Shown in pieces: positions 1 through 64,000 of a stretch of 64,000 nucleotides of DNA. Source of the stretch: Polyangium sp. 15x6 (GTDB taxonomy: Bacteria > Myxococcota_A > Polyangia > Polyangiales > Polyangiaceae); contig NZ_JASBQE010000003.1 of assembly GCF_029960785.1 (NCBI RefSeq), positions 186,001 to 250,000 on the forward strand, read 5' to 3'. Under the pieces are notes generated by a model. The model did not search any database. It was not told the origin of the DNA and worked only from the letters and a program-made list of their open reading frames with translations. The stretch's first letter is position 1. The number at the start of each line of letters is the position of its first letter. The translations under genes were made by a program, and so were the position numbers.

Positions 1-2
1 AA

Positions 3-41
3 ACGTCCCCCTTCCCGGGCGCGTGCCGGGGAGGGGGACGT
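3..41. terminator. Long hairpin, possible bidirectional terminator
   Basis: A 16-bp stem (3-18 with 26-41, one G-T type mismatch) with a 7-base loop is directly visible. It is preceded by AAA at the window edge and followed by a TTTT run at 46-49, so it could end transcription from either side. It lies downstream of the minus-strand gene that ends at 86; the gene to its left is outside the window. Confidence 0.5.
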
Positions 42-50
42 CGTGTTTTC

Positions 51-82
51 GAAGCGAGGGCCGGGGAGCCCCGGCCCGCTTC
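51..82 (-). terminator. Second hairpin just past the first gene's stop
   Basis: GAAGC pairs with GCTTC and, after a two-base bulge, GGGCCGGGG pairs with CCCCGGCCC. The stem begins three bases after the stop codon of the minus-strand gene ending at 86. There is no T tract on that strand, so it may be an RNA-stabilising 3' hairpin acting together with the neighbouring hairpin at 3-41. Confidence 0.4.
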
Positions 83-85
83 GGA

Positions 86-748
86 TCAGCCGCCGGCGGC
101 GCGCATCGGGGGCTTGAGGGGCAGCGGGAGCGCGGCCATGGGGCCCGGCGTCGAGGGCGCGGCCTTCGGCGCGGCTTCGCCGTCGAGCGCGGCGAGGGCC
201 GTCATGCAGCGGTCCATGCCGTGGTCGAGGGCAGCCTCGCGCTGGAAGACCTTCGACAGCTTCACGAGCTTCAGCGAGGTCTGCTTGCCGAAGTCGATCT
301 CACGCTCGAGGAAGGCCTCGAACGAGCCGTAGCCCTTCGCCTGGTAGAGCTGTTGCTCCTGGATCTCGGCGAGGACCAGGCCGATGTCGAAGAACCCCTT
401 CTCCATGCGCTTGCGCAGGGTACGGATCTTCGTGGTCTGGTTGTGGAGCTCGGCGATCTTCGCCTTGATCGCGTCGGCGCCTTCCGGCACGCGGATCGTG
501 GCGCGCGCGCTGCCCGGCGGGGCAGGCTCGGCGGCCCGGGCCCGCGCCTCGGCTGCGTGTTTGGCCGCGTGGCGAGCGGCCCACGGCGCGGCTCCCCGCA
601 GACCGAGCTTGCGCTTCGAGCCCTTGGCGTCGTCGTCCTTCTCCCGGGCCTTCGTCCCGGACTTCGGGGCGTCGCCGCTCGCGCGCGAGCTCGAATGTTT
701 CTTCGCGGAGCGTTTCTCCGAGCTCTTCGTCTTTGTCGATTTCGCCAT
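86..748 (-). CDS. Hypothetical Lys/Ala-rich basic protein
   Basis: A 220-residue cytoplasmic protein of unknown function. Residues 1-75 are a low-complexity Lys/Ser/Ala/Arg-rich tail resembling disordered nucleic-acid-binding extensions. Residues 90-185 look folded, with predicted helices and several charged motifs (for example KIAELHNQTTKIRTLRKRM and a helix with FEAFLEREIDF). There is no signal peptide or membrane segment. The C-terminal 35 residues are Pro/Ala-rich. The ATG at 748 is followed at once by the basic tail. It is transcribed divergently from the lipid-kinase-like gene across a 272-bp gap that contains a TTGACA hexamer (837-842, minus strand). A DNA- or RNA-associated role is only a guess from composition. 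Confidence 0.7.
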   Translation of the reverse strand: MAKSTKTKSSEKRSAKKHSSSRASGDAPKSGTKAREKDDDAKGSKRKLGLRGAAPWAARHAAKHAAEARARAAEPAPPGSARATIRVPEGADAIKAKIAELHNQTTKIRTLRKRMEKGFFDIGLVLAEIQEQQLYQAKGYGSFEAFLEREIDFGKQTSLKLVKLSKVFQREAALDHGMDRCMTALAALDGEAAPKAAPSTPGPMAALPLPLKPPMRAAGG

Positions 749-1020
749 GTCGCTGCGTCCCGCTTCTGCGATAATCCCCGTCCCACGCGTATCGTCACGC
801 GAACTGGGGCGCGCCGTACGGTTCGAGCCGGACGGCTGTCAAGTGCACGTGAAGGCTATACGCCCGTCGCCTTACCAAAATTTGAGCCAGTCCGTCCAGA
901 AACTTCGGACGTATGGTCAATTTGTGTCCGCGCGGGCGGACGGCCAGGGCTAGGCGAAGCGCCCCCGAGGACGGGGGGTCAGGCGGGGAAGAGCCCGTAT
1001 TCGTGCTAGATCCGCCGCCC

Positions 1021-2145
1021 ATGGCCTCTCGCACCGACGCGCCCCTCCCCCCCGGAACGGACATCGAGGCCGCCTCGTCGAGGCCCCCTGGGCCGGCCCG
1101 GTCCGCCGGCCCGGCGCTGCCCCGCATCGCCGTGGTCGTCAACGGCAACGCCAAGAGCGTCACGGCGGAGGTCATCGAGACGCTCGATCAGATCCTCGAC
1201 AGCGGCGATCTCTTCGTGTCGCGCAGCGTCGAGGAGAGCGAGGGCATCGCGCGGACCCTCGTCGATCGCGGCTACGAGACGATCCTCACCGGCGGCGGGG
1301 ACGGGACGTTCACGTCGGTCGTCACGGCCGTCGTGAATGAAGCGAAGCGGAGGAGCGCGCCGATCCCGCGCTTCGGTCTCTTGCGGCTCGGGACGGGCAA
1401 CTCGCTCGCGTGGGTGCTCGGCGCGAGCGGCGCGGGTGAGAAAGGCTCGGGCGGGTTCCGCGGGCTCGCCGTGGACCTCTCGCGCCTGCGCGCCGACGCG
1501 GGGAGCCGCTGGCTTCGGCTCGTCGAGGCCGAGGGCGTGCTCTCGCCGTTCTGCGGCTTCGGCATCGATGCGCAGATGCTCAAGGACTACACGCGGGTGA
1601 AGGGCCTCCTCGCGCGCGGGCCCCTGAAGCGAGTCGCGCCGGGCATCGTGTCGTACGCGATCGCGGCGACGACGAAGACCTTGCCGAGCTACTTCGTGCG
1701 CCGCACGCCGCACTGCCGCGTGATCAACACGGGGAGCGACGCCGTGCGCGTGGGGGAGAAGGGGTCGATCCTCGGCGCGCCGATCCGCAAGGGCGGCGTG
1801 ATCTACGAGGGACCGGCGAAGCTGGCGTGTGTCGCGACGATCCCGTACTACGGCTTCGGCTTCCGCATGTTCCCGTACGCGGAGGACAGGCCGGACCGCA
1901 TGCAGCTCCGCGTGACGAACCTCTCGCCCGTGACCTTCGTGTCGAACTTCCAGACGATCTGGCGCGGCGAGTACGACAACCTCGAGGACACGTTCGACTT
2001 CTTCGTCGACGACATCACGATCGAGATGGACCCGCCGACGGCGTTCCAGATCGGCGGCGACGTGCGGGGCGATCGTCAAAGCGTGCGGGTTCGTCTGACC
2101 GAACCGATCCGCATCGTCGACTTCTACGCGCCGCCGCGGGGCTAG
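1021..2145 (+). CDS. Diacylglycerol kinase catalytic-domain (YegS/DgkB-like) protein
   Basis: A 374-residue member of the DAGK catalytic family, which phosphorylates diacylglycerol or related lipids with ATP at the inner membrane face. The family signature GGGDGTF lies at about residues 91-97 and the second nucleotide/lipid-site motif, LRLGTGNSLA, near 122-131. The N-terminal VVVNGNAKS is the usual first beta strand of the fold. An in-frame extension back to 913 exists, but its residues are not family-like, so the ATG at 1021 is preferred; no strong ribosome site decides this. The length is somewhat over the ~300-residue YegS type. The neighbours ino1 and an inositol-phosphate cytidylyltransferase make a phospholipid role attractive. 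Lipid substrate unknown; a sphingoid or other lipid kinase is possible. Confidence 0.85.
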   Translation: MASRTDAPLPPGTDIEAASSRPPGPARSAGPALPRIAVVVNGNAKSVTAEVIETLDQILDSGDLFVSRSVEESEGIARTLVDRGYETILTGGGDGTFTSVVTAVVNEAKRRSAPIPRFGLLRLGTGNSLAWVLGASGAGEKGSGGFRGLAVDLSRLRADAGSRWLRLVEAEGVLSPFCGFGIDAQMLKDYTRVKGLLARGPLKRVAPGIVSYAIAATTKTLPSYFVRRTPHCRVINTGSDAVRVGEKGSILGAPIRKGGVIYEGPAKLACVATIPYYGFGFRMFPYAEDRPDRMQLRVTNLSPVTFVSNFQTIWRGEYDNLEDTFDFFVDDITIEMDPPTAFQIGGDVRGDRQSVRVRLTEPIRIVDFYAPPRG

Positions 2146-2195
2146 CGGGCGCGGTCGCGCTTGTTCGCGGCGCTTTGCCGCGTCACGCTCGGCGG

Positions 2196-2509
2196 ATGGA
2201 CTGGAAGCTCTTCGCCTCGACGTTCGCCGCCATCTTCCTCGCGGAGATGGGCGACAAGACGCAGATTGCGACGCTCACGCTGGCCGGCAGCGGCTCATCG
2301 CGCTGGGTGGTCTTCGCGGCCTCGGCGCTCGCGCTCTGCGCGACGAGCGCGGTCGCGGTGCTCCTCGGTGAGGTCGTGAGCCGTCACGTGCCGGCGATCT
2401 GGGTGAAGCGCGCGGCGGGGCTCGTGTTCGTGCTGCTCGGCGTGATCTATCTGGTGGGCGCGAAGGAGGAGCCGGGGGCTCGTTCGGGCGAGCCCCCGGC
2501 GCCGAGCGA

Positions 2510-2519
<10 letters not shown>
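2196..2519 (+). CDS. Half-size GDT1/TMEM165 (UPF0016) family transporter
   Basis: A 107-residue integral membrane protein with one copy of the family signature EMGDKTQ (residues 17-23) in its first helix, followed by two further hydrophobic helices and a short polar tail. Full-length GDT1 proteins, which move Mn2+/Ca2+ out of the cytosol, carry two such repeats (about 200 residues), so this is the single-repeat form that must dimerise. No second half is visible nearby. The ATG at 2196 puts the signature helix near the N-terminus, as in the family. The last 10 bases overlap the 3' end of ino1 on the other strand, and a 12-bp hairpin is embedded in the final codons. Confidence 0.85.
2471..2500. 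repeat. 12-bp perfect stem-loop inside the 3' end of the GDT1 gene
   Basis: A perfect 12-bp inverted repeat with a 6-base loop (2483-2488) lies within codons for the polar C-terminal tail of the GDT1 protein, just before two genes overlap tail to tail. There is no T tract, so classical terminator function is uncertain. It may slow or end converging transcripts. Confidence 0.45.
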
Positions 2520-3889
<1,370 letters not shown>

Positions 3890-4518
3890 TCAAGCGGTGC
3901 CTGCGAGCGTCGACCCCCGGAGCATGACGTGCCGCGCGGCGTGTGCACGGCATCTGCGCGACCCACACGAGGACCCGGACGACCACGGCGCGCGGGGTCT
4001 GACCCGAACGGGGCTACCGCGGCGAGCGTCACGTTGCGGACGCGGTCTCACGCGGCTCGGATCGGCTGGCCGCGCGCTTCACGACGCTCGCTCGCGCGAC
4101 GACGCGAACGTTCGCCGCGGGGTCTGGCAACGACGTCGCACTGTCGCGCCACGCGCACGCTCGACCTCGCTCGCGTGCGCGCTCGTGAACGCCGCTCCTG
4201 CGAAGTTTCAACGCGATTTTCTGGAGGCGCGCGCGTGAGGTGCGAAGACGCGGTAGCGGCTCCGCTGGCCTCCGGCTTGCTTTGAATGGCGATGCGTCTC
4301 CCGCGCCTCGCACGCCGATCCCAGTCGGATGTGCGTGGCGATGCAGCTCGGCTCCGCGCGTCGAAGTCGGGCGGGTGTTGCGCTTTTGCAACACTGTGAG
4401 GCGCCGGAACACCGCCTTTTGAAAGCGGACCGAAGAGAATTGTTTCGCAGGCAGAAGGCGTGCTACGAGGGGCGCCTTCGGATTGGGCACCGCACCTTCC
4501 ATGCTTGAAAAACGAACG
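3890..4518. other. Divergent intergenic region between ino1 and the cytidylyltransferase
   Basis: About 630 bp without a supported gene. Several short open frames run through it on both strands, but they lack family-like sequence and ribosome sites. It must hold the promoters of both inositol genes; I could not settle on convincing -35/-10 pairs. The last ~120 bp are less GC-rich than the rest and include a 7-bp inverted repeat at 4375-4394. Confidence 0.5.
4375..4394. repeat. Inverted repeat upstream of the cytidylyltransferase
   Basis: GTGTTGC (4375-4381) and GCAACAC (4388-4394) form a perfect 7-bp stem around a six-base loop, about 125 bp before the cytidylyltransferase start. It could be an operator or an RNA hairpin; nothing else identifies it. 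Confidence 0.35.
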
Positions 4519-5331
4519 ATGGAGCGGGCGATCGTGCTCGCGGCAGGAACCGGCTCTCGCCTCGTGAGTGGCGAGATCGCACCCAAGCCCCTCAAGCCGG
4601 TCGCCGGGGTTCCGCTTCTGGTTCGCATCCTCCGGACGCTGCGCGCCGAGGGGATCCGCGAGGCGGTGGTGGTCACGGGCTACAAGGAAGAGCTCATTCG
4701 CCGCGCGCTCGCGGAGAGCTCCCTCGGCCTGTCGATCTCCTTCGTGAGCAACACGCAGTACGAGCGAAAAAACGGCGTGTCGCTGCTCGCCGCGCGTGAG
4801 CACGTCGTCCCGGGGACGCTGCTCACGATGGCCGATCACCTGTACGCGCCGGCCATCGTGCGTCGGCTCGCCGCGCTCGATCTGCCGAGCCGCGCGGCCG
4901 CGCTCGCCGTCGATTACGACATCCCGCGCTGCTTCGACCTCGACGACGCCACGAAGGTGCGCGTCGAGCGCGGGCGCATCGTGGACATCGGCAAGGAGAT
5001 CGCGGCGTACGACGCGCTCGACACGGGCGTGTTCCGCATCGGCCCCTCGCTCGTCGAGGCGCTCGATCGCGTGTACGCGGCGAAGGGGGATTGCTCGCTC
5101 TCGGAGGGCGTGCGCGCGCTCGCCGACGAGGGGATGTTCTTCGCGTGCGACGCGGGCGACGCGCGCTGGATCGACGTCGACACGCCGGCCGCGCTGGAGC
5201 AGGCCGAGCTGCTCTTGCGCATGTTCGGCGACGGTCTCGATCGCGACGTGTATCCGAAGCCCTCCGAGCGCGTGGCGCCGGTGAGCCGCTCGTGGGCCGC
5301 GGGGTATCAACCCGCCGCGGACGCCGAGTAA
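4519..5331 (+). CDS. Stand-alone L-myo-inositol-1-phosphate cytidylyltransferase-like protein
   Basis: A 270-residue nucleotidyltransferase predicted to join CTP and L-myo-inositol 1-phosphate into CDP-inositol. It opens with the NTP-transferase signature ILAAG-type strand (AIVLAAGTGSRL) and KPLKPVAGVPLL. The block KNGVSLLAAREHV followed by LTMADHLY matches, from memory, the IPCT half of archaeal IPCT/DIPPS (GNGYSLLVAK and LTMGDHVY), as do ATKVRVERGRIVDIGKE and WIDVDT near the C-terminus. The archaeal fusion carries a CDP-alcohol phosphotransferase membrane domain that is absent here. Upstream in-frame TTG (4483) and ATG (4501) exist, but MERAIVLAAG aligns with family N-termini. Divergence from ino1, which makes the substrate, supports the assignment; another sugar-phosphate specificity is not excluded. 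Confidence 0.8.
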   Translation: MERAIVLAAGTGSRLVSGEIAPKPLKPVAGVPLLVRILRTLRAEGIREAVVVTGYKEELIRRALAESSLGLSISFVSNTQYERKNGVSLLAAREHVVPGTLLTMADHLYAPAIVRRLAALDLPSRAAALAVDYDIPRCFDLDDATKVRVERGRIVDIGKEIAAYDALDTGVFRIGPSLVEALDRVYAAKGDCSLSEGVRALADEGMFFACDAGDARWIDVDTPAALEQAELLLRMFGDGLDRDVYPKPSERVAPVSRSWAAGYQPAADAE

Positions 5332-5341
5332 GACCCGCCGT

Positions 5342-6109
5342 TCAGCGATTCACGGGCCGAAGGCCCGCGCGTGCCAGGAACGCGGCGCACGCGGGCACGG
5401 CCATCCCCGGGCCTCCCGTGCCGCTCGCGAGATCACGCGCGAAACGATCGAGATCCGCGGGCGTGTCGATCTCGTAGGTCGGCTTCAGGAGCAGCGTCTC
5501 CAGGCCGAGCTCCGCGGCGCGCTTCGTCGCGCGTTCGAGCACGCCGGGGGACGTCCAGTCCACGCCGTCGAAGAGCGCAGGCTCGTAGTGGGTCGTGCCG
5601 ATGAGGTAAAGACCTCCCGCGACCGTCGGCCCGAGCAGCGCACGCTTTCGCTTGGCGGCGAGCCAGAGCAGACCCTCGAAGACCTCGTCGAGCGGCATGA
5701 ACGGCGCGTCGGTGGTGACGATCGCCGCAGCCTCGGCGCCGGTCGTGAAGAGGTGCTCGAGCCCGTGGCCGAGCCGCTTCTCGAGGTGCGTCGTGCCGGC
5801 CGAGACGACGTGTTGCCATCGCCCTGGCACGAGCTTTTGCAGCACCGCGCTCTCCTCGTCGGACACGCTGAGCACCGCGCGATACGCCATCGGCAGGATG
5901 GCGAGCATGTTCAGCGCGTCGCCGAGGAGCGCCGACGAGAGCTCCGCTGCGGCCTCGGGGGAGAGCGGTGGAGAGAGGCGAGGCTTCGCCGTGCCCGCGA
6001 TCGGAGCGCGAGCGAGGACGCCGAGCGCGAGCCTCTGGGGGCGGACGGTGGGGCGGGCGCGATGGTCGGCCACGCCTCGTCGTACCACGAGTTTCGTGTC
6101 CTTGGCCAA
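5342..6109 (-). CDS. DUF2064/TIGR04282-type glycosyltransferase-like protein
   Basis: A 255-residue soluble nucleotide-diphospho-sugar-transferase-fold protein of the DUF2064 (TIGR04282) family, whose members lie beside rSAM/selenodomain and arsenosugar genes in other bacteria. Visible features are the first strand LGVLARAPIAGTAKPRL, the LEKRLGHGLEHL segment, the metal-binding-like IVTTDAPFMPLDEV (Asp in place of the usual DCP motif) and the GPTVAGGLYLIG core. The frame opens with TTG at 6109; GTG at 6088, preceded by AAGGA, is an alternative. It converges on the cytidylyltransferase with a 10-bp gap. A short CGGGCC-GAA-GGCCCG hairpin sits in its last codons (5353-5367). Substrate unknown. 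Confidence 0.8.
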   Translation of the reverse strand: MAKDTKLVVRRGVADHRARPTVRPQRLALGVLARAPIAGTAKPRLSPPLSPEAAAELSSALLGDALNMLAILPMAYRAVLSVSDEESAVLQKLVPGRWQHVVSAGTTHLEKRLGHGLEHLFTTGAEAAAIVTTDAPFMPLDEVFEGLLWLAAKRKRALLGPTVAGGLYLIGTTHYEPALFDGVDWTSPGVLERATKRAAELGLETLLLKPTYEIDTPADLDRFARDLASGTGGPGMAVPACAAFLARAGLRPVNR

Positions 6110-6283
6110 GCGAGAGGCGGTCGATTCGAAGGCGGCCTCTCAAGCCGGCCTTTCTTTGTCCGGCCTCGATTGCGTGGGGGTGGATCCTCTGGGACCATGA
6201 GCGTGTCGGCTCGGCGCCCGAGGCGTGGGGGCAGGGGCGCCGGGAGGCCCGCGGCAGGGCGTCCCGCCGGCGAGGAGGTAGCC

Positions 6284-7564
6284 GTGTCCATATCGACCAT
6301 CCTCGACGTCGCGATCGGGATCTCCTTCGTCTTCATGCTGCTCAGCGTGATCGCCTCGGCCGTCACCGAGGCGATCTCCGGCATCCTGTCGCTGCGCTCC
6401 GTCACGCTGCGGCAGGGCGTCGAGCGGCTCCTCAAGGATCGCACGCTGACGGACAAGGTCTACGCGCATCCGCTCATCGACGGTTTGACGAAGGACGACG
6501 ACAGCGACCCTTCGTACATCCCGTCGGACCTTTTTGCGCGCGCGCTCGTCGATGCGGTCGCGGGCTGGAAGGACGGCGCGGATCGCTCACGGCGCCCCGA
6601 GCGGATGGGGCTGCTTCGCGGCATCCTGTCGGTCCCGCTCCGCGCGCTGAAAGGCTTCTTCCGCAGGCTCTGGCCGAAGACCGAGGGCGAAGGCGAGGGC
6701 GCGACGAAGAAGGTCGCGGCGAGCCTCGACGACTTCAAGAAGCGCCTCGCCGAGGCCCAGGACTTCGAGGAGGACACGCGCGTCGCGCTCACGGCGCTCG
6801 TGTCCGACGCGAGCGTCAAGACGCTCGAGGACGCGACCCAGCAGATCGCCGCGTGGTTCGATCGCGCGATGGACAGCGTCTCCGGCTGGTACAAGCGGAC
6901 GGCGCACACGCTGATCGCCGTCGTGGGGCTCTTCTCGGCCGTCGTGCTGAACGTGGACACGTTCGTCGTGCTCGACAGCCTCAACCGCGACGCCGTGCTG
7001 CGCGAAACCGTGGCATCGGCGGTGGCCGAGAGCGTGAAGTCCGGGGCGGCCATGGTGCAGACGGCCGAGGAGGTCGCGGCGGAGCAGAAGGCGAACGCGA
7101 ACGCGAAGCCGTCCGAGGTCTTCGTCGACGAGAAGAAGACCGAGGAGCTCGTGCGCAAGCGCGTCGTCGCGGTCAAGCGTGGTCTCGACGAGCTCACGTT
7201 GCCGATGGGCTGGCCCGAGGGGCGCGGGTTCTTTTGCACGCCAACCGCCGAGGTCGCGTGTGATCGACGCGCGGTGCCGGCGACGCTCGGCGGATTCGGG
7301 CGTCGCTTCGGCGGGTGGCTCTTCACGGCGATCGCGATCGCGCTCGGCGCGCCGTTCTGGTTCGATATCCTGAACAAGCTCATCAACCTGCGCGCGGCCG
7401 CGCCGCCGCCGGAAAAGGCCCGTCCCAAGGAGCGCACGACGGCCGCCGCGCCGCAGCCCGCGGTCAGCTCGGGCGGCTCGAGCACGAGTACGCCCGTGCG
7501 TGAACAGGAGAGCGTGCGTCCCGTCGCCGCGCGTAACAGTGCTCCGCCTCCTCCGCTTTCCTGA
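6284..7564 (+). CDS. Hypothetical membrane protein with N- and C-terminal membrane segments
   Basis: A 426-residue membrane protein of unknown function. It starts at GTG 6284, just after a strong AGGAGG site at 6273-6278, although the frame extends further upstream. Residues 1-30 (VSISTILDVAIGISFVFMLL) form the first membrane helix, followed by a long cytoplasmic stretch rich in Asp/Glu/Lys. A second helix lies near residues 205-230 (HTLIAVVGLFSAVVLNVDTF), then a helical, charged segment, then a third helix near 345-375 (WLFTAIAIALGAPFWFDILNKLINL). The last 60 residues are Pro/Ala/Ser-rich. I recall similar proteins being annotated as hypothetical in myxobacteria. No catalytic motif is visible. 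Confidence 0.8.
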   Translation: MSISTILDVAIGISFVFMLLSVIASAVTEAISGILSLRSVTLRQGVERLLKDRTLTDKVYAHPLIDGLTKDDDSDPSYIPSDLFARALVDAVAGWKDGADRSRRPERMGLLRGILSVPLRALKGFFRRLWPKTEGEGEGATKKVAASLDDFKKRLAEAQDFEEDTRVALTALVSDASVKTLEDATQQIAAWFDRAMDSVSGWYKRTAHTLIAVVGLFSAVVLNVDTFVVLDSLNRDAVLRETVASAVAESVKSGAAMVQTAEEVAAEQKANANAKPSEVFVDEKKTEELVRKRVVAVKRGLDELTLPMGWPEGRGFFCTPTAEVACDRRAVPATLGGFGRRFGGWLFTAIAIALGAPFWFDILNKLINLRAAAPPPEKARPKERTTAAAPQPAVSSGGSSTSTPVREQESVRPVAARNSAPPPPLS

Positions 7565-7650
7565 GCCGCGCGTTTCGCGAGGAGCCGGCTCGACCCACAA
7601 AACATGGTACGGTGCGCGTCGTGCGTTCGGTCACGCGCTCGATCCGCATG

Positions 7651-10197
7651 CGTAGCCTCGTCCGAGCCGGCCTCCTCTCGCTTTCCGTCTCGCTCTCGCT
7701 CTTTTCGGGCGGAGCGGCCGACGCGTTCGTCTGGCCCAACGTGCCCGAGCGCATCGCTCGCTCGCTCGCCTCGCCCGACGTCTCCGAGCGGCGCGCCGCG
7801 GCGCAGCGGATCGGCGAGCTCCCCTCGGAGCTCGGTGTCCCGCTCGCGCAACGCGCGCTCGGCGATCCCGACATCGAGGTGCGGCTCGCGGCGGCCGAGG
7901 CGGCCATCGCGCTGCGTTTGTCGCGCGCCGGTGACCTCGTCATCGGCTGGCTCGGCGAGGGCGACGCGCGGCTCCGGCTCGCGGCCTGTGACGTCATCCG
8001 CTCCTCGCCCACGGATCGCAGCGTCGTGGCGCTCGGCCGCGTGCTCGGCGATCCGGATTCGAAGGTCCGCGTCGCGGCGGCGTCGGCCATGGGCAGCTCG
8101 GGTTTGCCCGACGCGGTCTCGCCGCTGCTCGGGCACCTCGACGACAGCGCGCTCGAGGTGCGCGTCGAGGTGGCGCGCGCGCTCGGCAGGCTCGCCGATC
8201 CACGCGCGGTCGTCCCGCTCATCGGCAAGGTACAGGACGCGGTGCCGGAGGTGCGTCGCGCCGTCGCGCGCGCGCTCGGCGAGCTCGGGGATGCGCGGGC
8301 CACGAGCGCGCTCATGATCGCGCTCCAGGACGGCTCGCAGGACGTGCGCGTCGAGGCCGTCACCGCGCTCGGCAAGCTGCGCTCGGACGAGGCCACGGCC
8401 GCGATCGCGCCGCTCCTCGAAGCGGGATCGGGGAGCGACGCCGTCCTCGCGCCCAGCATGCCCGGCGTGCGGCCGGGGCAGGGAAGCGCGGGCGCGGGCG
8501 AGGTGCGCGCGGCGGCGCTGCGAGCGCTCGGCCGTATCGGTTCGGAGAGCGCGGTGCGCGCGCTCATCGGCGCGCTCGCGAAGGACGATCCCTCCGCGCC
8601 ACGTTCTCCGGTCCGCGAGGCGCTCGTCATGGCGGGCAAGAGCGCGGCGCCGCAGCTCGTCGCGGTGCTGTCGGGCTCGCCCTCGCCATCCACGGCGGCG
8701 GGCGCGGCGCTCGTGCTCGGCGCGCTCGGCGCGAAGGAGGGGCTCGATCCGACCGTGCGCGCGATGCAGCGCGGCGTCCTTCCGCTCAAGCATGGCCTCC
8801 GCGCGCTCGCGCTCCTTGGTTCGTCCGAGGCTCTCCCCGCGGTGCTCGAGCTCCTCTCCGACGCCGATCCCACCGTGCGACGCGAGGCCATCCGCGCCGC
8901 CTCGGAGCTGCTCGATCCGGCGCGACCCGATGGGCGCGCGGTCGATCCGGCGCGTGCGATGCTGCTCGACGCGGCGACTCCGCCCGACGAGAAGATCGAG
9001 CTCGTTCGCCTCCTCGGCCGCACGGGCTCACCGCGCGCGCACGACGTGCTCTTGCCGCTCGCGACCACGAAATCGCGCTCGTTCCGGCTCGCGGTGCTCG
9101 AAGCGCTCGGCGCGTACGCGCCCGCGCCGCCGAAGGTCGAGGCCGTGCTGCTCGACGCGATCGCCGACGACGCGGCGGACGTGCGGCTCGCGGCGGCGGC
9201 GTCGATCGCGCGCGCGGGCGGCCCTTCGGCCGCGGCGAAGCTCCTCGAGCGGCTCCAGGTCGCGGCCGAGCAAGATCGCGGAGCGATCGGCCTCGCGCTC
9301 GCGGGGGCTCTCTCGCGCGCCACCGATCCGGCTCTCGCCGAGCGTGTCGGCGCGGCCCTCCCGTCGTCGCCCGACGTCGCGCGTGATGCTTTGCTCGAAG
9401 GCCTTGGTCGCATGCGCGGCGAGGCGAGCGGCAAGGTCCTGCGCAAGTTCGTCGCGTCTGGCATCGACGATCGGCGCAAGGTCGCCGAGGCGCTCGCGGG
9501 GCATCCGGAGGCCGCGTCGGTGCTCGTCCCGCTGCTCGGCGACGCCGATCCCGGCGTGCGCGCGAACGCTGCCTGGTCGCTCGGCGCCGTTGGCAAGAAG
9601 GACGCCTTGGCAGCGCTCACGCGTGCCGTGACGGATCCCGACGTCGCGGTCGCGGGCAATGCGGCGGGCGCGCTCGGCCGCGTCGCGGCGCGCGAGGGCG
9701 CTGCGGCCGACGTGCAGGCCTCGCTCTGCCGCGCGGCCACCGAGCCGCGGCCCTACGTGCGCGCCAACGCCGTCGTCGCGATCGGGCTCGCGGGCGCCTC
9801 GTGCGAGCCGGGGCTCGTCATGGGCCTCTTGCAACGTGATCGCTCCGAGGCCGTACGCCTCGCGGCCGCCGAAGCGCTCTGGCGTGACGTCTCGCGCGCG
9901 CAGACGGGCAAGGAGCTCGAGCGTCGTGCGCTCGCGCGCTGTGCCGGCGAGGATCGCAACGCCACCGTCGCGAACCGCTGCGCGCGTCTTCCCGTGCGTG
10001 CGCCGGGCACCGACGACGTCCTCGTCTTCGTCGCGCCCGACGGCAAGGACGAGCCGCTCGCGCGCGCGCCTTACGCGCTCGTGCGGGAGGACGGGCTCCT
10101 TCGCATGGGGATCGCCGATCGGCGCGGCGCCTTCTTCGAGTTCGCGGTCCCGAAGGGCACGATCCGGCTCGCGGTCCCGGCGCAGCTCGCCCGGTAG
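7651..10197 (+). CDS. Secreted HEAT-repeat protein
   Basis: An 848-residue exported solenoid. A clear signal peptide (MRSLVRAGLLSLSVSLSLFSGGAADA) precedes about 20 HEAT/PBS-type repeats spanning roughly residues 35-770. Each is a helix pair with the typical DPDxxVRxAAAxALGxLG pattern, for example at GDPDSKVRVAAASAMG and GDADPGVRANAAWSLG. The C-terminal 75 residues are non-repeat and end in a beta-rich segment. Such solenoids are protein-binding scaffolds, here in the periplasm or outside. A GTG at 7612 would add 13 residues in front; I prefer the ATG because the signal peptide starts there. It precedes the VWA lipoprotein by 240 bp, and the two may work together at the envelope, which is inference. 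Confidence 0.88.
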   Translation, partial: RSLVRAGLLSLSVSLSLFSGGAADAFVWPNVPERIARSLASPDVSERRAAAQRIGELPSELGVPLAQRALGDPDIEVRLAAAEAAIALRLSRAGDLVIGWLGEGDARLRLAACDVIRSSPTDRSVVALGRVLGDPDSKVRVAAASAMGSSGLPDAVSPLLGHLDDSALEVRVEVARALGRLADPRAVVPLIGKVQDAVPEVRRAVARALGELGDARATSALMIALQDGSQDVRVEAVTALGKLRSDEATAAIAPLLEAGSGSDAVLAPSMPGVRPGQGSAGAGEVRAAALRALGRIGSESAVRALIGALAKDDPSAPRSPVREALVMAGKSAAPQLVAVLSGSPSPSTAAGAALVLGALGAKEGLDPTVRAMQRGVLPLKHGLRALALLGSSEALPAVLELLSDADPTVRREAIRAASELLDPARPDGRAVDPARAMLLDAATPPDEKIELVRLLGRTGSPRAHDVLLPLATTKSRSFRLAVLEALGAYAPAPPKVEAVLLDAIADDAADVRLAAAASIARAGGPSAAAKLLERLQVAAEQDRGAIGLALAGALSRATDPALAERVGAALPSSPDVARDALLEGLGRMRGEASGKVLRKFVASGIDDRRKVAEALAGHPEAASVLVPLLGDADPGVRANAAWSLGAVGKKDALAALTRAVTDPDVAVAGNAAGALGRVAAREGAAADVQASLCRAATEPRPYVRANAVVAIGLAGASCEPGLVMGLLQRDRSEAVRLAAAEALWRDVSRAQTGKELERRALARCAGEDRNATVANRCARLPVRAPGTDDVLVFVAPDGKDEPLARAPYALVREDGLLRMGIADRRGAFFEFAVPKGTIRLAVPAQLAR

Positions 10198-10438
10198 ACG
10201 AGCGCCCTCTCAAAAACCGGTTTACAGGACGAACCATTCCGTCCTCACAGCTCCGCGCACCCGCGAACGCGAATCGCGGCCGGCTGGGCCCTGGCCTCGC
10301 GCGTGGGCCTGTCTTTTCTCCCGGGACTTGTGTCATCTTGGGCCGGGGCGCGGCTCGTTTTTGGTGCCTCGCGGCAGAGATGCCGGGGTGCTGGAGGGCA
10401 CGGACCTTGCCACGCTTCCCTTCGCCTGGAGGTCTTGC

Positions 10439-12013
10439 ATGAAGCGATCGTCTTCTCTTCCCTTCGTCTTCCCTGCGCTCTGCGCCGCCTGGATCGGCGG
10501 CATTGGCCTTGGGCTCGCCGCGTGCGCGGCCGATTCGGCGCCGGGCGACTCGACCAACGGTGATGGGGGCAGCGGCGGCGGTGTGCAGCAGGGCGGCTCT
10601 GGTGGCGGGCCGGGAGGCACCACGAGCGGCTCCGGCCCCGACGAGAAGCCTCCGCCTCACCCGGACGACACCCTCGTCAAGATCATCGAGGCCCCCGCGC
10701 CCCTCGGCTGCATGGGCATGGATCAGTCCAAGCCGACCACCTTCTTCGTCTCGGCCGACGACTCGAACTCCATGGCGTCGCCGGTCCACGTCCGCGACCT
10801 GCTCCGGCTCGGGATGGAGCCTTACCCGAGTGAGATCCGCACCCACGAATTCTTGAATTACTACCAGATCCAGTATCCCGCGGCCCCGACGGGCCAGCTC
10901 ACCCTCTTCCCCGAGCTCGAAGTCGAAAAGGAGGCCCCGGAACAGCTCTATTTCCAGGTCGCTCTCCGCTCCTTCAACGCGATCGAGCCGCGAAGGCCGA
11001 TGAACATCACGTTCCTCGTCGACACCTCGGGCTCCATGCAGGGCCCGGGCCTCACGCGGGCGAGGGCCGCCGTCTCGGCCATCGCGTCGCAGCTCGCGGC
11101 CGGCGACCTCGTGGGAATCGTCACGTGGGGCGCGGCGAACAACGTCCTGCTCGCCGATCACGTGGCCACAGGCCCGAACGATCCGGCGATCCTCGCCGTC
11201 GTCGACGCCCTCACGGCGAGCGGCGGGACGGATCTCAAGAGTGGCCTCCATGCGGGCTACGACCTCGCCCAGAAGCATTATGCCCCGGGGCGCTTGAACC
11301 GCGTCGTCCTCATCAGCGACGGCGGCGCGAACGTCGGCGTCACCGATGCCGATCGTATTGCGATGGCGGCCGCGGACGCCGACAAGGAGGGCATTTACCT
11401 CCTCGGCGTCGCGACGGGCCCGGCGCTCACGCACAATGACGCGATCATGGATACGCTGACCGACAAGGGCCGCGGCGCGTACGTGTATCTCGATTCCACC
11501 GACGAGGCCACGAACATGTTCGTCAAGCGATTCGACGAGACCATGGACATCGCGGCCCGCAGCGTCAGCGTCGAGCTCACGCTCCCCTGGTACTTCAACA
11601 TGCAGAAGTTTTACGGCGAGGAATACGCGACGGACAAGACGGAGGTGGAGCCGCAGCACCTCGCGCCGAATGACGCGATGATCTTCAGCCAGGTCCTTGA
11701 AGCCTGCGACCCGATGGTCGTCAATCCGAGCGATCCGGTCACGATTCGCGCCGTCTGGACCACGCCGATCACCTACACCAAGCAGACGACGGAGGTCACG
11801 ACGACGATCGGCGAGCTCCTCGACGCGCAAAAGATGGGGCTGCCGAAGGGCAGGGTGATCGTCATGTACGCCGAGGCCTTGAAGCGCCCGGGCAAGGAGA
11901 GCCTCACCAAGGCGCGCGACGCGGCCCTCGCATACGACCCGGAGCTCGCCGATCCGGTGATCGCCGAGATCGTCTCGCTCATCGAGAAGCACCCGCAGTT
12001 CCCCGCGCCCTGA
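10439..12013 (+). CDS. VWA-domain lipoprotein (YfbK/DUF3520-like)
   Basis: A 524-residue outer-envelope lipoprotein. The lipobox LAAC places the modified Cys at residue 29, followed by a Gly/Ser-rich linker to about residue 75. The segment FVSADDSNSM...HEFLNYY is the usual YfbK-type N-terminal module. Then comes a von Willebrand A domain whose metal site motif DTSGS lies near residue 193, with GGTDLKSGL and ISDGGANVG completing it. The C-terminal ~170 residues match the DUF3520-like tail. The start has a GGAGG site six bases upstream. VWA lipoproteins of this kind are presumed adhesion or scaffold proteins binding divalent metal. It is convergent with the MFS transporter (13-bp gap). Confidence 0.9.
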   Translation: MKRSSSLPFVFPALCAAWIGGIGLGLAACAADSAPGDSTNGDGGSGGGVQQGGSGGGPGGTTSGSGPDEKPPPHPDDTLVKIIEAPAPLGCMGMDQSKPTTFFVSADDSNSMASPVHVRDLLRLGMEPYPSEIRTHEFLNYYQIQYPAAPTGQLTLFPELEVEKEAPEQLYFQVALRSFNAIEPRRPMNITFLVDTSGSMQGPGLTRARAAVSAIASQLAAGDLVGIVTWGAANNVLLADHVATGPNDPAILAVVDALTASGGTDLKSGLHAGYDLAQKHYAPGRLNRVVLISDGGANVGVTDADRIAMAAADADKEGIYLLGVATGPALTHNDAIMDTLTDKGRGAYVYLDSTDEATNMFVKRFDETMDIAARSVSVELTLPWYFNMQKFYGEEYATDKTEVEPQHLAPNDAMIFSQVLEACDPMVVNPSDPVTIRAVWTTPITYTKQTTEVTTTIGELLDAQKMGLPKGRVIVMYAEALKRPGKESLTKARDAALAYDPELADPVIAEIVSLIEKHPQFPAP

Positions 12014-12026
12014 GCCCTCGCGGAAA

Positions 12027-13253
12027 TCAGCCTCGCATCACTGCGGGCTCGAGCCCCCGTCCGCTTCGGAAGACCAACCCCACGAATCCCACGGCGAGCG
12101 CGGCCAGCGCGGCGGCCAGCGTGAAATGCCCCGCATACCCCAGCGCCTTCGCGGAAAACCCGCTCGCCGCCGCAGCTAGTCCGCTCGCCGCCACCACCAC
12201 CGAGGCTTGCACCGTGTAATCGGCCCCCGCGTGCTCGGGGCGGCATGAATTCATCATCGCCGTGAACAGCGATGCCGTCGCCATGCCGCCCGCGACGTGC
12301 TCGACGCCGCACACCAAAGCGAGCGTCGACATCGAAGGCGCGTGCCTCGCCACGAGCGCATACAGCAGCACCGCGAGCGCTTGCAGCGTCCCGAATCCGA
12401 GGAGCGCGCGCCGATATCCGAGCCTTCGCACGAGCCCGCCCCCGAGCATGGCGCCGACGAGCCCCGCGCTGATCCCCACGATGTTCAGCGTGCTCACCTG
12501 CGTGAGATCGAGCCCCGCGCCCTTTTCGTCCACGAAGAAGGGCTTCAGCATGGCCGTGGCGAAATGCTCACCGGCCTTGTAGACGAAGAGCAGCCCGAGC
12601 CACGCGAATGCCCCGGGGCGCGTGAGCCAGTAGGACAAACTCGGCGCCTCGCGGGCCGGGGGCGTCGCGCTCTCCGGCTCGCGGAAGAGCGCGATCGGCA
12701 ACGTGGCGACGAGCAGCAGCGCGCCGAGAACCGTCAGCGTGATCCGGAAGCCCGTCGCGTGAAACACTCGGAGCAGGAGGCCGCCGCCGAGGACCATTCC
12801 CATGCGATACGCCGCCACCTGGAGCCCATTGCCCCAGCCGAGCTCGTGCGCCGCGAGCAGGTTCACGGCGAGGCCGTCGGTCGCGATGTCCTGCGTCGAC
12901 GCGAGCAGGTTGACGAAAAAGACGGAGGCGAGGAGCCATTCGATCGTCGGCCCGCCGTTCCAGGCGGCGACGCCGAAGACGAGCAACACCGAGAGGAGCT
13001 GGATCGGCAGGATCACGCCGCGCCGCCGCCCGAGCCGACCCGCGCCGCGTCGATCCAGGTAGGGCGACCAGAGGAACTTCAGCGCCCAGGGCAGCGCGAG
13101 CAGGTAGGTCAGGCCAATGGCCGGCAAGGACAAACCCATCGTCTTGAGGATCGCCGGCAGCGCGTCCTGGAAGAAACCATAAGGCAGACCCTGCGAAAAA
13201 TAGAGGCTCGACAGCAATCCGAGCTTCGTCAGCGTGCTCTTCGGGATCGTCAC
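12027..13253 (-). CDS. AmpG-like MFS transporter
   Basis: A 408-residue major-facilitator protein with about 12 hydrophobic helices. LYFSQGLPYGFFQDALPA at the N-terminus and the later STQDIATDGLAV block are hallmarks of the AmpG (muropeptide permease)/acetyl-CoA-transporter branch, and a hydrophilic central loop separates the two halves. Start is GTG at 13253, overlapping the TetR stop by four bases (GTGA), with an AAGGAGG site inside the TetR gene, so the two are translationally coupled. Muropeptide or siderophore import are both plausible from the family; the co-regulated TetR gene argues for an inducible or detoxifying role. Substrate unknown. Confidence 0.88.
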   Translation of the reverse strand: MTIPKSTLTKLGLLSSLYFSQGLPYGFFQDALPAILKTMGLSLPAIGLTYLLALPWALKFLWSPYLDRRGAGRLGRRRGVILPIQLLSVLLVFGVAAWNGGPTIEWLLASVFFVNLLASTQDIATDGLAVNLLAAHELGWGNGLQVAAYRMGMVLGGGLLLRVFHATGFRITLTVLGALLLVATLPIALFREPESATPPAREAPSLSYWLTRPGAFAWLGLLFVYKAGEHFATAMLKPFFVDEKGAGLDLTQVSTLNIVGISAGLVGAMLGGGLVRRLGYRRALLGFGTLQALAVLLYALVARHAPSMSTLALVCGVEHVAGGMATASLFTAMMNSCRPEHAGADYTVQASVVVAASGLAAAASGFSAKALGYAGHFTLAAALAALAVGFVGLVFRSGRGLEPAVMRG

Positions 13254-13858
13254 ACGGCCTCCTTCGTGTCTTCGGCCGCCTCGTCGAGCAGGCCCTTCGC
13301 CATGCGTTTCGCCGTGGCCGCGGCCGAGCCCTTGGGCGTGAGGCCGGGCGCCGCCGCGGCGAGCACGAAATACCCCTGAATCGCCGCGAAAAGCCCCGCC
13401 GCCACGCCGCGCGCCCGCCGCGCGCCGATCACCTCGGCGCAGAGACCTTCCAGCCGCTCGAGATCCTCCCGCGCGACCTTCTCGTAGGCCGCGCGCACTT
13501 CCGGCTGCTTCACGGCCTCCGCCGAGATCGTCACCCACGCCGCCACCGCGGCCGGATCCGCGTCTTTCCCCGTCGCGAGATATGCATCGAGGAACGCATC
13601 GACCTTCGCCCGCGCGCTACTCGCCCGCGTGACCCGCGCGGAGACCCGCGCCCGCGCCCGCGCCGCGAGTTCGTTCACGCAGACGAGCAGGATCTCCTGT
13701 TTGTCGCGGAAATGGTAGTGCACGAGCCCGGGCGAGAGCCCCGCCGCGCGCGCGACCTCCTGGATCGTGGCCCGCTCGTAGCCGCGCTCCGCCATCACGG
13801 CGAGCAGCCCCTCCACGATCTGACTCCGGCGCTCCTCGGTGTTCGACGGTCGGGCCAC
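13250..13858 (-). CDS. TetR-family repressor of the MFS transporter operon
   Basis: A 202-residue TetR/AcrR regulator. The N-terminal helix-turn-helix is IQEVARAAGLSPGLVHYHF, the classical recognition helix ending in YHF; the helical C-terminal part resembles the BetI group. An upstream in-frame TTG (13885) has been passed over. The promoter hexamers (13886-13914) place transcription start near 13879, downstream of that codon, and GTG 13858 has a GGAG site six bases before it. The gene overlaps the transporter start by four bases. A palindrome at 13876-13887, between the -10 box and the start codon, is a likely auto-operator, so ligand-released repression of itself and the MFS pump is the simplest model. 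Confidence 0.9.
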   Translation of the reverse strand: MARPSNTEERRSQIVEGLLAVMAERGYERATIQEVARAAGLSPGLVHYHFRDKQEILLVCVNELAARARARVSARVTRASSARAKVDAFLDAYLATGKDADPAAVAAWVTISAEAVKQPEVRAAYEKVAREDLERLEGLCAEVIGARRARGVAAGLFAAIQGYFVLAAAAPGLTPKGSAAATAKRMAKGLLDEAAEDTKEAV

Positions 13859-13875
13859 CCTTCGCTCCGTTGTTT

Positions 13876-13887
13876 GGTTGACCAACC
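13876..13887. promoter_or_regulatory. Candidate TetR operator
   Basis: GGTTG-AC-CAACC on the plus strand is a 5-bp-arm palindrome that starts within the -10 hexamer and covers the predicted transcription start of the TetR-MFS operon. A second overlapping dyad, TTGGT-CA-ACCAA (minus strand), is centred two bases away. Binding here would block the promoter. Confidence 0.55.
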
Positions 13888-13914
13888 TATAAATGAGGAG
13901 GCGAGCGAGGTCAA
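13886..13914 (-). promoter_or_regulatory. Sigma-70-type promoter of the TetR-MFS operon
   Basis: On the minus strand TTGACC (13909-13914) and TATAGG (13886-13891) are separated by exactly 17 bp. Transcription should begin near 13879, some 20 bases before the GTG of the TetR gene. It is one of the clearest housekeeping promoters in the window. Confidence 0.65.
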
Positions 13915-13939
13915 GGCCGGGGTCCTCTCGCCTCGCGGA

Positions 13940-14890
13940 TCAGAGCAAATTCAGGTGGAAATGCGGCTCCGGCCCGTCCCGCTCGTCCATGAGCGTCACG
14001 CCCGGCTCCTGCTTCACGGCCTCGCGCAGCGCCTTCTCCAGCGCGCCGTCCATGTTCCACGACCGCACGTCGACCGCGCCCGATTTCAGGTGCTTCGACA
14101 CGTACGTCCCGCGCCCGATCTGCGCCTCGATCACCTCGCGCATCGCGCGGATCGCGCCTTTTCGTTTCTCCCCGCGGGAGGCGGCGTCGCGATAAGCGTT
14201 GCGAACCTCGGTCGCCGCGGCCTTGTTCTCGTAGAGCGCCACCACGTCGTCGCCGCGCTTCAGCTTGTCGTACATGAGCTGCGCTTGCCTTTGCGGCGTG
14301 CGCGTTCCGCCCGTCACCACGAGCCGCTTCTTCGTCGCCTTGTGATACCGCGCCGCGATGCGCTCGAGCCGCTTCGCATTCGTGTCCGTGAGGCGCAGAT
14401 CGCGGGCCAGCACCTCCATGTGGTTCGTGCCGGCCACCTTCTGCAGAGGCTCGGGCGTCGCGTCCTTGCCTTCGCCGGCGCCGTCCTGCGTCGTCACGCG
14501 GAAGCTCTTCACGTCGTCGTGGCCGCGGCACGCCTTGCACGCCCCGGCCGCGTTCTCGCCGTTCTTGAGCTTCACGTCGAGCTGCTCGACCGTGCCGCCC
14601 TTGGTCACGAGCTCGATGCGGACCTTGAGCGCGTCCTCGTAGCCGCTCTTGATCTCCACGGTGGACGCCGCGTCCTCGTCGTCCCCTTCGCCCTCGCCCT
14701 CGCCCTCGTCGCCCTCGGGCCGCGCGCACGTCCGGAGCTCGAGCTTCTCGTAGCCCTTGCCGGCCGCGCGCCACGCCGAGCAGCGCGGCGCGTCCCCGGC
14801 CCGCGCCTCGCCCGGCGACACGACCATGAAGGCGAAGAGCGCCGCGGACATGCCCCACGCACGCAACCACGATTCCCCGAGACCGAGCAC
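13940..14890 (-). CDS. Exported protein with peptidase M15-like C-terminal domain
   Basis: A 316-residue secreted protein. A signal peptide ends near residue 32 (EARAGDA). Residues 60-75 are an acidic Glu/Gly/Asp run. The C-terminal ~150 residues carry zinc D,D-peptidase signatures: TGGTRTPQRQAQLMYDKL, SKHLKSGAVDVR (the SxHxxGxAxD pattern with His and Asp ligands) and the terminal EPHFHLNL (third ligand His). This suggests a peptidoglycan D-Ala-D-Ala/L-Ala-D-Glu type peptidase or a binding protein with that fold. The frame opens with GTG at 14890; ATG at 14851 would still leave most of the signal peptide. It shares strand and a short gap with the TetR operon to its left, but has no obvious link. 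Confidence 0.75.
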   Translation of the reverse strand: MLGLGESWLRAWGMSAALFAFMVVSPGEARAGDAPRCSAWRAAGKGYEKLELRTCARPEGDEGEGEGEGDDEDAASTVEIKSGYEDALKVRIELVTKGGTVEQLDVKLKNGENAAGACKACRGHDDVKSFRVTTQDGAGEGKDATPEPLQKVAGTNHMEVLARDLRLTDTNAKRLERIAARYHKATKKRLVVTGGTRTPQRQAQLMYDKLKRGDDVVALYENKAAATEVRNAYRDAASRGEKRKGAIRAMREVIEAQIGRGTYVSKHLKSGAVDVRSWNMDGALEKALREAVKQEPGVTLMDERDGPEPHFHLNLL

Positions 14891-15011
14891 GACGACATAC
14901 CTTCCTGCCGGGCCCCTCCGGCGCCGGCACAGACGCTTTCGCGCGCTCGCCCGCTGCCACGAGTCACGCCGCGTGTCAAGCGTTATGGCGCGAACCGCGG
15001 GAAAACGCGGC

Positions 15012-16133
15012 TCATCGGCCGACCTTCATCACGCTCCCGCCGTTCGTCGCGTCCACCCAGAAGATACACGCCTTTCCCAGCGCGAAACGCGTCAAGCCCG
15101 CCCGCCCGCTCACGTGCACGCGCGGCGTCTCGGCCCCGCATCCGGCCGCGGGGCAGCTCCGGATCGCGCCGTCCGCCGTGTCGCTCCAGTAGACGCGCCC
15201 CCCGGAGACGGCCACGTCGAAGGGTTTTTCCGCGGCCACACCGGGAGCGATCTCCATGGGACCGTTGCAATACCCGCCCTTCGGACACCGCCGGATCGTG
15301 CCGCCCGGCTGCCACGACGGATAATAAAACGAATCGTTGTCCACCGCGACGGACGTGGGGAAGTTGAGCGCGCCGGCGACGGTCGTCGCGCTTCCCCCGG
15401 ACGAACCCTGATAGATCGCGCCATTGGCGTTGCCATTGCCGAACTCGACCCAGAAGAGCTGGCCGCCGCTCGCGAGGATCGTGTCCGGTCGGAAGAGCCC
15501 CGTGGCATACGGCTTCGGCGCGGCGCAGTCGCCCGGCGCGCAGCCGTACACGCGGCCGTCGGCGTCGGCCGTGCCCCGATCCGTCCAGTAGACCGAGGCC
15601 CCGTCGAACGCGACGCGCCCGAGCGTGCCTTGCGCGATGGAGGACGTGATCTTCTGCCGCGTCTCCATGCACGCGTCCGCCGTGCAGGACCAGAGCCCCT
15701 CGTCGTCCCCGTAAAACACGTTTCCGCTCCGCACCACGAGGCAACGCGGCGCGACCGCGGTCGTGAGCGTCTCCGGCGCATCCGCGCTCGAGACGAACCG
15801 CATGACCTCGCCGCCCTCCTGGTTCACCCAGTACACGCCGTCGTTATCGGCCACGAGATCCACGGCGCCGAGCGCGAACGCCGGCCCTTCCGCGACGGGC
15901 TCGGGCGCGCACCCTCCCTCGGGACACGGATCACATTCGAGCACGAGCGATCCGGGACCGCTGCCGCTGCCACCGCTGCCGCTCGTGGTGCTGCTCCCGA
16001 CATTGCTCCCGCCGCCGGCCGCGGCGCTCGGCAGGCCCGCGCCGAGGCGGTCGAGGTCGAGCCAGCATGCGGCCGCCGGGAGCGCGACCGCCGCGAGCAA
16101 GAGGCCGGGAACGAAGCTTGGGCGCGGAAGCAT
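15012..16133 (-). CDS. Lipoprotein with beta-propeller-like repeats
   Basis: A 373-residue lipoprotein: the lipobox PAAAC puts the lipidated Cys at residue 23, then a Ser/Gly-rich linker (residues 35-60) leads to the body. From residue 90 onward there are about six repeats of the form (D/G)xxVYWxD/N...G.I.xC, such as DNDGVYWVNQEGGEVMRF and SGGRVYWSDTADGAIRSC, typical of NHL/low-density-lipoprotein-receptor YWTD-type propellers. Several Cys pairs (CAPGDC, CPKGGYC, CPAAGC) suggest disulfides. Myxobacteria encode many such extracellular proteins of unknown ligand. It is divergent from the Ser/Thr kinase across only 50 bp, so their promoters overlap. Confidence 0.8.
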   Translation of the reverse strand: MLPRPSFVPGLLLAAVALPAAACWLDLDRLGAGLPSAAAGGGSNVGSSTTSGSGGSGSGPGSLVLECDPCPEGGCAPEPVAEGPAFALGAVDLVADNDGVYWVNQEGGEVMRFVSSADAPETLTTAVAPRCLVVRSGNVFYGDDEGLWSCTADACMETRQKITSSIAQGTLGRVAFDGASVYWTDRGTADADGRVYGCAPGDCAAPKPYATGLFRPDTILASGGQLFWVEFGNGNANGAIYQGSSGGSATTVAGALNFPTSVAVDNDSFYYPSWQPGGTIRRCPKGGYCNGPMEIAPGVAAEKPFDVAVSGGRVYWSDTADGAIRSCPAAGCGAETPRVHVSGRAGLTRFALGKACIFWVDATNGGSVMKVGR

Positions 16134-16183
16134 GGCTGCAGTGTAACCCGCTCGCGGCGCGGTCGTGGTAACCTCGGCCCCGC

Positions 16184-17149
<966 letters not shown>

Positions 17150-17188
17150 CCTTGACATTCCACGCCTCGCGCGGTCCCATCGGCGCCC

Positions 17189-17575
17189 GTGGAAACGTTC
17201 AAGGTGTGCGGCTGGCCCGCGTGGGTCATTCTGCTCTTCGCGCTCCTGGGGTTTGGCCTCGCGGCTCTCGGCTTCTTGCTCTCGCTCATGAAGAAGCCGC
17301 TCGGCGGCGCGATCGTGGGCGGGGTCGGGATCCTCGTGTCGCTCGGCTCGGTCGGGATGGGGCCCGTCGGCGCGATGCTGGGCCGATCCATGACGGACAC
17401 TGCGCTCGCCGGGGATCACATCGACGCGTCCCAGAGGGCGCGTATCCGCGAGGTGGGGTATGCCGAAGCCGACGGTTGCAAGGACGTCGGCCTGGCCCTC
17501 GGGACCACGCCGCTCCTCGCGTCCATCGGCGCCCTCGCCCTCGGAATCGTCCTCCACGGCCGCAAGAAGGGCTGA
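17189..17575 (+). CDS. Small membrane protein downstream of the Ser/Thr kinase
   Basis: A 128-residue protein of unknown family. Helix one spans about residues 10-34 (AWVILLFALLGFGLAALGFLL) and a second glycine-rich helix about 38-62. A polar loop (residues 65-95) precedes a third helix (LLASIGALALGIVL) and a GRKKG tail, which predicts the C-terminus inside. The start is GTG. It probably shares the kinase transcript. Its stop is one base from the stop of the convergent ferritin-like gene. Confidence 0.7.
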   Translation: METFKVCGWPAWVILLFALLGFGLAALGFLLSLMKKPLGGAIVGGVGILVSLGSVGMGPVGAMLGRSMTDTALAGDHIDASQRARIREVGYAEADGCKDVGLALGTTPLLASIGALALGIVLHGRKKG

Positions 17576-17576
17576 T

Positions 17577-18527
17577 TCAGGCCGCCGCGTCGATCCCGAT
17601 TGCCGCGACGAACCTCTTCGCGAGCGCCTCCGCCTCCGCCGCGTCGGGCAAACCGAGGACCTCGAGCGCCTCGTCGCGCCCGGCATCCCGCACCCGCGGC
17701 GCCAGGAGCGCCCGCGCGGCTTTCTGGCGCGCCGCCTCCACGCGCGCGCGCGCCGCGGGGCCGAGCCGCCGCCGCGCCCAGGCGTCGATCGCATACGCGA
17801 GCGCCGCGTGGCGCGCCTCGTCGTCGGCGATCTGCGCCATTGCGACACGCACCTCCGCGTCCCTCGCGAACGCCGCTTGCCACCGCGCCACGAGCGCCCC
17901 GAACGCCTCCCGCACGCAACCCTCGGCCGCGTTGTGCGTCGCAAGCTCTTCCAGCGAAGCGTGTCGCATCACGCTCATCGTTTGTCCAGGCACACGCGCC
18001 CCGTACCTCCGCGCGAGCGCCCGCGTGCGCCGCGTGTGCCTCCGCTCCTCCTCGGCCGCTCGTGACGCTGCCCGGCGGAGCTTCCGCGGCGCTCCGAGCG
18101 CGGCGAGATCCCGCCCGAGCTCCCGGAAGGCGATCACCGATCCGGCTTCGAGCGCGGCCGCGTGCACGAGCCATTCGCCCGCCGCGCCGAGGTCCTTGGT
18201 GTCCCAACGTTTTTTCGGGCTGCCCTGCCCGAGCGGACGCCGCCCCGCGCTGCAATCCGCCATCCGCGTGCACTCGATCGCGGGCATCGTCCCGCCGTCT
18301 TCGAGCGGGATCGACGTCGGCACGCACGAGATACCGTTCGGGCATTTGCGCTGGCACTCGTCGGCGAGCCAGTCCCCGGCGTCCTCGACGCCGCCGTCGC
18401 TGCTCGGCGGCAGGAGCGGGATCTGCGCCACGTCGTCCGGACAGGGCCCGCACGAGAGCCCCCGCGCCCCGAGCGCCGTCGTGGCGATGATGATGCCGAG
18501 GAGCTTTTCGAGTTGCGTCTTGTTCAT
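17577..18527 (-). CDS. Exported ferritin-like-fold protein with Cys-rich N-terminus
   Basis: A 316-residue protein. An N-terminal signal-like helix is followed by a Cys-rich segment (SCGPCPDD, ECQRKCPNGISC, ADC), presumably disulfide-bonded outside the cytoplasm. From about residue 125 a four-helix ferritin-like domain is suggested by EAGSVIAFREL, AAEEERRHTRRTRAL, NAAEGCVREAF and ADDEARHAALAY; the repeated E...ExxRH patterns are the expected di-iron ligands. Similar myxobacterial proteins are, to my recollection, annotated ferritin-like domain-containing. Function (metal storage, oxidase or none) is open. It begins 10 bp after the preceding lipoprotein gene, so it is very likely co-transcribed with it. 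Confidence 0.78.
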   Translation of the reverse strand: MNKTQLEKLLGIIIATTALGARGLSCGPCPDDVAQIPLLPPSSDGGVEDAGDWLADECQRKCPNGISCVPTSIPLEDGGTMPAIECTRMADCSAGRRPLGQGSPKKRWDTKDLGAAGEWLVHAAALEAGSVIAFRELGRDLAALGAPRKLRRAASRAAEEERRHTRRTRALARRYGARVPGQTMSVMRHASLEELATHNAAEGCVREAFGALVARWQAAFARDAEVRVAMAQIADDEARHAALAYAIDAWARRRLGPAARARVEAARQKAARALLAPRVRDAGRDEALEVLGLPDAAEAEALAKRFVAAIGIDAAA

Positions 18528-18537
18528 GGCGTCGTCC

Positions 18538-19218
18538 TCAGGGCGAGGTAGGGATCAGAATCGAGCGCGTTTGCATCCCGCCGGGCGCGGGCGACGCGCC
18601 GAGCCCGGGCGCGATGGTCCCGCTCGACGAGGACCGCGTGATCCACACGCGAAAATCGCAATCCGTCGTCCCGGGCTCGATCGCGAGATCCGCCGGCTGG
18701 ATCGCATACACGCCGGGATCCTCCACGAAGTACCGCGAAATCGGCCATGACAAACACGGGGCCGTCACGTCGAGCCACGTCTCGAACGCGCCGTCCGCCG
18801 CGTCCCAGTGGATCGGGATGGGCGACGCGCGCGAGGCCGTCGCGCTCGGGACCACGATCGAAAAAGGCGGCGGCGCGACGAGCTTGCTCACGAATCGCTC
18901 GCTGCCGCGCGAAAGGACGAGGTCGAACGCCGTGGCGGTCGTCTCGAGCTGCGCCACGTATCCGAACCCGTTGGGGACGAGGGTTTGCGCCGGCCCGCCC
19001 GGCTCTTCGAGGCTCAAGCGATCGGGGTTTTCCAACGTGACGCCCGTCCCGTCGCCGAGCATCGTGACCAGCACCTGGGCCGTGCCGCCGTTCGTGCGCA
19101 GCTCGGCGAACAGCGAGAGCTCGTCCGGCGCGAACGAGGTCGAGCCGCGCGTCTCGGCAGGTTCGCTGCACGCCGTGGCGGAGGCGAGGAGCAACACGGC
19201 GGGGAGCGGCGAGCGCAT
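18538..19218 (-). CDS. Lipoprotein, paralogue of the one at 48140-48853
   Basis: A 226-residue lipoprotein of unknown function, with the lipobox ATAC at residues 14-17. The body is beta-rich: an opening strand pair around SLFAELRTNG, a VTLENPDRLSLEEPGG turn, and a central APPPFSIVVPSATASRASPIPIHWD segment. The latter corresponds to LPAPFALTIGASAVSRAAALNITWT in the gene at 48140-48853, and both share a Cys before a short loop and a final TCDxxVTMTRS/TDCDFRVWITRS strand. The shared layout marks a two-member paralogue family, perhaps an Ig-like fold. It lies between guaB1 and the ferritin-like gene on the same strand. Confidence 0.78.
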   Translation of the reverse strand: MRSPLPAVLLLASATACSEPAETRGSTSFAPDELSLFAELRTNGGTAQVLVTMLGDGTGVTLENPDRLSLEEPGGPAQTLVPNGFGYVAQLETTATAFDLVLSRGSERFVSKLVAPPPFSIVVPSATASRASPIPIHWDAADGAFETWLDVTAPCLSWPISRYFVEDPGVYAIQPADLAIEPGTTDCDFRVWITRSSSSGTIAPGLGASPAPGGMQTRSILIPTSP

Positions 19219-19256
19219 CCCTGGAGCTTACCCGAGAATCGCCTCCGCCGGGAGCG

Positions 19257-20705
19257 TCAACGCCGCACGGCGCCGTGGGGTTTGCCCTCGCCGTACCCCG
19301 CGAGCGTCTGCACCCCGATCACCGCCTTTTCGTGGAGCTCGGGCAGGCTCCGCGCGCCGGCGTACGTGCAGGCCGATTGCACGCCCGTGATCATGTCGAC
19401 GAGCAGCGCGCCCACGCTCTCCTTGCCCTCCTGGATGTAAATGCGCGACGTCGAAATGCCCTCCCGGAAGAAGCCCTTCTTCGCGCGCTCGAACGGATCG
19501 ATGTCCGCCGTCCGGTCGTGCACGGCGCGGGCGCTCGCCATACCGTAATTCTCCTTGTAAAGCGCGCCCTCGCGGTCTTCTTTCACGTCGCCGGGGCTCT
19601 CGTACGTGCCCGCGAGCGCGGTGCCCACCATCACGCGCGACGCGCCGGCCGCGAGGTAGAGCGCCACGTCGCGCGGGTATTTCACGCCGCCGTCGGCCCA
19701 TGCGTGTTTTCCGCGCGCGTGCGCCTCTCGCGCGCACGCGAGCACCGAGCTGAACGTCGGCCGGCCCGCGCCCGTTTGCATGCGCGTCGTGCACATCGCG
19801 CCCGGGCCCACGTTGACCTTCACGATGTCGGCGCCCGCCTCCAGCAAATCACGCGTGCCTTCGGCCGTGCACACGTTGCCGGCGACGAGCGGCACGGCGC
19901 TCCCGATGGCCTTCCGCACCGCGCGGATGGCCTCGATCATGCGCCGCTGATGGCCGTGCGCCGTGTCGAGCACGATCGCCGAGACCCCGATGTCCACGAG
20001 CCGCCGGGCGAAGTCCGGCGCATTCGCCGAAATGCCCACGGCGGCCGCGACCATGAGCTCGCCGTTCGCGGACAAACTCGGCCGGAGCAGCTCCAGCCGC
20101 ACGGCGTCGTCCCGCGTCAAGACGCCCATGAGTTTGCCCTCGGCGTCGAGCACGGGCACGGCCTTCACGCGCGCCTCTTCCATGAGGAGGAATGCGTCGC
20201 GGTTCGGCGTGCCCGCGGGGATCGTCACGAGGCGCGAGGACATCAGCGCCGAGGCGGGCGTGTACTGGTCTCGATCGCGCAAATCCGCGTGCGTGACGAT
20301 GCCGAGCGGGCGGCGCTCGTCGTCCACGACGACGACCATGTCGTGGGATCGTTTGCGGATGATGCCTTGCACGTCGCGCAGGCTCTCGCGCGGCGAGACC
20401 GCGAGGGGCGTGTCGTAGCGCGGATCGGCGCTCTTGATGTGCCGGACGATCCGCTCGGTCGTATCGAGGGCCATGTCCTGGGGGAGCACGCCGAGCCCGC
20501 CGAAGCGGGCCATCGTCTCGGCCATGCGTTTGCCCGTGACGGCATTCATGTTCGCCGAGACGATCGGGTGCGACCCGCCCGGAAAATCGACCGGCCGGAG
20601 ATCGACGTCGAGGCGTGACACGCCCTCGAAATACCCTGGCGTCAGGAAGACGTCTTCGAGCGCGAGCTCGAGGTTTTCGTCTCGCTCGGGATGGAGGAAT
20701 CGCAT
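19257..20705 (-). CDS. guaB1: GuaB1-type IMP dehydrogenase-family GMP reductase
   Basis: A 482-residue (beta/alpha)8 enzyme of the GuaB1 branch of the IMPDH/GMPR family. Two CBS domains occupy roughly residues 95-215 ([32 protein letters not shown]). The catalytic loop [15 protein letters not shown] places the nucleophilic Cys near residue 304; this [10 protein letters not shown] form differs from the ICTTR of true IMPDH and is the GuaB1 hallmark. In mycobacteria GuaB1 works as a GMP reductase (GMP + NADPH to IMP + ammonia), which is the likely role here in purine salvage. It starts 52 bp after an envelope-protein gene on the same strand. Confidence 0.9.
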
Positions 20706-20757
20706 GCGGCAACTGTAGCCGAATGCGGGGAAAGCGACGAGCGGATGCTCGGTGGTT

Positions 20758-21885
20758 CTATTGCGGACCGGCAGCGTCGGGCGCGGCAGGCGCGGGCTCG
20801 GCGGGCGCCGCGGGCGCGGGCTCCTTGGCCGGCTCGGGCGTGGGTGCGGGGGCGGCCGGGGGCTCGCTCGGCGGGGGCTTCGTGGCCTCGGGCTCGTCCT
20901 TCGGCTTCTCCGGAGCGGGCGCGGGAAGGAGGTCGCCCGTGATGTTCAGGGCGAGGATGATGTAGGGGACGGCCTGCGAGACATCCTGGCCCGTGCGATA
21001 AGGCGATTTCAGCCACCAGTTCGCGACGAGCAGGATCGTCGGCTCGAGCGCCGCGCCGTCCGGCTTCTTGAACGTCCAAGCCGCGATGGGACCGATGCGA
21101 TGGATCGCGCCGGGCGCGCGGGTCTTGTCGTCGCCGGGACCGAAATGTTCGTCGTTGTAAAACGCCTGGCCCGTCGTCCAGCGCAGGCCCACGGTCAGGC
21201 GATTGTCGAGACCCTGGTAGAGGAGGTCGGCGTCGTTCGAGTACCAGAGGCCGCCGTCGCCCACGAGCAGATCGTAGAAGATATCGTAAAAAACGCGGTC
21301 GCCCTGGCGCAGCTTCATGTCGGGGCGCCCGAAGCGGAAGAGATTGCGCGCTGCGATGGGGCCGAACTTGAACTGGAGGTTCGCGCCGGCGATGAGCTGC
21401 GTCCCGGTCGTCGAATAGTTTTTCTCGGGATTGCCCTTCTCGAGATCGCCGCGCCGCGCGAGCTCGGTGTCGCTGTAGTTCACCTTCGTCGCGTCCGCCG
21501 TGGGATACGATTGCAAAAAGTTGAACGCGCCGAAATATCCGATGCCCTCGTAGAGCGCCCAGAGCTGGAGAAAGCTCGCCGGCTGGATCTGGATCGTGGG
21601 TCCGCCGCGGGCGAACGCGCCGCTCAGGGAGGGCGCGAGTCCAATGCCGATGAAATTGTCCCGTAACGCCGCGCTTTCGCTCTTGTAAAGGCGGTATCTG
21701 TAGACGAAGCGGGCGTCCGTGATGAGGCCGAGCGGATTCCACCGGAACAGCGTCAAATCGTTATAGACGATCCGGTGCTGTGGGGGCGGCCCGTCGCGGT
21801 ACGCCTGGGCCTCGGCGTCCTGGGCGGTCGATAGGGTGAAAAGCGCCGCGAGGGCGGCGAGCGAAGGGGCGAGGAAGCGGCGCAT
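20758..21885 (-). CDS. Secreted hypothetical protein, probable outer-membrane beta-barrel
   Basis: A 375-residue exported protein. The start ATG at 21885 has a GGAG site seven bases upstream and is followed by a clean signal peptide ending near AQDAEAQA. The middle part (residues 35-290) consists of alternating aromatic/hydrophobic strands (ITDARFVYRYRLYKSE, NRLTVGLRWTTGQAFYN) as in outer-membrane barrels. Residues 310-375 form a Pro/Ala/Glu repeat tail (PPAAPAPTPEPAKEP), unusual after a barrel. A TTGACC/TAGGAT promoter lies 41 bp upstream. Unknown function. Confidence 0.78.
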   Translation of the reverse strand: MRRFLAPSLAALAALFTLSTAQDAEAQAYRDGPPPQHRIVYNDLTLFRWNPLGLITDARFVYRYRLYKSESAALRDNFIGIGLAPSLSGAFARGGPTIQIQPASFLQLWALYEGIGYFGAFNFLQSYPTADATKVNYSDTELARRGDLEKGNPEKNYSTTGTQLIAGANLQFKFGPIAARNLFRFGRPDMKLRQGDRVFYDIFYDLLVGDGGLWYSNDADLLYQGLDNRLTVGLRWTTGQAFYNDEHFGPGDDKTRAPGAIHRIGPIAAWTFKKPDGAALEPTILLVANWWLKSPYRTGQDVSQAVPYIILALNITGDLLPAPAPEKPKDEPEATKPPPSEPPAAPAPTPEPAKEPAPAAPAEPAPAAPDAAGPQ

Positions 21886-21925
21886 GGGGAGCTCCGTGGA
21901 GAGGCGGTTGCCTCTTGAAATGGGC

Positions 21926-21955
21926 ATCCTATGGCTCTCCATCATTGGAGGTCAA
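21926..21955 (-). promoter_or_regulatory. Promoter upstream of the secreted barrel-like protein
   Basis: On the minus strand TTGACC (21950-21955) and TAGGAT (21926-21931) are 18 bp apart, and the gene's ATG lies about 40 bp downstream of the -10. Good but not perfect match to the housekeeping consensus. Confidence 0.45.
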
Positions 21956-22128
21956 GCGTTCTGGACGTCCCGACCCGGTCCGCCGCTCCTGCCGTTGACG
22001 GAGCATGGCGCCGCACAACGATCTCGTTTGGAACGGGAGAAGGCGGACTGGCCCGGGGCTATGCCGCATCGCGTAAAGCGTCTCGGGCGGTCACGACCCT
22101 CGTTTTCGTTCCGACGGAGATGCGCTCC

Positions 22129-23943
22129 ATGCGGACCTCGACACGCTCCCGTTTCTGGCTCCTCTGCCTACCGCTCGTCGCTTGCGGGGGCGCCGCGAAT
22201 AGCGAGGTTTCCGGCGTCGACCAGCCGGCCGGGGGCGACGACGACCCGCCGCCGCAAATTCTCGCCAATCGGTTTCTCCTCGCCGTTCCCGGTCCGGAGG
22301 CGCGCGAGGAGATCACGCTGGAGCTCGACAAGGCAAAGGCGCTCGAAATGTTTGGCGAGGAGGCCGCGCGGCGCATTCGTCTCCTCGACGTCGATTCCAC
22401 CGCGTTGCTCGGTCACGTCCTCGACAGCATCCGCGACGCCTGCGGCAAGGGCTGGAGGATCGATCGGAAAAACCCCGGATACGATTGCGCGCAAACGGCG
22501 CTCGGCCGGACGTTCGGGCCCGCGTGGCGGACCTCGGCCGAGTTCGGCCTCGTGCGGCTCCTCGGTATGACGCCGGCGAACGCGGAGCTCTCGGGGACGA
22601 GCCTCGAGACCTTCGCCGCGCTCGTCGAGCAAAACCCGGGCACCTTCCGTTTCGATTTCCCCAAGGTGCTCGCCGAGAGCCTCGGCATCGGCCGCACGGA
22701 TCCAGTCGTGCCCACGGACGCGCTCGTCCGCGCGCTGCAGGAGAACCTGCTCGGCACGCATCCGGGCATCGACAATTCCGCCGGAAAACTCCCGGTGACC
22801 CTCTATGACGCCCTGAAAGACCTCGCGACGCTGCCCGAGAAATTCGGCCCCGTGCCGAGGGAGCATCCCGGCGTGCTCGTGCCGGACGACGCGTCTTTTG
22901 CCACGCGGAGCGACGTGCTCGGCCCCGATTTCCGGATGCACGTGATCGCCGAATCGCACCTGCGCCGTGTGCGCGGCGTCGACCTCTCGTCCGGCGGCGG
23001 CGACATGTTCGTGATGGAAGGGAGCACGCCGCTCTCGTTCGATTTCGAGGATCCCGAGCGGCTCGTGATCCAGGGCGTCGCGGACGTGCCCACGGTCGAC
23101 ATGCGGTTCGCGACCGTCGAGGCGGACCATTTCATCCCGGCTTGCGAGGCCGACTCCGGCTGCCGCTCATATTTTCTCGAGTCGATCGTGACGAGCGGCG
23201 CGCGGCGCGCGTACGGGCGGCGGTCGTACGATCGCTGTTTCGTCGTGCTGAACGGCGAATGTCTCGTCGGCGTGGCGATCGGGCAAGGCGGGGCGCCCCC
23301 GGGTTGGATCGCGTTCGCGAATGCGATCCGGGGCGTGACCGTGCCGGAGCCAGGATTCTTGTGGGATCTGCTCGCCGAGGTCGCGCAGATCTCGCTCCAC
23401 GATCCGACGGGTGACGGCACGCCCGACATCCCGGAGGGCGCCGCGCGGCCGGTGTTCGCGCTCCAGAACGTGCCGATCGGCCCGAGCGGCGCCGAGCTCG
23501 TGCAGGCCATGCGGCCGACCTTGCAATCGCAGGCGGACTTGATGGCAAACGTCATCGTCGGCAGGTTCTGGGAGAACAACCACGACCTCGATTTCTATGT
23601 ACGGCGCGGCGCGGAGGGCGGGCCGCCGCTCCTCTATTTCGTGGCGCCGTCCGATCGAAAGCCGGATCCCGCGGGCTCCGATCGTCCGAAGCCGTATGCC
23701 TACGAGCGCCCCGGGTTCTTCACGGGCCCGGAGCTCGCCGAGGGGAGCCGCGTCTCCAGGCGGCAGATTCCGGGCGTCCTCGATACGGAGCACGAGAAGG
23801 TGCCGCTATCGCCGGGCGAGCTCGTGCTTTATGCGGAGGACGACGCGCGCGACGTCTACGAGATCCGGATCCTGGTGCCCGAGGAGGAGGGACGCGACAT
23901 GGTGGTCGATTTCGAGAAAGTCGCCTCGCGGAGGTCGCGATGA
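22129..23943 (+). CDS. Large lipoprotein, first of a tandem paralogous pair
   Basis: A 604-residue lipoprotein of unrecognised family. The lipobox LVAC puts the lipidated Cys near residue 19, then a linker rich in Asp/Pro to about residue 45. The start ATG at 22129 has a GGAG site nine bases upstream; the ATG at 22120 does not. It is clearly related to its neighbour: MTPANAELSGTSLETF corresponds to MTPASARLDGTSLAGL, LWDLLAEVAQISLHD to YWDMLLEVAQARMHD, and PPLLYFVAPSDR to DWLYFVAPEDIR, followed in both by PYAYxxPGFF. Four Cys near residues 340-385 may form disulfides. The stop overlaps the next start (ATGA). Function unknown; the operon link to a FadL-type porin suggests handling of hydrophobic compounds. 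Confidence 0.85.
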   Translation: MRTSTRSRFWLLCLPLVACGGAANSEVSGVDQPAGGDDDPPPQILANRFLLAVPGPEAREEITLELDKAKALEMFGEEAARRIRLLDVDSTALLGHVLDSIRDACGKGWRIDRKNPGYDCAQTALGRTFGPAWRTSAEFGLVRLLGMTPANAELSGTSLETFAALVEQNPGTFRFDFPKVLAESLGIGRTDPVVPTDALVRALQENLLGTHPGIDNSAGKLPVTLYDALKDLATLPEKFGPVPREHPGVLVPDDASFATRSDVLGPDFRMHVIAESHLRRVRGVDLSSGGGDMFVMEGSTPLSFDFEDPERLVIQGVADVPTVDMRFATVEADHFIPACEADSGCRSYFLESIVTSGARRAYGRRSYDRCFVVLNGECLVGVAIGQGGAPPGWIAFANAIRGVTVPEPGFLWDLLAEVAQISLHDPTGDGTPDIPEGAARPVFALQNVPIGPSGAELVQAMRPTLQSQADLMANVIVGRFWENNHDLDFYVRRGAEGGPPLLYFVAPSDRKPDPAGSDRPKPYAYERPGFFTGPELAEGSRVSRRQIPGVLDTEHEKVPLSPGELVLYAEDDARDVYEIRILVPEEEGRDMVVDFEKVASRRSR

Positions 23944-25706
23944 CCACGAAACGACGCGCTCTCCTGCTCGCCCTCCTCGGCGCCTCGGCCGCGGGCTGCG
24001 TCGAGCCCGTCACGCTCGCGCCGCCCCCGCCCGAGGGCGAGCTCGCCGTGGGCGAGAGCCGCGAAATCACCTTGCGGTTCTTGCGGCTCGACGTGGAGGA
24101 TTTCGCGCAGACGCTCGGCCCGGAGGAGCTCCGCAGGTTGCCGCGAAAAACCCTCGAAGAGACATGGCTCTTCGACATGGAGCTCCGGCCGCTCGTGGAG
24201 AATGCGCTCGCTCGCTTCACGCGGCTTCCCCTGGAGGAGGCGAAAGCGCTGCCGCAGCCCGCGTGGAACATGTTCGCGCTGCTCAACATGACGCCGGCGA
24301 GCGCGCGGCTCGATGGCACGTCGCTCGCCGGGCTCACGGCCGTGGGTGAGGCGGTCGGGATCTCGCCGTCGCGGATCCTCGCGGATCTCGCGGGCGTGGG
24401 GCCGAACGAGCCGCTCGCCGCGCGATCGACCGTCACCGACGTCGTGCTCGATCAGATTGTCGCGACGCACCCGCGCGCGCGGGTACGTAGGGGCCCGGTG
24501 ACCGCCGATCACCCCGAGGGGTTTTACGATGTGGAGAAGGGCAAGATCGCCCTGACCCTTTACGACGTGGCCACGGATTTCGAGTCCCTTTCGGAAAGGT
24601 TTGGCCGGGCGCCGCTCGATCCGGCGTATCCGGAAGGCCCTGCGCATCCCGGGTTTCTCCGGTCCGCCTCCGGCCTCTCGACCGCCGAGGGCGGCTTCCG
24701 GATGACGGTGCGGCTCGACGTGAATGCGCTGCCGTACCGGGGCGTCGACGCCTCGCACGCGCGCGTCGCCAGCGTGAACTCGATCGGCGGGCAGATCGGC
24801 CGCGCCTTCGATTTCTCGGATCCCCGGTGGCTCGAGGTCCAGGGGCTCGCGGAGGACCTCTCGATTCGCGAAATGACGATGACGATCGAGGAGGACCCGA
24901 CCTACCTCGCGCCCGGGACGAGCCGGGATCCGCGGCCGCTCGGCAATTCGCCGGTCTGGAATGCGGCGCCGTGGGCCGAGGAGCGGGTCCTCGCCGAGAC
25001 GGGGCGGCGCCTCGCGGCGCGGATCTCGCCCCATTGCACCACGTATTCGCCCGCGGGCGAGGTCTCCGATCCCTTCGAGGCCGTGCGGGTTTGCATCGAC
25101 GCGGACGGCTGGGTGCAGATCGACGTGGATCCGAGCGTGATCCTCGCGGAGCCGCCGCCGCGGCCGTCCTATTACTGGGACATGCTGCTCGAAGTCGCGC
25201 AGGCGCGCATGCACGACGGCGGGCTCGCGGAGGGCGAGGCGAACGTGGTGATGCCCGTGCACGACGTGCCCGTCGGTGTGCGGACGGAGGACGTCGTCGC
25301 GCGGATCCGGGAGAACATCGAGACGAACCCCGCGGCGCTCCGGGACATGGCCGAGGCGCTGACGCAGAACACCCGCGGCGACGCCGATTTCTTTTACGTG
25401 CAGCCCGAGGGGACCGCCGAGGATTGGCTCTATTTCGTCGCGCCCGAGGACATCCGCGAGGATGCGGAGGGCAAACCCGTCCGGCCCTATGCCTACACGA
25501 GCCCGGGTTTTTTTGCCGATCCCGCGCTCACGCAAAAGGTGTCCGAGCGTATCGAGATCGACGGGGACACCACGCACGAAAAGGTGCGCATCGAGCCGGG
25601 GGATCGGCTCTACGTGAAGGACGCCGAGGGGCGCGTCTTCGAGATCGTCGCGGAGGAGAAGCCGAGCCTGCACAGGCTCGCGCTCGTCGTGACGCGCGCG
25701 TCGTGA
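23940..25706 (+). CDS. Large lipoprotein, second of a tandem paralogous pair
   Basis: A 588-residue lipoprotein with lipobox SAAGC (Cys at about residue 20), paralogous over most of its length to the preceding gene and probably a tandem duplicate. It starts by ATGA overlap. It has the shared DGTSLAGL, LTLYDVATDFESL, RPSYYWDMLLEVAQARMHD, ENIETNPAALRDMAE and VRPYAYTSPGFFAD segments. Two Cys near residues 361 and 383 match one pair in the paralogue. It lies 23 bp before the FadL-type gene. Divergence from its twin is large, so the duplication is old or under different constraint. No catalytic motif is visible. Confidence 0.85.
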   Translation: MTTKRRALLLALLGASAAGCVEPVTLAPPPPEGELAVGESREITLRFLRLDVEDFAQTLGPEELRRLPRKTLEETWLFDMELRPLVENALARFTRLPLEEAKALPQPAWNMFALLNMTPASARLDGTSLAGLTAVGEAVGISPSRILADLAGVGPNEPLAARSTVTDVVLDQIVATHPRARVRRGPVTADHPEGFYDVEKGKIALTLYDVATDFESLSERFGRAPLDPAYPEGPAHPGFLRSASGLSTAEGGFRMTVRLDVNALPYRGVDASHARVASVNSIGGQIGRAFDFSDPRWLEVQGLAEDLSIREMTMTIEEDPTYLAPGTSRDPRPLGNSPVWNAAPWAEERVLAETGRRLAARISPHCTTYSPAGEVSDPFEAVRVCIDADGWVQIDVDPSVILAEPPPRPSYYWDMLLEVAQARMHDGGLAEGEANVVMPVHDVPVGVRTEDVVARIRENIETNPAALRDMAEALTQNTRGDADFFYVQPEGTAEDWLYFVAPEDIREDAEGKPVRPYAYTSPGFFADPALTQKVSERIEIDGDTTHEKVRIEPGDRLYVKDAEGRVFEIVAEEKPSLHRLALVVTRAS

Positions 25707-25729
25707 ATCGATCGAAGGGGGAGAGCACC

Positions 25730-27181
25730 ATGTCACGTCGTCCGCTGCGTATCGCGTCCCTGCCCCTCGTCCTCGGCTCGCTCGTCGCATCCCGAAGCGC
25801 GGGCGCCTCCGGGCTCGATGCGCCGCTCGTGGGGAGCGGGCAATCCGGGCCGACGATCGGAGACGCCGCCGCCATTCACTGGAACCCCGCGGCGCTCGCC
25901 GATATCGATCGCCCCGAGCTCTTCGGCGGCGCGGGCCTCATCGCAGGGAGGGTCGGGTATCGCCGCGAGCGGCGTGGGGTCTACCAGACGCCCGACAGCT
26001 TGCGATTGCGCGGGCCCATGGCGACCGGCGAGACGGACCCCGGAAAGCGAGGTTTTTCCGAGGAGGTGGCGGCGACGCCGATCGCCCCGACGGGGGATCT
26101 GTTCTTCGCGTTGCCCGTGGCCCAGCATCGCCTCGTCTTCGGGCTCGGCGCGTACGTGCCTTATGCGGCGGCCCTCGAGTTCCCGGCAAACGGCCCGCAG
26201 GCGTGGCAGCTCCAGCAGGCCTTCATCGTGGCGTCCTACGTGACCGCGAGCGCGGCCTTGCGCGTCCTGCCAAACCTCTCGTTCGGCGCGGGCGTCTCGT
26301 ACGTGGGCGGGCTCGCGACCCTCCGCAAGAAGCAAGATTTTGCCGAGCTGCCCGAGTTCCAGCGCGCATTCTCGGATCCGCCGATTGGTCAGCCAAACGA
26401 GTTCGGGCCGAACGCGCCGAGCCATGTGCGCGAGCTCGACGTGCTCTCACGGCCCATCTCGATCACGAGCGCCCTGAGCCACGGGATCTCGTTCAACGCT
26501 GGCCTCTTGTATCAGCCCTCCGAGGACGTGCGCCTCGCGCTCGCTTACCAGCACGGCGCGCAGATGCGTTATCGGGGGAGCTTCGCGCTCGACATGAACG
26601 ATCCGTTCTTCACGCAGGACCTCGCCGCGCAGGGGCTCCGGTATCCGCCCCTCGTCGAGGGAGATGCCGAGCTTGCGTTCCGGCTCCCGAAGCGGATCAC
26701 GGCGGGCGCGTCGTATCAGGCGACGGGCGCCTTCCGCGTCGACGGGTTCGTCCAGTACGTCACCTATTCGGACGTGGACGCGTTCGTCGTGACGACCCGA
26801 TCGCCGTCGCTCGCGCAGCCGAAGCTCGGGATCGGCCCTTCGGTGCAGGCGATCCTGCCGCGGAAATGGAACGACACGGTATGGGTGGAGGCCAATGGGC
26901 GGTTCGCGATCTCTCGGCTCTTCACGATGTCGGCGACGCTCGGATATCAATCGCCGGCCTCGCCCGACGAGACGATCGACGTGGGCTCGCCGGACGGGCA
27001 CCGGCTCATCGGCGGCCTCGGGGCGGTGGTCCGGGCGACGAAATGGCTCGATCTGCACGCCGACGCGCGCGCGCAGGGGATCCTGCCGCGGACGGTGACG
27101 ACCTCGCGGAGCGACGTCGCCAACGGCAGGTACACGATGGCGATCGGATACCTCGGGGGGCACGCGAAGGCGCGGTTCTAG
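25730..27181 (+). CDS. FadL/OmpP1/TodX-type outer-membrane transport protein
   Basis: A 483-residue outer-membrane beta-barrel predicted to import hydrophobic molecules such as long-chain fatty acids. A signal peptide (residues 1-26) is followed by the family motif AIHWNPAALADI, the counterpart of the FadL N-terminal NPAG(L/M) hatch segment. Typical strands follow (ISFNAGLLYQPSEDVRLALAYQ, GAFRVDGFVQYVTYSDVDA), and the protein ends with an aromatic Phe, as needed for BAM recognition. The start ATG has a GGGGGAG site seven bases upstream. It is the third gene of an operon with two paralogous lipoproteins. Confidence 0.88.
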   Translation: MSRRPLRIASLPLVLGSLVASRSAGASGLDAPLVGSGQSGPTIGDAAAIHWNPAALADIDRPELFGGAGLIAGRVGYRRERRGVYQTPDSLRLRGPMATGETDPGKRGFSEEVAATPIAPTGDLFFALPVAQHRLVFGLGAYVPYAAALEFPANGPQAWQLQQAFIVASYVTASAALRVLPNLSFGAGVSYVGGLATLRKKQDFAELPEFQRAFSDPPIGQPNEFGPNAPSHVRELDVLSRPISITSALSHGISFNAGLLYQPSEDVRLALAYQHGAQMRYRGSFALDMNDPFFTQDLAAQGLRYPPLVEGDAELAFRLPKRITAGASYQATGAFRVDGFVQYVTYSDVDAFVVTTRSPSLAQPKLGIGPSVQAILPRKWNDTVWVEANGRFAISRLFTMSATLGYQSPASPDETIDVGSPDGHRLIGGLGAVVRATKWLDLHADARAQGILPRTVTTSRSDVANGRYTMAIGYLGGHAKARF

Positions 27182-27294
27182 CGCGGCGATCGCGTTCCCG
27201 GCGCAATTGCCGCCCGAAGTGCGGCCGCCTGGGGCTCATTCCTCAGGAGTAGACGGCGCTTGTCGGTCGCCCACATTTCTGCTGGAATGCTCCC

Positions 27295-28116
27295 GTGACG
27301 AACCTCCGACCCCGTGATCGTGCTGCCCGCCTCCCCAGTGTCCGCATCCCCTATGGCCCCGGCCCGAGCCAGTTTGGCGAGCTCCGTGTCCCCCCGGGGC
27401 CCGGCCCGCATCCCGTGGCGGTGGTCCTTCACGGGGGATGCTGGACCACCATGGTCGCGCTCGATATCATGAGCCCCTTGAGCGAGGCTCTCACGAACGA
27501 GGGCCTCGCCACGTGGAACGTCGAATTTCGGCGGATCACGATGGGCAAATCGGATTCGGGATATCCAGACACGTTCCTCGACGTGGGCGCGGCCATCGAC
27601 GAGCTCCGTGCAATCGCGCCCGCCTACGATCTTGATCTCGACCGGGTGAAGGCTGTCGGTCACTCCGCAGGCGGACAGCTCGCCCTCTGGGCGGCAGCGC
27701 GCCCCCGCCTCCCGGAGACGAGCGGCATCCGCGGCTCCGCCCCGCTTCCTTTGCGCGGCGTCGTCTCCCTCGCTGGCGTCCTCGATCTCGCCGATGCGAC
27801 GGCGCGGGGCCTCTGCGGAAACCTCGCCGATCAGCTCCTCGGCGGGACGAAGGCCCAGGTGCCGGAACGTTATGCAGAGACGAACCCCGCGGAGCTCTTG
27901 CCCATCGGCGTGCGGCAGGTGCTCGTTCACGGGGCCGCCGATGTCGTCGTCCCGCTCTCGGGGAGCGAGACATATCGCGCCCGCGCGTACGCTGCTGGGG
28001 ATCGGATCTCCTTGACGGCGATCCCCGACGCCGATCACTTCGACGTGATTACCCCCTCGTCGACCAAGTGGCCGCAAGTGCGCGCGCGCATTCTCGGCAT
28101 CTACAGAGGCGAATGA
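27295..28116 (+). CDS. Alpha/beta-hydrolase esterase (BD-FAE-like)
   Basis: A 273-residue cytoplasmic hydrolase, starting at GTG. HGGCW near residue 47 is the oxyanion-hole motif of the HSL/BD-FAE esterases. GHSAGG carries the nucleophile, the Asp lies in GAADVVVPLSG, and the His in DADHFDVI near the end. The small cap region and conserved ordering fit a small-ester or formylkynurenine/feruloyl-type esterase rather than a triacylglycerol lipase. No tight gene neighbour on its strand. Substrate not identifiable. Confidence 0.87.
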   Translation: MTNLRPRDRAARLPSVRIPYGPGPSQFGELRVPPGPGPHPVAVVLHGGCWTTMVALDIMSPLSEALTNEGLATWNVEFRRITMGKSDSGYPDTFLDVGAAIDELRAIAPAYDLDLDRVKAVGHSAGGQLALWAAARPRLPETSGIRGSAPLPLRGVVSLAGVLDLADATARGLCGNLADQLLGGTKAQVPERYAETNPAELLPIGVRQVLVHGAADVVVPLSGSETYRARAYAAGDRISLTAIPDADHFDVITPSSTKWPQVRARILGIYRGE

Positions 28117-28252
28117 TAACGAGTGCGTCAAACTTTCCACGGCATCTTCGATCTGTGTTCTGGGTCTCGAAGACAGGCCGCGTGGAGGGACGTCCCGTTG
28201 GATAAGGACGGCCTATCGGGTCGATGGAATTTCATGATATGATGGGGGCCGC

Positions 28253-31200
28253 ATGCAGCCCCAGCACACCGAGCAGCCCGTCCTTGCCCTCGAGCCCTGG
28301 CTTCGGGCCGCGATCGCGGCAACCGACGCGCTCGCGAAGCTCCACCAGAGCGGGATTATCCACCAGAACATCCGCCCGCAAACGATGCGGATCGAGCCCG
28401 GGAGCGGGGGCGTAGAGCTCGTTGGCGCAGAGGGCTACGAGCTGACCGCGTCGATGGTGCTGACGCTGCCGCTCGACGCGCTTCCATACATTGCGCCCGA
28501 GCAAACGGGGCGGCTCGAGGCCACGGTCGATCATCGCGTCGACCTTTATTCGCTCGGGGTGGTGCTGTACGAGCTCTGCGCAGGGACGCTGCCATTTCAC
28601 GCCGAGGACGCGGTTGGCTGGGTGCATTGCCACGTTGCGCGGGCCCCGAGGCCGCTCGCGGACGCGGCGCCGGGGACGCCGGCGATCGTCTCGGAGGTCG
28701 TGATGCGGCTGCTCGCGAAGTCGCCGGACGAGCGTTACCAGAGCGCCCGGGGCCTCACGCACGATCTCGAGCGCTGTCTCTCCGAGCTTCTGGCCCACGG
28801 TCACATCGAGCCCTTCCCGCTCGGCGCGCGGGACGTATGGGACAACCTCCGCGCCGCGAGCCGAATGTATGGCCGCCGCGCCGATCTCGCGGCGCTGCAC
28901 GAAGCCCTCGAGCGCGTGCGGGAGACGGGCTCCCGCGAGGTGGTGGTCGTCAAGGGCCCCTCGGGAATCGGCAAGTCCGCGATCCTGCGTGAGCTCCAGC
29001 GCGAGGCGGGGAACGACCGCGCGGTGTTCCTCTGGGGGACGTTCGAGGAGCAGCGGCGCGACATCCCGTATGCGACGCTGGGCCAGGCCTTCGAAGGGCT
29101 CATTCGGCAGATCATCGCTTCGACGGACGCAGAGCTCGCGGCCGTGCGCGAGGAGCTCGCGGTGGCCCTCGGCGACAATGGTCAGCTCATCATCGGCCTC
29201 GTCCCCCAGAGTCAGCTCGTCATCGGCAGGCAGCCGCCGGTCACGCCGCTGCCCCCAGCCGAGGCCCGTGCCCGCCTGCACCAGACATTCCGGGCGTTCG
29301 TATCGGCATTCACGTGCCGGGAGCGTCCCCTCGTCCTCGTTCTCGACAACCTGCAATGGGCGGATTTCGCGAGCGTGGAGCTCTTGCAGCACATCCTGAC
29401 GCACCCCGAGGGGCGGAGCCTGCTCCTCATCGGGACCACCCGCGACGACGAGGAAGACGCGGCGCAGGCCGCCCCGGCAATGCTCCGCGAGGTTGAAATC
29501 GCCGGCGTTCCTGTCCACGAGCGGGTGATTCGTCCGCTCGAACGCGCCGATCTGACGGATCTCGTCGTCGATCTCTTCGGGTGCGATGGCAAGGAAGCGG
29601 AGCCGCTCGCGGCCCTGCTCTGGACGAAGACGGGGGGCAATCCGTTCTTCGCGGGGCAGCTCCTCGGCGCGCTCCATGAGGATCAGCTCATTCGATTCGA
29701 CACGCGCCGCTGGGCGTGGTCGTGGAACATCGCCGAGCTCGAGGCCAAGGAGATCACCGACGACATGGTCGAGCTCGTCCTCGGCAAGCTCAGGCGCCTG
29801 CCGCAGGATACGCTCGATAAGTTGAGGCTCGCAGCCTGCATCGGCAGCGAATTCTCGGTCGCGCTCCTCGGCACGCTCAGCGAACGGACGCCCGAGGAGG
29901 CACGCCGCGCGCTCGAACCCGCGCTCACGGAGGGGCTTCTCCTGCAGCGCCCGGACGGATACAAGTTCATGCATACGCGGGTGCACCAATCCGCGTATTC
30001 GATGATCGAGGAGCAGGAGCGGCCGGCGCTCCACCTGCGCCTCGGCTGGCTCCTGTTCGAGCGGACGCCCGAATCCGAGCGCGAAGGGCTGCTCTTCGAC
30101 ATCGTCAATCAGCTCAACCTGGGGACGGTGAATGCGCTCTCCGCCGAGGAGCGGCGCCGCATTGCAGAGCTCGACCTCCGCGCCGGGCGGAGGGCGAAGG
30201 CGTCGAGCGCCGCACGCTCCGCGGCGGCGTACCTGTCCACGGGCATTTCGCTTCTGCCGCCTGACGGATGGGACGTCGAATACGATCTGGCCTATGGCCT
30301 GCACGTCGAGCTTGCCGAGTGCGAGTTCGTGAACGCGCGTTTCGAGGAGACCGAGCGGCTCTGCGCGCTCGTGACAGCGCGCGCCCGCACGCCGGTCGAG
30401 CGCTCGGTCGCCCATTGCCTGCAGATCCGGGTCGCGATCGCGCAAGTGAACAACGAGCGCGCGGTCGTCGTGGCGCTGTCGTGCCTGCGTATGCTCGGCG
30501 TGGAGATCCCCGAGACCCCGACCGCGGAGGACCTGCTCTCCGAGCTCGCGTCGCTGCGCGAGGCGCTCGATGGCCGCACCATCGAATCGCTCGTGGACCT
30601 GCCTCCGATGGCGGATCCGAGCACGGTCGCCGCCATGCATGTCCTCTCTGCCGCGCATCCCGCGGCCGTGTACCTCGCGCCGGTCGTCGCGGACATCGTG
30701 GTCACCCGGATGGTGCGCCTCAGCGTCGAGCACGGCAAGACCGCGGGCACGGTGTTCGGATTGACGTTCCTCGGGACGCTCCTTTGCGCCAAGTTCAGCG
30801 ATTTCAAAGAGGGATATCGCTTCGGCAAGCTCGCCTGCGAGCTCTCGGAGAGGCCGAGCTTTGGCGATGATGCGGCGCAGGCCCTGGGCGGGTTTGGCGC
30901 GACGATCGTACCCTGGTCGCGGCACCTGCGTGAGTCGCTCGAGCCGCTCCGGATCGGGTTCAAGCTCTCCCGCGAATCGGGACAGCTTCTTTATGCGGCG
31001 GTCGCCCTCGTCCAAAATGTGATGATCCTGCTCGCGCTCGGCGAGCCGCTTGAGGCGGCCTACGAGGCGACGCTCACGACCTACGAATTCGCGAACAATG
31101 CAGGGTACGGCTTCGTCGTCGAGAACGTATTGCTGCTGCTGCGATTCATTCGTTGTCTGACCGGTGATACCGAGCGCTTCGGGACGCTGAGCGGGGACGG

Positions 31201-33223
31201 CTTCGACGAGGCGGCTTTCGTCGCGCACCTGCGTGAGAAGAACATCCCCCTCGTGCGCCTGTTTCTCCACACCTACCAGATCGTGGCGAGGTACCTGGCG
31301 CACGATTACGAGGGAGCCCTCTCGGCGACGCGGGCCGCGGAGGAGCTCGCCGGGGCCCGTGTGAACGGGATCGCAGACGCCGAGGCGTGCCTCTTCACGG
31401 CCCTCACGCTCGCCGCGCTCATCGAGCACGCGGAGGGGGACGAACGGGACAAATACCGGGAGCAACTCGGCACGTGCGAGGCTGCGCTGCGGCGCTGGGC
31501 CGAGAGCTGCTCGGACAACTTCGCCGGCCGGCACGCGCTGGTCGCAGCCGAGATCGCACGGGTGGAGGGGCGCGAGGACGAGGCGTCGCGCCTCTACGAT
31601 CGAGCGATTCGCGAGAGCCGCGCCGCAGGGTTCGTCCAAATCGAGGGCCTCGCCTGCGAGCTCGCCGGCCGATTCTCGCTCCGCCGGGGTCTCGCCATCG
31701 TGCCGGCCGCTCTCCTCCGCGAGGCACGGAATTGCTATGCACGATGGGGCGCGCGGGGGAAAGTAAAACAACTAGAGGCGCTCCACCCGGATCTCCTCGC
31801 CGAGCCGCGCAGAGAGAGCGGCCTCATACCCGTCACCACCTCGGAGCCGATCGATACGCTGACGGCCGCGAAAGCCTCGGCCGCCATTTCGAGCGACACG
31901 TCGCCGGACCAGCTCCTCGCGACGTTGATGCGGATCCTGATCGAGCACGCGGGGGCGCAGCGGGCCTGCTTACTCCTGCCTTCCGCTGGGACGCTCGGCG
32001 TGGCCGCGGACGTCACGTCGGACCAGGACGGCGTGCGCGTCGACATTCCCAAGGGCACCCGCGTGCCCTCTGCGCAATCGTTCCCGCTCGCGGTCGCGCA
32101 TTACGTTCGCCGCACGCGGGAGAAGCTGGTCCTCGACGACGTGGCCGCGCAGGGGATGTTCTCGGCCGATCCGTATCTCTCCAAGGCGCCGCCGAAATCG
32201 CTGCTGTGCGCGCCGATCGTTCGCCGCGGGGACGTGGCGGGGATCCTTTACCTCGAGAACAACCTGGCGCGCGGCGTATTCACCGCGCGGAGGCTCGCGC
32301 TGCTCGAGTTCCTCTCGGCGATCTCGCTGGAGAACGCTCTGCTCGCCGCAGATCTCGCGCGGGAGACGGCGGAGCGCACCCTGGCCGAGCGGACGCTGCG
32401 CGAGAGCGAGGAGCGGCTCGCGCGACTCGTGGAGACGGCGAGCGTGGTGCCGTGGGAGGCGCACGCGGAGACGGCGCGGTTCACGTACGTCGGCCCGAAG
32501 GTGGCAAAGATGCTCGGGTATCCGCAGGACGCCTGGCTCGCGCCGGATTTCCTCTCGAAACACGTGCACCCCGAGGACCGCGAGAGCACGCTGATGCATT
32601 TCTTCGCGGTGGAAGGGGAGGACGATTTCGATTTCCGGATGATGGCGTCCGACGGGCGCACGGTGTGGTTGCACAACGTCTTCAGCTCGCGGGCGATCGA
32701 CGGGGGGGAGGTGCTCGGCGGCTTTCTCTTCGACGTGACCGAGCGCAAGGAGGCCGAGGCGACGCTGCGGGAGAAGCTCCGCATCATCGAGGAGCAACAG
32801 GCCGCAATCCGGAGTTTGTCGACGCCGATCATCGAGGTTTGGGAGGGCGTGCTCACGGTGCCCGTGCTCGGGAGCGTCGACGAGAAGCGGGCCGCAGAGA
32901 TGATGAACGTGATGCTGGAAGCAGTGACGCGCACCGCGTGCCAGTACATGATCATCGATTTGACGGGCGTCGATACGGTGGATACGGCGACGGCCGATTA
33001 CATCATGCGGATCGTCCGCGCGGTGCAGCTCCTCGGCGCGCAGGCGATCGTGGTCGGCATCCGGCCCGAGGTTGCGCAGACGATCGTTTCGATGGGGGTC
33101 GACCTTTCGTCGATCGCGACGCTGTCGACCCTGCGGGCGGCGCTGCTCCAGTGCATGCAGGCTCAGGGGAGCGTGCTGGGGCGCGCGGGGAGCGGACCCG
33201 CCGCGCGCCACCCCAAACGATGA
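28253..33223 (+). CDS. Giant pseudokinase-AAA-TPR-GAF-PAS-STAS regulator
   Basis: A 1656-residue multidomain signalling protein. Residues 1-185 are only the C-lobe of a Ser/Thr kinase: the catalytic loop reads HQNIRPQT (no RD), DFG is lost, but APEQTGR and DLYSLGVVLYEL remain; no N-lobe can be encoded in the 136-bp gap upstream. Residues 205-560 are an AAA/ORC-type ATPase with Walker A GPSGIGKS (about 235) and Walker B LVLVLDNLQWAD (about 360). A long helical/TPR-like region (600-1190), a GAF domain (about 1210-1370), a PAS domain (1385-1500) and a STAS domain (1520-1640, IIDLTGVDTVDTATADYI) follow. Kin of this architecture usually end in a histidine kinase; here a RsbR-like STAS replaces it. 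Probably a partner-switching sensor; partners are not in the window. Confidence 0.9.
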   Translation: MQPQHTEQPVLALEPWLRAAIAATDALAKLHQSGIIHQNIRPQTMRIEPGSGGVELVGAEGYELTASMVLTLPLDALPYIAPEQTGRLEATVDHRVDLYSLGVVLYELCAGTLPFHAEDAVGWVHCHVARAPRPLADAAPGTPAIVSEVVMRLLAKSPDERYQSARGLTHDLERCLSELLAHGHIEPFPLGARDVWDNLRAASRMYGRRADLAALHEALERVRETGSREVVVVKGPSGIGKSAILRELQREAGNDRAVFLWGTFEEQRRDIPYATLGQAFEGLIRQIIASTDAELAAVREELAVALGDNGQLIIGLVPQSQLVIGRQPPVTPLPPAEARARLHQTFRAFVSAFTCRERPLVLVLDNLQWADFASVELLQHILTHPEGRSLLLIGTTRDDEEDAAQAAPAMLREVEIAGVPVHERVIRPLERADLTDLVVDLFGCDGKEAEPLAALLWTKTGGNPFFAGQLLGALHEDQLIRFDTRRWAWSWNIAELEAKEITDDMVELVLGKLRRLPQDTLDKLRLAACIGSEFSVALLGTLSERTPEEARRALEPALTEGLLLQRPDGYKFMHTRVHQSAYSMIEEQERPALHLRLGWLLFERTPESEREGLLFDIVNQLNLGTVNALSAEERRRIAELDLRAGRRAKASSAARSAAAYLSTGISLLPPDGWDVEYDLAYGLHVELAECEFVNARFEETERLCALVTARARTPVERSVAHCLQIRVAIAQVNNERAVVVALSCLRMLGVEIPETPTAEDLLSELASLREALDGRTIESLVDLPPMADPSTVAAMHVLSAAHPAAVYLAPVVADIVVTRMVRLSVEHGKTAGTVFGLTFLGTLLCAKFSDFKEGYRFGKLACELSERPSFGDDAAQALGGFGATIVPWSRHLRESLEPLRIGFKLSRESGQLLYAAVALVQNVMILLALGEPLEAAYEATLTTYEFANNAGYGFVVENVLLLLRFIRCLTGDTERFGTLSGDGFDEAAFVAHLREKNIPLVRLFLHTYQIVARYLAHDYEGALSATRAAEELAGARVNGIADAEACLFTALTLAALIEHAEGDERDKYREQLGTCEAALRRWAESCSDNFAGRHALVAAEIARVEGREDEASRLYDRAIRESRAAGFVQIEGLACELAGRFSLRRGLAIVPAALLREARNCYARWGARGKVKQLEALHPDLLAEPRRESGLIPVTTSEPIDTLTAAKASAAISSDTSPDQLLATLMRILIEHAGAQRACLLLPSAGTLGVAADVTSDQDGVRVDIPKGTRVPSAQSFPLAVAHYVRRTREKLVLDDVAAQGMFSADPYLSKAPPKSLLCAPIVRRGDVAGILYLENNLARGVFTARRLALLEFLSAISLENALLAADLARETAERTLAERTLRESEERLARLVETASVVPWEAHAETARFTYVGPKVAKMLGYPQDAWLAPDFLSKHVHPEDRESTLMHFFAVEGEDDFDFRMMASDGRTVWLHNVFSSRAIDGGEVLGGFLFDVTERKEAEATLREKLRIIEEQQAAIRSLSTPIIEVWEGVLTVPVLGSVDEKRAAEMMNVMLEAVTRTACQYMIIDLTGVDTVDTATADYIMRIVRAVQLLGAQAIVVGIRPEVAQTIVSMGVDLSSIATLSTLRAALLQCMQAQGSVLGRAGSGPAARHPKR

Positions 33224-33230
33224 GCGCCAC

Positions 33231-36200
33231 TCAGGTCGGACCCACGGGTAACGAATAGTGCCCGTGGACTAGCCGCCACCGTCCGTCCTGTTTTTCGAGG
33301 ATCCAGCTCGCCCGCACGCCGTGATACGCCGCGCGTCGGCCGCTCGCTTCGAGCAAGAAGTCGGTGTCGAACCGCGCCGTGATCGAGGCTGCGCGCCCTC
33401 CGGCAAAGACGTGGATACGTTCGTCGTGGACGCGCATCCCGAGGCCGCGGCGCTGGCCGTTCGACCCTTCGTAATATCCCCATATCGCATCGGCGCCGAG
33501 GAGGAGGCCGTCGCCGATCGGGACGAGCACGTTTTTTTCGCCGTCGGCCCACGCCCTCGCAATCGCGTCGCCGTCGCATGCACCGATTCTGTCCACGAAA
33601 TCATGCAGGAACGCGCGGATGGCCGCCTCCTCGGCGTCCAGCCCGCTCGGCTCGGCCGCACGGAGCGCGTTCTCGAGCCGCGCGGCCAGGCCCGCGACAT
33701 GTTCCTCCGCCAGAATCGTGAAATGGTCCCCCGGCACGAGGACGGTCCGCAGCCCTCGAAGGGGCAGGTGGGCAGCGTCGTGGGGGGGAGCCGGCGATCG
33801 TTCTGCCACGAAGTGGGTCGCTGGCACCGAGACCTCCGGCGAGGCGTGGCGATACCAGATGTCCTGGTGGTGCTCGGCGACGGCGATGGGTCCCACACGC
33901 ATCGCCTCGGCGCCAGGGGGCTCGACGGGTCCTCCATGGGGATGGCGTGGGAGGTTCACGCTCGGCGAGGTGAAAACGTCGAAGAGGACGAGGCGAGCGA
34001 CCTCGTCGCCGCTCCGTACGAGCTGCCTCGTCATTTCAATGGCGATCACCCCGCCGAACGACCAACCTCCGAGGAAATACGGGCCTCGGGGCGACACCTT
34101 CCGGAGCTGCTCCAGGTAAAGTGACGCCATGTCCGAGATGCTGTCCGGGCGGGCAGCGGGATCGAGGAGCATCGGAGATCGAATGGCGTAGACGGGTCTG
34201 TCCGGGATCGCCTGCGCGAGTGCTTCGTAGCAGGCCACGTCACCGTCGATGGGATGGACCAGGAAGAGGGGCGGTCTCGTACCCCCATGGTTCAGCACGA
34301 CCAGGCAATCGCCCGTGGGCCGCGGGGTGTTTGTCGTCGCGATTGGCGCTTCCTCCGCGGCCGCGTGGGGCTCGGAGGCTGCGTCTCCGCGGCGAGAGAG
34401 GAGGCTCGTGATCCCGTGAATCGTGGGAGCCGCGGCGAACTGCGCCATCTTCACGTCCTGGCCCGTCCGTACGCGTATCTCCGAGAGCATCTGAACGGCG
34501 AGGAGCGAGTCGCCGCCGAGCCCGAAGAAGCTCGCGTGCGCAGGGACGTGCGGCTGGCCGAGCAAGCGCCCGAAGATGCTTTGCACGAGACTCTCCAGCC
34601 CATCGCCGGCGGCCTCGGACGGCGTCAGGGCGGGGGGGGCGTCGGCCATTGGCGGCAAAGGCCGAGCCACGTACTTCGAGGCGGGCGTGGGCTGCGTCTG
34701 CGGGCGGGGCGCAGGTTCCTCCACGTCGAGCGCTCGTTTGGCGATCAGGATGCCGTGATCGCCGCCATCGTGTCGATGGGCGTCTCCCGGGGCGTATGTA
34801 ATGCGCGTGAACCCTGCGCGCTCGAGGTGATGGTTCCATCGATCGAGGGCCATCCCCAGGGAGCCACGCGCGGATATGATGTCCCAGTACCCGGGCGCGA
34901 GGCCCCAGGCGAGGTCGTTCCACGGATCCAGGTGCGTGGCCTCGACGAGGAGGAGCGTCCCGCCCAGCGAGATGAGGTGGTGCAGATTCTCGAGGACGGG
35001 CCGGAGATCCGGTACGACGTGCACCGAGTCGAGGCCGATGACGAGATCGTAACCGGGTCGCAATCCCTGCTCCTCAGGCGACCGGGTCAGGTCGAACGAA
35101 AACGTTTCGAGCCAGGAGATGCCGCGCCGCCGGGCCTCGTTCTGGGCGCGGTTCAGGAAGGAGCGTCCGATGTCGGTGAAATGGTACTCGACGTCGACAT
35201 TGGCGTTCTGCAAGCGCGAGACGAGCGGCCAGGTGAGGGTCCCATGTCCAGCGCCGACCTCGAGAATCCGAGTCTTTCGTTTGCCGCGGCGCAGGACGAG
35301 CTCGTGAGCGAGCTGGCAGGCCAGTTCCACGTAGACGTCGTGGCTCCTCGGCGGGCATTCGCGCATGCAAGCGCTGAAGAAGGCGTCCGTCCCGTCGGGA
35401 TAGAGGACACCCACGGGCTCGATGCCTCCTGTCAAGGCGCCGTCGTAGTGTCGAATGCAATGCTCGACGAATCGGAGGAGCCCGCCGAACCGGGGATATT
35501 CGGCCAGTAACCGGGTGAAGAGCTCGGCCGAGCGGCCAGCGCGCGCTGCGTGGAGGTGAATCTCTCCTGCTTTCGTGCGCATAGCGAGCCCTTCACGCTC
35601 CATCGTACGCACGAGGAGCTCGACCATGGGCGCGAAGCTCGGGAGGATCCCCGCGTGCTCGCGCAGGGCTTCGAGAGTGAAGTCGCGCGCGATCGTGTCA
35701 CCCAGGCGGCGCGCGAAGAAATCGAGGACGAGGTTCGCGCAGAGCGCCTCGAGGGCGGGGCGCAAGCCGGGCTCGTCGTCGACGCTACGCGCGCCGAGCG
35801 CCTGCGCAATCCCAAGGGCACGCTCGTCGAGCGCTGCGAGGCTCTCCGTCGACGCAGCCCCGAGCGTATATCGCTTCCCTTCGAATGGATAGGTCGGCAG
35901 GGGGATGCGGCGCCTCTTCTCGCCTGCATGGAACGCCTGCCAATCGACGGTCGCGCCGAGCTCCCACGCTCGGCCGAGCGCGCGGAGCATCTCGCCGCAG
36001 GCGGGCACGTCGCGCCGTCGATGGCCAGGCAGCGTGGTCACGGTATGCATTTCACCGCTCGAGGCCCGCGGATGTGCCTTCAGGAAGGAGCTCATCGTGC
36101 TGCCGGGGCCCATTTCCACATAAATCGGGTCCGAGAGCTCGAGAAGGGTCCCGATTCCATCGCTCAGGCGAACCGGATGGGTGAGGTGATCTGCCCAGGC

Positions 36201-39200
36201 TTCGGGGCTCGTGGCCTGCTCCGTCGTGAAGTAGGTCCCCGTCATATTCGATACGATGGGAATGGAGGGCGGCCGCCGCTCCACATCGGTCACGCGCTTC
36301 CGGAAGGCCTCCCGGACGGAGGCCATGAGCGGGGAATGGGACGCGCGCGAGACGCGGACACCGGTGGCCTCGAATCCCGCCGCATCGATACGTGCACGCG
36401 CGGCTTCGATGGCGTCGGCGGGGCCCGAGAGCACGACGGCGCCCGGCGCGTGGGTCGCGATGACGAGGTTTGTTCCGAGATATGGTTCGATCGCGTCGGC
36501 GTCGGCGAAGACCGTCAACATGCCTCCCGGCGGCGTCTCGTCCATGAGGCGCCCACGCTCGGCGACCAGCAGGAGTGCGTCCCGGAGCGAGAAGATGCCC
36601 GCGAGGCAAGCCGCGACGTACTCGCCCACGCTATGCCCCAGCATCGCCGCGGGGCGGAGACCCCAGGCAAGAAATAGTTTGGCAAGGGCATACTCTACCG
36701 TGAAGACGAGCGGCTGAGCCCATCGCATCTCGTCGAGCCGAAGGTCACCTTCGGGGAGCTGTTCGAGGAGGAGCGGCCGGAGGTCGAGACCAGCAGCCCC
36801 GCGGAGGATGTCGATGCAGGCGTCGAGGGCCTCCCGGAAGACGGGCTCCACTTCGTAGAGCTCCGCGGCCATGCCAGCGTATTGCACGCCATGTCCCGGG
36901 AACAGGAAAACCACGGGGCGCGAGCCTGTGGTCGCCGTCGGCGGGGCTCCTGTCGTCCGCTCGGCGAGCGCCAGCGCGGCCTGCGAGGTGTCGTGACAAA
37001 CGAGCGTCGTTCGGAACCGCTTTTGCGTGCGCCCCACCGAGAGGGAGAACGCGACGTCGGCGAGCTCCAGGTTCGCATGACGCGCGAGGTGCTCGCCGAG
37101 CCTCCGTCGGGCCTCCGCGAGCGCCGTCTCCGTATTGGCCGAGAGGCATACGAGGGAGGTAGGGCGCCGAGGGGGCGAGGTCTCCGCGCGCGGCGCTTCC
37201 TCGAGGATCACGTGTACGTTCGTGCCGCCGATCCCGAGGGCATTGACGGCCGCGCGACGGGGGCCGTTCGTTCGCGGGAAGGGCCGGGGGGCGTCTGGCA
37301 AGAAAAACGGTGTGCTGGACAGATCGAGCAGAGGGTTCGGCGCCCGCAAATGGGTGAGCGGCGGGATGAGGCCGTGCTCGAGCGCGAGCGTCGCCTTGAC
37401 GAGGCTCGCGCCTCCCGCGGCGGCGTCGAGGTGTCCGAGGTTCGCCTTGAGGGAGCCCAGGGCGCAAACCCCACGTTTCTCCGTGAAACGACGGAAAGCC
37501 CGGGTGAGCGCCCGGACCTCGGTCGGATCCCCGAGGCGCGTGCCGGTGCCGTGGGCTTCGAGAAGCCCGATCGAGCTGGGATCGACGCCGGCGAGCTCGA
37601 GTGTTTGCGCGACGATCCGAGCGACGCCGTCCTCGCCCGGCGCGGTGAAGCCGAGCTTCTCGCCGCCGTCGTTGTTCATGGACGATGCGAGCAGGACCGC
37701 GTGGATCGTGTCGCCGTCCGCGAGCGCATCGGAGAGGCGCTTGAGCGCGACGACCACGACGCCGCTCGAGGGAACCATGCCGGTCGCGCTTTCGTCGAAG
37801 GGCCGGCAATGGCCGTCGGTGGAGTACACGCCGCCGTCGGCGCACAGGTATCCCCGGTCGCCGTCCCGGAGCGAGGTCAAGGAGACGCCGCCGGCGAGGG
37901 CCATGTCGCAATCGCCGACGAGCAGGCTTTGGCGCGCGAGGTGGACGGCCGAGAGGGACGTCGAGCACGCCGTCTGGACCGTGATCGCAGGCCCGCGGAG
38001 TCCCAACTTGAACGCCACCCGCGTTGCCAGGAAATCGTGCAGGTTGAGCGTCTGAGCGCGGAAGGCGTCCGGCGAGCGCCCCTCCTCGCGGAGCGTGTCG
38101 GCGACCGCGCCCTGCCAATGGAGCGGCGCGCCCATGCCTCCGAAGACCCCTATCCGGCCCGGAAATCGCGACGGATCGCAGGACGCGTGCTCGAGCGCCT
38201 CGTGCGCGCATTCGAGGAAGATGCGCTGTTGCGGATCCATGAGGGCCGCGTCGGCGTCGCTGTACCCGAAAAACGCGGCGTCGAAGCGATCCGCGTCGTC
38301 GAGAACGCCCTCGGCCGGGACGAACTCCGGTCTCCGGACCCGTTGGGGATCCGCGCCGGCTGCGATCAGGGCCTCCGGGTCGAATCTGCGGACGGTCACG
38401 CGCCCCGATTGGGCCAGATCCCACAGATCGTCCGCATGACGGATCCCCGGGGCGCGGATCGCCATTCCGACGATCGCAATGGGATGCGCGCGGTCCGGCG
38501 CTTCGGCGGCGGCCTCACGAGGCGTGGCGCAATCGCGACGCTCGGCCGCGCGCGAGAGTCCCGGCAGGGTGGCGAGGTGCGCGGCCAGAAGACGGATCGT
38601 CGGCAGACGCATCAGCGTGATGACGTCGATGTCCGCGCCGAGCTCGATCGCGATCGCGGCCTGCACACGCGAGAGGGAAAGGGAGTGGCCGCCGACCTCG
38701 AAGAATTGCGAATCGAGGTCGACGTCGGTGATTCCCAATACGTTGCGCCAGATGGCCGCAATGCAGTCCTCCAGGGCCGAGGTGGATGCTCTCGGCGCGT
38801 CCGCAGGGGACGCGGGGGAGGTGGGGGACGTGGGAGACGGCAGCCGTTCGCGGTTCAGCTTGCCATTGCGGTTCGTGGGCATCTCGTCGAGGACCACGAA
38901 GCTCGTCGGCACCATGTACGCCGGCAGCCGCTCGCGCAGGTATCGCCCGAGCTCGCGCCCGAGGTCCTCGGGCGCGCCTGCGCGAGGTTGTACGTATGCG
39001 ACGAGGCGGCGCTCGCCATGGACCTCGCGGAGCTCGACCGCGCTCCACTTCACGGACGCGTGGTCGCCGAGCGCAGCCTCGATCTCGCCGAGGTCGATAC
39101 GGAAGCCGCGCAGCTTGATCTGCCGATCGACCCGTCCGATGTATTCGAGGCCTCCGTCGGGCCGCCATTTCACCCGGTCACCCGTACGATGAAGCCGCGC

Positions 39201-41948
39201 CCCCGCCATCTCGGGGAAAGCTGCCGCCGTGAGATCGGGCCGATTCAAGTAGCCCCGCGCCACGCCGGTGCCCCCGATGTAGAGCTCCCCGGGGATGCCG
39301 ACGGGGACGGGGCGTTTGCGTTCGTCGAGGACGTGGACCGTCACGTGCGCAAAGGGGCGCCCGATGGGCGGTTTGCCTTCGCCTGCGCGGCATTCCGCGG
39401 CGAGGGCGGCCACCGTGGCCTCCGTCGGGCCGTACACATTGAAGAAACGCCGCCCGGGCGCCCATTTCGACACGAGCTCCTCGGACAAGGCCTCGCCCGC
39501 CGTGATGAGCGTCCGCAGCGAGGGCAGCTCCTCGTGGGGCAGGGCCGCGAGCGCGGACGGGGTCACCACGAGCGCGTGGATGTCTTTGTCCCGCAGGAAC
39601 TTCGCGAGATCGGGGCCGGGCATGACGCTCTCCCTGGCCGCGAGCACGAGCGTCGCCCCGATCGACCAGGCGAGCGCGAAGTCGCCGATCGAGCCATCGA
39701 AGGTGAGGGGGAAGAGCTGCACCATGCGGGTGCCGACGCCGAGGCCGAAGCGCGCCGCCAAAGCCAGGGCGAGGTCACGGAGGCCGCGACGCTCGACGAG
39801 CACGCCCTTGGGCTGCCCCGAGGAGCCGGATGTGTAAATGACGTATGCGAGGTGGTTCGGTTTGGCGAGCGGCGGGGGGACGTTCCTCGGGAGAGCGGCG
39901 ATTTCGGGGTCGTCCGCGTCGAGCCGGAGGGACGCGACGCTCGGCGGTAGCCACTCGCCCGCATTCGTCGTGTTCGTGAGCACGAGGCGGATCGCGGCGT
40001 CTTGCAGGATGAAGCGGAGGCGCTCGCTTGGGGAGTCCGGATCCAGGGGGACGTACGCGCCGCCCGCTTTGAGCACGCCAAGGATGGCGATGATCGCGTC
40101 GAACGAGCGCGTGGCGTAGAGCCCGACGAGCGTCTCCTGACCGACGCCGCGGGCGCGCAATGCGTGCGCGAGCTGGTTCGCACGCGCGTCGACCTCGGCA
40201 TACGTGAGCCTTTGGTCCCCGTGCTCCAGGGCGATCGCCGAAGGATTGCGCGCGGCCTGGACCGCGAAGCGTTGCTCCAGGCTCTCGCTCTCCGCGCCCG
40301 AGGCGGCGGGCGTGGAGGGCCCTTGCCACGCGGCGAGTTGCCGACGCTCGTGCTCCGTGAGGATCGGGAGCTCCGAGAGCCGCTGCATTGGGTCCAGGGC
40401 AATCGCTTCGAGCAGCGTCCGGTAATGGCCCACCATCCGCTCGATGGTCGCGGGCGCGAAAAGATCGGTCTGGTATTCGATGTGGCCGACGAGGCCCTGG
40501 GGCCGCTGATGAAGTTCGAGATAGAGGTCGAGCTTCGCGGTGCCGATGTCGATCCGGCCGGCGCTCCAGTACGGAGGCTCGGAGACGGGCGGGACGGGCG
40601 GCATGAGGAGGAAGGCGGTGTCGTAAAGAGGATTCCTCTGCGGCTGGCGCAGGCCGTCGGCCGCGGCGAGGAGCCGGTCGAAGGGGACGTCCTGGTGCTC
40701 GCGCGCGGCGCGCAGAACCTCGCCCACGCGCGGCAAGAGCTCCTCGAACGTGAGGGCGCCGTCGAGCTGGGTGCGCAGGACGAGGTTGTTGTTGAAATAG
40801 CCGAGGAGGGGCTCGAATTCGGGGCGCGGGCGCCCGGCCGCGGCCGAGCCGACCACGATGTCGCCCTCTCGCGTGTACCGGAAAAGGAGCGTCTTCCACG
40901 CGGCGAGGAGCGTCGTGAACAGGGTGACGCCCGCCCGATGGGCGATCGCGCGGAGCTTCGCCGCGAGATCCGGCGAGAGCTCGACCTTCATGCGGGCGCC
41001 GTTGCCCGTGGGCCGGGCCGGGCGCGGGAAATCGAGGGGGAGGTCGAGCTCCGTCACGCCGGCGAGCTGCTTCTGCCAATACGCGAGCTTCGGGGCGAGC
41101 TCGTTCTCCGTGAGCCACTGACGCTGCCAGGCGGCGAAATCCGCGAGATGGAACGCGGGCTCCGGCAAGGGCGAGGGTTCGCCGCGGGAGAAGGCGGCGT
41201 AAAGCGCGCGGAGCTCGGGCAGGAAGACGCCAAAGAAGGAGATGCCGTCGACGATGATGTGATGCCCGGTGACGCAGAGCCGCGTGTCGTCGTCGGCGAG
41301 GCGCAAAAGGAGGGCGCGGACGAGGGGGCCTTCGCGTAAGTCAAAAGGTCGTCGGGCGTCGATGCGAGCGAGGCGCAAAGCTTCGGCCTCGCGCTCCTCC
41401 GGAGGCAACGTCGTCAAATCGACCACGGGCACGACGAACGGCCGCGGCGGCAGGATGTGCTGCATCGCCTGGCCCTCGGCCTCCGTGAAGACGGTGCGCC
41501 ATGCCTCGTGCCGGCGGGTGATCTCGGTCAGGGCGCGTGCGAGCACCGCGGCGTCCACGGGCTCACGCATCTGCACGAGGATGGGCTCGTGATAGATGGG
41601 CGTATCGGGGAACATCTGCCCGACGAGCCACAAGCGTTGCTGTGCGAAGGACGCCGGCAAAAGGCCGCCGCGCGGGACGTTCGTGGGCGGCGGCCCTGGG
41701 AGCTCGGTCGTGGAGCGAGCGCGATTTTCCTTCGAATCGACGCGCGTCGGCGCCTGGATCGGCCGGGCCGATTCACGAGGCTCGCGCATGCTCGGGAGGG
41801 CTCCGCCCGCCATTTCATGGGGAGCGGCGCCGACCCCACCCGCGGGGCCATCGCACGCGATCGTCTCGGAAAACGAGCCGGGCTCGCTTTCGCCGGATGG
41901 AATGGGAATACGGCTCCCGGGAACGGGATCGAAGGACTTGCTACTCAT
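33231..41948 (-). CDS. Stand-alone hybrid NRPS-PKS megasynthase
   Basis: A 2905-residue assembly line. Order: leader 1-90; condensation domain (SFAQQRLW, HHIIVDG at about 229); adenylation domain (YIYTSGSSGQPKGV type at 701; my eye alignment of the ten pocket residues gives D-G-G-V-I-A-V-V-A-K, substrate unassigned); PCP GGHSLSLS near 1087; ketosynthase (TACSTS at 1326, EAHGTGT, KANLGH); acyltransferase (GHSVGEY at 1770; RASH rather than HAFH or YASH, so extender ambiguous); C-methyltransferase (ILEVGAGHG at 2226, with His in SVHVV and Glu in LVEAT); ACP GGDSLLAV at 2475; thioesterase (GGWSFGG at 2628, GDHF); and an NTF2/SnoaL-like domain (2770-2905). No KR, DH or ER is present. The start follows GGGAGGG. 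It should extend an acylated amino acid by one methylated ketide unit and release it without reduction; the product is unknown. Confidence 0.93.
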   Translation of the reverse strand: MSSKSFDPVPGSRIPIPSGESEPGSFSETIACDGPAGGVGAAPHEMAGGALPSMREPRESARPIQAPTRVDSKENRARSTTELPGPPPTNVPRGGLLPASFAQQRLWLVGQMFPDTPIYHEPILVQMREPVDAAVLARALTEITRRHEAWRTVFTEAEGQAMQHILPPRPFVVPVVDLTTLPPEEREAEALRLARIDARRPFDLREGPLVRALLLRLADDDTRLCVTGHHIIVDGISFFGVFLPELRALYAAFSRGEPSPLPEPAFHLADFAAWQRQWLTENELAPKLAYWQKQLAGVTELDLPLDFPRPARPTGNGARMKVELSPDLAAKLRAIAHRAGVTLFTTLLAAWKTLLFRYTREGDIVVGSAAAGRPRPEFEPLLGYFNNNLVLRTQLDGALTFEELLPRVGEVLRAAREHQDVPFDRLLAAADGLRQPQRNPLYDTAFLLMPPVPPVSEPPYWSAGRIDIGTAKLDLYLELHQRPQGLVGHIEYQTDLFAPATIERMVGHYRTLLEAIALDPMQRLSELPILTEHERRQLAAWQGPSTPAASGAESESLEQRFAVQAARNPSAIALEHGDQRLTYAEVDARANQLAHALRARGVGQETLVGLYATRSFDAIIAILGVLKAGGAYVPLDPDSPSERLRFILQDAAIRLVLTNTTNAGEWLPPSVASLRLDADDPEIAALPRNVPPPLAKPNHLAYVIYTSGSSGQPKGVLVERRGLRDLALALAARFGLGVGTRMVQLFPLTFDGSIGDFALAWSIGATLVLAARESVMPGPDLAKFLRDKDIHALVVTPSALAALPHEELPSLRTLITAGEALSEELVSKWAPGRRFFNVYGPTEATVAALAAECRAGEGKPPIGRPFAHVTVHVLDERKRPVPVGIPGELYIGGTGVARGYLNRPDLTAAAFPEMAGARLHRTGDRVKWRPDGGLEYIGRVDRQIKLRGFRIDLGEIEAALGDHASVKWSAVELREVHGERRLVAYVQPRAGAPEDLGRELGRYLRERLPAYMVPTSFVVLDEMPTNRNGKLNRERLPSPTSPTSPASPADAPRASTSALEDCIAAIWRNVLGITDVDLDSQFFEVGGHSLSLSRVQAAIAIELGADIDVITLMRLPTIRLLAAHLATLPGLSRAAERRDCATPREAAAEAPDRAHPIAIVGMAIRAPGIRHADDLWDLAQSGRVTVRRFDPEALIAAGADPQRVRRPEFVPAEGVLDDADRFDAAFFGYSDADAALMDPQQRIFLECAHEALEHASCDPSRFPGRIGVFGGMGAPLHWQGAVADTLREEGRSPDAFRAQTLNLHDFLATRVAFKLGLRGPAITVQTACSTSLSAVHLARQSLLVGDCDMALAGGVSLTSLRDGDRGYLCADGGVYSTDGHCRPFDESATGMVPSSGVVVVALKRLSDALADGDTIHAVLLASSMNNDGGEKLGFTAPGEDGVARIVAQTLELAGVDPSSIGLLEAHGTGTRLGDPTEVRALTRAFRRFTEKRGVCALGSLKANLGHLDAAAGGASLVKATLALEHGLIPPLTHLRAPNPLLDLSSTPFFLPDAPRPFPRTNGPRRAAVNALGIGGTNVHVILEEAPRAETSPPRRPTSLVCLSANTETALAEARRRLGEHLARHANLELADVAFSLSVGRTQKRFRTTLVCHDTSQAALALAERTTGAPPTATTGSRPVVFLFPGHGVQYAGMAAELYEVEPVFREALDACIDILRGAAGLDLRPLLLEQLPEGDLRLDEMRWAQPLVFTVEYALAKLFLAWGLRPAAMLGHSVGEYVAACLAGIFSLRDALLLVAERGRLMDETPPGGMLTVFADADAIEPYLGTNLVIATHAPGAVVLSGPADAIEAARARIDAAGFEATGVRVSRASHSPLMASVREAFRKRVTDVERRPPSIPIVSNMTGTYFTTEQATSPEAWADHLTHPVRLSDGIGTLLELSDPIYVEMGPGSTMSSFLKAHPRASSGEMHTVTTLPGHRRRDVPACGEMLRALGRAWELGATVDWQAFHAGEKRRRIPLPTYPFEGKRYTLGAASTESLAALDERALGIAQALGARSVDDEPGLRPALEALCANLVLDFFARRLGDTIARDFTLEALREHAGILPSFAPMVELLVRTMEREGLAMRTKAGEIHLHAARAGRSAELFTRLLAEYPRFGGLLRFVEHCIRHYDGALTGGIEPVGVLYPDGTDAFFSACMRECPPRSHDVYVELACQLAHELVLRRGKRKTRILEVGAGHGTLTWPLVSRLQNANVDVEYHFTDIGRSFLNRAQNEARRRGISWLETFSFDLTRSPEEQGLRPGYDLVIGLDSVHVVPDLRPVLENLHHLISLGGTLLLVEATHLDPWNDLAWGLAPGYWDIISARGSLGMALDRWNHHLERAGFTRITYAPGDAHRHDGGDHGILIAKRALDVEEPAPRPQTQPTPASKYVARPLPPMADAPPALTPSEAAGDGLESLVQSIFGRLLGQPHVPAHASFFGLGGDSLLAVQMLSEIRVRTGQDVKMAQFAAAPTIHGITSLLSRRGDAASEPHAAAEEAPIATTNTPRPTGDCLVVLNHGGTRPPLFLVHPIDGDVACYEALAQAIPDRPVYAIRSPMLLDPAARPDSISDMASLYLEQLRKVSPRGPYFLGGWSFGGVIAIEMTRQLVRSGDEVARLVLFDVFTSPSVNLPRHPHGGPVEPPGAEAMRVGPIAVAEHHQDIWYRHASPEVSVPATHFVAERSPAPPHDAAHLPLRGLRTVLVPGDHFTILAEEHVAGLAARLENALRAAEPSGLDAEEAAIRAFLHDFVDRIGACDGDAIARAWADGEKNVLVPIGDGLLLGADAIWGYYEGSNGQRRGLGMRVHDERIHVFAGGRAASITARFDTDFLLEASGRRAAYHGVRASWILEKQDGRWRLVHGHYSLPVGPT

Positions 41949-42380
41949 CGGCCCTCCCGCCCCCGCGGCAACGTCTAAAATTGTTTTGTGGGGACCTGTT
42001 TGTTCAGAGTGTACAAAATTTGCAAGTCCGACGGCACGATTTCCACGCCGATTTCATGGTATCGCGAGGTACCGCATCTTCAGGTGGCGACGCGCCAAAC
42101 CATACACTTAGATGTGATGTGAAAAATATCACACGGTTCGTCGCGGCAATGTCACAATCCCCGGGGGGCGGCGCAACGAGGGCTGTTCCGGTTGTGCTGT
42201 GAAATTGTGCCTTCGAAGGATCCCTCAATGGATCCAAAGGACCGATCCGCGCTCGCCCGGCAGCCACGCTGCGGGCAGCGCCGGAGCGCATTCAGCCCCT
42301 GCCGATGGAGGGCGCTCGGCCCCACGGGCGTCGTGAGGCCGACGAAGAGGAAGCCGTGACGAGCCGCCCGTGGACCGGAC
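41949..42380. other. Long leader/regulatory region upstream of the NRPS-PKS gene
   Basis: A 432-bp gap between the histidine-kinase stop and the megasynthase start on the same strand. Its megasynthase-proximal half is clearly less GC-rich than the surroundings, with A/T runs near 41976-42035 and 42120-42130. I support no gene in it; an open frame at 42004-42291 has no family-like sequence. It holds a perfect CRP-type palindrome, described separately, and presumably the megasynthase promoter. Confidence 0.6.
42118..42133. promoter_or_regulatory. Perfect CRP/FNR-family palindrome upstream of the NRPS-PKS gene
   Basis: TGTGA-N6-TCACA, with the A/T-only spacer AAAATA, matches the consensus half-sites of CRP-type regulators exactly. 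Its centre is about 178 bp before the megasynthase ATG. Additional isolated TGTGA half-sites occur nearby (42113-42117, 42199-42203). Binding by a cAMP- or redox-responsive regulator is inference. Confidence 0.55.
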
Positions 42381-45244
<2,864 letters not shown>

Positions 45245-45245
<1 letters not shown>

Positions 45246-46051
45246 CAGGCGGAGGCGGCGAACGAGAGGATCGCGCGCGTCACCTGCTCCGGAGCGCTCC
45301 AATGCGGCATGTGGCCCGTCGCGTCGAGCACCTGGAGCTCCGCGCGGGGGATGTGGCTCGCGAGGTACGTGCCGACCGAGATGGGGACGGCGACGTCCGC
45401 CTGCGATTGGAGCACGAGCGTCGGGTGCGCGAGCTTCGGGAGGTCTCCGCGGTGGTCGGACTCGAAGATGACGCGGGCGACGGTGAGCGCGATGTCCGGC
45501 CGCAGCGCCCCCAGGCTGGCGGCGAAGTCCCGGGCCAGATCGGGTCTGTCGGGGTTGCCCGTCACGATCGGGGCGAACCCGCTGGCCCAGGCGTGGAAGT
45601 TCGTCTGCATCGCGCGGTAGAGCCCGTCGAGATCGGCGCGCTTGAAGCCGCCTTCGTAGCCCACGTCGTCGAGGTAGCGTGGCGAGGCGCCGAGCAGGAC
45701 GAGCTTGCGGAAGCGGCTCGGCTCCTCCACGGCGGCGAGCAGGCCGATCATCCCGCTCATGGAGTGGCCGACGTAGACCACGTCCTCCAGGGCGAGCTCC
45801 TCCAGCAGGAGGAGCAGGTCGATCGCGTAGCTGCGCAGGCTCTGGTAGCGGCGCGGGCTGTAGGCGGAGAGGTCCGAGCGCCCCGCGCCCATGTGATCGA
45901 AGAGCAGGACGCGGTGCCGCTCGGCGAGCGTGGGCGCTTGATGACGCCACGCCGTTTGATCCGTCCCGAAGCCGTGGGCGAGGACGATCGTGGTTTCACC
46001 TGCGCCGAGGACGCGCGCCTTGTTCTGCCGGGAGAAAGGAGTCGGTTCCAT
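45245..46051 (-). CDS. rsbQ: RsbQ-family alpha/beta hydrolase
   Basis: A 268-residue soluble hydrolase of the RsbQ/KAI2 group. In Bacillus subtilis RsbQ is needed to activate the PAS-phosphatase RsbP under energy stress by supplying a still unknown small signal. Family blocks are evident: LAHGFGTDQTAWR, VLLFDHMGAGRSDLSAY, RYQSLRSYAIDLL and ILASPRYL-like LLGASPRYLDD. The catalytic triad falls at Ser97 (GHSMSG), Asp219 (SQADVAVP) and His247 (ATGHMPHW), nearly the same positions as in B. subtilis RsbQ. It is immediately upstream of, and overlaps, a PAS-bearing hybrid histidine kinase instead of RsbP, so the signal probably enters a phosphorelay here. Confidence 0.92.
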
Positions 46052-46151
46052 GCGGGGCTCCTAACGTCGAGGGTACGAGCCCTGCGCGCGGAAGGGAATG
46101 GTCCCGTGGAAAGGAGCGGGCCGTGCCCTCGCCCCCTCGGGCGCCGCACCG

Positions 46152-46790
46152 TCAAAAAACGAGCGCGATCGCCAGGGCTTCCTCGATGTTGTGGATCGGC
46201 TGCTTGTTCACGAAGACCGGCGCGTACGTGGCGCTGACCTTGGCGACGAAGAGCGGCGCGATCCACCATTCGAGCTTGGCCGTCGCCTCGGGCGCGAGGG
46301 GAAAGCCGAGCGCCTCCTCGGTGCCGGCGTCCGGGGTCGTCTGGAAGTCCGCGTCGACGAGCTTTTGGCTCGCGGAGAAGCGGCCGATGCGCACGGCGGC
46401 GCCGAACACGAGGGCGATGGGCCAATCGAGCTCGCGCAGGCGGAAGTTGATGCCCGGCGCGACCGAGAGCTGCGCGAAGTCGGGCGCGCCGGCGTTCGGG
46501 TCGATGGCGGTCTGGAAGCGCGCGACGACCGGGATCGAGAAATGCGGGCCGAGGTGCAGCTCGAGCGCGGCGCGGGGGTAGATGCCCGGAACGAACCCGC
46601 CTTGCCCGACGACCTGGTAGACGCCGGCGCCGGCCTCGATGTGGAAGCCGATGCCGGCCAGGCCGTACTTCGGCTTGAGCCGCCTCGGATCTTCATCGTC
46701 GTCGGCGCGGGCCGCGCTCGAAACGAGCAGCAGGGCGGCGCAAGAGAGCGAGAGGAGGCCGGCTTTTCCCAGGCAAACGCCGCGTCGCAT
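46152..46790 (-). CDS. Small exported beta-rich (outer-membrane barrel-like) protein
   Basis: A 212-residue protein with a signal peptide ending near SSAARADD. The mature part is made of alternating strands with Gly and aromatic residues (GLAGIGFHIEAGAGVYQV, IYPRAALELHLGPHFSIPVVARFQ) and a final strand ending in Phe, as expected for an outer-membrane barrel of 8-10 strands. ATG at 46790 fits the signal peptide, though an upstream in-frame start at 46826 exists and no ribosome site distinguishes them. No homologue recognised. Confidence 0.75.
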   Translation of the reverse strand: MRRGVCLGKAGLLSLSCAALLLVSSAARADDDEDPRRLKPKYGLAGIGFHIEAGAGVYQVVGQGGFVPGIYPRAALELHLGPHFSIPVVARFQTAIDPNAGAPDFAQLSVAPGINFRLRELDWPIALVFGAAVRIGRFSASQKLVDADFQTTPDAGTEEALGFPLAPEATAKLEWWIAPLFVAKVSATYAPVFVNKQPIHNIEEALAIALVF

Positions 46791-46864
46791 GGAGATTTTG
46801 TATCGAGGAGGGCTTCTCGGCGTCAAGGAGCGTTTGCCGAGACGAGCACGTTTGGGGCGATGCG

Positions 46865-48118
46865 TCAGGGCCCTTCGAGGGTGAAGGTATCCCAGACGGC
46901 GCCCTTGTCGTCAATCACCTGGCCGGAGAGCGTCGTGCCCGTTGCGTCGAGGACGACGGCGTGGCGGACGGTGCCCGAGGCGGCGCGCATCGCGCAGATG
47001 GGGCGGTCGACGTTCTCGTCCACGTCCGCGAGCGAGGCGCCGCCGCCGCCCGTCGTGATCCACGTGATGTCGGGGAAAGCGAATCGCTCGTAGCCGTGCA
47101 TGTGCGCCTGGATCACGAGCTTCACCCCGTGCTGCACGAAGAGCGGCTCGAGCTCGGCGCGCGTCGCGGGATCGTCGGATTTGTCCCCGCACGTGACGAT
47201 CGGCTTGTGGAGAAAGACCACGGAGAATCGATACCCGGGCTTCGACGCCGCGTCGGCGAGGGATTGCGCGAGCCATGCTCCCTGCTCGGAGGCGAGGCCG
47301 AGGGGTTGTTCCGTGTCGAGGGAGAAGAACCACACGCCGCCCGATTCGAATCGGTAATGGTCCCCCGCGCCGTCGAACCCGGCGCCGCCGAAGAAGCGTC
47401 GATAATAGGCCTCGTATTCCTCGGGGACCTCGAGCTCGTGATTGCCGAGGGCCGGGAAAAACGCGCCCTGCGCGAGCAAGGGGCGCATGGCGGGGAACCA
47501 GGACGCGTAGGTCTCGAGGCCGGACTCGTAATATTGAATGTCGCCGCCGTGCAGCGTGAAATCGGGGTTCATCGGCAGGACCTTGTCGAGCACCTTCAAG
47601 GTGAGACGATTGAGGCCCGGGTTCGTGTCGCCGATGGCGAGGAAGCGCAGATCCGCGCCGTCGGGTTTGGCGGCGCAGACGCGGCCTTTCGCCGCGGGAT
47701 CGGCGGCGAGGTGGTATTCGACGCAGGCGCCGGGCGTGAGGTTGGAGAGGACGGCCTCGTGCGTCCAGTAGGTGCCGGCCTCGTCGTGCGGCGCGCTCGG
47801 ATCGAGGGGCGCCGTGCGTGTCGTGGGGACCTCGTACGTCGTGACGGTCGAGGTCGCTTCGCGCGCCTCGCCGCCCTCGGGCGTGAAGACGACCCCGCCC
47901 GCGACGCCCTGCCGGCACGCTTCCCAGCGGACGACGGCGGAGGTGCGATCGACGCGGAGCGACCACGGCCCCTTGCTGACGCCGGTGCCCGGACAGCGGT
48001 CGTCCGTGGGCGGGGGCGGAGGGGGCTCGGCGGGGGAGGGATCGCTGCAACCTGCCGCGAGAGAAGCGGCGATTCCGAGGGCGGCGAGGAGGCGAGGGGA
48101 AAGGGCGGGCGTCGGCAT
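46865..48118 (-). CDS. Purple acid phosphatase-like metallophosphoesterase lipoprotein
   Basis: A 417-residue lipoprotein (lipobox LAAGC, Cys24, then a Pro-rich linker). Residues 50-150 are a fibronectin-like N-terminal domain as in purple acid phosphatases (WSLRVDRTSAVVRWEA). The metallophosphatase domain has the ordered metal-binding blocks GDTNP, GGDIQYY (the GDxxY motif), GNHE, a His in LHKPIV, and HMHGYER, the last being diagnostic of the family. It should hydrolyse phosphate esters at the cell surface. It lies 21 bp downstream of the stop of the lipoprotein gene at 48140-48853 on the same strand, so they are probably co-transcribed. Confidence 0.9.
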   Translation of the reverse strand: MPTPALSPRLLAALGIAASLAAGCSDPSPAEPPPPPPTDDRCPGTGVSKGPWSLRVDRTSAVVRWEACRQGVAGGVVFTPEGGEAREATSTVTTYEVPTTRTAPLDPSAPHDEAGTYWTHEAVLSNLTPGACVEYHLAADPAAKGRVCAAKPDGADLRFLAIGDTNPGLNRLTLKVLDKVLPMNPDFTLHGGDIQYYESGLETYASWFPAMRPLLAQGAFFPALGNHELEVPEEYEAYYRRFFGGAGFDGAGDHYRFESGGVWFFSLDTEQPLGLASEQGAWLAQSLADAASKPGYRFSVVFLHKPIVTCGDKSDDPATRAELEPLFVQHGVKLVIQAHMHGYERFAFPDITWITTGGGGASLADVDENVDRPICAMRAASGTVRHAVVLDATGTTLSGQVIDDKGAVWDTFTLEGP

Positions 48119-48139
48119 GCGCCCGCAGTGTACTCCCGC

Positions 48140-48853
48140 TCAGGGCGTCGAGGTGAACTTGCCGGTGCGAACTTGTTGGAGGACGAACGAGCTTTCGCTG
48201 TCGAAGGCGGAGTCGGGGGTGCCGCGGCGCGAGCGGGTCATCGTGACGGTGACGTCGCACGTGGGCGGGGGCTGGTCCGCCGAACCCGTGGCCTGGAGGG
48301 TATTGGCCTGGATCGTGTGCGTGCCGCTGTCGCCCGGGACGTCGATGGTCTCGAGGAACGTGCAGGGGCTGTTCAGCTCCAGGCGCACGTCGTCGTTCGA
48401 GCCCGAGGGGGTCCAGGTGATGTTGAGAGCGGCCGCGCGCGAGACGGCGGAAGCGCCGATCGTGAGGGCGAAGGGCGCGGGCAGGGTGCCGCGGCTCGAG
48501 GACGCGTTGTCGCCGTCCGCGCGCTGGAGGTCGACGAGGAACTCGGTGCCTTCGACGGCGGTGTTGAACTCGGCCTCGTAGACGCCGGTCTCCTGGGTCT
48601 GCATCTCGACGCGCTTGTCACCCGCCGAGGCGAAGATGCGGTCGCCGCCCGAGAGATCGACGTAGGTGTTGCTCTCGTCGCCGCCCACCTTGAGCGTGGC
48701 GATGAGCCGGGTCTCCTGGTCGGATTCGGCGGTGGCGGAGAGGATGGCCGCGATGCCGGCGGTCTTGACGTTCTGCGAGTCGACCGTCTCCTTGCAGCCC
48801 GAGAGGACGCCGAGGCCGACGAGGGCGAATGCGGTGAGATAGCGTGTATGCAT
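48140..48853 (-). CDS. Lipoprotein, paralogue of the one at 18538-19218
   Basis: A 237-residue lipoprotein (lipobox VLSGC, Cys20). The frame is open further upstream, but ATG 48853 begins an ideal lipoprotein signal. The predicted beta-sandwich has strands TRLIATLKVGGDESNTYVDL and YEAEFNTAVEGTEFLVDLQRA, then LPAPFALTIGASAVSRAAALNITWT, and a C-terminal CDVTVTMTRSRRGTPD strand. These blocks align with the gene at 18538-19218 at the same order and spacing. The conserved NTYVxLSGGDRI and the two Cys (near 152 and 191) recall Ig-like fold proteins. Function unknown. Confidence 0.78.
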   Translation of the reverse strand: MHTRYLTAFALVGLGVLSGCKETVDSQNVKTAGIAAILSATAESDQETRLIATLKVGGDESNTYVDLSGGDRIFASAGDKRVEMQTQETGVYEAEFNTAVEGTEFLVDLQRADGDNASSSRGTLPAPFALTIGASAVSRAAALNITWTPSGSNDDVRLELNSPCTFLETIDVPGDSGTHTIQANTLQATGSADQPPPTCDVTVTMTRSRRGTPDSAFDSESSFVLQQVRTGKFTSTP

Positions 48854-48918
48854 GGAAAGCCACTCTTTCTTCAAGGGCGCCCGCGCGGCGGGGCGCTGTT
48901 CCGGTAAGAATACACGAA

Positions 48919-50394
48919 TCACCGATCCCAGCGGAGGGCGACGAGCCTGCGGTTTCCCTCGACGCTGCGCGGCGCGCCTGGATCGTCGAGATCCTGACGA
49001 TCCCAGAGCTGGCAGGTGACCTGGCGGTGGCGCTGATCGAGCGCCTCGCAGTAATTCGAGTAGATGCAGCGCCGCACTTCGGCGCCGCGGCCTTCGCGGT
49101 GCTTCCGGAACCAGTCGGGATCGGCGAGGGACTGGCGCGCCGCGGCAATGAGATCGGCCTCGCCGCGGGCGAGGATCGATTCGGCCTGGACGAACGTGCC
49201 AATGCCGCCGGCGGCGACGGTGGGCGTTTCGAGGCCCTCGGCGCGGAGGGCGGCGCGAATGCGGGCCTGCTTTTCGACGTGTCGCGCGAAGGGGCCGCGC
49301 GCGTCGGAGAGGGCGGTGGGCATGCACTCGTAGCCGCTCGGCCCGGTGTAGGGATAGGCGGCCTCGCCGACCTTGGGTTGCTTCGAATCCTCGAATTTGC
49401 CGCCCGTGGAGAGGGAAAGAAAGTCCATGCCGGCCCGAGCGAAGAGCAGAGCGTAATGGATGGCGTCGTCGATGCGGCTGCCGCCTTCGATGATCTCGTC
49501 GCAGAGGAAGCGGCATCCGACGGTATACGAGCGGCCGACGGCCTCGCGCACGGCGGCATGGACCTCGAGCGGCAGGCGGGCGCGCGCGTCACGCGAGCCG
49601 CCATAACCGTCCTTTCGATCGTTCCGGGCGGAGAGGAACGAGGCCATCGTGTAGGCGTGCGCGTAATGCAGCTCGACGCCGTCGAACCCGGCGTCCTTCG
49701 CGCGTTTCGCGGCGTCGGCGAAGAGCGAAGGCAGGACGCGGGGGAGGTCGCGAATGTGGGGATCGTGGACGTCGGTGACGCGCTCGCGCGCCCCGAAGCG
49801 GAGCGCCTCGAGCTCGCGGGGTTCGAGGATCCGATCGAGCACCTCGTCGCTCGCGGTCCGCAAAAACTCGCGGATGCTCGCGTCGGGGGCCTCGGCCCAC
49901 CAGGCGTCGCCGGTCTCGCGCTCCAGGTTCTTGCGGTGCCCCGGGGTGAGGGCGAGGTGCGTCTCGAGGAATTTTTCGTGCGGCGGGCGCCTGCGAATGC
50001 GCAGGAAATCGATGATCTGGAGGAAGAGGCGCGTGCGGCCGCCGCTCGTCTCGCGGACGCGGCGCGTGAGCTCGGCGAGCCCGGGGACGAACCGATCGTG
50101 CCCGATGCGCAGGAGCGGCCCGCTCGGGACGTCGCGGATCCCGGTCGCCTCGACGACGAGCACGCCCGGCTGTCCTTCGGCGAAGCGGCCGTACCAATCG
50201 AGCACGTCCTTCGTGACGAAGCCCTCCTCCGTCGCGCGCCACGGGACCATGGCGGGCACCCAGGTGCGATCGGCGAGCGTGAGGCCGGAGGCGAGGGTGA
50301 GCGGCGAGAAGAGGCGCGAGCGAGCGGCCTCCTCGGCCGTGGGAGGCCGGTCCTCGGGGAGGGGATGGCGGATGCGCTCCTTTGGCTTCCACAT
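48919..50394 (-). CDS. Old-yellow-enzyme-type NADH:flavin oxidoreductase
   Basis: A 491-residue FMN-dependent (beta/alpha)8 oxidoreductase. Core motifs include HYAHAYTMASFLSARNDR followed by DGYGGS, the standard OYE substrate and loop signature, plus ADLIAAARQSLADPDW near the phosphate site. The C-terminal part holds CIYSNYC and TCQLWDR, similar to the Cys cluster of dienoyl-CoA-reductase-like and salicylyl-CoA-hydroxylase-fused OYE domains. ATG 50394 is taken instead of the upstream in-frame codon at 50484, whose leader falls in low-complexity sequence adjoining the tandem repeat. It is on the same strand as the CoA-ester operon upstream but separated from it by that repeat, so it may be a distal member. 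Confidence 0.88.
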   Translation of the reverse strand: MWKPKERIRHPLPEDRPPTAEEAARSRLFSPLTLASGLTLADRTWVPAMVPWRATEEGFVTKDVLDWYGRFAEGQPGVLVVEATGIRDVPSGPLLRIGHDRFVPGLAELTRRVRETSGGRTRLFLQIIDFLRIRRRPPHEKFLETHLALTPGHRKNLERETGDAWWAEAPDASIREFLRTASDEVLDRILEPRELEALRFGARERVTDVHDPHIRDLPRVLPSLFADAAKRAKDAGFDGVELHYAHAYTMASFLSARNDRKDGYGGSRDARARLPLEVHAAVREAVGRSYTVGCRFLCDEIIEGGSRIDDAIHYALLFARAGMDFLSLSTGGKFEDSKQPKVGEAAYPYTGPSGYECMPTALSDARGPFARHVEKQARIRAALRAEGLETPTVAAGGIGTFVQAESILARGEADLIAAARQSLADPDWFRKHREGRGAEVRRCIYSNYCEALDQRHRQVTCQLWDRQDLDDPGAPRSVEGNRRLVALRWDR

Positions 50395-50470
50395 GGCGGG
50401 ACGGGGGAGGGAGACACGGAGCAAGGGGCGCGGCAAGACGCAAGGCAAGCCGGTCGGCGGCGCCGGGCAT

Positions 50471-50756
50471 GTCGACGAAGTCATCGAGGCAGGTCGACGA
50501 TCTCGTCGGGTAGGTCACTGACCTCGTCGTCCGGGTCGACGAAGTCGTTGGGCGGACCGGCGATCTCGTCGTCCGGGTCGATGAAGTCGTCGTCGGGGTC
50601 GACGAAGTCGTCGAGGCAGGTCGACGAAGTCGTCGAGGCAGGTCGACGATCACGTCGTCCGGGTCGATGACTTCGTCGGGCAGGTCACTGACCTCGTCGT
50701 CCGGGTCGACGAAGTCGTCGAGGCAGGTCGACGATCACGTCGGTCGGGACGACGAC
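50471..50756. repeat. Imperfect tandem repeat, about 13 units of 21-22 bp
   Basis: Units begin with (G)GTCGACGA or variants at 50471, 50493, 50514, 50535, 50556 (degenerate), 50577, 50598, 50620, 50642, 50663, 50684, 50705 and 50727. The commonest form contains its own dyad TCGACGA-AG-TCGTCGA. Because spacings alternate between 21 and 22 bp the array is not a clean coding repeat. It fills most of the gap between the acyl-CoA dehydrogenase stop and the flavoprotein gene and abuts that stop. Confidence 0.85.
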
Positions 50757-51926
50757 TCAGCCGAGGAGCGCCTTCGCGATCACGAGCTTCTGGATCTCCG
50801 TCGTCCCCTCGTAGATGCGCAGCGGCCGGATTTCCCGATAGAGCTTCTCCACCTCGCTCCCTTCGAGCACGCCGATCCCGCCGTGGAGCTGCACCGCCTT
50901 GTCGATGATGCGCTGCGCCGCCTCCGTCGCGTACATCTTGCCCATCGCGGCCAGGCTCGTGACGCGCTCGCCCGTGGTGTCGCGTCGATGCGCGGCGCGC
51001 GCCACGAGGAGGCGCGCCGCGTCGAGCTCCGTCGCCATCTCCGCGAGGTACGCCTGCACGAGCTGCCGATCCGCGAGCGGCGCGCCGAACTGGCGCCTCC
51101 GCTTCACGTGATCGAGCGTCGCCGTGAGCGCCCGCGCGGCCATCCCGTTCGCCGCCGCGCCGACCGAGATGCGGAACGCGTCGAGCGTCTCCATCGCGAT
51201 GCGGAAGCCCGCGCCCACGTGCCCGAGCACGTGCTCGTTCGGCACACGGCAGCCTTCGAGGCGCAGGCGGCCGATCGGATGCGGCACGCTCATCGGCAGC
51301 GGCTCGAGCGTCAGGCCCGGCGTGTCCTTGGGCACGTAGAACGCCGTGATCCCCTTGCGGCCGAGCGAGGGATCGGCGTTCGCGAAGACCACGTGATGGG
51401 AGGCGATCGGCACGTTCGAGATGAGCGTCTTTTCCCCGTCGAGCACCCAGCTCTCACCGTCCTTGCGCGCGACCGTGCGCAAGGACGCGACGTCGCTGCC
51501 CGCCTCGGGCTCGGTGAGCGCGAAGGCCCCGAGGCGACGGCCCCGGACGACGTCGGGCACGACCTCGGCGATGAGGTCCTGCGAGCCGCCGAGGAGGATC
51601 GGGTAGGTGCCGAGGCCCTGCACCGCGAAGATCGAGTCGGCCTGCGCGGAGACCTGGCCGAGCGCCTCGCGCACGAGGACGAGCGCGCGCACGTCGATGT
51701 ACGCGAGGTCGACGGGGCGGCCCGTCGTGGCGCCGCCGTAGGCCTCGGGGACGAGGTGCGCGTAAAGGCCGAGGGGATCGCCGAGGAGGCGCGCGATCTC
51801 GACCGGATCCTCGGTCGTCGCGAGCACGTCGAGGTGCTCGCCCTGGAGGCGCGTCGCGAGCTCGTGGTGGCGCTGCTCGAAGAAGGGCGCGAGGTCCGGG
51901 ACCGAGAGCGTGAAGCGCGGGCTCAT
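50757..51926 (-). CDS. Acyl-CoA dehydrogenase family protein
   Basis: A 389-residue FAD enzyme that oxidises an acyl-CoA to the 2,3-enoyl-CoA. Motifs: [16 protein letters not shown] (residues ~135-150), [12 protein letters not shown], and [12 protein letters not shown] with catalytic base Glu373 in the MCAD-type position. A typical LHGGIGV precedes it. The ATG overlaps the stop of the enoyl-CoA hydratase gene by four bases. Being last of a tightly packed SDR-RidA-MarR-hydratase operon, it probably acts on a ring-derived or branched acyl-CoA rather than a common fatty acid, but the substrate is inference. Confidence 0.92.
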
Positions 51927-52777
51927 GTCTCGCTCCCTGCGTCGGCCTTCGGCGCGGCCGGCGGCGGATCGCAGATCTCGGCGCCGAGGAAGCGGGCCGG
52001 GCGCTTCGTCTTGTTCGCCTCGTAGGCCTCGCGGAAATCGGGGTGCGCCATGCAGAGCGCCTGCGCCTGCGCCTCGGCCTCGATCGCGGCGGCGAGGGTC
52101 AAGCCGTGCTCGCTCTCGAGCATCTGCTTCGTCATGCGATGCGCGAAGGTCGGGCCCTTCGCGAGGCGCTCGGCCCAGCCGCGGGACGTCGCGAGGACGT
52201 CGGCGTCGGGCACGACGCGGTTCGCGAGTCCGATGCGGTGGGCTTCCTCGGCGCCGATCAGGTCCCCGAAGAACAGGAGCTCCGCGGCCCTGCCGCGGCC
52301 GACGATGCGGGGCAGGAGGAACGAGGCGCCCATGTCCGCGCCCGAGAGCCCGACGCGCGGGAAGATGAAGCCGATGCGCGCGCTCTCCGCGAAGATGCGC
52401 AGATCGCAGGCCGCGGCGATGACCGCGCCCGCGCCCACGGCGACGCCGTTCACCGCCGCGATCACGGGGCGGCGCAGCTCCGCGATGCTCTGGATGAGGG
52501 CGCCCGTGACGCGCGTGAACTCGACGAGGCCCGTGATGTCGCGGGCGAAGAGCTCGGCGATGATGCCTTCGACGTCGCCGCCCGAGCAGAAGCCGCGGCC
52601 CTTGCCGGTGATCACGACGGCGCGCGCGTCGTCGGCCTTCTCCAGCGAGCGGAAGGTCTGGGCGAGCTCGCCGTACACCTCGAAGGTGAGCGCGTTCAGG
52701 CGCTCGGGCCGGTTCAGGGTGATCTGGGCGATGCCGCGGGATATTTCGAGGTCAAAGGTCTTCGGCGAGAGGGTCAC
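51923..52777 (-). CDS. Enoyl-CoA hydratase/isomerase (crotonase) family protein
   Basis: A 284-residue crotonase-fold enzyme. GRGFCSGGDVEGI and VNGVAVGAGAVIAAACDLRIF form the oxyanion hole and CoA site. The usual catalytic Glu in PExxLG is not evident; instead FPRVGLSGADMGASFLLPR occurs, as in CoA-ester enzymes of the MenB/BadI type and of the aminobenzoyl-CoA-like operons. Hydration, hydrolysis or ring cleavage are all possible. Overlaps the MarR stop by four bases (ATGA) and the dehydrogenase start likewise, so expression is coupled. Confidence 0.88.
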   Translation of the reverse strand: MTLSPKTFDLEISRGIAQITLNRPERLNALTFEVYGELAQTFRSLEKADDARAVVITGKGRGFCSGGDVEGIIAELFARDITGLVEFTRVTGALIQSIAELRRPVIAAVNGVAVGAGAVIAAACDLRIFAESARIGFIFPRVGLSGADMGASFLLPRIVGRGRAAELLFFGDLIGAEEAHRIGLANRVVPDADVLATSRGWAERLAKGPTFAHRMTKQMLESEHGLTLAAAIEAEAQAQALCMAHPDFREAYEANKTKRPARFLGAEICDPPPAAPKADAGSET

Positions 52778-53355
52778 GTATCTTCCTCGGATTTTGCGCG
52801 GGCGCGGCGCCTGCCCGTGCCGCGCTCGGGGGTGCGGCGTGCCTCGCCGCGCGGGCCGCGGACGGCCGAGAGCTCGGGTCCACGGATGGTTTGTCGTACC
52901 TTGTCGAGCATCCGCACGAGGCTCGACATCTCGTTACCGCTGAGCGAGGAGAAGAGCTTGGAGACGCGCGCGGCGTGGCGGCGCTCGGCGCGCTGGAAAG
53001 CGAGCTGGCCCTTCGGGGTGAGGTGCACGCGCCAGGCGCGCCGATCGTTCGGATCGGCCCGGCGCTCGACGAGCCCGTCACGCGCGGCGCGATCGACGAG
53101 GCCGGTGATGTTGCCCGCCGTGACCAGCATCGAGCGCGAGAGCGACGCCAGGGTCTGCCCGTCCTCGCGCACCAGGTTCGAGAGCAGATCGAAGCGCGGC
53201 AAGGTCATCTCGTGCTCGAGGTCGTCGCGGATCGCGGCGAGCGCGGCCTTCTGCACGGCGAGGATGCGCACCCACGCGCGCACGGCGGGGTTCTGCTCGC
53301 CCTTGCCCGCAGGCTGCGCGCTCACGGGCCTGCGGGTCGGCGCGCCTCGCCTCAC
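52774..53355 (-). CDS. MarR-family transcriptional regulator
   Basis: A 193-residue winged-helix regulator. The start is GTG at 53355, overlapping the RidA stop (GTGA). LASLSRSMLVTAGNITGLVDRAARDGLVER is the recognition helix region, followed by the wing RRADPNDRRAWRVHLTPKG with the D(x)R-x-R motif. Lysine/arginine-rich tail residues 165-193 are longer than usual and may contact DNA. Placed inside the operon it probably regulates, responding to the CoA thioester or aromatic substrate, in the manner of many MarR proteins of aromatic catabolism. Confidence 0.9.
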   Translation of the reverse strand: MRRGAPTRRPVSAQPAGKGEQNPAVRAWVRILAVQKAALAAIRDDLEHEMTLPRFDLLSNLVREDGQTLASLSRSMLVTAGNITGLVDRAARDGLVERRADPNDRRAWRVHLTPKGQLAFQRAERRHAARVSKLFSSLSGNEMSSLVRMLDKVRQTIRGPELSAVRGPRGEARRTPERGTGRRRARAKSEEDT

Positions 53356-53771
53356 GCTTTCGCCTGAGCTCCAGGAAGCACGGCCACGGCCTCGATCTCG
53401 ACCTTGGCGCGTGGCTCGACGAGGCCCGCGACCCCGAGCAACGCCATCGCGGGGAAGTGCTTGCCGAGCCGCGTGCGCCACGCCTGCCCGATCGCCTTGA
53501 GCGACCCGCGGTAGGCGTCGAGATCCGTCACGTACACGGTCATCTTGGCGAGATCCGTGGGGCTCCCGCCGGCGGCGCGCACGACGGCGATCACGTTGTC
53601 GAGCGCCTGCGCGAACTGCTCGGCGAGGTCGTCGGTCTCGAACTCGCATCGCGCGTTCCAGCCGACCTGGCCGGCCACGAAGAGCGTGGGTCCCGAGACC
53701 AGGGCGCCGTTCGAGTATCCCTTCGGGGGCAAGTAGCCCTCCGGGTTCACGAAGGTGAGCTTGTCGTTCAT
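53352..53771 (-). CDS. RidA/YjgF family protein
   Basis: A 139-residue homotrimeric RidA-fold protein. Members hydrolyse reactive enamine/imine or aminomuconate intermediates; the carboxylate-binding Arg lies in EPRAKVEIEAVAVL near the C-terminus, as in active RidA. FVAGQVGW and ALDNVIAVVRAAGGS are the other family blocks. ATG 53771 has a GGAG site six bases before it and is favoured over the ATG at 53783. An imine-deaminase role fits a nitrogen-containing aromatic pathway; it lies 45 bp after the SDR gene and overlaps MarR by four bases. Confidence 0.9.
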   Translation of the reverse strand: MNDKLTFVNPEGYLPPKGYSNGALVSGPTLFVAGQVGWNARCEFETDDLAEQFAQALDNVIAVVRAAGGSPTDLAKMTVYVTDLDAYRGSLKAIGQAWRTRLGKHFPAMALLGVAGLVEPRAKVEIEAVAVLPGAQAKA

Positions 53772-53816
53772 GGCCTTCTCCATTCACCGCTTGGGGCTTC
53801 GGGTCGCCTTCGGCTC

Positions 53817-54575
53817 CTATTTCATGACCTGGCCGCCGTCGATGGGGATGGCCTGGCCGTGCACGCTGCGGGCCTCGGGCGCGCAGAGCATGGCGACGAC
53901 GTGGGCGATCTCCTCGGGCTCGGCGAAGCGCTGCTGCGGCGACATGTTCGCGAGGACCTTGTGCGCGGCCTCGGCGCTGCGACCGGTCTTCTGCGCGATC
54001 CGCGAGGTCGCCTCTTCGCCCATGCGTGTCCGCGTCCATCCCGGGCACACCGCGTTGACCGTGACGGGTGACTTCGCGATCTCCACGGCGAGCGCGCGCG
54101 TCATGCCGACCATCGCGTGCTTCGAGGCGCAGTAGGCCACGCTGTATCCATATCCCACGAGGCCCGCGTTCGAGGCGACGTTGATCACGCGGCCGAAGCC
54201 ACGCTCGATCATGCCGGGGACGAACGCGCGGCAGAGCGCGAAGGCGCTCGTGACATTCACCTCGAGAAGATCGTCCCAGATCTCGTCCGTCGTGCGGTCG
54301 AAGGGCACGGACTCCGCGAAGCCTGCGTTGTTCACGAGCACGTCGACGGGGCCCACGGCGTGGACGGCCTCGATCGCGGCCTTCACGCTCGCGCGATCGT
54401 TCGCGTCCATGCGCACGGCGACGCCGCCGATCTCGCTCGCGACCTCGTCGATCTCGGGCTGGGTGCGGCCCGTGACGAGGACGCGCGCGCCCTCGCGGGC
54501 GAGCCGCTCGGCGATGGCCCGGCCGATCCCGCGACCACCTCCCGTGACCAGGGCATTTTTTCCGGCGAGGTACAT
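53817..54575 (-). CDS. SDR-family NAD(P)-dependent dehydrogenase
   Basis: A 252-residue short-chain dehydrogenase, first gene of the minus-strand catabolic operon. TGGGRGIG near residue 11 binds the dinucleotide, NNAG and the catalytic Ser in VASNAG follow, and YCASK carries Tyr-x3-Lys. The C-terminal GQAIPIDGGQVM ends as in 3-hydroxyacyl-CoA and 3-ketoacyl reductases. It starts with ATG only six bases after a strong -10 element, implying a leaderless mRNA. Likely oxidises a hydroxyacyl-CoA intermediate of the pathway. Confidence 0.92.
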   Translation of the reverse strand: MYLAGKNALVTGGGRGIGRAIAERLAREGARVLVTGRTQPEIDEVASEIGGVAVRMDANDRASVKAAIEAVHAVGPVDVLVNNAGFAESVPFDRTTDEIWDDLLEVNVTSAFALCRAFVPGMIERGFGRVINVASNAGLVGYGYSVAYCASKHAMVGMTRALAVEIAKSPVTVNAVCPGWTRTRMGEEATSRIAQKTGRSAEAAHKVLANMSPQQRFAEPEEIAHVVAMLCAPEARSVHGQAIPIDGGQVMK

Positions 54576-54581
54576 GACGCA

Positions 54582-54610
54582 CGTATAAAAGATTCACATC
54601 TAAAGAACAA
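54582..54610 (-). promoter_or_regulatory. Promoter of the SDR-RidA-MarR-hydratase-dehydrogenase operon
   Basis: On the minus strand TTGTTC (54605-54610) and TATACG (54582-54587) are separated by 17 bp. The ATG of the SDR gene starts six bases after the -10, so transcription should begin at or next to the start codon. The spacer carries a dyad AGAT-GTGA-ATCT, a possible MarR target. Confidence 0.6.
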
Positions 54611-54816
54611 CGCAGCCGAGCGAGCATGGGCGGAGGAGGACCGGAAAGGACGAAAAGGAGGGTCCTCGGGTCGTCGTCTCCGCGCGGAGCGGACGGCGCG
54701 TGTGGGAATCGAACGACCGGGGCGCCGCGGCGTCGGAGATTGCGTGGTCGGGCGACAAGAAAAGCAGGCGCACCCGGCCTATCGCGGGGGGCTACGGTCA
54801 TGCATACTTTTCCGTC

Positions 54817-56853
54817 ATGCGCGACCTTCGGAGCTTCTCTTTTGCGCTCGTATCGTCGTCGATCCTGCTCGGCGTCGCCGGATGTGGTCCCCTGCCGGCC
54901 GCGTCGCCCGAGGCCGCCTCGATCTGGGTGGCCCCGTCGTCGCCCACCGCGCTCGCGGAAGCGGCCTTTTTCGATCATCCGTGGCCGAGTGATCTGCGCC
55001 TCGAAGACGGCATCGTGTCCCTCGAAGGGTTCCCGAACCCGCGCGGGGTACCGATCCTCGCCCAGTACATCTCGCTCATGGATCGCAAGCTCGACGGCTT
55101 CTCGCCGGCGGCCACGGGCTACCTGCGCTTCGATGGTCCGCTCGATCCGAGCTCGCTCCCGCAGAACCCGGCCCTCGCGCTCGACGCGGGCGCGTCGGTG
55201 CAGCTGCTCGACATCGATCCCGCGTCGCCCGAGCGCGGCACGCGCAGGCTCGTCTCGCTGAAGTTCCGCGCGGAGGGGGGCGTGTATTACCCGACGAACA
55301 CGCTCGCGTTCATGCCGACGCTGGGGTTTCCCCTGCAGCCGCACACGCGGTATGCGCTCGTCGTGACCGACGCCGTGCGCGGGGTCGAGGGGGGCACGAT
55401 CGCGAAGAGCGACGAGCTCGCGCAGGCGCTCGGCGAGCAGGACCCCGCGAGCGAGGCGGCTCGGGTCGCGAAGGAGGAGCTCGCGCCGGCCGTGGCGGAG
55501 ATCGAGAAGGCCGGGATCGAGCGCGCGCGCATCGTGCACCTCGCGGTCTTCCGGACGAACGATCCGACGGAGGAGCTCTTCGCGGCGCGGGATCACCTGC
55601 GCGCGAACGTGCCCGCGCCCGTCGCGAACCCGACCGCGTGGATCATCGGCGGTACGTGGGACACGCGCACCGAATATCTCGGCGTCTACGGGCCTTCGCC
55701 GAACTATCAGGAGGGCGAGCTCCCCTTCGAGACGCCGAGCGACGGTGGCGCCTTCAAGTACGAGAACGGCGCGCCCGCGGTCGTCGATACCTTCGATCTG
55801 CGCTTCTCGCTCACCGTGCCGAACTCGCCCGCGTGCCCGATGCCGCCGAACGGCTTCCCGATCGTGCTTTATGCGCACGGCACGGGCGGCGATTTCCGTA
55901 GCTACGTGTACGACGGCACGGCGCGTAGCCTGGCCGAGCAATGCATCGCCTCGATGGGGGTCGATCAGATCTTCCACGGTCGCAGGCCGGGCGCGCCCAA
56001 GGACGGCGATCCGTCGCGGATCTCGCTGCTCTTCTTCAACGTGAACAACGTCCTGTCGGCCCGGACGAACAGCCGGCAGTCGGCGCTCGACGAGGTGCAG
56101 CGCGCGCGGCTCTTCACGGAGTCGAAGATGGAGGTGCCCGCGAAGTTCTCCGTGACGGGTCAGCCGATCCGCTTCGACGGCACGCGCCTCACGTACTTCG
56201 GCCACTCGCAGGGCGGGCTGAACGGGCCGCTCTTCCTCGCCTCGGACGATCAGGCGCGCGGCGGCGTGCTCTCGGGCTCGTCGGCGGTCATGGCCATCAC
56301 GCTGCTGGAGAAGACGAGCCCGTCGCCGAGCATCGCGCACCTCGTGAAGACGGTGTTCTTGAACCTGAACAGCGAGGAGGAGGCGGAGCTCGATCTCTTC
56401 CACCCAGCGCTCTCGCTCGCGCAGATGCTCGTGGACACGACGGACCCGCTGCATTACGCGCAGCGTGTGGTCCTCTCGCCGCGTGACGGGATGGCGCCGA
56501 AGAGCATCTACATGACCGAAGGCGTGAACTCCGACGGCTCGGGTGACAGCTACTCGCCGACGCGTGGGATCGAGATGCACGCGATCGCGATGGGCCTGCC
56601 GCTCGTCCAGCCGTCGCAATGGCCGATCCCGGAGCTCGCGTGGGGCGGGCCGGGCACGGTGGAGATCCCGGCGTCGGGCCTCGCGGGCAACCTCGCCGGC
56701 GGCAAGGCGACGGGCGTGCTCGCGCAATGGGCGGTGCCAGAGGACTCGGATGGTCACTTCGTGGTCTTCCGCGTGGCCGAGGCCCGATCGCAGGCTTCGA
56801 TGTTCCTCCGCAGCCTGAGCGACGATCCGAAGGGGCAGGTCTCGAATCCGTGA
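54817..56853 (+). CDS. Large lipoprotein alpha/beta-hydrolase
   Basis: A 678-residue lipoprotein: signal with lipobox GVAGC (Cys23), then an N-terminal ~290-residue beta-rich domain resembling the Ig-like domain in front of bacterial extracellular lipases (DHPWPSDLRLEDG, FPNPRGVPILAQYI). The hydrolase core begins near residue 330; its oxyanion segment is LYAHGTGGDFRSY and nucleophile elbow FGHSQGG near residue 464. A late Asp and the His in DSDGHFVVF complete a plausible triad. An esterase/lipase acting on extracellular substrates is predicted. The downstream gene overlaps its stop by four bases (GTGA). Confidence 0.85.
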   Translation: MRDLRSFSFALVSSSILLGVAGCGPLPAASPEAASIWVAPSSPTALAEAAFFDHPWPSDLRLEDGIVSLEGFPNPRGVPILAQYISLMDRKLDGFSPAATGYLRFDGPLDPSSLPQNPALALDAGASVQLLDIDPASPERGTRRLVSLKFRAEGGVYYPTNTLAFMPTLGFPLQPHTRYALVVTDAVRGVEGGTIAKSDELAQALGEQDPASEAARVAKEELAPAVAEIEKAGIERARIVHLAVFRTNDPTEELFAARDHLRANVPAPVANPTAWIIGGTWDTRTEYLGVYGPSPNYQEGELPFETPSDGGAFKYENGAPAVVDTFDLRFSLTVPNSPACPMPPNGFPIVLYAHGTGGDFRSYVYDGTARSLAEQCIASMGVDQIFHGRRPGAPKDGDPSRISLLFFNVNNVLSARTNSRQSALDEVQRARLFTESKMEVPAKFSVTGQPIRFDGTRLTYFGHSQGGLNGPLFLASDDQARGGVLSGSSAVMAITLLEKTSPSPSIAHLVKTVFLNLNSEEEAELDLFHPALSLAQMLVDTTDPLHYAQRVVLSPRDGMAPKSIYMTEGVNSDGSGDSYSPTRGIEMHAIAMGLPLVQPSQWPIPELAWGGPGTVEIPASGLAGNLAGGKATGVLAQWAVPEDSDGHFVVFRVAEARSQASMFLRSLSDDPKGQVSNP

Positions 56854-57602
56854 TCCACGACGAAACGAGCGAGCGCGCGGCGCGGATCTGCGCCGCAGAG
56901 GCGGTCACGAAGCGACGCCCGCCGGCGCGAGGGGCGTGGGATCTCGAGGGCGATCCGCCCGAGGATCTCGCGGCAATCTGGGCGCAAGCAGGCGGGCTCG
57001 AGCTCGGCGACGGCACGCGCCTGCTCGGCCCCGAGGAAGTTGGTCCCGCAACGAAATGGCTGACGGAGGAGAAGTCGCTCGGCTGGGACGGCGATCTCTT
57101 CGTGGTCGGCGAGCGCGACGATCTCGTGATCGTGCGGGATCTCGATCGCGCGGGCCTACGCGCGGGCGGCGGCGTGCTGGAGGCGCCTTCGGACGGGCTC
57201 GAGGCGTTCCAGCGGGTCGCGTGGGACGTGCTCGGGTATCTGGAGGCGCGTCTCGGGTTCGAGCCCGCGCCGCGGCAGACGCCGGAGATCGAGGCGCAGA
57301 AGGCGGCTTCGCAGAAGGACGCCGCGGTGCTCACGAGGGTGCTGGCCGAGCCGTTTTACCCAGGCAGCGAGGCCATGGCCGCGCACGCAGCGCTCGTGCT
57401 CGGCGAGATCCTGGCGGCCGCAGGGGACGACGTCGCGGCGATGCGCGCATTCGTGCGGAGCGTGTCGTTCCGCGTGCAAGGCGCGCGTCGCGGGGCCGAG
57501 GCCCTGGAGCGCGCCGCGGGCTTCCGCGCAGCCGCGCGCGTGGCGGAGTCGGTGGGCGCGAAGGCCCTCGCCGAAGCGTGCCTCACGCGCGTCGACGTTT
57601 GA
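56850..57602 (+). CDS. Hypothetical protein coupled to the lipoprotein hydrolase (possible SUKH-like)
   Basis: A 250-residue cytoplasmic protein, read from GTG 56850 overlapping the hydrolase stop by four bases. No signal peptide. Residues 25-130 (PPEDLAAIWAQAGGLELGDGTRLLGPEEV...DGDLFVVGERDD) recall the SMI1/KNR4 (SUKH) fold used by immunity proteins, with the LxxIWxxAGG opening. The rest is helical and Ala-rich with TPR-like pattern. The similarity is only by eye. If correct, an immunity or protein-binding role is possible, but an ordinary coupling with the hydrolase is equally plausible. Confidence 0.65.
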   Translation: MIHDETSERAARICAAEAVTKRRPPARGAWDLEGDPPEDLAAIWAQAGGLELGDGTRLLGPEEVGPATKWLTEEKSLGWDGDLFVVGERDDLVIVRDLDRAGLRAGGGVLEAPSDGLEAFQRVAWDVLGYLEARLGFEPAPRQTPEIEAQKAASQKDAAVLTRVLAEPFYPGSEAMAAHAALVLGEILAAAGDDVAAMRAFVRSVSFRVQGARRGAEALERAAGFRAAARVAESVGAKALAEACLTRVDV

Positions 57603-57621
57603 GAGGGTGCTCGATAGCGTA

Positions 57622-57725
57622 GCGCCGGGGTTTCACCCCGGACCCGACGAGGGGCTGTCCGCCCCTCGACCCGGACCAGGGCCAGCCCTGGACCTTTGGT
57701 GCATCGACCGCGGTGCGGTCGATGC
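57622..57725 (+). repeat. Structured intergenic repeat, copy A (104 bp)
   Basis: Contains four consecutive hairpins: CCGGGG/CCCCGG (57625-57641), CGAGGGGC/GCCCCTCG (57648-57668), CCAGGGC/GCCCTGG (57676-57691) and GCATCGACCGC/GCGGTCGATGC with a 3-base loop (57701-57725). It is inverted with respect to copy B (61746-61849) and differs from it at only 3 of 104 positions, two within ACCxxxGGT (a possible fifth mini-hairpin) and one in the fourth loop. It fills a convergent gap between the gene ending at 57602 and the TPR gene. Confidence 0.92.
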
Positions 57726-57736
57726 AATCGATTTTC

Positions 57737-58258
57737 TCAGTCGAACTCGACCGGCTCGTTCTCGCCGACGATCCCCAGCATGCCGAGGATCTGCTCGACC
57801 TCGAGACGCGCTTCGAGCTCGGGGTTCGACTTGAGGAACCCTTCGAGCTGCTTCTTCGCGGCCTTGCGGTTGCCCTTCGCGGCGTAGGCGAGGCCAGCGG
57901 CCTGCATCGCCTCGCCATCGCCGGGGAACCTGCGCAGGGCTTCGTTCGCCTGCGACAGGGCGCCGTCGAGGTCGCCGAGCTGGCGCAAGAGGTGCGAGAG
58001 CGCGACGCGCGCGCCGAGGTAGTTCGGGGCGAGGCGGAGCGCCGCGCGGTAAGCTTCACGCGCGGTCTCGCGCTCCCCCGTCTCGAAGAGGGCGGCGCCG
58101 AGGAAATGGAACGCGTAGGGGTTCCTCGGATCGGCCTTGATGACGTTTCGCAGGGCGACGAGCGCCTCGACGAAGCGCCCGTCGTTCATGAGCTCGGTCG
58201 CCTCTTCGACCGCGTCCCATCGGGCGGCGTCTTCTGCATCCACGGTCTGCGTTGCCAT
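57737..58258 (-). CDS. TPR-repeat protein
   Basis: A 173-residue soluble protein with about three tetratricopeptide repeats (residues 18-125): YAFHFLGAALFETGERETAREAYRAAL, ALSHLLRQLGDLDGALSQANEAL and AMQAAGLAYAAKGNRKAAKKQLEGF show the small-residue pattern at W/L/G/Y/A/F/A/P positions. The tail (residues 135-173) is acidic and Glu-rich. Scaffold or chaperone-like role, no partner visible. It reads toward the structured repeat, 12 bp from its stop. Confidence 0.85.
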   Translation of the reverse strand: MATQTVDAEDAARWDAVEEATELMNDGRFVEALVALRNVIKADPRNPYAFHFLGAALFETGERETAREAYRAALRLAPNYLGARVALSHLLRQLGDLDGALSQANEALRRFPGDGEAMQAAGLAYAAKGNRKAAKKQLEGFLKSNPELEARLEVEQILGMLGIVGENEPVEFD

Positions 58259-58348
58259 GCGCGAAGCATACGCGCGGAAAGCGCGGCGCGCCGTAGGGCG
58301 AGCGATCAGCGCTTCCGGCACCTCGTTTTTCGTGGTTAGTCCCGCTCG

Positions 58349-60367
58349 ATGCTCGAAAGGCCCCGCGAGCCCGCGCTGTTCTCGGTCTTCGCGGCGATCG
58401 TCGTGATCGCGGTGGGCCTCGCGTTCTGGCTGCCCGGGTTCGCGCGGACGGACGGGGTGTTCCCGGTCCCGCTCGACGACGTCTACATCCACTACGGATT
58501 CGCGCGGTCGGCGGCGCTCGGCCACCCGTTCGCGTGGCTGCCGGAGAACGGCTACTCCTCGGGCGGGACGAGCCTCACGTATCCGCTCGTGCTCGCGCCT
58601 GCGTGGGCGCTCGGCTTGCGAGGCGCGCAGCTCTCGTACTTCGCGGCCGCGATCACGTGCGTCTGCTTGTGGGATCTGTGCCGCTCGGTGCGAGCGTTGC
58701 TCGAAGGGACGCCGCGATTCGCGGCCTACATCGCGGCGCCCCTGCTCCTCGCCGTGCCGCTCGTCGACTGGAGCCTGTACTCGGGCATGGAGACCGCGCT
58801 CTTCGCGGGGATCCTCGGCCGTCTGCTCGTCGCGGCGCGGCGCGCGACGACGGCGTCGCCGCACGAGCGTCCCTCCGCGCAGCTCCGCGCCGGGCTCTGG
58901 GGCGCGCTCCTCGTGGCCACGCGGCCCGAGTCCGCGGCGCTCGTCGGGCCGCTCGGCGTGGCCGTGGTGTACGGCGCGCGTTCGCTCGGAACGGTGCCCT
59001 CGCTCCTCCGCGCGCTCGGACCGATGGGGGTTTTCCTGGCCGCGCAGGCCGCGGCGAACCTCGTGTTCACCGGGGAAATGAGCCAGGCGGGCGCGGTCCG
59101 CAAGCTCGTCGGGACGAACCCGTACCTCACGCCGATCGAGGCGGCCGTGGAGGTGATCAAGAACCTCGCCGTGCTGCAGGCGCAGGCATTCGACGTGGCG
59201 CTCGGGGGCCCGTCGGTCTCGTTCGTGGTGCCGCTCCTCGCGCTCGTCGCGGTCTTCGCGCGGCGCACGCGTCTCCTCGCGGCGCCGCTTCTCGCGGGCG
59301 CGATCGGCATGCTCCTGCTCGTGTCGTTGAACACGACGGCGCGGTACCAGAACTTCCGGTACGCCGTGCCTTCGCTCCTGTTCCTGCTCGTCGTGGCGGC
59401 GCTCGGAGCCGCGGAGCTGATGCGACGGGGGCGCGTGCTTCGCGCGCTCGGGATCGGGCTCGCGCTCGTCGCCGCGCTCGCGCCCGCGCGGCTCTTCCCG
59501 CGGCAGATCGATCATTTCGCCCGCGCTTCCGGCAACATCGAGCATCAGCAAGCCGAGGTCGCTCGTCGTCTCGCCGCGCTCTCGCCGCGTCCTCGGCGGG
59601 TCCTCGTCGGGGACGCGGGGGCGATCCCGTACCTCTCGGGTATTTCGGCGCTCGATGGCCTCGGCCTCGGCGGTTATCACGACCTGCCGTTCGCCCGCGC
59701 CTCGGTGCACGGGATCCCCGCGATCGTCGAGCTCATCGAGCGGATGCCGGCGAGCGAGCGGCCCGACGTGATGGCGATCTACCCGGGCTGGTTCCCCGAT
59801 CTCGCGCGATCGTTTGGACAGCAAATGTTCTCCGTGCGGATCGAGGACAACGTGATCTGCGCCGCGCCGGAGAAGGTCGTGTACGCGGCCGACTGGTCCA
59901 CGCTCGCGGCGAGCGGCGAGACGCGGGCGGGTTCGGTCTTCGAGGTCGATGTCGCGGATCTCGTGGACGAACGGGCACACGGATACACGTTCCCGCGGCC
60001 GCAGGCCGGGTGGGTGATCGGCGCGACGTTGCAAGATGCGGCCGGGCGCGCGCGGTTCGACGCGGGCCGCATCGTTCCGCAGGGGCAAAGCGAGTCGTTT
60101 CGCGTCGCGCCGCACGTCGAGCGAGGTCCCGCGACGCTCGTGCTCCGGACCGATGGCGGCGGACCGATCACGCTCGTGATCGAGCACGTCGTGCGCGGGG
60201 AGCCCCTCGGGGGAGGCTCGCAAACCGTGGAGATCCCGGCGCGGGACGAGGCGACGTGGTTCGAGGCGCGTGTCCCGCTTTCCTCCGTCGGCGGTCGTGA
60301 TTCCGTGACGATCACGGCGAAGCAAAACGCATGGCGGAGCTTCCACGCGTGGCTCGTACGACCTTGA
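58349..60367 (+). CDS. GT-C-fold membrane glycosyltransferase-like protein
   Basis: A 672-residue integral membrane protein with about ten hydrophobic helices in residues 10-400 followed by a ~230-residue periplasmic domain. The first loop holds LDDVYIHYGFARSAAL; the DD pair near residue 46 is the catalytic signature of GT-C enzymes that use polyprenyl-phosphate sugars (arabinosyl/mannosyltransferase-like). The C-terminal part is beta-rich (RAGSVFEVDVADLVDE, GPATLVLRTDGGGP), like a carbohydrate-binding sandwich. A cell-envelope glycosylation role is inferred. It forms an operon with the two genes that follow. Confidence 0.8.
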   Translation: MLERPREPALFSVFAAIVVIAVGLAFWLPGFARTDGVFPVPLDDVYIHYGFARSAALGHPFAWLPENGYSSGGTSLTYPLVLAPAWALGLRGAQLSYFAAAITCVCLWDLCRSVRALLEGTPRFAAYIAAPLLLAVPLVDWSLYSGMETALFAGILGRLLVAARRATTASPHERPSAQLRAGLWGALLVATRPESAALVGPLGVAVVYGARSLGTVPSLLRALGPMGVFLAAQAAANLVFTGEMSQAGAVRKLVGTNPYLTPIEAAVEVIKNLAVLQAQAFDVALGGPSVSFVVPLLALVAVFARRTRLLAAPLLAGAIGMLLLVSLNTTARYQNFRYAVPSLLFLLVVAALGAAELMRRGRVLRALGIGLALVAALAPARLFPRQIDHFARASGNIEHQQAEVARRLAALSPRPRRVLVGDAGAIPYLSGISALDGLGLGGYHDLPFARASVHGIPAIVELIERMPASERPDVMAIYPGWFPDLARSFGQQMFSVRIEDNVICAAPEKVVYAADWSTLAASGETRAGSVFEVDVADLVDERAHGYTFPRPQAGWVIGATLQDAAGRARFDAGRIVPQGQSESFRVAPHVERGPATLVLRTDGGGPITLVIEHVVRGEPLGGGSQTVEIPARDEATWFEARVPLSSVGGRDSVTITAKQNAWRSFHAWLVRP

Positions 60368-60401
60368 AGATCACGGGCGCCGTCCGTGGCATCCTCGCGG
60401 C

Positions 60402-61115
60402 ATGGCGGATCGTCCCTTCTGGGCCCGCGCGCTCGTGAACGCGGGCCGAGAGGCCCTCGCGTTCGGGCGGCAGGCATGGCTCCTGCGGCACGATCTCGAG
60501 GGAGCCGCGCCGCCTGCCGAGGTGCAGGACGGCGACGACGTCGTGGTGCTCCTCCACGGCCTCTTCGCGACGGCCGGCGGGCTCCGTCCCATGCGCCGCG
60601 CGATCACGCGTCACAAGGGCGTGCACGCCGCGGCGATGACGTATCCGCCGGGCCCGGGCGTCGAGGAGCTCGCCGAACGGCTCGCGGCGCTCACCGCGGA
60701 GCTGCCCGGCGCGGCGCGCCTGCATCTCGTGGGGCACAGCCTCGGCGGCGTCGTTTCGCGGTTTTACGCGCAGGAGGCGGGGGACGCGCGGGTCGTGCAG
60801 ACGATCTCGATGGCGAGCCCGTTCGCGGGCGTCGTCGGGGCGAGCGCGCTCGGGTTCGGCGCGGCGCGTGATCTCGCGCCGGACAGCGCGGTCCTGCGCA
60901 GGATCCGCCTCGCCGCATCGGCCACGGCGAACGTCCCGCATCTCTCGATCATCGCAAGGGCGGACGCCGTCCTGCGTTCGCCCGTGTCACACGCCCTGCC
61001 CGGCGGCGAGGTGATCGTGATGGAAGGCCAAGGGCACAACACGGTGCTCTTCGACGAGGAGGTCGCGCGGATCGTCGAGCGGCGGATCCTCACCCGCCGC
61101 AGAAAAACGTGCTAG
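60402..61115 (+). CDS. Alpha/beta-hydrolase lipase-like protein
   Basis: A 237-residue soluble hydrolase. VVLLHGLFATAGGLRPM carries the oxyanion residue, GHSLGG the nucleophile, and QGHNTVLFD the His; the Asp is probably in IARADAVLR. The N-terminal helix (FGRQAWLLR) precedes the core. It resembles PGAP1-type or small triacylglycerol-lipase-like hydrolases. It begins 34 bp after the GT-C gene on the same strand, so a joint role in remodelling lipid-linked glycans is possible but unproven. Confidence 0.85.
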   Translation: MADRPFWARALVNAGREALAFGRQAWLLRHDLEGAAPPAEVQDGDDVVVLLHGLFATAGGLRPMRRAITRHKGVHAAAMTYPPGPGVEELAERLAALTAELPGAARLHLVGHSLGGVVSRFYAQEAGDARVVQTISMASPFAGVVGASALGFGAARDLAPDSAVLRRIRLAASATANVPHLSIIARADAVLRSPVSHALPGGEVIVMEGQGHNTVLFDEEVARIVERRILTRRRKTC

Positions 61116-61125
61116 GTGCGGGTTC

Positions 61126-61716
61126 GTGCGTCGCAACGTGAAAGCTTCGTGGATCGGAGTCGCGCTCGCCCTCGGGGCCATGCTCGCGCCGGACGTCGCG
61201 CGGGCCGACGCGTCGGCGTGGGCGTTCGCGGGGGCAGGGGCGCTCGCGTGGAAAGAGGGGACGGCGGCGCTCGCGCCGCGCGCGGCCTTCAACATCGATT
61301 ACGGCGTGGGCACGACGCCGGACGGATCCTTCATCGTCGGCGGTCTCGCGCGGCTCACGCCCGTGGTCGACGAGGGCCTCGACCTGTCCTTGCTCGCGCG
61401 CTTCGCCACGCACGGCTTTCAGGCGGGCAAAGTGGGCGTCGCGGTCGACGTGGGCGGCTACCAGAGGCTCTGGGGGACGTACTCGCGCGGCGTGGCCGGG
61501 GGCCTCACGCTCGGCTTGCCGCTCGGCTTCTCGATCGGCGTGCAGGGGCTCTACGGGACGGGCGACGCGCTCGCGTTCGGCGCGTTCGCCGGCATCGATT
61601 TCCTGCGCCTGACGATCTACCGGCAGTCGATGCTCGACGCGTGGCCGAACCCGTACCCGGCGCATCAAACGCCGGCGGCGACGGCCTCGTTCGGGCCGTC
61701 GCCACGGTTCTTCTAG
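61126..61716 (+). CDS. Small exported outer-membrane barrel-like protein
   Basis: A 196-residue protein with signal peptide ending near ARADA; the start is GTG. The mature part consists of Gly-rich amphipathic strands (SFIVGGLARLTPVV, VAVDVGGYQRLWGTYSR, GLTLGLPLGFSIGVQGLYG) and ends in Phe-Phe, as expected for a barrel. It starts 10 bp after the lipase and ends 29 bp before the inverted copy of the structured repeat. Function unknown. Confidence 0.75.
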   Translation: MRRNVKASWIGVALALGAMLAPDVARADASAWAFAGAGALAWKEGTAALAPRAAFNIDYGVGTTPDGSFIVGGLARLTPVVDEGLDLSLLARFATHGFQAGKVGVAVDVGGYQRLWGTYSRGVAGGLTLGLPLGFSIGVQGLYGTGDALAFGAFAGIDFLRLTIYRQSMLDAWPNPYPAHQTPAATASFGPSPRFF

Positions 61717-61745
61717 GTCGGAGAAAGCAGAGCTCCGGATCGCTT

Positions 61746-61849
61746 GCATCGACCGCATCGCGGTCGATGCACCAGTGGTCCAGGGCTGGCCCTGGTCCGG
61801 GTCGAGGGGCGGACAGCCCCTCGTCGGGTCCGGGGTGAAACCCCGGCGC
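61746..61849 (-). repeat. Structured intergenic repeat, copy B (104 bp, inverted)
   Basis: Reverse complement of copy A at 57622-57725 with three differences, all in predicted loops, and no indel. The hairpins are the same; the long one (61746-61770) pairs GCATCGACCGC with GCGGTCGATGC around ATC. It occupies the convergent gap between the barrel-like gene and gcvPA, starting 29 bp after one stop and ending 10 bp before the other. Confidence 0.92.
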
Positions 61850-61859
61850 GGCGCCTCCG

Positions 61860-63218
61860 TTAGATCGCCGCGAGAGCCTCGACCAGCCGGTCGAGGTCCG
61901 CGCGCGTGTGGCGCTCGGTCACGGCGATGAGCAGCTCGCCCTTCCGATCGGCGCTGACGCGGCCGAGGTCGAAGCCGGGGATGATGTCCCGCGCGGCGAG
62001 CGCGTCGCAGACCTTCTTCGCGTCGCCGCCGCGCACGCGCACGACGAACTCGTTGAAGGTCGGAGCGCGGTACGGCAGCGCGTAGCCTTCGAGGCCCGCG
62101 ATCGCCTGCTTCAGGTACTCGGCCTTGGCGAGGCACTGACGCGCGGCCTCCACGAAACCCTTCTTGCCGAGCATGCACATCTTGATGGTCATCGCGGTCG
62201 CGCAGAGGCCGCTGTTCGTGCAGATGTTGCTCGTGGCCCGCTCGCGGCGGATGTGCTGCTCGCGCGTGGCCAGCGTGAGCACGTAGCCGCGGTTGCCCGC
62301 TTTATCGACGGTCTCGCCGACGATGCGGCCGGGGATCTGCTGGAGGTATTTGCGGTCGTCGCGGCACGCGAAGAGCCCGACGCCGGGGCCGCCGAACTGC
62401 GGCGGGAGGCCGAGCGGCTGGCCCTCGCCCACGGCGATGTCTGCGCCGAGCGCGCCGGGCGACTCGAGGAGCGCGAGCGCATACGGATCTTGCGTCGCCG
62501 TGATCACGAGCGCGCCCTTGTCGTGCGCGGCCTGGGCCACCTTCCGGAGATCGCAGACCGAGCCGTAGAAGTTCGGATACCCGACGACGACACACGCGGT
62601 CTCGGGCGTGATCGCGGCCGCGAGCGCGTCCACGTCCGCGGCGCCGTTCGCGGCGAGAGGCACCGTCGTGAGCGAGGCCTTGCCCGTTCCGAGGCTACGC
62701 ACGTGCGTCTCGATCGTCTCCAGGTACTCGGGGTGGATGCCCGCGGAGATGACCGTGTGCTCGCGCCCGACGAGCCTGCGCGCCATGAGCACGGCCTCGG
62801 CGGTCGCGCTCGCGCCGTCGTACATCGACGCGTTCGCGAGCGGCAGGCCGAAGATCTCGCTGACGATCGTCTGGAACTCGAAGATGACCTGCAGCGTGCC
62901 CTGCGCGACCTCGGGCTGGTACGGCGTGTACGCCGTGTAGAACTCGCTGCGCAGGATGAGCTGATCGGCGGCGGGCGGGAAATGATGCTCGTACGCGCCG
63001 GCGCCGAGGAACGAGAGCATGCCGGCCGCGCGGTTCTTGCGGGCGAGCTCTTCGAGGTGGCGCATGAGCGACGGCTCGTCGACCGGCGCGGGCAGGTCGA
63101 GCGGGCGATCGTAGCGGGCGCGTGCGGGGATCGATTCGTAGAGCGCCTCGAGCGACGGCAGGCCGACGGCCTCCAGCATCGAAGCGATCTCCTCGGGCGT
63201 ATGAGGGAGGTATCGCAT
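61860..63218 (-). CDS. gcvPA: Glycine dehydrogenase (decarboxylating) subunit 1
   Basis: A 452-residue subunit of the split P protein of the glycine cleavage system, which decarboxylates glycine and passes the aminomethyl group to GcvH. The N-terminal MRYLPHTPEEIASML, FLGAGAYEHHFPPAADQL and EFYTAYTPYQPEVAQGTLQ are characteristic of GcvPA. The PLP-binding Lys is in the other subunit (GcvPB), which is not found downstream here. Length is normal for the split form. It lies 35 bp after gcvH on the same strand and is expected to share its transcript. Confidence 0.95.
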   Translation of the reverse strand: MRYLPHTPEEIASMLEAVGLPSLEALYESIPARARYDRPLDLPAPVDEPSLMRHLEELARKNRAAGMLSFLGAGAYEHHFPPAADQLILRSEFYTAYTPYQPEVAQGTLQVIFEFQTIVSEIFGLPLANASMYDGASATAEAVLMARRLVGREHTVISAGIHPEYLETIETHVRSLGTGKASLTTVPLAANGAADVDALAAAITPETACVVVGYPNFYGSVCDLRKVAQAAHDKGALVITATQDPYALALLESPGALGADIAVGEGQPLGLPPQFGGPGVGLFACRDDRKYLQQIPGRIVGETVDKAGNRGYVLTLATREQHIRRERATSNICTNSGLCATAMTIKMCMLGKKGFVEAARQCLAKAEYLKQAIAGLEGYALPYRAPTFNEFVVRVRGGDAKKVCDALAARDIIPGFDLGRVSADRKGELLIAVTERHTRADLDRLVEALAAI

Positions 63219-63253
63219 GGGTGTGGAGAGAGATGAGGAGGCCGCGGCCCGTC

Positions 63254-63658
63254 TCAGTGGCCGGCGGTCTTCTTCAGCAGCTCAGTATAGGCAGTGACGT
63301 CGAGCAGGCCATCAAGCTCGCTCCGATCGGAAGGCTCCACGGCGATCATCCAGGCGCGGTCGTAACAGTCATCGTTTACCAGCTCCGGCCTGGTCTCCAG
63401 GGCTGTGTTGACCTCGACGACCTTCCCGCTCAACGGTGCGAAGAGGTCGCTCAGCGTCTTGACGCTCTCGATCGTCCCGAAGGCCTTGCCCCGGGTGATC
63501 GTCTCGCCGGGCTTCACGTCGAGGTTCACGAGCGTGATGTCACCGAGCTGATCTATGGCGTAGGCCGTGATGCCCACGCGCACGACGTTGCCATCCTCCT
63601 TCGCCCACTCGTGATCATTGGTGTACCGACGATCTGAACGAACATCATCGCTGCTCAT
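63254..63658 (-). CDS. gcvH: Glycine cleavage system H protein
   Basis: A 134-residue lipoyl carrier. GKAFGTIESVKTLSDLF has the lipoylation Lys at residue 67. RYTNDHEWAKEDGNVVRVGIT begins the fold as usual and the C-terminal ELDGLLDVTAYTELL is typical. The ATG at 63658 is preceded by a purine-rich AGGAGAGAGGG stretch. It shuttles the methylamine and hydride-carrying group among P, T and L proteins. Confidence 0.95.
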   Translation of the reverse strand: MSSDDVRSDRRYTNDHEWAKEDGNVVRVGITAYAIDQLGDITLVNLDVKPGETITRGKAFGTIESVKTLSDLFAPLSGKVVEVNTALETRPELVNDDCYDRAWMIAVEPSDRSELDGLLDVTAYTELLKKTAGH

Positions 63659-63702
63659 ACGAAGCCCTCTCTCCTGTCCCCTGCTACGACGACACGCTTT
63701 CG

Positions 63703-64000
63703 TTACGACGAACGCTTGTAAAACGGAGTCTTCGCCACGACGGCGCTCACCGAGCGGCCGCGGCAGTCGACCTCGAACGACGTGCCCACCTCGGCGAGCG
63801 ACGTGGGTAGGTAGCCGAGGCCGATGTTCTTGCCGACCGTGGGGCCGGGGCTGCCGCTCGTGCACACGCCGACCTTGATCCCCACCTTGTCGAGGAGCGG
63901 GTAGCCGTGTCGCGCGATGCCGCGACCGGTCATCTCGAAGCCGACGAGCTTGCGCGTCAGGCCCGCCGCCTTGATGCGCTCGAGCGCCGTGCGACCCACG
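63703..64000 (-). CDS. gcvT: Aminomethyltransferase (glycine cleavage T protein), C-terminal part
   Basis: Only the last ~98 residues are in the window; the gene continues past the right edge. RKLVGFEMTGRGIARHGYPLL, GVCTSGSPGPTVGKNIGLGYLP and the final FYKR match the C-terminal barrel of GcvT, which transfers the methylene unit to tetrahydrofolate. It is first in the order gcvT-gcvH-gcvPA on the minus strand, 44 bp before gcvH. The apparent start codon at 63999 is a window-edge artefact. Confidence 0.93.
   Translation of the reverse strand, partial: VGRTALERIKAAGLTRKLVGFEMTGRGIARHGYPLLDKVGIKVGVCTSGSPGPTVGKNIGLGYLPTSLAEVGTSFEVDCRGRSVSAVVAKTPFYKRSS

Follow-up and report, generated by a model that had tools for sequence, protein, structure and literature searches.

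A Genus-Wide Family of Noncoding Multi-Hairpin Elements in Polyangium, Concentrated between Convergent Genes

Two inverted sequences in the window (the whole stretch of 64,000 nucleotides of Polyangium sp. 15x6 DNA that was analysed) each represent one unit of a noncoding, multi-hairpin element whose family spans the genus Polyangium. On balance, we think it probable that the element is mobile and REP/BOX-like, is not accompanied by a RAYT, and putatively acts as a two-way block at transcript ends.

Two Copies in the Window

Copy 1 (57622-57725, + strand) and copy 2 (61746-61849, - strand) are reverse complements of 104 bases that align without gaps at 97.1% identity (101/104; blastn), as a preliminary description of two inverted copies with three differences and no indels had stated. 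That description placed all three differences in loops; all are unpaired, but just one is in a hairpin loop, that of hairpin 4, and the other two are in the linker that joins hairpins 3 and 4. Its four stem-loops were recovered with stems of 6, 8, 7, and 12 pairs, the last having been given as 11, and the fifth mini-hairpin that it considered possible may correspond to pairing of the hairpin-2 loop with the linker after hairpin 2. The features are as follows.

57603..57736: convergent gap A around copy 1 (stop codon 57600-57602 on the + strand; next gene ends at 57737 on the - strand)
57618..57733, + strand: copy 1, single unit, span of the model match (cmsearch with R1, 140.2 bits; blastn core 57622-57725)
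57619..57622, + strand: REP-like GTAG tag, 5' foot of hairpin 1 (sequence, tag counts)
57625..57641, + strand: hairpin 1, CCGGGG-TTTCA-CCCCGG (pair counts)
57648..57668, + strand: hairpin 2, 8-bp stem, with a loop at 57658-57660 (TCC) that covaries with the linker
57673..57675, + strand: GGA of the linker, pairing with the loop of hairpin 2 as a pseudoknot or alternative hairpin (complementary in 249/249 parsed sequences)
57676..57691, + strand: hairpin 3, CCAGGGC..GCCCTGG (pair counts)
57700..57726, + strand: hairpin 4, 12-bp stem (pair counts)
61717..61859: convergent gap B around copy 2 (stop codon TAG 61714-61716 on the + strand; TTA 61860-61862 for the - strand gene)
61738..61853, - strand: copy 2, single unit, span of the model match (cmsearch with R1, 133.6 bits; blastn core)
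61745..61771, - strand: copy 2 hairpin 4 (alignment A1, sequence)
61780..61795, - strand: copy 2 hairpin 3 (alignment A1, sequence)
61803..61823, - strand: copy 2 hairpin 2 (alignment A1, sequence)
61830..61846, - strand: copy 2 hairpin 1 (alignment A1, sequence)

The fold of copy 1 far exceeds chance on either strand (-68.6 and -71.3 kcal/mol; z of -5.5 and -5.3, with 0 of 200 shuffles as stable). Rfam covariance models had no match between 57400 and 62000 at E up to 1. Across five congeners, gap A has an element in one, is empty in three, and has a plain hairpin in one, and gap B is filled in three and empty in two.

A Genus-Wide Family with Modular Forms

Searches with the 104-bp unit, as nucleotide sequence and as covariance model, found hundreds of copies in the richest genomes and members in all six Polyangium genomes searched. 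The proposal of a structured repeat family is upheld, but the family is common to the genus and not confined to one species. Covariance-model matches in the host genome number at least 150, and blastn found 39 copies of nearly full length and a further copy of 80 bases, at 86-100% identity; an exact twin of copy 1 is on another contig (C268). Exact matches to the hairpin-3 motif number 486 in the host and 419, 249, 90, 53, and 17 in the other five Polyangium genomes, and the backward pattern, used as a control, has zero or one match in the same six. The family has no match in 33 related genomes of other genera. That the window copies differ at just 3 of 104 bases is what would be seen if one palindromic stretch had simply been duplicated locally and recently, but this candidate is refuted by the genome-wide copies and the twin on another contig, and we give it practically no weight.

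An element can be a single unit, a unit extended by tandem middle modules, or an inverted pair. Single units have unlike ends without a terminal inverted repeat, and inverted pairs are about 300-350 bp with long inverted ends. A head, one to four middle units, and a tail are present in L029, L030, L026, L038, and gap A of G002, and the number of middle modules ranges from 0 to 4 across observed elements.

Compensatory Change in Stems and Pairing of a Loop with a Linker

Compensatory stem changes, which the preliminary description had proposed as a check, are abundant. In alignment A1 (35 copies, after five of 40 with other tails were left out), 99.2% of 1255 cells are paired, and in a set of 97 copies, 99.7% of 3384 cells are paired, 19 of 36 pairs have changes on both sides, and two-sided changed cells outnumber one-sided ones 475 to 5. 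The family thus has neither just two copies nor unconserved stems, which that description had said would point to a simple duplication; its copies run to hundreds, and compensatory change is strong. Of the five shuffle controls of covariation, two were weak: the number of two-sided pairs in the 35-copy set was reached by 40 of 500 shuffles, and further pair types were not above shuffles (393 of 500 shuffles for 35 copies and 274 of 500 for 97). The stems contain almost no G-U pairs, and the order of the four hairpins is conserved across the family.

The hairpin-2 loop and the next linker are complementary in all 249 sequences that could be parsed from 259 unique ones (198 TCC/GGA, 50 TTC/GAA, and 1 CGC/GCG; the strings are unique, but a few copies possibly occur twice with different ends). 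Such covariation implies that a pseudoknot or alternative hairpin exists; a pseudoknot would be tight, with a linker of 4 bases having to span an 8-bp stem. By eye, three of the 10 unparsed sequences agree (L161, L168, and L039), two have an altered linker in which GGA is lost (L158 and L109), and four are matches that are partial, out of place, or to a middle module (L138, L170, L180, and L029). The tenth, L117, is the sequence from Acetobacteraceae. Certain unpaired bases are also nearly invariant: CCC before hairpin 2, ACC(C) after hairpin 2, and AC after hairpin 3 are conserved at 0.97-1.00 while stems vary, and the remaining unpaired columns range from 0.34 to 0.92.

Placement between Convergent Genes

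Elements are present in 45 of 169 convergent gaps versus 15 of 840 other gaps (odds ratio of 20) and, in a second set, in 12 of 100 versus 7 of 434 (odds ratio of 8); p-values for these comparisons are too small because gaps of related species are not independent. The first count omits four of 64 loci, three at edges and one overlapping a called gene, and seven of the 26 loci of the second set are in no called gap. Before context was counted, 14 of 113 listed model matches were dropped, none above 44.1 bits and mostly opposite-strand or partial. The median distance from element to stop codon is 6 bp, and 53 of 57 distances are within 30 bp. Convergent gaps tolerate any insertion best, so placement alone is no proof of function, an argument also made in the literature for pneumococcal repeats. 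In one genome, a bias of elements toward the replication terminus was observed.

Presence and Absence among Species

In 102 comparisons of orthologous sites, a model match was found in 59 and none in 43, in three of which an extra gene occupies the site instead of a short gap. Between G000 and G004, 10 of 17 loci are filled and seven are unfilled, one of the seven being an extra-gene case. Sites that are filled in one species and lack the element in others indicate that it is mobile, although each such difference is compatible with gain or loss alike. At sites 2, 7/49, and 15/57, the same gap has a different element type or orientation between species. Short direct repeats are beside the insert at a few sites (GCTC at site 45 of G005 and TCA at site 16 of G000), and by eye, filled and unfilled pairs have no target duplication of one common length.

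Inserts of 1.4-1.6 kb at two places, checked for an autonomous partner, contained only ordinary genes. A split pair of elements in G005, ~1.2 kb apart, likewise flanks an ordinary gene that by eye is HAD-type hydrolase-like. At these places, no related autonomous transposon was noticed. There was no match suggesting a phage or plasmid origin. The plain hairpin in gap A of G004, whose left arm resembles the left flanks of several copies, prompted the idea that elements insert into loops of older hairpin terminators. As a general rule, this was rejected, as mean flank complementarity was 6.01 versus 6.10 in shuffled pairs and 131 of 200 shuffles were equal or greater (35 copies).

Alternative Explanations

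A true REP/BIME family mobilised by a RAYT (Y1 transposase) would share several features with these elements. GTAG is the commonest foot, present in 17 of 35, 24 of 97, and 47 of 150 copies, most of the 150 being from loci picked by the exact hairpin-1 pattern. A Stenotrophomonas REP listed as GGTAGCGCCGGGCCATGCCCGGCG resembles hairpin 1, REPs too adjoin 3' ends between convergent genes, and REP dimers, with tags outside, are similar to the inverted pairs. Yet 73 of 97 copies are without a GTAG foot, and the search for a RAYT that the preliminary description had proposed found none. Y1_Tnp has matches in only three of the six Polyangium genomes and none in those with 90, 249, and 419 hairpin-3 matches, and none of the four Y1 loci has an element within it. 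Two of these loci (L041 and L195) are partial or interrupted; the two intact proteins, which were those scored against the RAYT model, are of the IS200 type, with 146 and 137 bits for IS200 TnpA versus 41.6 and 32.3 for the RAYT model, below its cut-off of 80 bits. A RAYT-mobilised family is thus improbable, and for present-day mobility, it is mostly refuted. The suggestion of a REP/BIME-type repeat holds for the placement by stop codons and for the GTAG foot in part of the copies, but not for a RAYT, length, or number of hairpins. Still less probable is a MITE of an ordinary DDE transposon. The long inverted ends of the inverted-pair form (about 300-350 bp) and the short direct repeats by a few inserts are features of that kind, but single units have differing ends and no terminal inverted repeat, flanks are as complementary as shuffled pairs, duplication length is not uniform across sites by eye, and the 1.4-1.6 kb inserts checked at two places are ordinary genes.

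Two further explanations concern what maintains the elements. Template switching corrects imperfect palindromes, and perfect stems could be maintained by such a mutational mechanism instead of selection on structure. Arm-to-arm correction predicts that one-sided changes or G-U pairs will be almost absent, as observed (5 of about 3374 paired cells in 97 copies), and the loop-linker pairing is likewise an inverted repeat. However, palindrome correction explains neither the conservation of key unpaired linker bases at 0.97-1.00, against 0.34-0.92 for other unpaired bases, nor the fixed order of hairpins, and we regard it as unlikely, if less so than a RAYT. A more serious possibility, though one we hold doubtful, is a repeat that is purely selfish and serves no function for the host, in which hairpins are recognised by a mobility enzyme and purifying selection leaves the repeat mainly between converging genes. 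This is consistent with the differences in presence between close species, the roughly 29-fold range of hairpin-3 counts among congeners (486 to 17), and the gaps in which type or orientation differs between species. But the median of 6 bp to the stop codon and the two-sided compensation fit a barrier to read-through at least as well, and the two readings are compatible with each other.

Predicted Function

The mobile element that we favor is predicted to act at 3' ends by means other than classical intrinsic termination. A T run follows hairpin 4 in one of 35 copies and, on the other strand, follows hairpin 1 in none of 35, which excludes a classical intrinsic terminator for nearly all copies tested; copy 1 passes a simple terminator scan (5 T in 8) and copy 2 fails. 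At convergent 3' ends that have no element, folding likewise exceeds that of shuffles (-2.7 kcal/mol), and 3' ends in tandem gaps of <25 bp have no excess fold (+0.1 kcal/mol), with T runs few in both. Because the stems are nearly free of G-U pairs, structure appears to be kept on both strands, as would be expected of an element in a convergent gap, where reading comes from either direction. We consider it most likely that hairpins without a U run stop or protect converging transcripts, forming a putative two-way 3'-end block. Insertions outside convergent gaps would interrupt operons or promoters and be lost. The element would be copied in trans by an enzyme that recognises a folded single strand and does not resemble known RAYTs.

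More tentatively, the family may be a mobile, pseudoknot-bearing candidate for a two-way transcript-end element that repeatedly colonises convergent gaps, gives interchangeable gene ends to part of the genus, is crowded in the replication-terminus half of the chromosome, and is moved by a hairpin-recognising enzyme. A gene pair whose gap is filled in one related species and empty in another is a natural experiment on transcript ends. The family is also a lead to a mobility system other than the RAYT/REP pairing, and the elements bear on transcript ends in G+C-rich bacteria, which may form where no U run is present.

Comparison with Known Systems

Like intrinsic terminators and SPRITE-type terminator-like repeats, the Polyangium elements have hairpins directly 3' of stop codons, but 34 of 35 copies are missing the U run, there are four hairpins, and both strands fold alike. 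ERIC and other palindromic intergenic MITE-like repeats are also about 100-130 bp, intergenic, and strongly folded. ERIC is a single long imperfect palindrome; the Polyangium element is instead a row of separate hairpins with no clear target duplication. GTAG-tagged REP/BIME sequences are extragenic palindromes near 3' ends that are frequent between convergent genes and form inverted dimers, and part of the Polyangium copies share the GTAG foot. They differ in being 20-40 bp with one hairpin, whereas the Polyangium element is 104 bp (2.5-5 times as long) with four distinct hairpins and loop-linker pairing. Their tetranucleotide foot is GTAG (or CGTC), which is not fixed in Polyangium, and a RAYT gene is usually flanked by the repeats, whereas none was found for the Polyangium element.

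In architecture, the element is like pneumococcal BOX (boxA-boxB(n)-boxC), which also consists of a head, n middle modules, and a tail, is presumed nonautonomous, and is over-represented between convergent genes. BOX has streptococcal hosts, and it differs from the Polyangium element, which has G+C-rich hairpins and an inverted-pair form. Relative to an odds ratio of about 3 from a published table for BOX, those of 20 and 8 in Polyangium represent a stronger bias in placement.

Copy number and host range

The preliminary description reported two inverted copies of a 104-base element with four hairpins:

57622-57725, + strand, copy 1
61746-61849, - strand, copy 2

The pair is real, its members differing at three bases, each unpaired, and it belongs to a much larger family. 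A DNA search with copy 1, in which 40 of 482 candidates were scored, recovered at least 40 copies in the genome of Polyangium sp. 15x6 (80–104 matched bases; 86–100% identity) as well as shorter pieces of the element, and contig C268 holds an exact twin of copy 1. A covariance model built from 35 copies yielded at least 150 matches in this 13.4-Mb genome, in which the window sits within contig C209 (E 1.3e-27 to 2.7e-8; every scored candidate matched). An exact hairpin-3 pattern occurs 486 times in the same genome and 419, 249, 90, 53, and 17 times in five other Polyangium genomes (G001 to G005; 90 in G005), with backward controls of 0–1 in each. Because this pattern is contained in 59 of 97 model matches, the genome may have an estimated ∼800 units. 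Copies are also visible at the extreme ends of at least 10 of its contigs (C201, C173, C184, C242, C77, C41, C241, C144, C57, and C18); the repeats therefore probably caused assembly breaks and the draft may undercount them.

All six Polyangium genomes have model matches, and none of 33 genomes from other genera in the same family and order has any. Among 140 genomes drawn evenly across the phylum, only that of strain 15x6 matched; this search applied tighter filters and scored 26 candidates in each genome. An exact scan of the GTDB species collection for hairpin 1 plus linker identified, among the matches listed, Polyangium sp. 6x1, P. fumosum DSM 14668, Polyangium sp. y55x31, and a sole locus outside the genus, L117, in an uncultured Acetobacteraceae MAG. 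The sequence there (L117:5895-5994, - strand) lies directly at a stop codon and has GTAG and an identical hairpin 1 and linker, followed by different hairpins. It scores 59.5 bits with the model, having been picked by the hairpin 1 and linker pattern itself, and its occurrence is attributable to convergence, transfer, or mis-binning. Collections of phages and plasmids had zero matches to the element.

Conservation of the fold

Stems are maintained across copies by paired changes. In the set of 35 copies with a single unit, pairing extends to 99.2% of 1255 cells, with two-sided changes at 6 of 36 pairs; across 97 copies (1.37 Mb, six genomes), in an alignment fitted to nested stems, 99.7% of 3384 cells are paired and two-sided changes affect 19 of 36 pairs. 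The compensatory stem changes that the preliminary description proposed to test for are abundant, as 475 changed cells are two-sided versus 5 one-sided. In the 97 copies, pairing percentage, two-sided cells, and covariation score were each reached by 0 of 500 shuffles and the number of two-sided pairs by 2, while the number of pair types was reached by 274; sliding the structure drops pairing to 34–47%. G-U pairs are nearly absent from stems, implying that the complement strand folds equally well. Fold z values are −5.3 to −6.3 for both strands of both copies.

Outside the nested model, three bases of the hairpin-2 loop are complementary to three bases of the linker before hairpin 3 in all 249 unique sequences that could be parsed in an alignment-free count (TCC/GGA in 198, TTC/GAA in 50, CGC/GCG in 1). 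These sequences are related and are not 249 independent events, but TTC/GAA is found on more than one hairpin-1 background. Parsing failed for 10 of 259 unique sequences, two of which have an altered linker by eye. A rival pairing of the linker with CCC before hairpin 2, present in the minimum-energy fold, is not conserved, as the linker changes to GAA while CCC remains. Conservation is 0.97–1.00 for CCC before hairpin 2, ACC(C) after hairpin 2, and AC after hairpin 3, and 0.34–0.99 in the remaining unpaired columns.

The element also occurs in modular forms. One has a head, 1–4 tandem middle units of ∼70 bp, each carrying a hairpin of its own, and the same tail as other copies:

L029, L030, L026, L038, and gap A of G002, head-middle-tail copies

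In another, arms of ∼120 bp are arranged as an inverted pair, ∼300–350 bp in total, with different tail hairpins. Clusters of two or more model matches occur at 33 of 64 loci. In G005, a tandem array of ∼40-bp units of CTCCAGACGCCGGGACC.. type (L246:19330-19680, by eye) adjoins a half element and is unlike the hairpin units.

Placement relative to genes and along the chromosome

Of 60 placed loci of the element, 45 are convergent, 12 tandem, and 3 divergent, and 45 of 169 convergent gaps are occupied versus 15 of 840 others (Fisher p 3.6e-25, overstated by gaps shared between related species). Genes were called with a simple codon-usage script rather than a standard gene finder, and part of this sequence was selected for holding copies. 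A second set, comprising evenly spaced slices of G005 (400 kb) and G002 contigs that are mostly known carriers (400 kb), showed the same bias, with 12 of 100 convergent gaps occupied versus 7 of 434 others (p 1.6e-5). The median distance from a model match to the nearest stop codon is 6 bp (≤30 bp in 53 of 57), and all 19 placed loci of the second set are within 49 bp of a stop. For the 12 tandem loci, the distance between the element and the following start is never less than 63 bp.

On the 13.2-Mb main contig of G005 (C1), all 90 hairpin-3 matches lie within 2.3–11.5 Mb (mean 6.8 Mb), distributed by tenths as 0, 1, 5, 13, 21, 25, 19, 5, 1, and 0. In 20 slices (L279-L298), G-C skew is mostly positive before ∼7 Mb and mostly negative after, and the matches are thus probably concentrated near the replication terminus or in the terminus half. 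The origin position is inferred, as a motif search of these slices detected no dnaA. The model had seven matches in them, in slices at 2.6, 4.6, 7.3, and 8.6 Mb.

Presence and absence between species

The element is mobile. The two convergent gaps of the window differ in occupancy:

57603-57736, gap A (copy 1), filled in strain 15x6 and G002
61717-61859, gap B (copy 2), filled in strain 15x6, G002, G004, and G005; empty in G001 and G003

Gap A has 0–10 bases between the two stop codons in G001, G003, and G005. Orthologous comparisons, covering 45 of 64 loci and some counted from both sides, found a model match in 59 and none in 43, three of the latter with an extra gene at the site. Relative to G004, the nearest relative (94–95% in two of three compared fragments), 7 of 17 loci have no model match. 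Sites lacking the element may once have had it, but gain at filled sites seems likelier because stop-to-stop spacing is tight at many sites without it. Some gaps have different forms or orientations according to species, and thus one gap seems to have been filled repeatedly. By eye, no target duplication of uniform length was seen; short direct repeats are present at a few sites.

In G004, gap A has a plain hairpin, TGAGAGGGTGTTCCACAGCG..CGCCTGTGGAACCAACCTCT, distinct from the element, between the convergent stops (L196, about 5739-5792). Its left arm is similar to the sequence that flanks several copies of the element on the left. Its 18-base pattern occurs with 0–1 mismatch at six places in the 15x6 genome (L042-L047; backward control 1).

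Potential function and comparison with known repeats

In this genus, convergent 3′ ends that lack the element also fold more strongly than their shuffled counterparts (−2.7 kcal/mol), in contrast to ends in tandem gaps <25 bp (+0.1), and T runs are scarce (10% and 6%, respectively). Hairpins without U runs may therefore be the usual gene end in Polyangium. We lean, with reservation, toward a putative host function in which the element would block or protect converging transcripts in both directions. A purely selfish element, which we consider possible but less likely, explains these observations too, provided that insertions at other sites are merely deleterious, an argument also made for pneumococcal repeats (PMC3049150).

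Among the matches listed in the literature searched, mostly outside subscription journals, there was no published account of such repeats in Polyangium. According to two accounts, REPs are short palindromes whose foot is either GTAG or CGTC, the GTAG type with RAYT transposases, and they are located near 3′ ends between convergent genes (PMC3733652; PMC2817692). The proposed REP/BIME-type identity holds in part. Like REPs, the Polyangium element is near 3′ ends, mostly between convergent genes. The foot is GTAG in some copies (17 of 35 and 24 of 97). The suggested link to a RAYT gene found no support, as Y1 transposases had no match in three of the six Polyangium genomes and both intact proteins tested (L193 and L194) are IS200/IS605 TnpA.

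L193, L194, L041, and L195, genes encoding Y1 transposases, from three Polyangium genomes

By eye, the transposase gene of L041 is followed by a series of hairpins. With BOX elements (PMC3049150), the Polyangium element has a modular plan in common.
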